The position numbers were made by a program, and so were the translations under genes. Source: Sorangium cellulosum (GTDB lineage: Bacteria; Myxococcota_A; Polyangia; Polyangiales; Polyangiaceae). From it: DNA of 38,975 bases. The notes below the pieces were generated by a model. That model made no database searches and had not been told where the DNA came from. It saw nothing but the letters and a program-made list of their open reading frames with translations. The stretch is taken from contig NZ_JEMA01000316.1 of assembly GCF_001589285.1 (NCBI RefSeq), positions 1 to 38,975 of the forward strand, read 5' to 3'. Below, piece after piece: positions 1 through 38,975 of the stretch (positions are counted from its first letter, which is position 1; the number at the start of each line of letters is the position of its first letter).

Positions 1-650
1 TTGACGACGTCGATGTACTTCGTGTCGGGGTAGCGCTCACAGAACTGCTTCATCCAGTCGCGCACGGCGCTCTGCTGCTGATCTGCGGAGAGGCGCCCGA
101 CCCAGTCCGGCTGCTGGCTGCCCCACACGAAGACGTGGTGCTTGAAGATGATGTTGTTGTCCTTCGCGTACTTGTAGATCGCGTCGAGCTTGCTCCAGTC
201 CTTGGAGCCCTGGGTCCTCTCGACGGAGCCCCACTTGCCCTCGTTCTCGGGCGTGATCTGGTTCCAGTACTTCGCGAAGCCGTCGCGCACGGCGCCGCTC
301 GTCGTGATGTTGCCGACGAACTTCTCGCTGCTGGGGGAGCCGCCCGTTCCGTCGCTTCCGCCGGTCCCGCCGTTCGAACCGCCCGACCCGCCGCCGCCTT
401 CGCTCGAGCTACCCGTCGAGGAGCTTGTCGTTCCAGGGCCTCCGGCGCCGCTGGTGACCGATGCGCTGCTGCTGGCTGTCGTGCTGCCGCTGGTGGTGCT
501 GCCGGAGCTGACCGTGCTGCTGGCTGCCCCCGAGCCGCCCGCGCCCTCCTCGACCCCGCCGTCGCCACCAGAGCATCCAAAGAGGGCCGCGACTCCGAGC
601 GCCATCCACGTGGTGCCGCACAGCCATCGAGAAGAACGGTTCTTGTTCAT
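1..650 (-). CDS. GH10 endo-1,4-beta-xylanase lipoprotein, N-terminal part
   Basis: The visible 216 residues begin MNKNRSSRW, with a signal peptide ending in lipobox LFGC (Cys26), so this is probably a surface lipoprotein. Residues 27 to about 105 form a low-complexity Ser/Gly/Thr linker. The catalytic domain then starts with typical GH10 blocks: YWNQITPENEGKWGSVE, FKHHVFVWGSQQPDW and YPDTKYIDVVN. In GH10 enzymes the acid/base Glu directly follows the last of these, so the window edge cuts the gene exactly before that residue; the nucleophile Glu lies outside. The expected role is cleavage of internal xylan bonds outside the cell. The ATG at 650 is chosen because it directly precedes the signal peptide. 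Family assignment is firm from motifs; activity cannot be judged from the half seen. Confidence 0.93.
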   Translation of the reverse strand, partial: MNKNRSSRWLCGTTWMALGVAALFGCSGGDGGVEEGAGGSGAASSTVSSGSTTSGSTTASSSASVTSGAGGPGTTSSSTGSSSEGGGGSGGSNGGTGGSDGTGGSPSSEKFVGNITTSGAVRDGFAKYWNQITPENEGKWGSVERTQGSKDWSKLDAIYKYAKDNNIIFKHHVFVWGSQQPDWVGRLSADQQQSAVRDWMKQFCERYPDTKYIDVV

Positions 651-1116
651 TGTGCACTTCCGCGAGTTGAGTCGTTGGTGGTTCTCGAAGCGAGGGAGCC
701 GATGGGCAGCGGTACGAGCCGGAGCGCACACGCTCTGCGAACTACGTGCCAAACAGCTCGGCGCCTACAATTCCCGCCTGCCCTGGAAGTGATCACGACA
801 CGCACACGAAAGCCGCGGCCACGCGGCGTTCCGCGTCGATGGGAATTGTGCCGTGGTATTGCGAAAGCCGACCCGGGTTGAGGGCTGACGATTGCGGTGG
901 CATGGTAATATTCCAACCATCGAACGCCTGAAGACCCACCCAGGTTGAGCCGACCCGGGTTGGGGTCGAAGGCCGACCCAGGTTGAGCCGACCCGGGTTG
1001 GCGAAGGCCGACCCAGGTTGAGCCGACCCGGGTTGAGGGTGGTTGGTTGGCCGGCTTACGCCCGGTTGCCCAACCTCGGTCGGGCCACGGCTGCTCCAAC
1101 CTGGGTCAGGCCGCCC
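651..1116. other. Intergenic region upstream of xylanase gene
   Basis: About 470 bases separate the xylanase start from the end of the next minus-strand gene. I see no convincing gene. The part nearest the xylanase (651-866) is less GC-rich than the coding DNA and should hold its promoter, but no confident -35/-10 pair stands out. The distal half is filled by the repeat cluster listed separately. Confidence 0.5.
868..1110. repeat. Cluster of CCGACCC(A/G)GGTTG repeats
   Basis: The 13-mer CCGACCC(A/G)GGTTG occurs at 868, 950, 973, 988, 1008 and 1023, with a diverged copy near 935. Degenerate inverted copies lie at 1071 (CAACCTCGGTCGG) and 1097 (CAACCTGGGTCAGG). The A and G versions alternate as pairs 15 bp apart; the pairs at 973/988 and 1008/1023 repeat with a 35-bp period. 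The core ACCCGGGT is palindromic. It could be a REP-like extragenic repeat or a binding-site array; the sequence alone does not decide. Confidence 0.85.
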
Positions 1117-1818
1117 TCAACGAGCGCGCGCCGTGCAGGCCCGGAGGAGCTCAGCCACCAGCGGCGGAAGGCGACCGGCGAGCGCGGCGCGCTCCGGCTG
1201 GAACAGCGTGGCGACGAAGAACGGATGCCCGTCGAGCTCCACGGCGCGCACATCGCCGGCGTCGTCCTCCGCCCCGACCCGCAGCGGGCCCGAGACGAGC
1301 GCGGCCTGGAACGCCGGGTTCAGGCCATAGCGGCAGCGGTACCCTTCCGTCGTCTCCGCGCAGCCGTAGGCCTGCGCGATGCGGGTGCCGGCGCGGAACC
1401 GGACGGCGCCGGTGGCCTCCACCAGCGAGCACTCCAGCGGCGCGATCACCGCGCGCTGCGCCTCCGGCGCCGTCTCCGCGTGCTCGGCGTCCGACCAGCC
1501 CAGCACATGGCGCGCGTACTCGACGATCGCGTGCTGGAAGCCGCCGCAGGTGCCGAGAAAGGGCCGCCGCTGCTCGCGCGCGAAGCGGATCGCGCGCAGC
1601 GCCCCATCCATGCTCCGGTACGGGCTCGCTGGCACGCACCAGAGGGCGTCGTAGCCCGCCACCCGCGACGCGTCGGTCACCTCCTCGGTCGGCACCCACT
1701 CGAACGAGAGCGGCACGGCGAGCGCTTCTCCCGCCAGTCGCAGCGCCGCCGGGATGGCCCGGTGCGCAGTCACCCCGTCGTCCCGATCGCCGACGAGCCC
1801 CAGCCGAATCACCGACAT
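1117..1818 (-). CDS. CTP synthase-like class I glutamine amidotransferase protein
   Basis: The 233-residue product (from ATG 1818) resembles the glutaminase domain of CTP synthase without the synthetase domain. The nucleophile elbow is present as PFLGTCGGFQHAI with Cys91. The C-terminal block reads HPFFVATLFQPE, where canonical enzymes have FHPE, so the catalytic His is Gln207 while Glu209 remains. Known stand-alone relatives are annotated as CTP-synthase C-terminal-region-related proteins. Glutaminase activity is therefore doubtful and the role is unknown. Possible starts are GTG 1830, ATG 1821 and ATG 1818; I prefer 1818 because GAGG lies six bases before it. It is followed downstream only by the repeat cluster. 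Confidence 0.85.
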   Translation of the reverse strand: MSVIRLGLVGDRDDGVTAHRAIPAALRLAGEALAVPLSFEWVPTEEVTDASRVAGYDALWCVPASPYRSMDGALRAIRFAREQRRPFLGTCGGFQHAIVEYARHVLGWSDAEHAETAPEAQRAVIAPLECSLVEATGAVRFRAGTRIAQAYGCAETTEGYRCRYGLNPAFQAALVSGPLRVGAEDDAGDVRAVELDGHPFFVATLFQPERAALAGRLPPLVAELLRACTARAR

Positions 1819-1951
1819 CATGCGCCTCACCAGAGATCCCGACGTGCGGGCAAGAGGGTCCTCGTCTCGATCCTACATTCCACAGGGCGGATGCGTGAAA
1901 GCGGCCTGGAGCTCGACGTCCTCGCGCCGTCCGGCCCAGCGCACCGCCGCG

Positions 1952-2515
1952 TCAGCCAGGCGGCCTTCGTGCGTAGAGGAAGCGAGCATAGCCGATCTCG
2001 GCGGCGTTCTTCGTCAGCTCGACGTTGACCCAGGCCACGACGTCACCGAACGGACGATCCTGAAACGGCCATCGGGTGCGCTGCGGCGACCGCAGATCGT
2101 CGTCCGTGACCCGATCGAGCGCCGCGCGCCACCGTTCCTGCAGGCCGCCGAGCCACGCGCGCACGCCATCGGCGTCGCCGGGCCACGTCACGCCCTCGCG
2201 AGAGAGCGCTCCGTCGCCGAACGAGCGGTCGAGCGCCATGGACCACCAGAAGCCGATATGCCACGTCACCCACGCGATGCTCGGCGGGCCGAGGTCGTAT
2301 CCCTCGTGATCAGGCCAGTCGGCGCGCCACTCGCCGCCCGGGGTCTGATGGACGTGCAACCCCGCGTCAGCAGGGCGCCACAAGCACTCGTCGGTGGAGA
2401 GCCCGTCGAGGTGATAGCTGGCGAGCTGCCACGCGATGTCGAGCTGCCGGACCAGATAGCCACGGACCTCGCTGGCCTCAGGCTGCGTCGGCGCGCCAGG
2501 GCTGTCGCGTCTCAT
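1952..2515 (-). CDS. DinB-superfamily protein
   Basis: The 187-residue product has the helical-bundle pattern of DinB/YfiT-like proteins: an early YHLDGLSTDECLW block, a central WVTWHIGFWWSMALDR block and a C-terminal helix VELTKNAAEIGYARFL. His35 and His86 fit the first two metal ligands of the family. The third ligand, often His in the last helix, appears to be absent, with Asn or Lys at that place, so metal binding is uncertain. Members include bacillithiol/mycothiol-linked transferases and many proteins of unknown role. It stands alone, 134 bases upstream of the amidotransferase-like gene on the same strand. Confidence 0.85.
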   Translation of the reverse strand: MRRDSPGAPTQPEASEVRGYLVRQLDIAWQLASYHLDGLSTDECLWRPADAGLHVHQTPGGEWRADWPDHEGYDLGPPSIAWVTWHIGFWWSMALDRSFGDGALSREGVTWPGDADGVRAWLGGLQERWRAALDRVTDDDLRSPQRTRWPFQDRPFGDVVAWVNVELTKNAAEIGYARFLYARRPPG

Positions 2516-2578
2516 GGTCCAGAGCCTAGCAGCATCCCCGTACCCGGTAAACCGCCGGACCCGCCGCGCGCGCCGGCG

Positions 2579-3532
2579 TCATGGCTGCTGTAGCCGCTCC
2601 GCATGCTCGGCCAGGAGCCCGCCGAGCAGGTGGAACTCCAGATACGACCGCGCCACGTCCGTCGCCCCGGGCAGCTCCTCCTTCGCGCCGCCCAGCACCA
2701 CCCAGCCGCCGCCTCGCTCGAACCGGAACGAGAGGGTCTCCCCCTCCGCGAGCCCGTGCTCGCGCACCGGCCGCAAGATCGACACGCCCTCCAGCCCGAA
2801 CAGGAACAGATCCCGCGCGATCACCTCGTCGAGCCACCGCTTCGACAGCGCGGTGAGCGACAGCTCCCACGCGCCCTCGCGCAGCATCTCCGGCACCGAC
2901 CCGCGGCGGATGAGCGGCGCGTTCGCCGCGTCGAGCGACACGAGCTGCGCCCGCGCCACGCCGTGATGAACCCCGAGCGCCCCGAAGCCCACCGACAGAT
3001 CCGCGACGCGATAGCCCACCTGCGCCGGATCCTGCGCCGCGCCCTGCAGCAGATCCCGCGTGGCCATGATCGCCTTCACCACGCGCAGGGCGAGCGACGG
3101 GCGCAGGCACAGCGCGCGCGTCCTGTCCGGCGTGAGCGCGACGGCGCGGGTGACAGCGTCCTGCACGATCACCTCGAACGGCTCGAGCTCGGCCGCCGCC
3201 AGGGGCTCGCTCGCGCGCATATGCCGGTGCAGATCGAACGAGAACGCGCGCCCCTTCTTGAACACCTTGAGGTGCACGCTGAAGGGGCTCTTCCGCCCGC
3301 TCGCCGTGGTGCCCTCCGCCAGGAAGAGGACGTCGCCGATCACGGTCTTCTCCGGGTAAACGTGATCGTTGTAAAGGACGATGCGTCGCGCCTCGGTGTC
3401 CAGGTCGACCCGAGAGCGATCATCGTCGAGGGCGAGGCGATTGCCCTCGTGATCGCCGCGCGTGCCGAGCCCGGCGAAGGGGCAGCGGACGCGACCCGCG
3501 AAGTGGTAGACCCCTCGATCACAGAAGCGCAC
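2579..3532 (-). CDS. Conserved-looking hypothetical protein
   Basis: I do not recognise a family for this 317-residue protein. It has no signal peptide or membrane segment. The middle (YNDHVYPEKTVIGDVLFLAEG, with DLHRHMRASEPL further on) and the C-terminus (DVARSYLEFHLLGGLLAEHAERL) look like well-packed globular domain sequence, and codon use is typical of the window. The GTG start at 3532 lies one codon beyond the TGA of the upstream membrane-protein gene (3536-3538), with GGGGGTGA just before it, so translation is probably coupled. The two proteins may act together. Confidence 0.7.
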   Translation of the reverse strand: MRFCDRGVYHFAGRVRCPFAGLGTRGDHEGNRLALDDDRSRVDLDTEARRIVLYNDHVYPEKTVIGDVLFLAEGTTASGRKSPFSVHLKVFKKGRAFSFDLHRHMRASEPLAAAELEPFEVIVQDAVTRAVALTPDRTRALCLRPSLALRVVKAIMATRDLLQGAAQDPAQVGYRVADLSVGFGALGVHHGVARAQLVSLDAANAPLIRRGSVPEMLREGAWELSLTALSKRWLDEVIARDLFLFGLEGVSILRPVREHGLAEGETLSFRFERGGGWVVLGGAKEELPGATDVARSYLEFHLLGGLLAEHAERLQQP

Positions 3533-3535
3533 GGA

Positions 3536-4096
3536 TCACCCCCAGTCCTCGGCTGCCACGCTCCGGCCGAAGACACGCGCGAAGCCCCACTCCGCGACGA
3601 GCAGCGCGCCCAGCGTGACGCCTGCCATCAGCAGGCGGGCAGCCCAGGGCGTGGGCGCGAAAGCAGCCATCTCTCTGGACGGGCGGTGGGCGAGGTTCAC
3701 GTTGAGCGCCGGGTCGGTCGCGACGAAGCTCAGCACAAGCAGCGCGACGAACGTGCCCCAGGCCGAGAGCGCGCTGCCCGACGGCAGGCCGCGCCGCGCG
3801 AGGTGAAGCGCGGCCGCCGCGGGCGGCGCGAGGTGCGCGGCGCTCGAGAGGAGCGTGACCTTGCGCGTGGCGATGACCTCGATGAGCCACGCAGGGATGC
3901 CAACGCCCACAGAGAACACGAACGCCGGACCCACGAGCCACCCAGCGCCGGCGAGCAGGCCGAGCGCCACGGCGAGGGCCGCGACGTGGCAGGCAAAGAG
4001 CATCTCGCCCATCCTGCCGGTGCCGCGCTTCTCCTGCACGTACCTGGCCAGGATCGCGAAGATCGGCAGGGCGCACAGGACTTCAACGGCACGCAC
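3536..4096 (-). CDS. Polytopic membrane protein of unknown function
   Basis: About 187 residues with five or six hydrophobic helices, for example VLCALPIFAILARYV, VAALAVALGLLAGAGWLVG, FSVGVGIPAWLIEVIA, FVALLVLSFVAT and LLMAGVTLGALLVAEWGF. No family is recognised. The frame is open to a TTG at 4162, but residues before GTG 4096 (Arg/Pro/Gly-rich) do not look like protein start sequence, so GTG 4096 is preferred; neither start has a clear ribosome site. It forms a tight unit with the next gene, with only three bases between stop and start. Confidence 0.65.
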   Translation of the reverse strand: MRAVEVLCALPIFAILARYVQEKRGTGRMGEMLFACHVAALAVALGLLAGAGWLVGPAFVFSVGVGIPAWLIEVIATRKVTLLSSAAHLAPPAAAALHLARRGLPSGSALSAWGTFVALLVLSFVATDPALNVNLAHRPSREMAAFAPTPWAARLLMAGVTLGALLVAEWGFARVFGRSVAAEDWG

Positions 4097-4252
4097 CCGC
4101 GCAGGGTACCGCGCGGCGCCGCCGTGAGGGAAGCGGATCGCGGGCCCGCGCGAGCGCGGCAAGGACGTTCAGCGTTCGTCGACTACCCCGGCGGACGAAG
4201 CTGGGCGATAGTGACGACTCATCTGCTTCACGAACGCACGGAGGAGGGATCG

Positions 4253-5089
4253 ATGTCGAAGATCGCGCTTGTCACAGGCGGCAATCAGGGCCTCGGTTAC
4301 GCGATGGTCGCCCGGCTTTGCCAGGACTTGCCGGCGGGCAGCGCCGTCTACCTGGCGGCGCGGGATCAGGAGCGCGGCGAGGCGGCCGTCGCGAGCCTGC
4401 GCGAGCAAGGCCTGCAGCCGTCGCTGGCCCGGCTCGACGTGACCGACGACGCGAGCGTCCAGGCCCTGGCCGAGACGCTGGCGCGCCGTCACGGCGGGAT
4501 CGACATCGTGCTCTCGAACGCGGCTGCACGCATCGTGAAGGATCGGCCGCAGGCGGCCCAGGTCCGCACCTTCATCGACACGAACAACCACGGCACCTAC
4601 CGGATGATCCGCGCCTTCGGGCCCCTGCTGCGCGACGGCGGTCGGCTCCTCGTCGTCGCGAGCGCCTTCGGCTCCCTGAGCAAGCTGGACCCGCGGCTCC
4701 ATCACCTCTTCGACCCCGCCACGCGCTCTCTCGAGGACATCGAGCGCGTCATGGACGAGTACGTGGAGCTCGTCGAGCGCGGCGAGGCAGAAGCTCACCA
4801 CTGGCCGGCGTGGATCAACATTCCATCCAAGATCGCCCAGGTCGCCTCGATGAAGGTCCACGCGCGACAGCGACACGACGAGGCGACGCAGCGCGGGATC
4901 GTCATCGCCGCGCTCTGCCCAGGGCTCGTGGACACCGATGCGTCGCGCCCGTGGTTCGACGACATGTCGTCCGCGCAATCGCCGGCGGACGCCGCGAAGA
5001 ACGCCCTCTGGATCTGCACGCAGCCCGCCGAGTCACCGCGCGTCTACGGTGAGCTCGTCCAGCATCGTCGGATCATCCCCTGGGCTTGA
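4253..5089 (+). CDS. Short-chain dehydrogenase/reductase, catalytic Tyr replaced
   Basis: The 278-residue protein has the classical SDR Rossmann start ALVTGGNQGLG, typical of NAD(P)H binding, then LDVTDD and LSNAA, and the active-site Ser in VVASAFGSL (Ser137). It resembles carbonyl-reductase-type SDRs. The YxxxK motif should follow, but the sequence is WINIPSKIAQ: Lys193 is kept while the Tyr position is Asn189. Normal proton transfer would need another residue, so the activity is uncertain. PGLVDTD follows as in the family. The ATG at 4253 is preceded by GGAGGAGGG at the right distance. It ends five bases before the ArsR operator. Confidence 0.92.
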   Translation: MSKIALVTGGNQGLGYAMVARLCQDLPAGSAVYLAARDQERGEAAVASLREQGLQPSLARLDVTDDASVQALAETLARRHGGIDIVLSNAAARIVKDRPQAAQVRTFIDTNNHGTYRMIRAFGPLLRDGGRLLVVASAFGSLSKLDPRLHHLFDPATRSLEDIERVMDEYVELVERGEAEAHHWPAWINIPSKIAQVASMKVHARQRHDEATQRGIVIAALCPGLVDTDASRPWFDDMSSAQSPADAAKNALWICTQPAESPRVYGELVQHRRIIPWA

Positions 5090-5093
5090 CGAC

Positions 5094-5113
5094 GCGTAAC
5101 GATTCGGTTACGC
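5094..5113. promoter_or_regulatory. Operator-like palindrome upstream of arsR-type gene
   Basis: GCGTAAC-GATTCG-GTTACGC is a perfect 7-bp inverted repeat with a 6-base spacer, ending nine bases before the ArsR-type start codon. Position and symmetry fit an autoregulatory operator overlapping the promoter of the ArsR/SRPBCC pair. Confidence 0.75.
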
Positions 5114-5122
5114 ATCACGCCG

Positions 5123-5500
5123 ATGGACGCGGTCGCCCAGGCGCTGGCGGATCCGATCCGACGGGAGATCCTGCGGATCCTGCGCGATCGCACCGCCTCG
5201 GCGGGCACCCTCGCCAGCGCGTTCTCGGTCAGCCGCCCGGCCGTCAGCCGGCACCTGCGGGTGCTGCGCGAAGCCGGCCTGGTGCGCGACGTCTCGCGCG
5301 GCCGCGAGCGCGAGTACAGCATCGTCCTCGGCGCGCTCGATGAGCTCGAGGCGTTCCTGCGCGAGCTGCGCGCGGAGAGCCCGTGGCACCGTCGGTTCGA
5401 CGCGCTCGAGACAGAGGTCCACCGCGTGCGCCGGCAGAAGCGCATGGCCACCATCGACCCGCCCCGCAACGACACGAAACGAAAGAAGGAGACAGCATGA
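5123..5500 (+). CDS. ArsR-family winged-helix regulator
   Basis: The 125-residue protein starts MDAVAQALADPIRREILRIL, the usual opening of ArsR/SmtB repressors. A recognition-helix segment (VSRPAVSRHLRVLREAGLV) and a wing (GREREYSI) follow. The Cys-rich metal site of ArsR/SmtB sensors is missing, so it belongs with the metal-independent regulators that are often paired with SRPBCC proteins. Its stop overlaps the next start as ATGA, so the two genes are translationally coupled. The palindrome just upstream suggests self-repression. The last 25 residues are basic and possibly disordered. Confidence 0.93.
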   Translation: MDAVAQALADPIRREILRILRDRTASAGTLASAFSVSRPAVSRHLRVLREAGLVRDVSRGREREYSIVLGALDELEAFLRELRAESPWHRRFDALETEVHRVRRQKRMATIDPPRNDTKRKKETA

Positions 5501-6000
5501 GCCCCCGACCCACCGGCCGCGTACGAGGCACCGCGACAGGCGCCGATCTCGTGATCAAGCGCAGCTTTCGCGCTCCCATCGAGGACGTCTGGCAGAGCGT
5601 CACCGCCTCCGAGAGCACGGCGCGCTGGATCGGCCCGTGGGAGGGGGAGGCGGGGCCCGGCAAGACGGTGCGCCTCCAGATGGCGTTCGAGAAAGGGGCG
5701 CCGCCGTGCAACGTCTCGATCGACGCATGCGAGCCGCCGCATCACCTCGCCGTGTCGATGAAGGACGACCACGGCGACTGGCGGCTCGCGCTCTCGCTCA
5801 CGGCGAGGGGGGAGACGACCGAGCTCACCTTCGTTCAGCACCTCGCCGATCCAGCGCTCGCCGGGGACACCGGGCCAGGATGGGAGTACTACCTCGACAT
5901 GCTCGTCGCCTCCCGGCTCGGCGAGCCGCTGCCGGACTTCTCCGATTACTATCCGGCGCAGCGTGCCTACTACCTGGGCGACGCGCGCACGCAGGAGTAG
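5497..6000 (+). CDS. SRPBCC/AHSA1-domain protein
   Basis: The 167-residue protein has the START-like AHSA1 pattern: LVIKRSFRAPIEDVWQSVT near the N-terminus, ARWIGPWEG, a central beta-rich part with VSIDACEPPHHLAVSM, and a final long helix (GWEYYLDMLVASRLG). These domains bind hydrophobic ligands in a helix-grip cavity; no ligand can be inferred here. It overlaps the ArsR-type gene by four bases and is probably its only operon partner. A GAAGGAGA Shine-Dalgarno sequence lies inside the arsR-type coding end. Confidence 0.92.
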   Translation: MSPRPTGRVRGTATGADLVIKRSFRAPIEDVWQSVTASESTARWIGPWEGEAGPGKTVRLQMAFEKGAPPCNVSIDACEPPHHLAVSMKDDHGDWRLALSLTARGETTELTFVQHLADPALAGDTGPGWEYYLDMLVASRLGEPLPDFSDYYPAQRAYYLGDARTQE

Positions 6001-6016
6001 CCCCGCCACGGCGGGG
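6001..6016 (+). terminator. Short GC hairpin after SRPBCC gene
   Basis: CCCCGCC-AC-GGCGGGG directly follows the stop codon. There is no T-run, so it is at best a weak or Rho-assisted terminator or a 3'-end stabiliser. Confidence 0.35.
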
Positions 6017-6090
6017 AGCCTCGGCGCGAGCTCCACCGCTCTCGGCGGCTTGCACCCTCACGGCACATTGAGTAGGGTGGCTCACGCGCC

Positions 6091-6876
6091 ATGACCGAGC
6101 TGAGCCACGCGCAGATCGAGCGCTTCATCACCGAAGGATTCGTGCGGATCGACGCGGCCTTTCCCCGGAGCCTCGCCGACGAGGGGCGCGCCATCCTGTG
6201 GCGTGACACAGGGTTCGATCCGCTCGACCCGAAGACATGGACGAAGCCCGTGGTCCGGCTCGGGATGTACGGCCAGCGACCGTTCGCTGACGCGGCGAAC
6301 ACGCCGGTGCTCCGCGCCGCGTTCGATCAGCTGGTCGGCCGCGGGCGCTGGCAGCCGCCGGCCGCGCTCGGCACGTTCCCCGTCCGCTTTCCGTCGCCTG
6401 ACGACCCCGGCGATGCGGGCTGGCACGTCGACGCCAGCTTCGGCACGGAGAACCCCGACTTCATGACGTGGCGCGTGAACGTCGCGTCGCGCGGCCGCGC
6501 GCTGCTCATGCTGTTTCTCTTCTCGGATGTCAGCGAGTCCGACGCGCCGACGCGCATCCGGGCGGGGTCGCACCTGGACATCGCGAGGCAGCTCGCGCCC
6601 GCGGGCGAGCAGGGGTTGACGCTGCGTGACCTCGCAGCGAACGGCTTCGCGGAGACGGCGCATCGACAGCGGGTGCTCGCGACGGGAGAGGCGGGGACTG
6701 TCTACCTGTGTCATCCGTTCCTGGTCCACACGGCGCAGCCGCACCGCGGCACCCGCCCGCGCTTCATGGCGCAGCCGCCCCTGCTCCCGGCCGAGCCGTT
6801 GCGGCTCGAGCGCGAGCACGGGGACTATTCACCCGTCGAGCGAGCGATCCGCGGGGCGCTGAGCGGGGGCCTGTAG
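6091..6876 (+). CDS. Phytanoyl-CoA dioxygenase (PhyH)-family Fe(II)/2-oxoglutarate oxygenase
   Basis: The 261-residue protein begins with the PhyH-type ELSHAQIERFITEGFVRIDAAF. The iron-binding facial triad is complete: H112xD114 in GWHVDAS and a distal His213 in PFLVHTAQPHRG. Arg222/Arg224 shortly after are placed to hold 2-oxoglutarate. It should couple oxygen and 2-oxoglutarate to hydroxylate an organic substrate; the substrate is unknown. It stands between the ArsR/SRPBCC pair and the GH3 gene on the same strand, with gaps of 90 and 261 bases, so co-transcription is possible but not shown. Confidence 0.9.
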   Translation: MTELSHAQIERFITEGFVRIDAAFPRSLADEGRAILWRDTGFDPLDPKTWTKPVVRLGMYGQRPFADAANTPVLRAAFDQLVGRGRWQPPAALGTFPVRFPSPDDPGDAGWHVDASFGTENPDFMTWRVNVASRGRALLMLFLFSDVSESDAPTRIRAGSHLDIARQLAPAGEQGLTLRDLAANGFAETAHRQRVLATGEAGTVYLCHPFLVHTAQPHRGTRPRFMAQPPLLPAEPLRLEREHGDYSPVERAIRGALSGGL

Positions 6877-7137
6877 CTGGCCTTCATGTCTCGCCGGTGA
6901 ATCCGTGAATGTCACCCCCGGTCGTGCCGACGGGGCCAGCTTTCCCGTGGCGGCATCCTGCACCGCGGCGCCCGCGTCCCTCCGGGAGACCCCACGGCCC
7001 CGCGACCGACCCCAGGTCGGGTAGCCGGCAGCGGTCGCCGGCCAGGGACGCCGCGTGCCTTGGTTTCCTCGGCTCGATCGGGCACAGTGGGGCTCGCTCG
7101 CCGCCGTGTCGCTCGACGCTGCTCCAGGAGGCCCCGT

Positions 7138-8832
7138 ATGCGCTCGATCCTGCCCACGCTGCTCCACTCGGCCTTCGTCGGCGTCAGCCGGCTCGCCAGG
7201 CTGCGCTTCGAGGCGCAGGCCCACCGGGCGGGCGCCGTGAACGAGCGCCTGCTGCTGGACATCGTGAGGCGACACCAGGGCACCGAGTTCGGACGACGTC
7301 ACCATTTCAGCGCGATCCGGACCGCGGGGGACTTTCAGCGGGCGGTGCCCATCGCCACCTACGACGACCTCCGCGCGGATATCGAGCGCATGGCCCGCGG
7401 GGCCCAGCGCGTGCTCACCGCCTATCCGGTCAACGCGTTCGCGCTGACCTCGGGCACGACGGGCACCCAGAAGCTGATCCCGGTCACCGCACTCGCGCAT
7501 CGCCAGCTCACGCAAACCGTCCTCACGAGTCGTGGCGTCGTGTTCAACGCGATCCCCGCGTCACGTGAGGACAGGCCCGCGGTCTCGTTGATGAGCGCGC
7601 TGCTGACCGGCCGGACCGAGGGCGGTTTTCCGACAGGCTCCATCTCCTGTTACATGATGCGCACAGCGCTCGAGCGGCGACCCGGAGCGTGGGCGTCCCC
7701 GCCGCAGGCCTTCCACGTCCCGGCCCACCCCGACGCGCTCTACCTGCACCTCCTGTTCGCGCTGGCGCAACCCGCGCTCGGGACGATCGTCGCGCCGTTC
7801 GCCTCCGGCCTCCTCGATTTCTTCCAGATCCTCGAGGCGCGCTGGCCTGCGCTTGTCGAGGACCTCGGCCGCGGAGCGGTGCGCCCCGACGTCGCCCTGC
7901 CGCCCGAGCTCGCGCAGCCGATTCGCGCCAGGCTGCGGGCCGATCCCGGGCGGGCGAGCGCCGTGGCGAAGGAGCTCGAGCGGGGTCTCGACGGCATCGC
8001 GCGGCGGCTCTGGCCGGGCCTCTCCCACGTCTCGGGCGGCACGAGCGGCAGCTTCCGGATCTACGCCGAGAAGCTCGCGCGCTACCTCGGCGATGTCCCG
8101 ATCTACTCGCCTTTTTACGTGTCCTCGGAGGCGATGCTCGGCATCAACCTCGGTCTGGGCGCCCCTGTCTACGCCCTCCTGCCGAGCTCCGCCTTCTACG
8201 AGTTCATCCCTGCCGACGAGCTCGACGCGGAGCGCCCCTCGGTCCGGCGCATCGACGAGCTCTCCGAGGGGGAACGGTACGAGATCGTCGTCACGACCCA
8301 CGGCGGGCTGTACCGCTACCGGATGGGCGACGTGATCGAGGTCGCGCGCCACCACCGTCGCGCGCCGGTGGTGGAGCTCATCCACCGGCGCGGGTGCCTG
8401 CTCAACATCGCCGGGGAGAAGACGTCCGAGCACGCGATCCATCGCGCCCTGGACGAGGCGCTGTCGAGGGAGGCCCTCGGGCTCGTGGACTTCTCGACGA
8501 TGGAAGATGCCGAGTCCGCGCTCAAGCGCTACGTCGTGTTCGTGGAGCTCACCGACGGGAGCCGGCCTGCGTCCATCGAGCGGCTCGCCGGGCGGATTGA
8601 CGACGCGCTCCGCGCGGCCAACCCGCACTACGCCACCCTCCGGGGGCGCCTCGGGCCGCTCTCGCTCCACGTCGTGCAGCCGGGGACGTTCCGCGCGCTG
8701 CGCGAGCTCCTGGTCCGCCGGGGCGCCTCGCCCGGCCAGGTGAAGGTGCCGCGCGTGGTGACCGAGGGCCCGCTCGCAGAGCTCTTGATGGCGCACCGCG
8801 CGGCCGCGCCGGCGCCTGCTGTCGCTCCCTGA
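7138..8832 (+). CDS. GH3 auxin-responsive-family acyl-acid amido synthetase
   Basis: The 564-residue product matches the GH3/JAR1 branch of adenylate-forming enzymes. The ATP-binding motif SGTTGTQKLIP lies near residues 105-115, a SSEAMLGINL block lies mid-protein, and the late motif GGLYRYRMGDVIEV precedes a C-terminal domain with NIAGEKTSEHAI. Plant members adenylate carboxylic acids and join them to amino acids; bacterial members are mostly uncharacterised. The open frame extends upstream to 7060, but ATG 7138 follows CAGGAGG and starts a sensible sequence (MRSILPTLLHSAFVG). It converges with the GH5 gene. Confidence 0.92.
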   Translation: MRSILPTLLHSAFVGVSRLARLRFEAQAHRAGAVNERLLLDIVRRHQGTEFGRRHHFSAIRTAGDFQRAVPIATYDDLRADIERMARGAQRVLTAYPVNAFALTSGTTGTQKLIPVTALAHRQLTQTVLTSRGVVFNAIPASREDRPAVSLMSALLTGRTEGGFPTGSISCYMMRTALERRPGAWASPPQAFHVPAHPDALYLHLLFALAQPALGTIVAPFASGLLDFFQILEARWPALVEDLGRGAVRPDVALPPELAQPIRARLRADPGRASAVAKELERGLDGIARRLWPGLSHVSGGTSGSFRIYAEKLARYLGDVPIYSPFYVSSEAMLGINLGLGAPVYALLPSSAFYEFIPADELDAERPSVRRIDELSEGERYEIVVTTHGGLYRYRMGDVIEVARHHRRAPVVELIHRRGCLLNIAGEKTSEHAIHRALDEALSREALGLVDFSTMEDAESALKRYVVFVELTDGSRPASIERLAGRIDDALRAANPHYATLRGRLGPLSLHVVQPGTFRALRELLVRRGASPGQVKVPRVVTEGPLAELLMAHRAAAPAPAVAP

Positions 8833-8857
8833 CGCCCCCCGTCGCCGGCTGGAAGCC

Positions 8858-8897
8858 ACAAAAAAGAAACCGCCCGCAGGTCCTGGACCTGCGGGCG
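8858..8897 (-). terminator. Rho-independent terminator of GH5 gene
   Basis: A 13-bp perfect stem (CGCCCGCAGGTCC pairing with 8885-8897) is followed, on the minus strand, by a run read as GTTTCTTTTTTGTG. It lies 24 bases past the GH5 stop codon. It may also slow transcription from the converging GH3 gene. Confidence 0.88.
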
Positions 8898-8920
8898 ATC
8901 TTCATGATCCGCGACCCAGT

Positions 8921-10633
8921 CTACTTCAGACGGGCCAGCATCTCGACCTTCTCCGCGTCGAGACCCGTCCAGGTGCCCCAGCCCGACTTCTCGGCATCGG
9001 TGTACGCGTGCTCGTAGATGCCACCCGTATCACCCGACTCGGGGTTGATGGACCAGTAGGTGAAGTCCGTCATCTTCTTCTTGATGAGGTAGTCCGTGTA
9101 GATGTTCTGCCACTCCCAGTCGTAGCGCTTGCCAGCGGGCAAGTGCGCCCACTGCTGGGCGAGGGGCGGATCCATCTCGTTCTTCGGCCACTCCTTCACG
9201 CCGCCGAACTCGCCGGTGATCACGCAGAAGTTCTGGTCGTGCAGGAACCCGAAGTGCTCGTCCCACTGCTTCTCCAGCGCCGCGACGGCCGTCGCGTTGC
9301 TCCGCTCCACGATCAGCCCGCACTTGGCCGCGGCGGCCGCCTCGTCCTCGAGCCCGACGCACTCGGGCTTCGACTGGTCGACGTGCTGCTTCTGAACGAA
9401 CACGGCAGGCCCGTAGGTGTGGGGCGAGAAGCAGAGCCGATCCCTCGGGATCTGGATCGGGTAGGCCGTCTGCCCGTAGAAGTTCTCACCCCAGTTCGGG
9501 TTGAGGTTCTCATCGCCGTGGGGCTCCGGCTCCAGGTCCAGGCCCGAGCCACCCGCGATCTGGTGGCTGCCGGACACGCCCTGCACCACCGCGATCATGT
9601 CGTTGTTCTCCTCGGCGATGACGTCGTAGCACGCCTTGGCCATATCGGCCCACTGGGCCCAGGAGTACTTCCACGGCTCGTTGAAGCAATCGATGCCGAT
9701 GATGTTGTCGATCCCGAGCTTCGCGGGGAGCTTCGCGATCGTGCGGATGTCAGCGAGCCACTTGTCGACGTTGTAGGCGTCCTCGCCCATCGTGCAGTTG
9801 TAGTCGTCCGCCTTGTAGTCGTAGTTCTCGCGGGCGCTGTCCACGTAGGGCGGGGCATCGTCGAGCCTGCCCGCGCGCCACCCGAGGTGGTTCGAGCAGG
9901 AGTGGATGCCGATGATGACGTTCAGGTTGTTCTTGTCGGCCTGCTTGAGGAAGTCCTCGAGCGCCTCGAGGGCGTTGGCGTACGGATACACGTCCGGATC
10001 GTTGTTCTTGATCCGCGGAGTGGTGGTGCTGTAGTTGCCGTCCGGATGGTTGGCGACCAGGGTCTGCGGCGCGATGGGGAGCCGGATCGTGTTGAACTTG
10101 AGCGCAGAGCTCGTGAGCTCCTTCATCGTTTGCTCGATGGTGCGCGGGGCGCTGTTCTCCGCCCACCACATCGACCCGATGAAGAGCTCCATGGCGCCGG
10201 GGCGCTCGAGATCGTCCTGTCCCTCGAGGCCGAACCAGTTGCCGCCGCGAACCTGGATCTCGGTGCCGTCCTGCGTCAGGCGGCCGTTCGAGAGGTTGAC
10301 CCGGAACTTGCCGGCCGGTGAGCCGTCGGTGTCCGGCGTGGGCTTCCCATCCGGGTTGGTCGTGCCGCCACCGACGCCGGCGCCGCCCGTCGGGGTGCCC
10401 GCCCCGGTGCCGCCGGTCGGCGTGCCCGCCCCGGTGCCCGCACCGCCGGTGCCGCCCGTCGGGGTGCCCGCCCCGGTGCCGCCGGTCGGCGTGCCCGCCC
10501 CGGTGCCCGCACCGCCGGTGCCGCCGCCCGGGCCCCCGGTCGCCCCGCTCGAGCTGTCGCCGCCGCAGCCGACGCCCACCAGACCGAGGATGGAGAAGGA
10601 AAACAAGAAGATATGGCTTCTTCGGATTCTCAT
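8921..10633 (-). CDS. GH5-family endoglucanase-like lipoprotein
   Basis: The 570-residue protein starts MRIRRSHIFLFSF with a lipobox ending at Cys23, then a Gly/Thr/Ala/Pro repeat linker to about residue 110. The catalytic domain shows GH5 landmarks: early RGGNWFGLEGQ, FNTIRLPIAP, the acid/base Glu319 in IDCFNEPW, SPHTYGPAV and the nucleophile Glu475 in VITGEFGG. It should cleave beta-1,4-glucans outside the cell. Several extra Cys residues suggest disulphides. ATG 10633 is preferred over an in-frame GTG at 10657 because it begins the signal peptide. With the GH10 gene it suggests a biomass-degrading host. Confidence 0.94.
   Translation of the reverse strand: MRIRRSHIFLFSFSILGLVGVGCGGDSSSGATGGPGGGTGGAGTGAGTPTGGTGAGTPTGGTGGAGTGAGTPTGGTGAGTPTGGAGVGGGTTNPDGKPTPDTDGSPAGKFRVNLSNGRLTQDGTEIQVRGGNWFGLEGQDDLERPGAMELFIGSMWWAENSAPRTIEQTMKELTSSALKFNTIRLPIAPQTLVANHPDGNYSTTTPRIKNNDPDVYPYANALEALEDFLKQADKNNLNVIIGIHSCSNHLGWRAGRLDDAPPYVDSARENYDYKADDYNCTMGEDAYNVDKWLADIRTIAKLPAKLGIDNIIGIDCFNEPWKYSWAQWADMAKACYDVIAEENNDMIAVVQGVSGSHQIAGGSGLDLEPEPHGDENLNPNWGENFYGQTAYPIQIPRDRLCFSPHTYGPAVFVQKQHVDQSKPECVGLEDEAAAAAKCGLIVERSNATAVAALEKQWDEHFGFLHDQNFCVITGEFGGVKEWPKNEMDPPLAQQWAHLPAGKRYDWEWQNIYTDYLIKKKMTDFTYWSINPESGDTGGIYEHAYTDAEKSGWGTWTGLDAEKVEMLARLK
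10384..10521 (-). repeat. Perfect 69-bp tandem duplication in GH5 linker
   Basis: Positions 10384-10452 and 10453-10521 are identical. Each unit codes for 23 linker residues built from GAGTPTGGT-like blocks and itself contains a diverged internal repeat. The frame is kept. It probably arose by slippage or recombination and changes only linker length. Confidence 0.93.
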
Positions 10634-11281
10634 GGCTTCGCTCTTTTCGTTAAGCACAAATTCAGTACAAGGTACTCGTCCCGAGCGACCACATTCGTGG
10701 GGCGACCGTAAGCCAGTCCAAGATCATCAACTGGTCGCGCTCGGAACTCGACCCTGAATCGAATTCGCAATCAAGCAACACCGACGGGTTGCCAACCGGC
10801 CTCGTACACTACCCGTCAAGAAACTAGGGGTCAAGACGGGACTGCCCCGACGAGCCGGGGACCAAAATCTCGATGGGGCGTCTCTTTCCCGCGAGAGCGG
10901 ATCGCCGGAGTACGCTCTCGCTCTAGCCAGAGGCTCGCCAGAGGCTGGCCAGAGGCCAGCCAGAGGGTCCGGCGTTGCTCGAGGGGGATGGGACGGCCGT
11001 ACCAGCGCGCTCGGCTTCGGATCGCGCTTGAGCTTGCCAGCCGCCGAATCGCATTCGGCGCATCGCGTTCACGTCAGACGCGCAGCGTCATTGATGCTCG
11101 GTTCGCTGCGAGTGAAACGTTTCAGCAAGGGGAGATCGGTCAGGAGCGGTGGCGGACGGGTCGGTTCTCCCGGGGAGGGGCGCATGAGAGGGAGCCGCTC
11201 GACCGGAACCCGAGCGCGCAGGCGCAGATCGGAGAGATCACCCCGTCACCGCCGGGCCGCTCATGGCGGTATGCTGCCGTC
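10634..11281. other. Divergent intergenic region, GH5 / hypothetical gene
   Basis: About 650 bases lie between two divergent starts. I see no supported gene. The part near the GH5 gene (10650-10850) is relatively AT-rich and should contain its promoter. A GC hairpin, CCCCGACGAGCCGGGG, lies near 10845, and the 11-bp repeats at 10926-10969 are listed separately. Confidence 0.5.
10926..10969. repeat. Four 11-bp direct repeats (GCCAGAGG-type)
   Basis: Units starting at 10926, 10937, 10948 and 10959 all begin GCCAGAGG(C/G) and have an exact 11-bp period, close to one DNA turn. This places every copy on one face of the helix, as in some regulator arrays; no regulator is known. Confidence 0.8.
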
Positions 11282-12118
11282 ATGGACTGGAAAGAGCGCT
11301 GTCGCGCCCGCCTCCGCGAGCACCTCGATCCGCGCGGCGACCTCGCTCCTCCCTGGGAGCGATTCCCCGATTACGAGCGCCACACGATGGGGTGGCGAAT
11401 GGGCGCGGGTGAAGACTGGATGGGGCTGTGGGGCGTCTTTCTCGAGCAGCTCGCCCCCGACCTCGAGACCCGCATCGCCTACCTGCGACGCCATCCTCCG
11501 GCGCCGATGAGCTGGGCAGACGCCGTCCACGAGGTGCTCTATCCCACCGAGCGATCGGAGGACGACGGCGACGACGAGGACGACCCGACAGCGACTGCCC
11601 AGCGTCGCGCCGCGCTCCTGGAGCAGGGACTCATCGCGTCCGACGTCGCCTTCACCACGTGGCTCGGCCAGCAGAAGGACGTGCGTTGGCCGTGGGAGCG
11701 CGGCGCGACGCCCGAGGACGCGGCCCGGTACGACACCCGCGAGCTCTGGTTCTGGTCGCGTCGGATCGCCGCGCTCCGGGGCGCCGGCGGATGGAAGCCG
11801 CCGATCGTGCCGGAGACCTGGCGCGCCTGCGCGCGAGCGCTCGAGAGCGGCGACGCAGGCCCTGTCGAGCCTCACCTTGGGCTCAGCTCGCTCGCTCGGT
11901 TCCTCTGCGCCGGAGACGTGAAGGCCCCATGGCAGCTCGGCCTGGATCTCGCCGACTTCGCGGACTCGTTCGATGACGACATGGGCTACGTCGGCGCGTT
12001 TCGCCTGTGGGGGATGTCGGCCTTCGACGACGCCCACCAGCTTCGCCGCTATCTCGAGGCCACGCGCGCTCCGTCGGACTGGAGGGCCTGGGCAGAGGAA
12101 CAGTTTCCGCTCGATTGA
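11282..12118 (+). CDS. Hypothetical protein, Trp-rich, soluble
   Basis: The 278-residue product is not recognised. It has no signal peptide or membrane helix and is unusually rich in Trp and acidic residues, with blocks such as MGWRMGAGEDWMGLWGVFLEQL, a short Asp/Glu-rich stretch near residue 95 (DDGDDEDD) and a C-terminal part DFADSFDDDMGYVGAFRLWG. Codon use agrees with real genes nearby. The frame is open upstream to 10988, but ATG 11282 begins sequence with protein-like composition. A loosely conserved myxobacterial orphan family is possible. Confidence 0.68.
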   Translation: MDWKERCRARLREHLDPRGDLAPPWERFPDYERHTMGWRMGAGEDWMGLWGVFLEQLAPDLETRIAYLRRHPPAPMSWADAVHEVLYPTERSEDDGDDEDDPTATAQRRAALLEQGLIASDVAFTTWLGQQKDVRWPWERGATPEDAARYDTRELWFWSRRIAALRGAGGWKPPIVPETWRACARALESGDAGPVEPHLGLSSLARFLCAGDVKAPWQLGLDLADFADSFDDDMGYVGAFRLWGMSAFDDAHQLRRYLEATRAPSDWRAWAEEQFPLD

Positions 12119-12420
12119 GCCGCGACAGGGAGCGACGGCTTGCGTGGTGTGCCCCGCCCGGCGAGGCCACTTCCCTACTTGCCCGGCCGGACCACGCCGT
12201 GGTAATTTATTGTGTTCTAAACGCTCTGGGAGCGGAGGCGGGCTCCAGGACACACCGAGGCACACTCTCCTCCTCGTGCCTCCTGCCCTGTCACCGCCGT
12301 GTCCCCTCCTCATCGCAAGGCCGTCGTCCTGCTCCTCCGTCGGCCTGGAGGGTCGAAGGGGGCGCTCACACGCTCATGCGCCAGCGGGCCAGCGCGGCGC
12401 CTCCTCCCGATCGGCGATGC
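12119..12420. other. Gap with no clear gene
   Basis: Between the hypothetical protein and the kinase-ATPase remnant I find no supported gene; the frame of the remnant stays open here but reads as low-complexity Ser/Arg/Pro sequence, probably decayed or noncoding DNA. Confidence 0.4.
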
Positions 12421-13536
12421 TCACTCAGCGCCATCGGCCAGCTCTGCGAGAACCTCATGAGCCCGGATCCGGGCCCGTCCGACCTCGCCGGCGAGTGGAT
12501 CCAGATCGACGAGATCGTCGCGGCCGCGGCGGCGATCAACAACCAGGCGTCGCTCTTCTTCGCCCTCTTCTACCGGCTCGTCCTGCGCCTGTTCCAGGGC
12601 GACAACGCGGGGGCGGCGGCGCTCGCGTTCGAGGCGAACCCCACGATCATCGGGATCGCCGGCTGGCAAGGCAACCCGCCCTTCCACTTCTACGGCGGCA
12701 TCGCGCTGATCCTGGCGGCCGAGGGCGCGGATCCGGAGACGCGGGAGAAGTACCTCGCGAAGGCCCGCGCGATGGGCGAGAAGGTAGCGTTCTGGGCGAG
12801 CCACGCCCCCGACAACTGAGGCACCGCCACCTCCTGCTCTCGGCCGAGCTCGCGCGCGTGGGCGGCGACAGGCGAGGGGCCCTGGACCTCTACGACGAGG
12901 GCATCCGCGCGGCCGCAGACGGCGGCTACCTGCACGACGGCGCCCTCGGCAACGAGCTCTGCGCGCGCGCCTACCTGAAGCTCGGGAGGACAACGCTCGC
13001 GCGCGCCTACATGATCGAGGCGCACGCGCAGTACGCGCGCTGGGGCGCCTCGAGCGCCATGGCCCGCCTCGAGCGCGACCACCCCGATCTCCTGGTGAGG
13101 CGCGAGCTGCCCGCCCTGGCGATCGCGCCGGTCGTCGTCCGGGAAGACCTCGACCGCCCTCTCTGCCCCCATCCTCCAGGTCTGGGACGGCGTGCTCGCC
13201 GTGCCGCTCATCGGCGCGCTCGACAAGGAGCGCGCCGACGAGCTGATGCACAGCCTGCTGCAGGCGGTCTCGCGCGGCGACGCGCGCTTCGCCATCCTCG
13301 ACACCACCGGCGTCGAGGCCATCGACGAGGCCGTCGCCGATCACCTCGTCCGCATCGTGCGGGCCGTCCAGCTCCTCGGCGTCCGGGCGATCGTGACCGG
13401 CATCCGCCCCGCTGTCGCGCGGACAATGTCCTCTCTGGACATCGACATGCGCGCCCTGGGCACGCACGCCACCCTGCGCGAAGCCCTCAAGTTCTGCATG
13501 CGGAGCCTCACCGCCGCGCCGCGCGCGCGGCGGTGA
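12421..13536 (+). pseudogene. Frameshifted remnant of kinase/AAA-ATPase protein with STAS domain
   Basis: Three consecutive reading-frame pieces look like one protein. Piece A (to TGA 12819, from about ATG 12457) reads SLFFALFYRLVLRLFQGD and HFYGGIALILAAEG. Piece B, in another frame, continues RHRHLLLSAELARVGGD, ALDLYDEGIRAAADGGYLHD and GRTTLARAYMIEAHAQYARWGA, as in the C-terminal helical-repeat part of myxobacterial Ser/Thr-kinase/ATPase sensors. Piece C returns to the first frame near 13155 with SAPILQVWDGVLAVPLIGALD and ILDTTGVEAIDEAVADHL, an RsbR-like STAS domain. A one-base loss near 12818 and a one-base gain near 13152 would explain it. No kinase or P-loop part is present, so the gene is truncated as well. 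Sequencing error is the alternative for the frameshifts. Confidence 0.72.
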
Positions 13537-13545
13537 CCCCCCTCA

Positions 13546-14334
13546 TCACGGCGGGGAGGCGTCGGACGTGCCGGTGAGCTTCGCCTTCGCGAGGTGGCTC
13601 GCCTCGAGCTTGGTCTCCGCGTCCTTGACCGCGGCCGTGCCGGTGCCCGCGATCGTCACCGACTCCTCGCCGAGCGCGTAGATCGTGAACTCGTAGGTGT
13701 CCGTGTTGGCGCCCCCGCCGCCGAAGTTCGGGCAAGGCCCGAGGTAGTTCATGTTCTGCATGGCGCCGATGGACGCCGCGTTCTTGAACTCCTCGGGCAG
13801 CGAGGTGACGTCGGCTGGAATGTTGTAGATGACCCAGTGATAGCCGTTCATGTTGGGCGGCGTCTTGGTCGTCAGGGTGACGTCGATGAAGGTGATGGCG
13901 TAGCTCTTCGTGCCCGGAGGCCCCGCGGTCCAGTTGAGCTCCGGCAGGAGGCTGCCGTTGAAGCCGGCGGCCGCGCAGGTGTACTTGTCGCCGAACTCCG
14001 CGCCTTCCGTGTGATTGGGGCTCGTGAGCGTGAATTCACCAGAGGACGTGTCGCCGCCGCCGGCGCCGCCGTCGCCCGTCGAGCCGCCCGCGCCGCCGCT
14101 CCCTGACGTCGCCGTCGAGGTCCCCGCGCCGCCGCTCCCTGACGCCGCCGTCGAGGTGCTCGTGGGGCCGGCCGAGGTCGCGCTGCCGGTGGTGCTTCCG
14201 CTGCTCGTCGCGCCGCTCCCGCCATCCCCCGACGTATCGGAAACGCTGCTGGAGCAAGCCAGTGCGGCGAATGGCGCGCCTGCGAGGACGAGGACTCGAA
14301 TGGTACGAAGAAGCCTGTTCGTTATGGTCTGCAT
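13546..14334 (-). CDS. YbhB/YbcL-type PEBP (Raf-kinase-inhibitor-like) lipoprotein
   Basis: The 262-residue product has a signal peptide ending in lipobox LACSS (Cys27), then a Ser/Thr/Gly linker with tandem repeats to about residue 97. The rest is a phosphatidylethanolamine-binding-protein-like domain: FTLTSPNHTEG, LPELNWTAGPPGTKSYAITFID, NGYHWVIYNIPA and the final TYEFTIYALGEE. Bacterial YbhB-type proteins are small soluble or periplasmic proteins of unclear ligand; here the domain is tethered to a membrane. It starts at ATG 14334 and converges with the kinase remnant only ten bases away. Confidence 0.92.
   Translation of the reverse strand: MQTITNRLLRTIRVLVLAGAPFAALACSSSVSDTSGDGGSGATSSGSTTGSATSAGPTSTSTAASGSGGAGTSTATSGSGGAGGSTGDGGAGGGDTSSGEFTLTSPNHTEGAEFGDKYTCAAAGFNGSLLPELNWTAGPPGTKSYAITFIDVTLTTKTPPNMNGYHWVIYNIPADVTSLPEEFKNAASIGAMQNMNYLGPCPNFGGGGANTDTYEFTIYALGEESVTIAGTGTAAVKDAETKLEASHLAKAKLTGTSDASPP
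14091..14162 (-). repeat. 36-bp tandem repeat in PEBP-lipoprotein linker
   Basis: Two near-identical 36-bp units (14091-14126 and 14127-14162) share CGCCGCCGCTCCCTGACG at their start and encode repeats of a GSGGAG-containing linker block. The difference of a few bases shows an older event than the 69-bp duplication in the GH5 linker. Confidence 0.8.
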
Positions 14335-14882
14335 TGGCGGACTATGTCACGTTCGCGTTCCGGCAGCGATGACAGCGCGCTTCACCTCACAACAAAGATC
14401 CGCAAGGTCGCGGCACATTTCCCGGAACAGCGCATGTCGCTCGCTGGCTCTGTATAGACCGGCCTCAGCTACAGCGCCAGAGAGCATACCCGGCTGCGAA
14501 CGAGATTTGCAGAGGCGGCCTCCGGAGCCGGGCGCCCTGTCCCACGCGCAGGCCGCCTGCCTGCCGCTGGCCGGCGTCACGGCCTGGGAGCGCCTCGCCG
14601 CGCGGCGCGAGGTGCTTCGCGCCGTCCTCGCGATCGCGAAGATCGCCGGCGCCGTGGGGGCATGACGGCGCGGCGCCCAGAAAGCGCTGACGCCGACGCC
14701 ACGGCATGATCGAAACCGAGACGTGCGGGAATATATCTCCGCCACGGGTGCGACGTTGATGAGACCCCGTGTGGGATGGCCGGAGTTGTGCACTGCATCA
14801 CTGTCTTTTGCCGCATGCACGGGAAGTCCAGGTGATCTGAGGGCTGCAGACCGAGAAGGAAGTCGGCCCGTTTTCGGCTAAG
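14335..14882. other. Divergent intergenic region
   Basis: About 550 bases between the PEBP lipoprotein and sugar dehydrogenase starts. Stretches near 14340-14480 and 14715-14880 are less GC-rich than coding DNA and may carry the two promoters. A short degraded coding fragment is listed separately. No other gene is supported. Confidence 0.45.
14531..14665 (+). pseudogene. Possible quinone-oxidoreductase (MDR) fragment
   Basis: The frame reads ALSHAQAACLPLAGVTAWERL, which resembles the block before the nucleotide-binding domain in medium-chain quinone oxidoreductases. The text after it (REVLRAVLAIAKIAGAVGA, then TGA) does not continue the family. There is no plausible start. It may be a short internally deleted remnant or a chance match. 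Confidence 0.3.
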
Positions 14883-16370
14883 ATGGGCCCCATGATGAAG
14901 CAACGAACGATCCTGGCTTCCTGGCTGGCTCTCGCGCTGGTGAACGGCGCTTGTGGCGACGATGGCTCCTCCAGCAGCGGTGATCCCCCGCAGGGCTCGG
15001 GGGGCACCGGTACGGGTGTGCAGCAGGGAAGCAGCAGCAGCTCCTCCGGCGGTGGTGGTTCACCGGCGGGCGGGACTGGCACGAGCACGGCGACTGGAAC
15101 GGAGGCGGGGACGACCGGGAGCGGCGGCGCGCCGCCGGCCGGCACCGGGGGCGGCGGGGGCGACGAGCCGCCTGTGTGCAACGCGAGCGCGGCGCCCGAC
15201 GTCGGGAAGCTGGCGCTCGCGCCGGTGGTCACCGGCGTCGACAGGCTGGTCTACGCTGCCCAGCCGAAGGGGTCGAGCGACTGGTACCTCGTGCAGCAGA
15301 CGGGCAAGATCCGCGTGTTCACGGGCGGCGCGCTGCGCGAGGAGAACTTCCTCGACGTGAGCAGCCAGATCCAGCTCTCCACGGGCGCCTTCGACGACGA
15401 GCGCGGACTCCTCAGCATCGCGTTCCCGCCCGACTACGCGACGAGCGGAAAGTTCTACATCGCGATGACGCCGACCACCGGCACCAACATGAACCGCGAC
15501 GTGGTGCTCGAGTACCAGCGCTCGGCGGGCAATCCTTTCGTGGCGAACGAGACGCCCTCGAAGACGATCCTGCGGCTCGACGCCTCGGCGGTCAACCACA
15601 ACGGCGGCCACGTCATGTTCGGGCCCGACGGCATGCTCTACGTCGGCACGGGCGACGGAGGCGGGAGCTGCAACAGCGACAAGCCCGGAGGGTCGCAGGA
15701 CATCAACTCGCTGTTCGGGAAGCTCCTGCGGCTCGATCCGAACGCGCCCGAGCCGTACGCGGCGGCCGGCAACCCCTTCGACGGCAGCGCCGCGCGGGTC
15801 TGGCATTACGGGCTGCGGAATCCCTATCGGTTCAGCTTCGATCGGCTGACCCAGGATCTCTACATCGGCGACGTCGGCCAGGATAGCTATGAAGAGGTCG
15901 ACTTCGTTCCTGCCGGCGTGAGCGGGCTCAACTTCGGCTGGGCGGCGTTCGAGGGCGACCATGCGAATACATGCAACGGCCGCACCCTGCGCGAGGGCAC
16001 GACGGACACAAAGCCGATCGTCGACATCGACAGGCGCCGGACCGCGACCGGGCCGTTCCGCGATTACGTGTCGGTCATCGGCGGCTACGTGTACCGGGGC
16101 ACCGCGCTGACCCAGCTCCGCGGCGTGTACCTGTTCGGCGACTACACAGGGGAGCGCATGGGCGCGATCATGCAGTGCGGCACGCAGACGTCGCCGATCA
16201 CGCAGATCCTCAAGAACCGAGATCCGAACGCGCCGAACGCCCCCGCGTTCGCGCGCCAGGGCGGCCTGCCGACGTTCGAGGATCTCACCGCGATCGTCGA
16301 GGACAACGACGGCGAGCTGTACTTCGTCGCGAACCGCAACAGCCTGGTGAAGATCGTCCCTGAAATGTGA
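14883..16370 (+). CDS. PQQ-dependent sugar (glucose/sorbosone) dehydrogenase lipoprotein
   Basis: The product of up to 495 residues has a signal peptide with lipobox VNGACG, a long Ser/Gly linker to about residue 98, and a soluble-glucose-dehydrogenase-type beta-propeller. Family blocks include ERGLLSIAFPPDY, NHNGGHVMFGPDGMLYVGTGDGG (His239 at the expected catalytic place), GKLLRLDPN, GLRNPYRFSFD and IGDVGQDSYEEVDF. It should oxidise a sugar outside the cytoplasm with PQQ as cofactor. Starts at 14883, 14892 and 14895 are possible; MKQRTILASW is the likely signal start. It faces a dihaem cytochrome gene that could accept its electrons. Confidence 0.92.
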   Translation: MGPMMKQRTILASWLALALVNGACGDDGSSSSGDPPQGSGGTGTGVQQGSSSSSSGGGGSPAGGTGTSTATGTEAGTTGSGGAPPAGTGGGGGDEPPVCNASAAPDVGKLALAPVVTGVDRLVYAAQPKGSSDWYLVQQTGKIRVFTGGALREENFLDVSSQIQLSTGAFDDERGLLSIAFPPDYATSGKFYIAMTPTTGTNMNRDVVLEYQRSAGNPFVANETPSKTILRLDASAVNHNGGHVMFGPDGMLYVGTGDGGGSCNSDKPGGSQDINSLFGKLLRLDPNAPEPYAAAGNPFDGSAARVWHYGLRNPYRFSFDRLTQDLYIGDVGQDSYEEVDFVPAGVSGLNFGWAAFEGDHANTCNGRTLREGTTDTKPIVDIDRRRTATGPFRDYVSVIGGYVYRGTALTQLRGVYLFGDYTGERMGAIMQCGTQTSPITQILKNRDPNAPNAPAFARQGGLPTFEDLTAIVEDNDGELYFVANRNSLVKIVPEM

Positions 16371-16376
16371 GCGGCT

Positions 16377-16414
16377 GCCCGGCGCTGGCCGCGGACGTGC
16401 GGCCAGCGCCGGGC
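16377..16414. terminator. Perfect 16-bp stem between convergent genes
   Basis: GCCCGGCGCTGGCCGC (16377-16392) pairs fully with 16399-16414 around a 6-base loop. It lies seven bases after the dehydrogenase stop and about 30 before the end of the converging cytochrome gene, so it can fold in both transcripts. No T-run follows on either strand. Confidence 0.65.
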
Positions 16415-16444
16415 GGGTCTATCCGCCCTCTTCCGGAGGGCGCG

Positions 16445-17641
16445 TCAGGGTCCGGGAGGCGGATAGCTGGCCTCGGTCATACCCTCGATCCAGCGAACGA
16501 CCGCCTGCACGCCCGCTTCATCGACCTTGTGGGTCCCGATGCGCGGCATCTGCCCCTCGAAGCCGCGCAGCTCCTGGCGGGCGACGAGCAGGCTGCGGGC
16601 CGGGTCGCCCGGACGGATATCGTACCAGTAGCTGGGATCGGTGTTCTCGAGCCCTTCGTACTTGGCGTTGTCGGCAGGGCGCCTGTTGATGCCGGTCGTG
16701 ACGGCGTCGGTCGTCGCCACGCTGCCGAGGTCGGCTGCCTCGAGCCGCAGGTAAAGGCCCGTGTCCCGCGCCGGCGCGTCCACGCTGTCGTTGTGGCAGC
16801 TCACGCCGCAGTTCGCGTGCATGTAGCCGAGCGCCAGGCGCTCCACCTCGTCGCCCGGGATCGACAGGGCGAGGTGGCTCCCGCCGTCCATCAGCCCGGC
16901 CTCGACAAGCTTCTCGCGCGTGAGCCCCTCGGCGCCCGGGCCGAGCATCAGCGCGTCCCAGCCGAGGACATAGTCGCCGCGCCCGGAGTGGCACTCCTTG
17001 CACTGATCGCGCGTCGGCACCGTGTGGCCCGTGCCGTACAGATCGACAACCCCCGTGTCGTTCTGCATCTGGATGGCCTCGCGCCCGTCCTCGGACCACA
17101 CATAGCTCGTGTAGAGCCAGCCGTCCGGCGTCTTGCGCAGCAGGCGCGTCTCTGCGAGGCGCATCGCGCCGTCAGCGCCCTGCACCTGGAACTCCTTCCA
17201 GAACTGCGTCCCCTCCGGGTACACGAACGCGTCGGGGTTGCTCGCGTCCACCTTCTGGCCCGCCGGGATCGACACCCAGCGACGCTTCGCGGCGCCGTCG
17301 CTCCAGAGCTCGATCGCCGGCTTGTACTCGAGGACACCGCACGCGGGCTCGCGCCTGTCGAAGTCCCCGTAGAGGCCCGTACAGCGCAGGTCGACCGGCA
17401 GCGCGCCGTCGATCGGCGCATCGCAGTTCACGCCGGTGGGCATCACGAACTCGGTGCAGCCCGAGCCCGGGCCGCCACCTGAGCCGTCCACCTGCGTACC
17501 GCCTCCGCCATCTCCCGCGGTGGCGCCCCCGCCGGAGCCCGTGCCGGGGCCGGCCGGCCCCTCGCCATTGCCTGGATCACATGCGGCCGCAAAGAGCAGC
17601 GCAAACAAGAACGTTCCTTTCCCCACAACGCGAATCAGCAT
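16445..17641 (-). CDS. Probable dihaem cytochrome c lipoprotein, SO2930-like
   Basis: The 398-residue product begins MLIRVVGKGTFLFALLF with lipobox AAACD (Cys21) and a Gly-rich linker to about residue 80. The domain shows PAIELWSDGAAKRRWVSIPAG, TRLLRKTPDGWLYTSYVWSEDG, then a haem motif CKECH (214-218) followed by a second, NCGVSCHND (278-283), which is CX3CH instead of CX2CH. The layout resembles the SO2930-family dihaem cytochromes as I remember them. It should carry electrons at the cell surface, perhaps from the facing PQQ dehydrogenase. ATG 17641 is chosen for the signal peptide; the open frame continues to 17824 without signal features. Confidence 0.82.
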   Translation of the reverse strand: MLIRVVGKGTFLFALLFAAACDPGNGEGPAGPGTGSGGGATAGDGGGGTQVDGSGGGPGSGCTEFVMPTGVNCDAPIDGALPVDLRCTGLYGDFDRREPACGVLEYKPAIELWSDGAAKRRWVSIPAGQKVDASNPDAFVYPEGTQFWKEFQVQGADGAMRLAETRLLRKTPDGWLYTSYVWSEDGREAIQMQNDTGVVDLYGTGHTVPTRDQCKECHSGRGDYVLGWDALMLGPGAEGLTREKLVEAGLMDGGSHLALSIPGDEVERLALGYMHANCGVSCHNDSVDAPARDTGLYLRLEAADLGSVATTDAVTTGINRRPADNAKYEGLENTDPSYWYDIRPGDPARSLLVARQELRGFEGQMPRIGTHKVDEAGVQAVVRWIEGMTEASYPPPGP

Positions 17642-18082
17642 GCGCGCTATTCTGCCACAGAATGGCGCGCGCGGCGCCGCTCTCCTGGCGATCCCGTCGA
17701 ACAAAATGGCCACGCCGATCGGGGTGGATTTCCGAAGGAATCTTTTGCTCGAGCTGAACAGCCGGCAGCCACATCGGAGGAGCGGACGCTCGGAGTCTCG
17801 CGCAGGTGGCGGCGTTGAAGGCATGGCCGACGGAGGCTGCTCGCGGGACCGGGACTCCGTCGCTGTCCGGTTCGATATCCATCGCCAGCGCGGCGTGCTG
17901 CGGCAGGAGCCCGCGAGTCGGCCGCGGTGAGCCGCGGTGACAAGAGGCCGACAGACACCAGCGCCTCGTCCGGCCCTCGCGCGAGGTCTGTACAGCGGCC
18001 GTCTCCCGGCGTTAGCCTGGGCGCGGGCGCAGCGGAGCCCGATGCCAGGCAGGCGGCGCTCGGGCGGTCAGCGAGGGGAGCG
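17642..18082. other. Divergent intergenic region
   Basis: About 440 bases between the cytochrome lipoprotein and the DUF4180 gene. Open frames on both strands here have Arg/Ser/Pro-rich translations and no recognisable start context; I call none of them genes. It should hold both promoters, but I cannot point to them. Confidence 0.45.
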
Positions 18083-18466
18083 ATGGATTTGACGGTGATC
18101 GACGAGGGGGGCGTGCGGTTCGTTGAAGGCGCGCCGGATCAGCGGCTCATGGCGAGCGTTCACGACGTCGACCGCGTGCTCGAGGCGTGTTTCTCGGGCG
18201 GCGTGAGCGGCGCCCTCCTCCACGCGCCGAACCTGACGGCGGCCTTCTTCGACCTCAGCTCGGGAGAGGCCGGGGCGATCCTGCAGAAGCTAAGGAACTA
18301 CTGGATCCGGCTCGCCGTCGTGTGCCCGCCGGGCAGCGTCAGCTTCAGCAGCCGGTTCGGGGAGCTGGTGGCCGAGGAGCGCGGCGGCAAGCACTTCGGG
18401 GTGTTCGAGGCGCGCCACGACGCGGTCGAATGGCTCCGCCGGACGTCGGACGCAGCGCCGGTCTGA
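18083..18466 (+). CDS. DUF4180-domain protein
   Basis: The 127-residue protein matches the DUF4180 pattern: an N-terminal beta strand, VHDVDRVLEACFSGGVSGALLHAPNL as the central region, FFDLSSGEAGAILQKLRNYWIRLAVV as the signature, then a Phe/Ser-rich part (VSFSSRFGELVAEE) and a final helix HDAVEWL. The function of the family is not known to me. The fold is probably STAS-like, which is an inference from the strand-helix pattern. ATG 18083 follows GAGGGGAG at a good distance. It converges with the GST gene. Confidence 0.85.
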   Translation: MDLTVIDEGGVRFVEGAPDQRLMASVHDVDRVLEACFSGGVSGALLHAPNLTAAFFDLSSGEAGAILQKLRNYWIRLAVVCPPGSVSFSSRFGELVAEERGGKHFGVFEARHDAVEWLRRTSDAAPV

Positions 18467-18520
18467 TCCTCGGGCGGCCGCGAGGGCGAGCCGCGCGCCG
18501 GCGGGCCGGCCTCGATCAGG

Positions 18521-19174
18521 TCAGTCGCGATCCGGGGCGCCCAGCGGGAACAGCGGGCGATAGGGGCGCGCCTCGTCGATCGCGCGCGCGAAGGAGGGGC
18601 GCGCGAGGAGCCGTTGCCGGTACGCGCGGACGTTGGTGAAGACCTCGCTGATCGGGTGGGCCCAGTCGGCATAGAACAGCGCAGGCCCGGCCGCGCAGTC
18701 CGCGAGGCTGAAGGCGTCGCCCACGGCCCACGCTCGCCCCGCCATCGCGCTGTCGAGCCAGCGATAGGCCGTGTCGAGCAGCTGCCGCGCCTCGCCGACC
18801 CCCTGACGATCGCGGTCCTCCGCGGCGCGGATGCCGTCGGCCACGAGCTTCTGCATCGGCGTCATGATGTAGTTGTCGAAGATGCGGTCCATCATCCGTA
18901 CATCGAGCGCGGCCCGCCGGTCCTCCGGGACCATCCGGACGGGCCCGGGATGGTGGAGATCGAGGTACTCGACGATGATGCTCGCCTCCGCCACCGTGCG
19001 GCCGCCATCGAGGAGCAGGGGCATGCGCCTGAGCGGCCACAGCGTCTCGTGCTCGACCGCCGCCTCCGGGTCGTCCGGCCCGAGCATGCGGAGCTCGAAC
19101 TGGATCTTGTTCTCGTAAAGCGCGATCAGGACCTTTTGACAGTAAGAAGAGAAGGGGTGGGCGTAGAGTTTCAT
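18521..19174 (-). CDS. Glutathione S-transferase-family protein
   Basis: The 217-residue protein has the thioredoxin-like N-domain of GSTs: MKLYAHPFSSYCQKVLIALYENKI, with Ser9/Ser10 placed to activate glutathione, then RRMPLLLDGGRTVAEASIIVEYLD. The all-helical C-domain follows, with WAVGDAFSLADCAAGPALFYADW as the N-capping-box region. It would conjugate or reduce electrophiles with glutathione in the cytoplasm; no substrate can be named. Length is normal for the family. It is divergent from the P450 gene, and both could act on xenobiotics or secondary metabolites, though this link is only positional. Confidence 0.93.
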   Translation of the reverse strand: MKLYAHPFSSYCQKVLIALYENKIQFELRMLGPDDPEAAVEHETLWPLRRMPLLLDGGRTVAEASIIVEYLDLHHPGPVRMVPEDRRAALDVRMMDRIFDNYIMTPMQKLVADGIRAAEDRDRQGVGEARQLLDTAYRWLDSAMAGRAWAVGDAFSLADCAAGPALFYADWAHPISEVFTNVRAYRQRLLARPSFARAIDEARPYRPLFPLGAPDRD

Positions 19175-19606
19175 GGGGTTCTCGGTTCCTTGGCTCGTTC
19201 CGCTTCCGGGGTGTGACCACGTGAGCTCGTGACGTCCGCTCGGCGTCGCCCGGCCTCAGGGCTGCTGACGCCGTCTCGGGGTGGAGCGCCCTGCGCTGCG
19301 CCCCACCTCTGCATACCCCTCCCGCTCATCGTGGGTGCATATCGTACTCTCCCGCTCGCCCGCCCTGTCAAGCTTCCCCGGGAAAAGCGACGAGGCGACC
19401 CGCCCGGGGTTGCGAGACGGCGCTGTGGGACGTCAGCGACGGCACCGCCGATCGAGCGAGCTCTTGCGCGCAGGACGCATTTTGTGAGAGCGTGTGGTTT
19501 CTACCTTGGCGTCGGGGCTTACGTCGAGGCGCGCCGAGAGGATCCTCCTCCCGGCGGGGGCGCCGGTGCGTGCCTCGCTCGCGCGATGAACCGGGAGGCA
19601 GCCGCG
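19175..19606. other. Divergent intergenic region, GST / P450
   Basis: About 430 bases between two divergent starts with no supported gene. A less GC-rich patch around 19330-19365 (GTGCATATCGTACTC) and another near 19480-19510 are the likeliest promoter areas. I could not define boxes with confidence. Confidence 0.45.
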
Positions 19607-20794
19607 ATGAATTTCCCTGTCAATGTGTTGGCCCCAGAGCTCCGTGCGAATCCGTACCCTTATTTCGCCGAGATGCGGCGGGTGAGCCCGGTTTGCCAGG
19701 TCGAGCCAGGCGGGATGTGGGCAGTCACTCGGCACGAGGACGTGCTCTTCGTGATGAAGAACCCGGGGCTCTTCTCGTCCGAGGGCTTCAAGGTGGCGTG
19801 GCAACCGCCCTGGGTGGGTTACAACCCGTTTGCCAACTCGCTGCTCGCCATGGACCCGCCGTCGCACACGCGGCTGCGCGGCTTGATCCACCGCGCGTTC
19901 GGGGCCGCCACCGTGGCCCGCATCGAGCCGCGCCTCCGCGCCGTCGCCGCCGATCTCACGAACCGGCTCGTGGAGGAGGCCGACTTCGTCGAGGCGTTCG
20001 CGCACCCGCTGCCGGCGTATGCCATCGGCGAGATCCTCGGGCTCGATCACGCGCTCCACGCCCATTTCAAGCGGTGGGCCGACGAGTTCGTCGCGATCAC
20101 GCCCGAGGTCCCGAGCCCGGAGGAAGCCGAGCGCGTGCGGAAGACCATCGCGGAGCTGACCGGATACCTCATGGATGTCATCGAGCAGCGGCGCCGCGCG
20201 CCCGTGGACGACACGGTGAGCGATCTCGTCCGCGCCGAGCTCGACGGACAGCGGCTGACGGACGCCGAGATCGTCGAGTTCCTCGTCACGCTCCTGATCG
20301 GCGGGCTGGAGACCACGACGCACCTGCTCAGCAACTCGCTCCTGTTCCTCACCGACCACCCGGACATGATGGATCGGCTGCACGCCGAGCCCGGCCTGAC
20401 AGCCCTGTTCGTCGAGGAGATGCTCCGCTATGACGGCCCGGTCCAGACGCTCCCGCGCATCGCCACAGCGGACGTCGCGCTGTCCGGGGTGACCATCCCG
20501 CGCGGCGCGCTGGTGATCCCGATCGTGGCCTCCGCCAACCGGGACGAGGCGAAGTTCAAGGATCCGGATCGGTTCGACCTGCACCGCGGCTCGCAGGGAG
20601 GGCTCAACTTCGGACACGGTATCCACTTCTGCATCGGCGCGGCGCTGGCCCGCATGGAAGCCAGGGTGGCGCTGGAGGCGGTGATCGCGCGGTTCCAGCG
20701 GGTCGAGCGCGCCCCTGGAGAGGTCCGCTACAACCGCACGCTCACGGTCCGCGGCCCGATCGCCTTGCCGCTCCGGTTCACCTCGCGGCAGTGA
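19607..20794 (+). CDS. Cytochrome P450
   Basis: The 395-residue protein is a bacterial class I-type soluble P450. It shows the I-helix LLIGGLETTTHL near residues 228-239, the ExxR motif in EEMLRYDGPVQ, the PRIAT meander region, and the haem loop FGHGIHFCIGAALARME with the axial Cys342. It needs outside redox partners; no ferredoxin or reductase gene is near. The substrate is unknown. Two in-frame ATGs exist, 19586 and 19607; the second follows CGGGAGG at the proper distance and gives the typical start MNFPVNVLAPELRANPYPYF. A hybrid kinase gene follows after 193 bases. Confidence 0.95.
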   Translation: MNFPVNVLAPELRANPYPYFAEMRRVSPVCQVEPGGMWAVTRHEDVLFVMKNPGLFSSEGFKVAWQPPWVGYNPFANSLLAMDPPSHTRLRGLIHRAFGAATVARIEPRLRAVAADLTNRLVEEADFVEAFAHPLPAYAIGEILGLDHALHAHFKRWADEFVAITPEVPSPEEAERVRKTIAELTGYLMDVIEQRRRAPVDDTVSDLVRAELDGQRLTDAEIVEFLVTLLIGGLETTTHLLSNSLLFLTDHPDMMDRLHAEPGLTALFVEEMLRYDGPVQTLPRIATADVALSGVTIPRGALVIPIVASANRDEAKFKDPDRFDLHRGSQGGLNFGHGIHFCIGAALARMEARVALEAVIARFQRVERAPGEVRYNRTLTVRGPIALPLRFTSRQ

Positions 20795-20813
20795 GCGCCG
20801 CGAGGCGCGGCGC
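20795..20813 (+). terminator. Short hairpin after P450 gene
   Basis: GCGCCGC-GAGGC-GCGGCGC starts at the base after the stop codon: 7-bp stem, 5-base loop, no T-run. A weak 3'-end structure at most. Confidence 0.35.
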
Positions 20814-20987
20814 GGTGGTGGCGAGCTCGCTCAGGGCGCCATCCAACGAGCTCATCAAACCTCCGGAACTCCACCCGACGCGCGGCGGCGCTGGATGCCC
20901 GCCGGACCGGGGGTGTGGTACAAGCGGGCGTCGCATGGCGAGGCAGCACGGGGGGGATCTCGACGGGGTCGAGGAGCGGAGATCGGC

Positions 20988-23900
20988 ATGAGCCCGGCCG
21001 AGGCGGCGAGCGCCGGGAGCGGGCTGGATCCGGCCGGCGCCGCGCTCTCGGGCGGCGGGGAGATGGGGGCGCTCATGCGCTCGATCGACTGGTCGCGGTC
21101 GGCGCTCGGCCCCGTCGAGGCGTGGCCCCAGTCGCTGCGCACCGCGCTGTCGATCCTGCTCTCGTCCGAGCACCCGATGTTCCTGTGGTGGGGCCGGGAG
21201 CTGATCCAGTTCTACAACGACGGCTACCGCCCGATCCTGGGCTCCAGGAAGCACCCGGCCGCCATGGGGCAGGCGGGGCGCGTGTGCTGGAAGGAGATCT
21301 GGGACGTCATCGAGCCGATGATCGAGAAGGTCTTCTCGGGAGGGGCCACGTACATCCGCGATGGCCTGCTCATCCTCGATCGGAATGGCTTCCTGGAGGA
21401 GTGCTACTTCAACTACGGATATAGCCCCATCCGGGACGAGAGGGGCGCTGTCGCTGGCGTCTTCGTCGCGTGCTCCGAGAGCACCGGGCACATCCTCGGA
21501 CAGCGGCGGCTGCAGCTGCTCGGGGAGCTCGGGGCGCGGGCGGCCGACGCCAAGAACGTCGACGACGCCTGCCGCGTGATGATGGAGACCGTCGCGCAGG
21601 CCGGGCGCGACCTGCCCTTCGCCCTGCTCTACCTCGTCGAGCAGGACGGCGCGCGGGCGTCCCTCGCCGCGAGCGCCGGGCTCGACCCGGGCCACGCCGC
21701 GGCGCCGGCGGCGGTGAGCCTCGATCCGGCGGCGGGCGCGGTGTGGCCGCTCCACCGCGCGCTGCGCGAGGAGGTCGACGTGGACCTGTCGGCGCTGTCG
21801 GCGCTGTCAGCGCGCGCCCTCCCGGGCGGGCCGTGGCCGGACGCCGCGCGGCGGGCCGTGGTGCTGCCGCTCCCCCGCGTCGGGGGCGGGGGGCCGGCCG
21901 GGTTCCTCGTCGCGGGCGTCAGCCCCCGGCTGGTGCTGGACGACGACTACCGCAGCTTCCTGCGGCTCGTCGCCGCGCACAGCGCGACGGCGCTCCAGAA
22001 CGCCCGCGCCAGCGAGGAGGAGAAGCGCAGGCTCCTCGCGCTCGCCGAGCTCGACAGCGCCAAGACAGCGTTCTTCAGCAACGTCAGCCACGAGTTTCGC
22101 ACGCCGCTGACGCTGATCCTCGGGCCCGTGGAGGACAGCCTCCGCGACGCGGAGCAGCCCTTGCCCCCGCGGCAGCGCGAGCGGCTCGCGATCGTCCACC
22201 GCAACAGCCTGCGGCTCCTCCGGCTCGTCAACACGCTGCTCGACTTCTCGCGCATCGAGGCGGGCCGCATCCGGGCCTGCTACCGGCCCATCGACCTCGG
22301 CGCGTTCACCGCGGACCTGGCGAGCTCGTTCCGCTCGCTCCTCGAGCGGGCCGGCCTCTCCCTCTCTGTCGATTGCCCGCCCCTCCCCGAGCCCGCCTAC
22401 GTCGACAGGGAGCTCTGGGAGAAGATCGTGCTCAACCTTGTCTCGAACGCCTTCAAGTTCACCTTCGCTGGCGGCGTCCGGGTCTGCGTCGAGGCGGTCG
22501 ATGGCTCGGCCGTCCTGTCGGTCGCGGACACAGGCACCGGCATCCCGCAGGCGGAGCTGCCGCACCTGTTCGAGCGGTTCCACCGCGTCGAGGGGGCCAG
22601 GGGCCGGAGCTACGAGGGCAGCGGGATCGGCCTGGCCCTCGTGCAGGAGCTGGCGAAGCTCCACGGCGGCAGCGTGGCCGTGGAGAGCCGCGTCGGCGAG
22701 GGGAGCCGCTTCTCGGTCTCCATCCCGCTCGGGAAGGCGCACCTGCCCGAGGACCACGTCGAGGCGGCCGCGCCGCCGGCCGAGGCGGGGCGCGGCGCGG
22801 CGCCCTTCCTCGACGAGGCCGCGCAGTGGCTCCGCGGCGCGGAGGCGCGCTCCGCGCCGCCGCCGCCGGGCGCGATGCCGGCGGCGGCGGAGGGCCCGGC
22901 CGTGAAGCTGTCGGGGCACCTGCTCGTGGCGGACGACAACGCGGACATGCGCGAGTACGTGCGGCGGCTGCTCGTCGCGGAGGGGTGGGCGGTGGAGGCC
23001 GTGTCCGACGGCCTCGCCGCGCTGGAGAGCGCGCGCGCCAGCGCCCCGGACCTCGTGCTCACCGACGTGATGATGCCCAGGCTCGACGGCTTCGGCCTGC
23101 TGAGGGCGCTGCGCGCCGACGAGCGCACCCGCGGCGTGGCGGTGGTGATGCTGTCCGCGCGCGCGGGCGAGGAGGAGCGCGTCGACAGCCTCGAGGCCGG
23201 CGCCGACGACTTCCTCGTGAAGCCGTTCTCCGCGAAGGAGCTCCTCGCGCGGGTCCGCATCCACGTGGAGCTCGCGCGGCGCCGGCGCGAGGCCGACGGG
23301 CAGCGCCAGTACCTGAACGACCTGTTCATGCAGGCGCCGGGGCCGATCGCGATCCTGCGCGGGCCGGATCTCGTCTTCGAGGTGGTCAATCCGCTCTACC
23401 AGCAGCTCGTCGGCGGGCGCGCGCTCGTGGGCAAGCCGATCCGGGTCGCCCTGCCCGAGCTCGAGGGCCAGCGCGTCTGGGAGCTCCTGGACAGCGTGAT
23501 GCGCACCGGCGAGCCCGTCGTCGGGAAGGAGTTCTTCGTGCGGCTCGACCGCCAGGAGACCGGCGCGACGGAGGAGGTGTTCTTCAACTTCGTGTACCAG
23601 CCGATGCGCGACCGCGACGGGGCGATCGAGGGCGTCTTCGTGTTCGCCTTCGAGGTGACCGATCAGGTGATCGCCCGCCGGCGCGTGGAGGCGCTCGTGG
23701 AGGCGCTGAAGCTCGCCGACCAGCGCAAGGACGAGTTCCTCGCGATGCTCGCGCACGAGCTCCGCAACCCCATGGCCTCCATCAGCCTGTCGTTGACGCT
23801 GCTCGACGACGTGGAGGGCCAGGGGCCCGAGTCGGCGCGCTACCGGGAGATCGCGCGGCGGCAGATGGGCCACCTCGTGCGGCTGGTGGACGATCTGCTC

Positions 23901-24860
23901 GACGTGTCGCGCATCACGCGCGGCACGGTGGAGCTGCGCCTGGACGACGTCGATCTCGCGGCGCTGGTGCAGAACGCCGTCGCCGCGGCGCGGCCGGCCG
24001 TGCAGGCGCGGCAGCACGCGCTCTCGCTCTCGGTGGAGGTGGGGGATTTCGGCGTCCGCGCGGACGCCACGCGGCTGGAGCAGGTGGTGACGAACCTGCT
24101 GACGAACGCCGCGAAGTACACGCCGCCGGGGGGCGCGATCTCGGTGCGCCTGACGCGCGAGGCGGCGGGCGGCGCGCCGCAGGCCGTGCTGCGGGTGCGC
24201 GACACGGGGCGCGGCATCCCGGCGGCGATGCTGGAGCGGGTGTTCGAGCTGTTCACGCAGGTCGACCAGACCATCGACAGGAGCACGGGCGGGCTGGGGC
24301 TCGGGCTCACGCTGGTGCGGCGGCTCGTGGAGATGCACGGCGGCAGCGTTGTCGCGGCGAGCGCCGGGCCGGGGCGGGGCAGCGAGTTCACTGTGCGCCT
24401 GCCGCTCGGCGGGGCTGCGGCGCCGATCGCGGCGCGGGGGGAGCCGCCGCCCGCGGCGCGGGAGGAGCCGCGCGCGGAGGCGGCCGCGCGGCGCCGGGTG
24501 CTCGTCGTGGAGGACGCGGCGGACGTGCGCCGGATGCTGCGGGAGTTCCTCGAGGCCCTGGGGCACGAGGTGGCGGTGGCGGCGGACGGGCTGGACGGCG
24601 TGGCGAAGCTCCTGGCGCTGCGCCCCGACGTGGCGTTCGTGGACGTCGGCCTGCCCGGCATCGACGGCCACGAGGTCGCCCGCCGCGCGCGCGCCGCGCC
24701 GGGCGGCGAGGCGCTCTACCTGGTGGCGCTCTCGGGCTACGGTGGGCCCGAGGATCAGGCGCGATCGGCGCGAGCCGGCTTCGACCTGCACCTGACGAAG
24801 CCCGTGATCGCCGCCACGCTGCAGCAGGTGCTCGCCGGGCGGCGAGGCGGCGCGAAGTGA
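20988..24860 (+). CDS. Hybrid sensor histidine kinase with two kinase cores and two receivers
   Basis: The 1290-residue protein has an unusual order: PAS (about 30-160), GAF (about 170-340), HisKA with SHEFRTPL (His368), HATPase (NLVSNAFKF, DTGTGIP, GSGIGLALVQ), REC1 (phospho-acceptor Asp693 in TDVMMPRLDG, KPFSAKELLAR), second PAS (about 780-900), second HisKA with AHELRNPM (His923), second HATPase (NLLTNAAKYT, DTGRGIP, GLGLGLTLV), and REC2 with Asp1219 in VDVGLPGIDG. No membrane segment is seen, so it senses a cytoplasmic signal. All key residues appear intact. ATG 20988 follows GAGCGGAG; an upstream in-frame start at 20895 is less likely. No cognate response-regulator gene is adjacent. Confidence 0.94.
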   Translation: MSPAEAASAGSGLDPAGAALSGGGEMGALMRSIDWSRSALGPVEAWPQSLRTALSILLSSEHPMFLWWGRELIQFYNDGYRPILGSRKHPAAMGQAGRVCWKEIWDVIEPMIEKVFSGGATYIRDGLLILDRNGFLEECYFNYGYSPIRDERGAVAGVFVACSESTGHILGQRRLQLLGELGARAADAKNVDDACRVMMETVAQAGRDLPFALLYLVEQDGARASLAASAGLDPGHAAAPAAVSLDPAAGAVWPLHRALREEVDVDLSALSALSARALPGGPWPDAARRAVVLPLPRVGGGGPAGFLVAGVSPRLVLDDDYRSFLRLVAAHSATALQNARASEEEKRRLLALAELDSAKTAFFSNVSHEFRTPLTLILGPVEDSLRDAEQPLPPRQRERLAIVHRNSLRLLRLVNTLLDFSRIEAGRIRACYRPIDLGAFTADLASSFRSLLERAGLSLSVDCPPLPEPAYVDRELWEKIVLNLVSNAFKFTFAGGVRVCVEAVDGSAVLSVADTGTGIPQAELPHLFERFHRVEGARGRSYEGSGIGLALVQELAKLHGGSVAVESRVGEGSRFSVSIPLGKAHLPEDHVEAAAPPAEAGRGAAPFLDEAAQWLRGAEARSAPPPPGAMPAAAEGPAVKLSGHLLVADDNADMREYVRRLLVAEGWAVEAVSDGLAALESARASAPDLVLTDVMMPRLDGFGLLRALRADERTRGVAVVMLSARAGEEERVDSLEAGADDFLVKPFSAKELLARVRIHVELARRRREADGQRQYLNDLFMQAPGPIAILRGPDLVFEVVNPLYQQLVGGRALVGKPIRVALPELEGQRVWELLDSVMRTGEPVVGKEFFVRLDRQETGATEEVFFNFVYQPMRDRDGAIEGVFVFAFEVTDQVIARRRVEALVEALKLADQRKDEFLAMLAHELRNPMASISLSLTLLDDVEGQGPESARYREIARRQMGHLVRLVDDLLDVSRITRGTVELRLDDVDLAALVQNAVAAARPAVQARQHALSLSVEVGDFGVRADATRLEQVVTNLLTNAAKYTPPGGAISVRLTREAAGGAPQAVLRVRDTGRGIPAAMLERVFELFTQVDQTIDRSTGGLGLGLTLVRRLVEMHGGSVVAASAGPGRGSEFTVRLPLGGAAAPIAARGEPPPAAREEPRAEAAARRRVLVVEDAADVRRMLREFLEALGHEVAVAADGLDGVAKLLALRPDVAFVDVGLPGIDGHEVARRARAAPGGEALYLVALSGYGGPEDQARSARAGFDLHLTKPVIAATLQQVLAGRRGGAK

Positions 24861-24917
24861 AACGGCGCTCGGACGAAGCGTGATCGACCATCCCTCTGCA
24901 GGGGCCCTCCCGGGGAA

Positions 24918-26678
24918 TCACGCGCTGACGAACTGCCGCTCGACCAGCCGTCGATACAGCCCGTCCTGCGCGACGAGCGCCGCGTGGGCCCCGCTCTGCA
25001 CGATCGTGCCGCCATCCATGACGAGCACGCGGTCGGCGCCCATCACCGTCGAGAGCCGGTGGGCGATGATCAGCGTCGTGCGGCCCTTCATGAGCGTATC
25101 GAGCGCCGCCTTCACGAGGTGCTCGCTCTCCGTGTCGAGCGCGCTCGTCGCCTCGTCGAGCACGAGCAGGCGAGGGTCCTTGAGCACGGCGCGGGCGATG
25201 GCCACGCGCTGCTTCTGCCCGCCGGAGAGCTGCACCCCGCGCTCGCCCACGAGCGTGCGATAGCCCTCCGGGAACCGCCGGATGAAATCGTGCGCGTTCG
25301 CCGCGCGCGCGGCGGCCTCGACCTCCTCGTCCGAGGCGCCCTCCCGGCCATAACGGATGTTGTCGGCGACGCTCGTGGCGAACAGGATGGGCTCCTGCGC
25401 GACGATGCCGATCTGCCGGCGGAGCCAGCTCGGCGACAGCGCGCGGAGGTCGCGCCCGTCGAGGAGGATGCGCCCCTCGTCGGGATCGTAGAGCCGCAGG
25501 AGCAGCGAGGCGATCGTCGATTTGCCGGCGCCGGACGACCCGACCAGCGCGATGACCTCTCCGGGACGTACGGAGAGATCGATCCCCTTGAGGACAGGCA
25601 CGTCCCTGCGCGCCGGATAGCTGAACCGCACCCGATGGAGCTCCAGCTTCCCCTGGACGTACGGCGGCTCGAGGCCGCCCGAGAGCGGCATGGCCGGCGT
25701 CCGGTCGAGCAGATCGAAGACGCGCTCGGCGGCGCCGAGCGCCCTCATGAACGCGGCCCACAGGTCGCTCAGGCCGGCGAGCGAGAAGGCGACGAGGAGC
25801 GTGTAGACGAGAAAGGAGGTGAGCTTGCCGAGCGTCATGCTCCCGGTGACAACGAGGTGGCCGCCGTACCAGAGCACGAGCCCCGTGGCGGCGTAGCCCG
25901 CGAACGTCACCACCCCCGAGAAGGCCCCCGAGGCGCGGACGCGGGTCCTGGCGCGCTCGAACGAGCTGGCCACTTGTCCGGCATAGCGCTCCACCTCCTG
26001 CTCCTCGGCGGCGAACGCGCGGACGGTGCGGATGCCCGAGAGCGCCTCCTCGGCGATCTCGCTGGAGCGCGCGAGCGAGTCCTGGACGGCGCGGGAGAGC
26101 TTGCGGACCTTGCGGCCGTAGATCACGGCGCCCACCAGCACGGGGGGGACCACCGACAGCATCAGCAGCGTGAGCCGCGGGGACGTGTACACGAGGAACC
26201 CGAGGCCGCCGATGACGGACGCGGTAAGTCGCAGCCCGGCGGAGATGTCCACGCTGACGGCGTTCTGGAGGACGGTCGTGTCCGAGGCGAGGCGGCTCGT
26301 CAGCTCACCTGTCCTTTGAGCATCGAAGAAGGCCATCTCCTGCCGGAGGACGTGCTCGAACAGGCGCGCGCGCAGCCGGGCGACAACGCGCTCGCCGGCG
26401 GTGGTGAAGAGGACGTACCGGAGCGCCACCGCGATGGCCTGGAGCGCGATGATGGGCACGAGCCAGAGCGCCATGCCGTCGATCGTCCCGGCGGCGTTCC
26501 CAGGCCCGAGCGCGTCGTCGATGATCCGCTGGATCACCTGTGGCAGGAGGAGGCTCATCCCGCTGCCGATGGCCAGGAACAAGGTACCGAGGGCGAGACT
26601 CCCGAGCTCGGGGCGGGCGAGGCGGAGGAGACGCAGGAGGTGTCCGGGGCTGCTCCGCCCCTCGTCTGAGCGCTGCAT
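24918..26678 (-). CDS. ABC exporter with fused membrane and ATPase domains, possible lanthipeptide exporter
   Basis: The 586-residue protein is a half-size exporter: a six-helix type I membrane domain (about 20-310) and an ATPase domain (about 345-580). It has Walker A GSSGAGKST (Lys386), a Q-loop in AQEPILFA, signature LSGGQKQR, Walker B LLVLDEATSALD and H-loop His540 in IIAHRLST. It should work as a homodimer. There is no N-terminal C39 peptidase domain, so it would not cleave a leader. ATG 26678 follows AAGGAGG. It diverges from the lanthipeptide precursor 466 bases away, which makes it the best candidate for the exporter, but a general lipid/drug flippase role cannot be excluded. Confidence 0.93.
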   Translation of the reverse strand: MQRSDEGRSSPGHLLRLLRLARPELGSLALGTLFLAIGSGMSLLLPQVIQRIIDDALGPGNAAGTIDGMALWLVPIIALQAIAVALRYVLFTTAGERVVARLRARLFEHVLRQEMAFFDAQRTGELTSRLASDTTVLQNAVSVDISAGLRLTASVIGGLGFLVYTSPRLTLLMLSVVPPVLVGAVIYGRKVRKLSRAVQDSLARSSEIAEEALSGIRTVRAFAAEEQEVERYAGQVASSFERARTRVRASGAFSGVVTFAGYAATGLVLWYGGHLVVTGSMTLGKLTSFLVYTLLVAFSLAGLSDLWAAFMRALGAAERVFDLLDRTPAMPLSGGLEPPYVQGKLELHRVRFSYPARRDVPVLKGIDLSVRPGEVIALVGSSGAGKSTIASLLLRLYDPDEGRILLDGRDLRALSPSWLRRQIGIVAQEPILFATSVADNIRYGREGASDEEVEAAARAANAHDFIRRFPEGYRTLVGERGVQLSGGQKQRVAIARAVLKDPRLLVLDEATSALDTESEHLVKAALDTLMKGRTTLIIAHRLSTVMGADRVLVMDGGTIVQSGAHAALVAQDGLYRRLVERQFVSA

Positions 26679-26907
26679 TGGCCTCCTTCAGCCTAGCAGG
26701 CGCCGCGCGATCGGGCGCGCGCCGCGGCGCTCGCGTGACACCGCATGCAACCTGTCGGGCGCTACGCCGCTTTCGCAGGATATGGTTTGACCACCTCGCT
26801 CGGTCGAGTCCGCTTGCGCTGGATATCCACTGACCACGTCGATGAGGCGACGGACAGAGCGATGCGGGCTCAGCCTTGGGTTCGTGGCAGAGCGCTACAT
26901 GCCGTCA

Positions 26908-26949
26908 ATTTTGCCACCGCGTGATTGAGACATTTTGCCAGTCTCGATC
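26908..26949. promoter_or_regulatory. Direct repeats and dyad upstream of lanthipeptide precursor
   Basis: ATTTTGCCA occurs at 26908-26916 and 26932-26940. The second copy is the loop of a dyad: GATTGAGAC (26923-26931) faces GTCTCGATC (26941-26949) with one mismatched position. It could be a regulator site about 200 bases before the precursor start, or a cruciform; no regulator gene is adjacent. Confidence 0.5.
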
Positions 26950-27130
26950 ATGCTGCATCGGATTCCACATGTTTTGATCTGCAACCGTCTCGCGTTCATC
27001 AACTCAGGCTTCTGTTTGTGCAGTAATATTCTGGTGTTGTCATAAAAGGATGGGCAAATGGCATCATCTCGGACGCCCCGGCAACGCCGACCGAGGTTTG
27101 GCCTCGCTCTTGCTGAACCCCTCCTCGACC

Positions 27131-27138
27131 AAAGGAGG
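27131..27138 (+). promoter_or_regulatory. Strong ribosome binding site of lanthipeptide precursor
   Basis: AAAGGAGG ends six bases before ATG 27145. It decides the start: the same frame is open from ATG 27058, but that upstream part reads as Arg/Pro-rich noncoding sequence and has no such site. Confidence 0.9.
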
Positions 27139-27144
27139 TCAATT

Positions 27145-27282
27145 ATGAAGAAGATCCTGTCGCTCCAGAAGCTCTCGACGAAGGGTACGACCACGGGCGG
27201 TGGCGGTGGCGGCGGTGGTGGCTCGCATGCCAGCCTGCTGCTCTGCGGGGACTCCTCGCTGAGCCTCACGAGCTGTAAATAG
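27145..27282 (+). CDS. SapB-like class III lanthipeptide precursor
   Basis: This 45-residue peptide starts MKKILSLQKLSTKGTTT, continues with nine Gly (18-26) and ends with core SHASLLLCGDSSLSLTSCK (27-45). The core has two Ser-X2-Ser-X3-Cys motifs: Ser27/Ser30/Cys34 and Ser37/Ser40/Cys44. In class III peptides the Ser residues are phosphorylated and eliminated, then Cys adds to give lanthionine or labionin rings. From memory the SapB core of Streptomyces coelicolor RamS reads SRASLLLCGDSSLSITTCN, so 15 of 19 positions agree. The leader keeps ILSLQ, like the LxLQ recognition motif of RamS-type leaders, but the poly-Gly run is unusual. The LanKC gene lies 225 bases downstream. Mature ends and ring type are not known. 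Confidence 0.93.
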   Translation: MKKILSLQKLSTKGTTTGGGGGGGGGSHASLLLCGDSSLSLTSCK

Positions 27283-27323
27283 TCCTGCATAGAGGGCCAT
27301 TGCAGCGAATGCAGTATGGAGCG

Positions 27324-27369
27324 AGCAGAGTCCTCTCCCGGGGGTAAGCCTTCGGGAGAGGACTCTGCT
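27324..27369 (+). terminator. 17-bp perfect hairpin after precursor gene
   Basis: AGCAGAGTCCTCTCCCG (27324-27340) pairs fully with 27353-27369 around a 12-base loop, 41 bases past the precursor stop. No T-run follows, so it could be a leaky terminator or a 3' stabiliser that lets the precursor message exceed that of the synthetase, as is common in lanthipeptide operons. Confidence 0.75.
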
Positions 27370-27420
27370 CCTCTGCGTTTGTGGTTCATGATTCGAGGTG
27401 CGTCCGCCGGCACGTGGACG

Positions 27421-27455
27421 CGCCCTGGTCGCCGTCGTCTCTCGCGACCAGGGCG
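27421..27455 (+). promoter_or_regulatory. Second intercistronic hairpin, before LanKC gene
   Basis: CGCCCTGGTCGC (27421-27432) pairs fully with 27444-27455 around an 11-base loop and ends 52 bases before the synthetase ATG. It may add to transcript attenuation or protect the 5' end of a processed synthetase message. Confidence 0.65.
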
Positions 27456-27507
27456 GGGGAGCCGTCGACCGCGCCGTCTCCTCGGGACCCGTGGCCAGTG
27501 AGGGATC

Positions 27508-30162
27508 ATGCAAGGCATCGACAGAAGGGCGAGAGAACGCATCGTTGATTTCACGATCACTCACCCGGAGCGCTACGCGAACCTGGATAGCTACAGGTCC
27601 GAGAGGGCAGAGTTCAGGAACCTGGTGAAGGGGCTCGTGCCCGAGGGCTGGGCGGTCGGAGAGAGCCCGGGGCTATGGTGCGAGGTCCACCCGCCGGAGA
27701 AGCGGGTGCCGGACGGCGGGTTCAAGATCCACCTGTCGACGACGCACGACAGCGCGCGGGACATGCTGGCGGCGGTGGCGCCCATCCTCGTGGAGGAGGG
27801 CGCTTCGTTCAAGGTCCTCGTCGACGAGCGGGTCCTCGACCTCGGCAACTCGACGTTCTGGGGCCGGGGCGCGTGCGGCAAGTTCATCACCATCTACCCC
27901 GCGGACGTCGACCAGCTCAAGCGGCTCCTGGAGCGCGTCCACGACGTCACGAAGGACTTCCGGGGTCCGTACATCCTGTCCGACAAGCGCTACAAGGACA
28001 GCAAGGTGCTGTTCTACCGCTACGGCGCCTTCAGGAAGGCGAGCCAGGTCAACGTGTTCGGTGAGCAGATCCCCATGCTCCGGACCGCGGACGGCCAGAT
28101 GCTCCCCGACTACCGGCTACCCTACTTCGGCCTGCCCGAGGGGGTCAGCGATCCGTTCCCGGACACGGAGGAAGAGGACGACGAGCTCGTCCTGAAGGGC
28201 AGGTACAAGGCGACCGAGGCGCTGGGCACCTCGAGCAAGGGCGGCGTCTACAAGTGCCTCGATCTGGAGACGAACGAGGAGGTCGTGGTCAAGGAGGCCA
28301 GGCCGCTCGTGAACCGGGGGAGGAAGATCCCGCACGACGCGATCGATTGTCTGAGAAACGAGCACCGCGTCCTCGAGCGCCTGGAAGGCACCGGCGTGAC
28401 CCCTCGGCCGATCGAGCTCTTCGACGAATGGGAGCACAGCTTCCTCGCCATGGATCTCGTCAAGGGAATGCCCCTCGGGCACTACCTCGGCTCCTGGCAG
28501 TCGTCGATCCTGCTCATGACGGATCCGACCGTCGATGACATCCGGAGGTACTGTGAGGAGTTCCTGGACATCGCGCGGAAGATCCTCGCCGGGGCGCGGA
28601 AGATCCATGAACGAGGGGTGGTGATCCAGGACATCTCGCCGCGAAACATCCTGTTCGATCCGGAGGAGCGGACGGTGATGTTCATCGATTTCGAGGCGGC
28701 TTACATCCAGGAGCGCGACGCCGGCGGGCTGATCATCCCGATCCACACGGCCGGCTTCGGCGAGGAGCGGAAGATGGGTGAGGCGCCGACTGTCGCTGGC
28801 GACTACAGGGCGCTGAGCCGCATCCTCGGCGAGCTCGTGTTTCCGCCCACCCCCTTCTTTTCTCTCTCTCCGCAGCACCGGGCGCCCATGCTGGCGCACG
28901 TCGCGAGGGAGCTCGGCGTCCCCGAGGCGTTCGTGCGGCTGATCCTCGGGGTGGGCGAGCAGCCGGAGCGCGTGGACGCGCTGCTCTCGGAGGCCGAGCG
29001 CAGCATCGAGCGCGTCACCGCCGTCGAGCCGCTCCGGCCGCTCCGGAGCGACGACGACCGACGGAAGATCGTCGATTCGATCGGGAGCCACATCGTGGCG
29101 CAGATCGGCAGCGGCGACGATCCGCTGGATCTGCCGATGGACTACCGGCGTTTCATGACGAACCGGCTGAGCGTCGCGTATGGCGCGTCCGGCATCGCGC
29201 TCTTCCTGAAGCGGACGCGGGGAGAGGTCCCCGGGGCGTTCCTCGACGCGCTGGCGGGCGAGGCGTCGAAGATCGACAATGGCAGCTATGCGCCCGGGCT
29301 CTACATTGGCAGCGCCGGCGTCGCATGGACGCTCCTGGAGCTCGGGATGCGCAAGGAGGCAGAGGCGCTCATGGATCTGGCGGCCAGGTCGCCGATCCTC
29401 TTCGAGAACGCCGACATGTTCTACGGCGCCGCGGGCTGGGGCCTCGCCAACCTCTTCTTCTTCGCGCAGCTCGGCGACGAGAGGTACCTCAAGAACGCTG
29501 TCGACGCGTTCGACCACATCAGGCCGAACCTGAAGGAGGACAGGGGCGGGTACTGTTACGAGAACACGGACACCGTGTATCACGGCCTCGCGCACGGGGC
29601 CTCCGGCATCGGCTATTTCATGCTGCGGCTCTACAGGGCCTCCGGGCGGGAGGAGCACCTCGAGGTGGCGAAGGGGCTCCTCGACTTCGAGCTCGCGAGC
29701 GCCGAGCAGCAGGAGGGGAAGGAACACCTCGTGTTCCGACGATCCATCGAGGAGAACGTCTACTATCCGTACTGGCGGATCGGCGGCGCCGGCGTCGGCA
29801 CTGTCGCGCTGCGGTTCCACGCGGCGCTGGGCGACCCTCGCTACCTGGAGACGGCGCGGAAGATCGCGCTTCACCTCGAGGGCGGTTACACCGTCTTCCC
29901 CACGAACTTCTCCGGGATGTCCGGGATCGGCAACTTCTTCGTCGACCTGCACCGCCGCACGGAAGACGGGCGCTACCTCGAGGAGGCCCGCCGGTTCGTC
30001 GACAGGGTGATGCTGTTCGCGCTCGAGAAGCCGTCGGGGCTCGCGTTCCCCGGCGAGGAGCTCCTCCGCATCTCGACCGATTATGGAACCGGATCCGCCG
30101 GGATCGGGATGTTCATTCACCGGACCGTCGCCGGCGGCGGGCTTCCGTATTTCGATTTCTGA
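27508..30162 (+). CDS. Class III lanthipeptide synthetase LanKC
   Basis: The 884-residue enzyme has the RamC/LabKC layout. The N-terminal lyase-like region (1 to about 220) contains VPEGW, FKIHLSTTHD (Lys73/His75) and GKFITIYP. The kinase domain (about 230-500) has a Gly-rich loop GTSSKGGVYK, VVKEARP, catalytic Asp375 in VVIQDISPRNILFD, and IDFEAAY (Asp394) in place of DFG. The cyclase domain (about 525-884) has LanC repeats GSAGVAWTLLELG, GAAGWGLANLFF, YHGLAHGASGIGYFML and GGAGVGTVALRF; the Cys-Cys-His zinc site of class I LanC enzymes is not seen, as usual for class III. It should phosphorylate, dehydrate and cyclise the 45-residue precursor upstream. ATG 27508 follows GAGGG. Confidence 0.96.
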   Translation: MQGIDRRARERIVDFTITHPERYANLDSYRSERAEFRNLVKGLVPEGWAVGESPGLWCEVHPPEKRVPDGGFKIHLSTTHDSARDMLAAVAPILVEEGASFKVLVDERVLDLGNSTFWGRGACGKFITIYPADVDQLKRLLERVHDVTKDFRGPYILSDKRYKDSKVLFYRYGAFRKASQVNVFGEQIPMLRTADGQMLPDYRLPYFGLPEGVSDPFPDTEEEDDELVLKGRYKATEALGTSSKGGVYKCLDLETNEEVVVKEARPLVNRGRKIPHDAIDCLRNEHRVLERLEGTGVTPRPIELFDEWEHSFLAMDLVKGMPLGHYLGSWQSSILLMTDPTVDDIRRYCEEFLDIARKILAGARKIHERGVVIQDISPRNILFDPEERTVMFIDFEAAYIQERDAGGLIIPIHTAGFGEERKMGEAPTVAGDYRALSRILGELVFPPTPFFSLSPQHRAPMLAHVARELGVPEAFVRLILGVGEQPERVDALLSEAERSIERVTAVEPLRPLRSDDDRRKIVDSIGSHIVAQIGSGDDPLDLPMDYRRFMTNRLSVAYGASGIALFLKRTRGEVPGAFLDALAGEASKIDNGSYAPGLYIGSAGVAWTLLELGMRKEAEALMDLAARSPILFENADMFYGAAGWGLANLFFFAQLGDERYLKNAVDAFDHIRPNLKEDRGGYCYENTDTVYHGLAHGASGIGYFMLRLYRASGREEHLEVAKGLLDFELASAEQQEGKEHLVFRRSIEENVYYPYWRIGGAGVGTVALRFHAALGDPRYLETARKIALHLEGGYTVFPTNFSGMSGIGNFFVDLHRRTEDGRYLEEARRFVDRVMLFALEKPSGLAFPGEELLRISTDYGTGSAGIGMFIHRTVAGGGLPYFDF

Positions 30163-30163
30163 C

Positions 30164-30188
30164 GCGATCGGCCCTCCAGGCCGATCGC
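30164..30188 (+). terminator. Hairpin after LanKC gene
   Basis: GCGATCGGCC pairs fully with 30179-30188 around a 5-base loop, two bases after the stop codon. No T-run, so probably an intrinsic-like 3' structure helped by other factors. Confidence 0.6.
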
Positions 30189-30245
30189 TCCGCCGCGCGC
30201 GCGCCACGGGCGCGCGTCACGGCGGCCGAGCCGAGGAGCGCGTCC

Positions 30246-31127
30246 TCAGCTCGGGCGCGTCAGGCGGACGACCTTGGCGCCGGGACGCGGATCGATCGGG
30301 GGCAACGCGAGCACGAGCCGCTCGATCTGCGGCAAGGCGTGCTGCACCGCGCCCTCCGCCTGGAGCTCGGAGAACGGGCCGGGGTAGGCGAGGACCAGGC
30401 GGTAGATGCTCGCGAAGGAGCGCGCGTACACGCCCACCTGCTCGTCTTGACCGACGAACCGGCCGTGAACGGCGCCCTCGGAGGCCGCGGGGCCCCGCAC
30501 GCGATCGATGGCGCGCGCGATCGCTACCTGCCGCCGCCACGCGTTCGGGCTGCGTGAGCCGCGCTCCCGGATCTTCTGGAGGTGGCCGGCGATCGTCTCG
30601 CGCTCCCCGGGGCCGAGCGACGTTGTCGCGAGCGTCTGCTCCAGCGCGAGGTCGTCGAGCTCGAGCAGATCGATCAGGTTCACGCCGGCGTGCTCGACGT
30701 CGTCGGCCCACTGCGCGAGCAGCAACGCGTAGCCGACGTCCGCCTCGTCCCGGCGCGGCTCCGAGGTCCCCCAGATCACCGGGGAGGCGTCGTCCACGAC
30801 GACCGCGCCGAGCGCCCCCGCGCGCTGCGCGAGCACCTCCAGCTCGTCGTCCAGGCGGTGCGTCGACCCGCCGTGCGCCGGCCGCTGGGCTCCACCCCCT
30901 GACGAGAGCCCTGCGAACGCGGCGGAGAGCTCCTCGAGCCGCCTCGAGACCTCGGCCGGCTCGCCGGGCGGCTCGGCGAAGCGCGCGACCAGCCGCGAGC
31001 CGTTCGGCAGCGCGCACCACACAGCGCGCGGGTCGGCGGGGGGCTTGCCGCCGAGCTCGATCAGGGCGTCATCGGCCGAGAGCTCGCGCTGCACGAGATC
31101 CAGGAAACGGAGCAGGGCTGAGTCCAT
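30246..31127 (-). CDS. Hypothetical protein, possibly Roadblock-like
   Basis: The 293-residue protein has no signal or membrane segment. Two parts, ELEVLAQRAGALGAVVVDDASPVIWG and a late ARSFASIYRLVLAYPGPFSELQAEGAV, resemble split halves of a Roadblock/LC7-type domain as seen in regulators of small GTPases, with a long helical insert (WADDVEHAGVNLIDLLELDDLALEQTL) between them. This is a weak likeness. ATG 31127 begins MDSALLRFLDLVQREL, a good start; the in-frame upstream codon at 31178 gives Gly/Pro-rich residues. It converges with LanKC and diverges from the DUF1704 gene; neither suggests a role. Confidence 0.65.
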   Translation of the reverse strand: MDSALLRFLDLVQRELSADDALIELGGKPPADPRAVWCALPNGSRLVARFAEPPGEPAEVSRRLEELSAAFAGLSSGGGAQRPAHGGSTHRLDDELEVLAQRAGALGAVVVDDASPVIWGTSEPRRDEADVGYALLLAQWADDVEHAGVNLIDLLELDDLALEQTLATTSLGPGERETIAGHLQKIRERGSRSPNAWRRQVAIARAIDRVRGPAASEGAVHGRFVGQDEQVGVYARSFASIYRLVLAYPGPFSELQAEGAVQHALPQIERLVLALPPIDPRPGAKVVRLTRPS

Positions 31128-31297
31128 GGCCGCGCAGCCTACTCCAGGACCGAGAGGCCGACGACCGTTGACGAGCAAGCCGGCGGCTTCGACGCGCTCG
31201 CCGAGCCGGGCGCCTCGACCGCTGGACCGCGTCGCCCGCTCGCCGGCCGGCGCGGAGCCGCTTCCCGCGCCCCGCGGTCCGGGCGATCCTGGGGTGC

Positions 31298-32617
31298 ATG
31301 AGCATCGACCGCGCCGTGCTGGAGCAGATCGATCGGGTCGGCGGGCGTCTGGCGGAGGGCAAGGCCCTCAGGCTGCTCGACGACATCGCCTGGCCCCGCG
31401 AGGTGGAGGAGCGCTTCTTCGCCTCCGGCGAGGAGCGCCTCCCCGAGGTCGAGTACCGCGTCGACCGCGACGGGCTCGCGCGGCGCATCGCCGAGCTGCG
31501 CGAGCTGCTCCGGTCGATCGACGGCGACGCCCCGGCGCTCGCGTGGCTGCGGGACAACGTGCGCGCGCAGATCCAGGCCGCGGAGCTGCTCGACGCCGCG
31601 GGCACCCGCGAGTTCTCCGAGCGCTCGCGGGAGCTCTACGGCGGCGCGCGCACGCGGTTCTACGGGAGCGCGCTCAGGAACATCGACCTCGCCGAGCACC
31701 TCACCGAGCGCCTGCGCGTCCACGGCTGGGACGAGGCGAGCGACCCCGAGGAGGAGCCGCTCGACGCGGGCGCGCTCCGGGACCAGCTCGCCGCGCGCGT
31801 GGCCGCGCGGAGGCCGCACATCGACATCGAGATCGCGCTCGACCCGCGGATCACGGCCAAGGTGGTGGCCGGCATGAGCCGGGTCCGCGTCCGGCCGGAG
31901 GCCACCTTCGCGTCGTGGGAGGCCGAGGGGCTGTGGCACCACGAGGTCGAGACGCACGCGCTCACCGCGCACAACGGCGCGGCGCAGCCGAGGCTGCCGT
32001 TCCTGCGCTCGGGCGGCCCGCGCACGACGCGCACGCAGGAGGGGATCGCCATCTTCGCCGAGCTGTACAGCCGCTCGCTCTCCATCGGCCGGCTCACCCG
32101 GCTCGCCGAGCGGGTGCGCCTCGTGGACATGGCCGAGCAGGGCGCGAGCTTCGTCGATCTCTACCGCTACCTGCGCGAGCGCGGCGCCGAGCGCCGCGAC
32201 GCCTACTTCGACGCCCAGCGCGTCTGCCGCGGCGGGCTCTGCGAGGGCGGCGCGCCGTTCACCAAGGACGCCTGCTACCTGGCCGGCATGCTCGAGGTCT
32301 ACGCCTTCCTGGCCGCCGTCCTGCGCGGCGGGCTGCGCGACGAGGTGGAGCTGCTCGTGTGCGGCCGGATCGCGCTCGACGACATCGCGGTGCTCGCGGA
32401 GCTGCGCGCGGCCGGGGCGCTCGAGCGGCCGCGCTACCTGCCGGGCTGGCTGCGCGCCTGGCAGACGCTGCTGCCGTACTTCGCGTTCACGTCGTTCATG
32501 GACGGCATCGATCTCGGCCCGGTGGAGCGGCACTTCCAGGAGCTGCTCCGCGTGGCCGCGGAAGCGCGGCCGGCCGGGGAGGGGAGGCGGCGCCGCCCCA
32601 GGCCGCGCGAGGCGTGA
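31298..32617 (+). CDS. DUF1704 (QEGLA-motif) putative zinc metallopeptidase
   Basis: The 439-residue protein has the two hallmarks of the family annotated as flavohemoglobin expression-modulating QEGLA-motif proteins: HHEVETHALTAHNG with HExxxH (His215, Glu216, His220), and TRTQEGIAIFAELYS with QEGIA (247-251), whose Glu248 is the likely third zinc ligand. Eukaryotic relatives are the MATCAP (KIAA0895-type) tubulin carboxypeptidases, which use the same residues. A carboxypeptidase-like activity is therefore plausible; the bacterial substrate is unknown. ATG 31298 starts MSIDRAVLEQIDRVGGRLAEG. The end is Arg/Pro-rich. It is single, with no obvious operon partner. Confidence 0.9.
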   Translation: MSIDRAVLEQIDRVGGRLAEGKALRLLDDIAWPREVEERFFASGEERLPEVEYRVDRDGLARRIAELRELLRSIDGDAPALAWLRDNVRAQIQAAELLDAAGTREFSERSRELYGGARTRFYGSALRNIDLAEHLTERLRVHGWDEASDPEEEPLDAGALRDQLAARVAARRPHIDIEIALDPRITAKVVAGMSRVRVRPEATFASWEAEGLWHHEVETHALTAHNGAAQPRLPFLRSGGPRTTRTQEGIAIFAELYSRSLSIGRLTRLAERVRLVDMAEQGASFVDLYRYLRERGAERRDAYFDAQRVCRGGLCEGGAPFTKDACYLAGMLEVYAFLAAVLRGGLRDEVELLVCGRIALDDIAVLAELRAAGALERPRYLPGWLRAWQTLLPYFAFTSFMDGIDLGPVERHFQELLRVAAEARPAGEGRRRRPRPREA

Positions 32618-32677
32618 GCGGCCTGGGCAGCGCGCCGGGCGTGGCGCCGGGGCGCGGGTGGGAGCGGCGCCCGCGCG

Positions 32678-34693
32678 TCAGTTCGTGAACCGGAGGTTGT
32701 CCACGAAGTAGGGCCCCGAGCCGGCGTTCACGTTGAGCTCGATCGTCAGCGACACGTCGCTCGGCGACGCGTTCAGCGCGGTGACGGTGGGCGCGGCGAG
32801 CGTGTACGTGAAGGTCGAGAACGCGTTCTGACCGAGGGGGCTCAGGTTGGTCGTCCCGACGAACTGGTTGTGGATGCCGGCGGACGGGATCGAGATCAGC
32901 ACCGTGACGGCCCCCAGCCAGGAGGGGTTGGGCTGGACGGGCGACGTGAAGAAGTCGAGCTTCAGCTTGTTGCCCACGGGCGCGAGGCCCGCGGCGCTGA
33001 ACGGCGCGCTCTTGATCTGATTCCACGCGTTCGGCGTCCCGATCCGGAGCGCCCGGATCCCCTCGGTCACCCAGCCCGTCACGAGCGAGAGCGGAGCCTG
33101 GGAGGACGTCCACAGGCCCGACCGCTCGAACCCGAGGACCGGATTGCCGGAGAGGAAGTCGCTCATCACCTGCTCGCGGTACGGGAGGAACTCGTCGGTG
33201 AGCAGGTTCGAGATCTGGAATCGCTTCCTGCCGGGCTCACCGGGGATGTCCTCTGTCTGCTCGGAGGTGTGCGTGAACAGGAAGTTGTTGGAGGGGATCG
33301 GCGAGGAGAGGCCGACGTCGTTGTTCCCGCCGGCGCTGTCTTCCTTGACGAGGTGGCACCCCGAGCAAGAGATCGTCTGGGCGCGCGCGAGGAGCTGATC
33401 CGGCGTCAGCGGGCTGCCGATGGCGGTGAGCTTCTGCTGGATCCCGGTCCTGAAGGTCGACTGCCCGGTGCCGAGCGCGAGCCGGTAGTTGTTCTGATCG
33501 ACGATGAGGAGGGCCTCCCCGGCACCGTAGGTGGCTGGCACGAGCGTCGGGTAGTCGAACCGGTTGATGTCCCCAGCGGAGGCGAGCGCCTCCACAGCGT
33601 TGTTGACGAACCACGACTGGAAGCTCGCCGCTCGGGGGTCGGTCGAGGCGGGGTCGAAGAGCAGCGCGGAGGGGTTGTCGTCGACGTGGGTCGGCACCGC
33701 CAGCAACTGGCAACCTCCGCCGGCGCACTGGTGCGAGAGCTTGAACTCCCGGAGCGACCAGTCGTCCTGCGCGAAGGGGGGCGGCCGCAGGAAGTCGTTG
33801 ACGCGGATCTGCCCGCCGCCCGCGGCGAAGCGGTCGATGTGGAAGACGGGCGAGAACCCGGGCAGGCCGTCGAAATAGAAGCTCTGCAGCGCGTCGGCGC
33901 GTTCCTGGGCGCTCATGTCAGGATCCGACAGCCCGCGCCAGAACTCGACGATAGGGCTGCAGCCTTGCCGGCCCTGGCCGGGGTTCGGGTTGGGCAGCCT
34001 GGACTCGAAGATGATGAAGCTGCGCATGCCGCCGTTCGTCTGGGCGTCCCCGCCCCGCCGCGCGAACACGACGCGGTACTCGCCGCAGTCCGAGCCCAGC
34101 GGGCTCGCGAGATCGAAGCGGTTCACGAGCGTCGTGGCCATGTAGAGCGACTCGCCCGGCGGCGCGGGGAACGGGTCGCTGGCGGCGTCTTGCCCGACGG
34201 CGCGGCTGCAGACGACAGGGAATCCGTTGATGGACCCGTCGAAGCGCTCCGTGAAGATGCCGTCCATCGTCGCGGGGAAATCGGGGAGCACGACGTCATC
34301 GCAGTGCGGGCCGAGGGCGAACCCTTCGCTGGCCTTCCGGTACGTGTCGAACATCTGACGGAACATCAGCTCCGGCGTGAGACCCGGGACGTTCGCCTGA
34401 TCGACGAGCTGCTGCAGCACGCCCTCCAGCGTGAACCCGGACACGATGTCCGTGTCCGTGACGATGAGCGACTTGCGGGGGTCGATCGGGAACGTGAGCG
34501 CCTGCGCGTCCGCGCCGACCGCCTCGACGACGTCGTCGTGTGCGCCGTCCATCGGATCGCTCGCCGCGCAGGAGACCGTGGGGATCGCGAGCGAGAGGAG
34601 CGCGGCGCGGCGCGCCGTCCGCCACGTCCTGGCGGAGAGAGCCTCGCTTCGCGAGCGCGACGTCGATGGGGAGCAAGATGGGCCAGAGACCAT
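32678..34693 (-). CDS. Large secreted protein with single CxxCH motif
   Basis: The 671-residue product starts at ATG 34693, after AGGAGG four bases upstream. The basic start is followed by a signal-like stretch, RAALLSLAIPTVSCAAS, with a possible lipobox Cys. The middle holds ISCSGCHLVKED (Cys443, Cys446, His447), a c-type haem motif, inside a region that reads like a cytochrome domain. The C-terminal 130 residues look like a beta-rich carbohydrate-binding-type or sandwich domain (KLDFFTSPVQPNP, VSLTIELNVNAGSGPYFVDNLRF). I do not recognise the family. A surface redox or binding role fits the secretion signal but remains a guess. Confidence 0.8.
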   Translation of the reverse strand: MVSGPSCSPSTSRSRSEALSARTWRTARRAALLSLAIPTVSCAASDPMDGAHDDVVEAVGADAQALTFPIDPRKSLIVTDTDIVSGFTLEGVLQQLVDQANVPGLTPELMFRQMFDTYRKASEGFALGPHCDDVVLPDFPATMDGIFTERFDGSINGFPVVCSRAVGQDAASDPFPAPPGESLYMATTLVNRFDLASPLGSDCGEYRVVFARRGGDAQTNGGMRSFIIFESRLPNPNPGQGRQGCSPIVEFWRGLSDPDMSAQERADALQSFYFDGLPGFSPVFHIDRFAAGGGQIRVNDFLRPPPFAQDDWSLREFKLSHQCAGGGCQLLAVPTHVDDNPSALLFDPASTDPRAASFQSWFVNNAVEALASAGDINRFDYPTLVPATYGAGEALLIVDQNNYRLALGTGQSTFRTGIQQKLTAIGSPLTPDQLLARAQTISCSGCHLVKEDSAGGNNDVGLSSPIPSNNFLFTHTSEQTEDIPGEPGRKRFQISNLLTDEFLPYREQVMSDFLSGNPVLGFERSGLWTSSQAPLSLVTGWVTEGIRALRIGTPNAWNQIKSAPFSAAGLAPVGNKLKLDFFTSPVQPNPSWLGAVTVLISIPSAGIHNQFVGTTNLSPLGQNAFSTFTYTLAAPTVTALNASPSDVSLTIELNVNAGSGPYFVDNLRFTN

Positions 34694-35032
34694 GAAACCT
34701 CCTGGAAGCACGCGACACGCGTGCTCGCTGCGCCGGCCTCATCAGCCGACGCCTCGTGGATGCCGCCATGGCGCTCGCCCTTCGGATTATTTTGTCCCTG
34801 CCTGATTTTTGTGAAGCTCGCCGAAGGAGGCCGACATGGTACCGTGTCGAATTCCAGTACAGTCGAGTTCCTGTGCCACTGTCCTCGTCGACGGCCCCTG
34901 ACGACGTTGCTCGGCGGCTCGGGTCGGCCCCGCAGCTCGGCGCAGCGGCGCCACTCCCCACCGCGGGCGCGCTGCACAAGGCTGCTCTCGGCGCGGCGGG
35001 GCCGCGACGGTACCTGGCACGAGGGGGGACCC
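34694..35032. other. Divergent intergenic region
   Basis: About 340 bases between the secreted CxxCH protein and the HhH gene. An AT-rich stretch at 34785-34815 (GATTATTTTGTCC) probably belongs to a promoter. No gene is supported here. Confidence 0.45.
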
Positions 35033-35272
35033 ATGGCGGAGACGATCGACATCAACAAGGCGAGCGCGGAGGAGCTGCAGCAGGCGCTCCAGGTGAGCGA
35101 GGAGTGCGCGCGGAGGATCGTCGAGAAGCGCGAGCAGCTCGGGGGATTCAGCAGCTGGGAGGAGCTCAAGCAGGTGGCCGGCATCGACGATGCAATGGTG
35201 GAGAGCCTGAAGGACGGGGGCTTCAAGGTCTGGAAGGGCTTCGTGCCGCCGCCCTCGGCGAAGCACGCCTGA
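35033..35272 (+). CDS. Small helix-hairpin-helix protein, ComEA-like
   Basis: The 79-residue product has one pair of HhH motifs: IDINKASAEELQQALQVSEECARRIVEKRE and SWEELKQVAGIDDAMVESLKDGGF. This is the DNA-binding repeat of ComEA, but the membrane anchor of ComEA is absent, so a stand-alone cytoplasmic DNA-binding or protein-binding role is more likely. ATG 35033 follows GAGGGGGGA. It has no clear operon partner; the lipase gene begins 348 bases later. Confidence 0.87.
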   Translation: MAETIDINKASAEELQQALQVSEECARRIVEKREQLGGFSSWEELKQVAGIDDAMVESLKDGGFKVWKGFVPPPSAKHA

Positions 35273-35620
35273 GCCGGCGGACGGGAGGCCTGATGCTGTT
35301 CTCGACGGCGGCACGCGTCGGGACGCCGCACCAGGCTTGCGCCGTGTGGGGCAGCCCCGCGGCGCAGCGATGGCGGGCTGTCGTCGAGGGCAGCGAGGCG
35401 CTCCGTTCAACACGGTCGCGGGGCGGGTTCATCCATGTCGCCCATACGCCCTGCTTGTCGGCACGCGCCGCGGCGGGCGCAGGTCGCGCTCTGGCACCGG
35501 GCGCTCGCCGGCGGTAGACCTGTCGAGAGCGCGCTCAGGGCTCGCGCCATGAGGCCTGCCCGTCCGGCCCGCACGAGGAGGCGTCCGGGCATGCCAGGCA
35601 GCTTGATGAGGGGAGGACTC
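35273..35620. other. Gap with no clear gene
   Basis: The 348 bases between the HhH and lipase genes are open in some frames, but translations are Arg/Ala/Gly-rich and lack start signals. Nothing recognisable is seen apart from the GGGGAGG ribosome site of the lipase at the right end. Confidence 0.45.
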
Positions 35621-36721
35621 ATGACGGATTCCATCGTTGCTACGCCGCCTCTGGACGTCCTGGTCCCGCCGGCGGCCTCTGGGGCGGACGCGCTCGGCGA
35701 CACATCCGCCGAGCGAGGCACGATCCAGCGGCTCTTGCGGGTAGATCCCGCGACGCGTGAGCCGGACAGCGATGCGACGCTGATCCTGTCCCTGGCGTCG
35801 GCGTGGATGTACTCGGATCCGGACACGCTGAGGAAGGCGCTGTGTGTCTACGGCGAATGGAATTTCGTGCGGGTCAGCGTGGAGAACAACGCGCTCTTCC
35901 TGGCGAGCGACGTGTGCTTCATCCAGAGCAGGTGCAGGCGCCTGCTCATCCTGTGCGTCAAGGGGACCGAGCCGGGGAACATCTTCAACTGGCTCACGGA
36001 CGCAAGCGTCGCGTCCCAGCGATTCCACGCGCTCGGGCGCGTCCACGGCGGCTTCGCGCGCAACGTCGACGTGATGTGGGATATGATCGACAGGCATTTC
36101 CACGCGGCGCTGCGCGGCGAGAACATCCATGACGTGCTCCCAGGCACCGCGGACTCCCCGTGTACCGCCGTCAGGTCGAGCACGGACGGCGGGCCCGCGC
36201 CGGAGGCCCCGGGCAAGCTGGAGGCGCTCTACATCACCGGACACAGCCTTGGCGCAGCGATGGCGGCGCTCGCCGCCGCGCGCCTGTTCACGGACAACAA
36301 ATACGGCGAGATCCGGCGGCTCCTGCGCGGGGTCTACACCTTCGGGCAGCCCATGGTCGGCGACGCGGCCTTCGCGTCCAGGGCCGAAGATCTCTTCGGC
36401 GACAGGTGCTTCCGCTTCGTCTACGCGAACGACATCGTGCCTCGCCTGCCGCCGCTCTCGACGGGCCGCTTCGCGCACTTCGGGAGGGCGTACCGCTCGA
36501 AGGGGGAGGGGTGGACGTACGAGAGCAAGGCCGCGGGCCAGACGCGCACGTTCCTCGTGGGCGCGTCGGTCGGCATCTTCGCCTGGATCAAGCAGCAACT
36601 GCCGATCATCCGGTGGATCCCGGTGCCCTTCTCCTGGGGCGACCACTCGCCGGCCAACTACGTGGAGGCGTCGCAGCAGGGCACGGCGCAGCCGGCCCTC
36701 TTCCGGTTCCGGATCGACTAG
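35621..36721 (+). CDS. Class 3 lipase-family alpha/beta hydrolase
   Basis: The 366-residue protein has the fungal-type (class 3) lipase pattern: LLILCVKGTEPGNIFNWLTDAS (oxyanion-side region), VHGGFARNVDVMWDMI, the nucleophile elbow LYITGHSLGAAMAALAAA with Ser209, the acid region FRFVYANDIVPRLPP, and a late His in WGDHSPANYVEA. All three members of the triad are thus placed. No signal peptide is seen; the first 60 residues are Pro/Ala-rich. It would hydrolyse lipid or ester substrates. ATG 35621 follows GGGGAGG; in-frame upstream ATGs have no such site. Confidence 0.92.
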   Translation: MTDSIVATPPLDVLVPPAASGADALGDTSAERGTIQRLLRVDPATREPDSDATLILSLASAWMYSDPDTLRKALCVYGEWNFVRVSVENNALFLASDVCFIQSRCRRLLILCVKGTEPGNIFNWLTDASVASQRFHALGRVHGGFARNVDVMWDMIDRHFHAALRGENIHDVLPGTADSPCTAVRSSTDGGPAPEAPGKLEALYITGHSLGAAMAALAAARLFTDNKYGEIRRLLRGVYTFGQPMVGDAAFASRAEDLFGDRCFRFVYANDIVPRLPPLSTGRFAHFGRAYRSKGEGWTYESKAAGQTRTFLVGASVGIFAWIKQQLPIIRWIPVPFSWGDHSPANYVEASQQGTAQPALFRFRID

Positions 36722-36825
36722 CCTCGACGGCTCTGCTCCCTCGCCGGCCATGGCGAGGCGGCGGCCCCTGCGCGCCGGCGGACGGCGCGCCCGGTGAGGC
36801 GCGTGGAGCGCAGCAATTTCACCGC

Positions 36826-36869
36826 GCCCGCAGGCCTTGCACGGCCCCGACGGCTCAGGGCCTGCGGGC
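36826..36869 (+). terminator. GC-rich stem between lipase and CBS genes
   Basis: GCCCGCAGGCC (36826-36836) pairs fully with 36859-36869 around a 22-base loop, about 105 bases after the lipase stop. No T-run; possible terminator or leader structure of the next gene. Confidence 0.4.
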
Positions 36870-36984
36870 CGCGGGCGCGCGCTGGTCGGCCTCTTGCATG
36901 CTCCGTCGGGCGGGTGCAGTGGCGAGGAGCTCGCAGCGACGGCAGGCGTGCTCATGCGCGCCGAGGGCGCAAGGAGTCCGTTCG

Positions 36985-37416
36985 ATGAAGCTCACGAAGA
37001 ATCGCATGGTCGAGGATTACATGAGCACGGCGGTCATCACGCTGAAGGAGGCCGACACGATCAGCGCCGCGAACCTCGAGATGAAGCTCGCGGAGATCCG
37101 GCATCTTCCCGTCGTCGACGCGAAGGGGCGCGTCGTCGGGATCGTCTCCGATCGCGACCTGCTCCGCCACGTGAGCAGCCTCGGCGGCCAGCCCATTCCG
37201 ATCGCGTCGATCATGACCCGGCGTGTCCGCACCGTCCGATCGACGACCCCGGCCGCCGACGCAGCCCAGATGCTGCTCGATCACAAGATCGGCTGTCTGC
37301 CCGTGGTCGGCGACCAGGAGCAGCTCGTCGGGATCATCACCGAGACCGATTTCCTGAGCATCGCCCAGCACGCGCTGCGGGGCATCGACGTGACCGAGGG
37401 CGCCGAAGATCGCTAG
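36985..37416 (+). CDS. Protein with two CBS domains
   Basis: The 143-residue protein consists of two CBS domains: MVEDYMSTAVITLKEADTISAAN to VVGIVSDRDLLRHVS, and IASIMTRRVRTVRSTTPAADAAQ to LVGIITETDFLSIAQ. Such a pair forms a Bateman module that binds adenine nucleotides and reports energy state. There is no attached enzyme or transporter domain, so a partner protein is expected but not visible nearby. ATG 36985 follows AAGGAG. Confidence 0.94.
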   Translation: MKLTKNRMVEDYMSTAVITLKEADTISAANLEMKLAEIRHLPVVDAKGRVVGIVSDRDLLRHVSSLGGQPIPIASIMTRRVRTVRSTTPAADAAQMLLDHKIGCLPVVGDQEQLVGIITETDFLSIAQHALRGIDVTEGAEDR

Positions 37417-37418
37417 AG

Positions 37419-37434
37419 GGCGGGCTCTCCCGCC
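37419..37434 (+). terminator. Short hairpin after CBS gene
   Basis: GGCGGG-CTCT-CCCGCC begins three bases after the stop codon; 6-bp stem, no T-run. Weak terminator candidate. Confidence 0.35.
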
Positions 37435-37593
37435 TGCGCCGCGCCGGCATCGGCCGTCTCGTCGCCCGAGCTCTTCCCGGGCTCCGTCAGGCGAGGAGGC
37501 CGGAGGCGACCCGGCGCGCCGCGCGGGCGTGCGCGCGACGATCTCGTTGTGAAACGGGGGGCGTGCAACTAGATTCCGCGGCCGCACGCCCCC

Positions 37594-38975
37594 ATGACCG
37601 CCACACCTGCCTCGCCCGAGCCCGCGGCCACGCCGCCTGAGCGCCGCTGGCCGCGCATCTCCCGCCGCGCGGCGCACGCCGTCGCGGCCGGGATCCTCGC
37701 GCTGGCGGCGGCCCTCATGGCGGTCGACATCGCGCGCGACTCTCCGACGTACGATGAGCCGTTCCACACGACGCGCGGGCTCGCGCTGTGGTGGGAGGGG
37801 GACAGCCGCCTCTCGTTCGCCCACCCGCCGCTCGCGAACGCCCTGCAGGCCGCGCCGGGCGCCGCGCGCGGGGCAGCGGTGGATCTCTCCGGGCTCCGCG
37901 GGTGGGAGCAGTCCGATCTCGTGGAGGTGGCGCGCGGGTACGGGGCAAAGAGCTACGAGCGCGCGCGCTCGGACATGCTGCGCGGGCGCGCGGTCACGGC
38001 GGCGCTCGCGCTGCTGCTCGGCGTCTACCTCTACGCCCGCTCGCTCCGGCACGGCGCGACGCGCGCGCTCCTCGTGCTCGGCCTGTACGCGCTGCACCCC
38101 ATGGTGCTCGCGCACGGCCACCTGACGACGACCGATCTGCCGATCGCCGTCGCCTTCGTGATCGCCGTGTGCGAATGGCAGAGCTACCTCACGGGCGGCA
38201 GGCCGCTGCGGCTCGTCACGGCCGCGCTCGCGCTCGGCGCCGCGATGGTCACCAAGTTCAGCGCGCTGATACTCCCGCCCGCCTTCGCGCTTGTCGCGCT
38301 GTACGCCGCCCTCCGGCGGGCCGGCCGGTTCTCCGGTCTCTCCTGGCCGCGCGTCGCCGGCGGGCTCGCGCGCGACGCCGCCGTCGTCCTCGCTGTCGTG
38401 CTCCTGATGATCAACGTGTCGTACGGCTTCCAGCGGACGGGCTGGACCGTCGACCGCATCCTCGCGGAGCCCGAGCCGGTGCACTGGCTCAGCAGCAAGC
38501 AGAACAGCAACCTGCTCGACCGATCGGCGCTGCTCCAGGCGCTCCCGGGCGGCTTGCGCGTGCCGCTGCCCTACACCTATGTCTTCGGGACGTTCTCCGC
38601 CGCCGCCCACACCACGTCGAACCACGGCAACTACTTCTTCGGCGGCCTGAACGGCCCCTCGCCCGCGTACTTCCCTGTCCTGCTCGTCCTGAAGAGCCCT
38701 GTTGGATTCCTGTTCTTGCTCGGGGTCGGCGCGTCGCTCCTCCGCGTGCGCCGGCGCTGGCCTCGCCTGCGGACGGTGGCCCTCGCGACCGCTCCGGCGC
38801 TCTTCATGGTGCTCGCGGTGAGGTCGCAGATCAACCTGGGCGTGCGGCACGTCCTGCCCGTGGTGCCGTTCCTCGCGATGGTGGCGGCGCGCGGCGGCGC
38901 GTGGCTCGCGCTCCGCCCCCGGCGGGCGGCGGCGCGCGTCCCCGCGAGGCTCGCCAGGTTCGCGGCGGCGGGGGC
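37594..38975 (+). CDS. GT39/PMT-like membrane glycosyltransferase, N-terminal part
   Basis: About 460 residues are visible before the window ends. A basic cytoplasmic N-terminus is followed by a first membrane helix (AVAAGILALAAALMAV) and a first outer loop with SPTYDEPFHTTRG, the Asp-Glu motif typical of GT-C enzymes of the dolichyl-phosphate-mannose-protein mannosyltransferase type. Many further hydrophobic helices follow (TAALALLLGVYLYARSL, LPIAVAFVIAVCEW, AAVVLAVVLLMINV), with an extracytoplasmic segment containing YTYVFGTFSAAAHTTSNHGNY. It should move a sugar from a polyprenyl-phosphate donor to a protein or glycan. ATG 37594 is the start; the C-terminus is missing. Confidence 0.86.
   Translation, partial: MTATPASPEPAATPPERRWPRISRRAAHAVAAGILALAAALMAVDIARDSPTYDEPFHTTRGLALWWEGDSRLSFAHPPLANALQAAPGAARGAAVDLSGLRGWEQSDLVEVARGYGAKSYERARSDMLRGRAVTAALALLLGVYLYARSLRHGATRALLVLGLYALHPMVLAHGHLTTTDLPIAVAFVIAVCEWQSYLTGGRPLRLVTAALALGAAMVTKFSALILPPAFALVALYAALRRAGRFSGLSWPRVAGGLARDAAVVLAVVLLMINVSYGFQRTGWTVDRILAEPEPVHWLSSKQNSNLLDRSALLQALPGGLRVPLPYTYVFGTFSAAAHTTSNHGNYFFGGLNGPSPAYFPVLLVLKSPVGFLFLLGVGASLLRVRRRWPRLRTVALATAPALFMVLAVRSQINLGVRHVLPVVPFLAMVAARGGAWLALRPRRAAARVPARLARFAAAG

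Follow-up and report, generated by a model that had tools for sequence, protein, structure and literature searches.

We present a class III lanthipeptide cassette from Sorangium cellulosum whose precursor ends in a core identical at 15 of 19 positions to that of SapB, the morphogenetic peptide of the Streptomyces ram cluster. The stretch of DNA analysed, here called the window, is 38,975 nucleotides long (bases 1-38975 of a 40,944-base contig) and comes from an assembly of 11.86 Mb in 1269 contigs with an estimated contamination of 7.94%. Gene content and family membership are those of a class III system; the cassette is conserved as a unit, stands between collinear flanks and has a synthetase of separate ancestry. 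The reading we prefer, with a probability of about 0.55, is that of a complete, native and patchily distributed Sorangium cassette whose variable core converged on SapB. An origin of the SapB-like core by convergence within the Sorangium lineage, rather than by import, is thereby favoured. The features of the cassette are collected in Table 1.

Table 1. Features of the lanthipeptide cassette in window coordinates (G002 is one of the Sorangium genomes compared).
Feature	Position	Strand	Basis
Whole cassette	24861..30245		Stretch that lacks homology in G002, whose locus is collinear on either side
MsbA-like ABC exporter half-transporter, 586 aa	24918..26678	-	PF00664 and PF00005
Class III lanthipeptide precursor, SapB/AmfS family	27145..27282	+	Pfam RamS and NCBIfam SapB_AmfS models, core comparison
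Hairpin with 22-bp perfect stem, between precursor and LanKC	27323..27370	+	Fold z -6.3; 0 of 200 shuffles equally stable
LanKC, class III lanthionine synthetase, 884 aa	27508..30162	+	RamC_N, kinase and LanC-like domains

The precursor gene encodes 45 residues followed by a stop codon (MKKILSLQKLSTKGTTTGGGGGGGGGSHASLLLCGDSSLSLTSCK), arranged as a leader, MKKILSLQKLSTKGTTT, a linker of nine glycines and the core, SHASLLLCGDSSLSLTSCK. Within the leader, LSLQ is an instance of LxLQ, which the accessible part of PMC7268733 gives as the leader motif of class III lanthipeptides. The product exceeds the cut-offs of both the Pfam RamS model (PF19402; 48.5 bits against 24.3, E 1.2e-12) and the NCBIfam SapB_AmfS model (NF033212; 51.7 bits against 25, E 7.1e-14), which places it in the class III family and bears out the initial annotation, made from the sequence alone, of a SapB-type lanthipeptide precursor. 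That annotation had also put the core residues shared with RamS at 15 of 19, and the count proved right against the fetched protein WP_003972313.1 (MNLFDLQSMETPKEEAMGDVETGSRASLLLCGDSSLSITTCN) of the S. fungicidicus plasmid NZ_CP023408, a sequence which we take to be that of S. coelicolor RamS. The identities include an unbroken run of 12 residues, ASLLLCGDSSLS, and the two Ser-X2-Ser-X3-Cys motifs with SapB spacing that had been described can be read directly from the core. For all precursors the comparison took the last 22 residues, which is rough where precursors have tails, and the S. chartreusis precursor was left unscored. The unmodified window core has a mean hydropathy of 0.49 and SapB one of 0.48; three relatives of the window core are more hydrophobic at 1.26-1.48 (So ce26 1.26, So ceGT47 1.40). 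Its calculated mass is 1920.93 Da unmodified and would be 1848.89 Da with four waters lost, each retained linker Gly adding 57.02.

The same three cassette genes are found at other chromosomal sites in the complete genomes of S. cellulosum So ce26 (NZ_CP012673.1) and So ceGT47 (NZ_CP012670.1), where LanKC is 75% and 74% and the ABC exporter 89% and 80% identical to the window's. Leader, gene order and hairpin are likewise the same, and a strong Shine-Dalgarno sequence, AAAGGAGGTCAA in the window, stands before all three precursors. These two cassettes differ from the window's in their surroundings, in a first ring of x4 spacing and in more hydrophobic cores, in which no more than 9-10 of 19 positions agree with SapB; between the strains, the ABC and precursor-LanKC genes of the lan loci are shared and the fetched flanks are not. 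The E-values of the models, the LanKC gene that starts 225 bp 3' of the precursor gene and the preservation of the unit in two complete Sorangium genomes confirm that the precursor reading frame is real and beyond chance. Searches with the precursor itself returned little: tblastn against plasmids gave no matches, an outcome that the low-complexity filter deprives of weight, and the 15 matches in the PDB (best E 0.013) were all unrelated chains. Among 51 candidate stretches of viral contigs there was no LanKC relative, and the single DNA-pattern match was an unrelated reading frame.

The synthetase has the lyase, kinase and LanC-like parts of a class III system (PF25816, PF00069, PF05147). It scores 735 bits against NF038151 (cut-off 575) and 517 bits against the class IV model, under the 650 required there, and it matches solved class III LanKC structures such as 8sao (E 1.5e-59). 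An AlphaFold model computed on a three-sequence alignment was poor (mean pLDDT 42.5), and nothing here is based on it. Upstream of the precursor and divergently oriented lies the gene of the ABC half-transporter, in which no peptidase domain was reported and which probably exports the peptide. In partial alignments it is 31-37% identical to four ABC exporters encoded in class III clusters of actinobacteria, and it falls within a Sorangium ABC group that includes stand-alone copies in the Sorangium genomes G001, G002 and G005; with the two rows of the Polyangiaceae genome G396 left out of the tree, branches inside that group are mostly weak, and the tree is given no weight. Of these relatives (loci L056, L057, L058 and L059), those in G005, G001 and G002 occupy a common collinear site that lacks LanKC; a partial copy is found elsewhere in the genome of the window, on a different contig. 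From these sequences, the exporter gene of the cassette has the look of a duplicate that was recruited.

Between the precursor and LanKC stands the hairpin, of which a 12-bp stem is common to the three Sorangium loci, with 36 of 36 cells paired and two pairs altered on both sides. This covariation comes from three sequences, its values being reached by 36 of 500 shuffles, and slid versions pair 42-58% of cells. The window copy is followed by no T-run, and no sigma-70 promoter-like or T-run terminator-like site was found between 26600 and 27600. No Rfam match was obtained between 24500 and 30500, and no tRNA in the whole window. The element probably serves to stabilise the mRNA or to attenuate transcription, favouring the precursor over LanKC.

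With the SapB/RamS system the cassette has in common two S-x2-S-x3-C motifs, 15 of 19 core residues, equal mean hydropathy, a LanKC enzyme, an adjoining ABC transporter and a cassette that holds no protease gene. The Ram system is laid out as ramC-S-A-B-R. The window departs from it in leader type (MKKILSLQKLS as against MNLFDLQSMET in RamS), in LanKC lineage (~30% identity to RamC) and in its Gram-negative host. The Ram gene order of LanKC, precursor and two ABC genes on one strand is absent, for the precursor is upstream of LanKC and there is one divergent ABC half-transporter, as opposed to two co-directional ones in the S. fungicidicus cluster used for comparison. No LuxR-type regulator was seen among the window ORFs scanned, which are a part of all its ORFs.

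A tree of LanKC, the analysis proposed in the initial annotation, was built from 28 LanKC/LanL rows, 20 of them derived from plasmids and eight from Sorangium and Polyangiaceae. The plasmid search had given 105 LanKC places in 99 records, from which one place each from 19 records and one further Embleya region were taken; where rows lacked annotation, a simple rule fixed the LanKC start codon. Three Sorangium LanKC and that of G396 form a clade with 100/100 support. It is separate from a second 100/100 clade, whose 16 rows comprise the RamC group, further class III enzymes from actinobacteria, two from Bacillota and two from another Polyangiaceae genome (G024). The Sorangium clade is also apart from a six-row group around class IV enzymes; tree support does not place it relative to the two Deinococcus rows. 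When the Sorangium clade was forced together with five RamC-group rows the tree became 228 log units worse (p-AU 4e-42), so that this grouping is rejected, with the qualification that the clade was named after the tree had been seen and that the window row was flagged for a letter make-up unlike that of the alignment. The references come from plasmid records, in which chromosomal actinobacterial LanKC are under-sampled. Transfer of a Streptomyces system, one of the two origins first suggested, is thus not upheld: the window LanKC, at ~30% identity to RamC and outside the RamC clade, does not qualify as a Ram orthologue, the exporter is of Sorangium type and the leader of another type.

The best plasmid match to the window LanKC, at 33.8%, is from Deinococcus, and the class III cluster on plasmids of Deinococcus sp. 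QL22 and D. gobiensis is accordingly the nearest non-Sorangium one in that search (~34%). The QL22 leader is MNKILKLQSLSTTS, and the QL22 precursors begin MNKILKLQSLST, similar to the Sorangium MKKILSLQKLST. Unlike the window, the Deinococcus cluster has repeated precursors, hydrophilic unrelated cores, a LuxR regulator and a co-directional ABC gene. On the QL22 plasmid (L024, 4883-5878), five near-identical class III precursors stand in tandem before LanKC.

The SapB core is thus uncoupled from the Ram enzymes, two synthetase lineages ~30% identical having nearly one core. The closest relatives of S. fungicidicus RamC, with LanKC at 67% and 77%, have cores matching SapB at 19 and 18 of 19 positions; the Embleya cassette (64%) reaches just 12, seven others with LanKC at 42-52% reach 3 to 9, and the window, at 30%, reaches 15. 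Closer to the window, the matches are 10/19 in So ce26, 9/19 in So ceGT47 and 4/19 in G396, where the core has a single S-x2-S-x4-C ring. The first ring is of x4 spacing in all three, which suggests that the x3 ring of the window is derived. As the synthetase belongs to a separate family branch, the likeness to SapB may be independent. How readily it could arise at random was estimated with a crude null model, in which the profile was made from 12 cores outside the RamC group and the ring residues were fixed. At least 15 of 19 matches occurred in 3 and 1 of 400,000 draws, depending on the pseudocount (~3e-6 to 8e-6), and in 0 of 400,000 with a two-core profile of Sorangium only. Given such frequencies, convergence would need selection and not chance.

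The codons bear on whether the core was brought in from outside. Among the 15 shared residues, identical codons number 8, 10 and 9 in three comparisons, against 7.6-7.7 expected (P 0.53, 0.16 and 0.30), and against Embleya 6 of 12, with 5.9 expected (P 0.60). A recent graft of Streptomyces core DNA is rejected, codon identity being at expectation in all four comparisons. The ring serines are written TCN/AGC/TCN/AGC in all three Sorangium cores and TCG/AGC in the ring of G396, and the four Streptomycetaceae cores have AGC at all four; serine usage in five window genes is 113 TCN to 76 AGY. This pattern is moderate evidence, since by our own arithmetic the chance of it at four sites is ~0.06, and the test used four RamS genes, all from Streptomycetaceae, so that a donor with other codons is conceivable. 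Because the codons argue against import, the x3 ring looks derived and retention is implausible, convergence under selection is favoured. That SapB was invented twice under selection, either as the physical optimum for a two-ring surfactant that raises multicellular structures into the air or as mimicry by which Streptomyces neighbours are manipulated, has in our estimation slightly less than an even chance.

Among other origins, an old exchange of the core comes closest, although we consider it unlikely. The native leader and LanKC would have been kept and the core replaced by a piece of an actinobacterial ramS, perhaps with the poly-Gly linker, through recombination in Gly-repeat DNA. The run of 12 identical residues and the improbability of convergence by chance speak for such an event, and near-identical leader DNA (37/39 and 35/39 nt among the Sorangium cassettes) beside strongly different cores is what a swap would give. 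In Streptomyces NBC_01001 and Embleya, too, RamS has a run of glycines immediately ahead of a SapB-type core, but sister Sorangium precursors with other cores have Gly runs as well. Codon identity with Streptomycetaceae does not rise above expectation, and the codon blocks of Ser1 and Ser11 fit the Sorangium relatives and not the four Streptomycetaceae, from which Ser12 differs too.

Retention of an old core, the second origin first suggested, is poorly supported, as the closest sister cassettes have diverged cores, and we hold it to be improbable. It supposes that the common ancestor of RamC and the window LanKC already made a SapB-type core which has stayed unchanged here, and it can appeal to the LxLQ-type motif common to the class III leaders seen and to the two-ring plan that several cores share. 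However, where LanKC is 74-75% identical to the window enzyme, the cores match at only 9-10 of 19 positions; G396, as the nearest outgroup, has just one ring, of x4 spacing, and the Deinococcus cores are unrelated. The core would have had to survive ~70% synthetase divergence and yet be lost within 25%, which makes this history implausible.

The surroundings of the cassette settle its host. The initial annotation had taken the DNA to be probably myxobacterial, and it belongs to a soil myxobacterium of the genus Sorangium. A histidine-kinase gene on the left of the cassette and a MATCAP-family gene on the right have relatives in G001, G002, G003 and G005 (81-85% and 91-92% identical, respectively); at the cut-offs applied, G004 has none for either. 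The two genes keep their order in G002, G003 and G005, ~6, ~9 and ~11 kb apart with no LanKC; in G001 they are far apart. Homology to G002 ends at ~24841 and restarts at 30246, and that to G003 and G005 restarts only at ~31250; at the cassette site these three genomes carry other orthologous genes (316 aa, 89-93% identical) with no match in the window. Since the flanks are collinear and the cassette is bracketed by the break in G002 homology, the window is genuine Sorangium chromosome with the cassette in a variable site. Actinobacterial contamination, which the initial annotation had named as fatal to its proposal and which the state of the draft (1269 contigs, contamination estimated at 7.94%) might invite, is rejected with near certainty: the flank genes have counterparts of 81-92% identity in four other Sorangium genomes, three of which keep them collinear, and the cassette lies also on two single-contig Sorangium chromosomes. 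The MATCAP-family gene (31298-32617; PF08014, microtubule-associated tyrosine carboxypeptidase, E 6.9e-114) thus occurs here in a bacterium, and its product is 91-92% identical in four of five congeners. Elsewhere in the window, 7060-8832 encodes a GH3-family enzyme (PF03321, GH3_M and GH3_C) in a myxobacterium; the family is best known from plant hormone conjugation.

In the general class III scheme the leader is recognised, serines are phosphorylated and eliminated, two lanthionine or labionin rings are closed, and the product is exported by an ABC transporter and trimmed by an unlinked protease. On this model LanKC would bind the precursor via its (K)ILSLQKL leader and phosphorylate the core serines before elimination, and Cys8 would be joined to Dha1 and Cys18 to Dha11 in two SapB-like rings, or else labionins would form that include Ser4 and Ser14. 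The strong hairpin 3' of the precursor gene may hold precursor transcripts above those of LanKC. The divergent ABC transporter would export the product, and a protease encoded elsewhere would remove leader and Gly linker; about one third of more than 20,000 lanthipeptide clusters have no protease gene, according to the accessible text of PMC10885120. The mature peptide is predicted to be a small amphiphile with the mean hydropathy of SapB and may serve as a wetting agent or surfactant on the surface of cells or colonies. Surface activity during swarming or fruiting is the most natural function to propose for it. Since the sister cores are more hydrophobic and have a first ring of x4 spacing, the members of the cassette family need not share one function.

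A doubtful alternative, compatible with any origin of the core, is that the peptide is aimed at other organisms, as a SapB mimic or antagonist against Streptomyces competitors or prey, or as an antibacterial. A patchy, strain-specific cassette at differing sites and with a variable core resembles an ecological weapon or signal more than a housekeeping developmental gene, and an excerpt of PMC13380574 describes how other Streptomyces species formed aerial hyphae in response to a variant of durhapeptin. Yet the sister cores are not closely SapB-like, and activity of this kind is purely predicted. The two phyla in which nearly the same core is paired with different synthetase lineages both build aerial multicellular structures. 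It can now be tested if the SapB sequence represents the physical optimum of a developmental surfactant, an exchanged module or a case of cross-species mimicry. The Sorangium cassettes, constant in leader but variable in core and differing in site, offer a small set of natural variants of a class III core.

With the window's own genome included in the counts, the RamS model matched in 4 of 59 relatives and in 1 of 377 genomes of an even phylum sample, the latter being this genome; RamC_N matched in 7 of 108 genomes of the family, in 7 of 183 of the order, all within this family, and in 2 of the 377. The unit of ABC exporter, precursor, hairpin and LanKC is present in three of six Sorangium genomes, two of these being single-contig chromosomes, and one of the cassette-negative genomes is an 89% complete draft. 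When genome contigs were scanned with the LanKC alignment, only So ce26 and So ceGT47 came up. In the available part of PMC7268733 most LanKC are placed in Actinobacteria and Firmicutes, and in that of PMC9011353 SapB-like precursors are described from several other actinobacterial genera that form aerial hyphae. A class III lanthipeptide in a myxobacterium is not new, since boletupeptin from Melittangium boletus has been reported and is cited as class III in the accessible portion of PMC12328550; the known likeness to the window peptide is one of class. No SapB-like peptide from a myxobacterium was found in the literature searched, which mostly lay outside subscription journals. The Polyangiaceae genome G024 has two LanKC, in L006 (G024:C1:2460000-2478000) and L022 (G024:C1:4984000-4999000), 51% and 42% identical to S. 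fungicidicus RamC, with precursors that begin MSILDLQAIED and MAILDLQRF. The tree puts both with enzymes of actinobacteria (one branch at only 83/88), and, unlike the window cassette, they look from their sequences like transfers from Actinomycetota.
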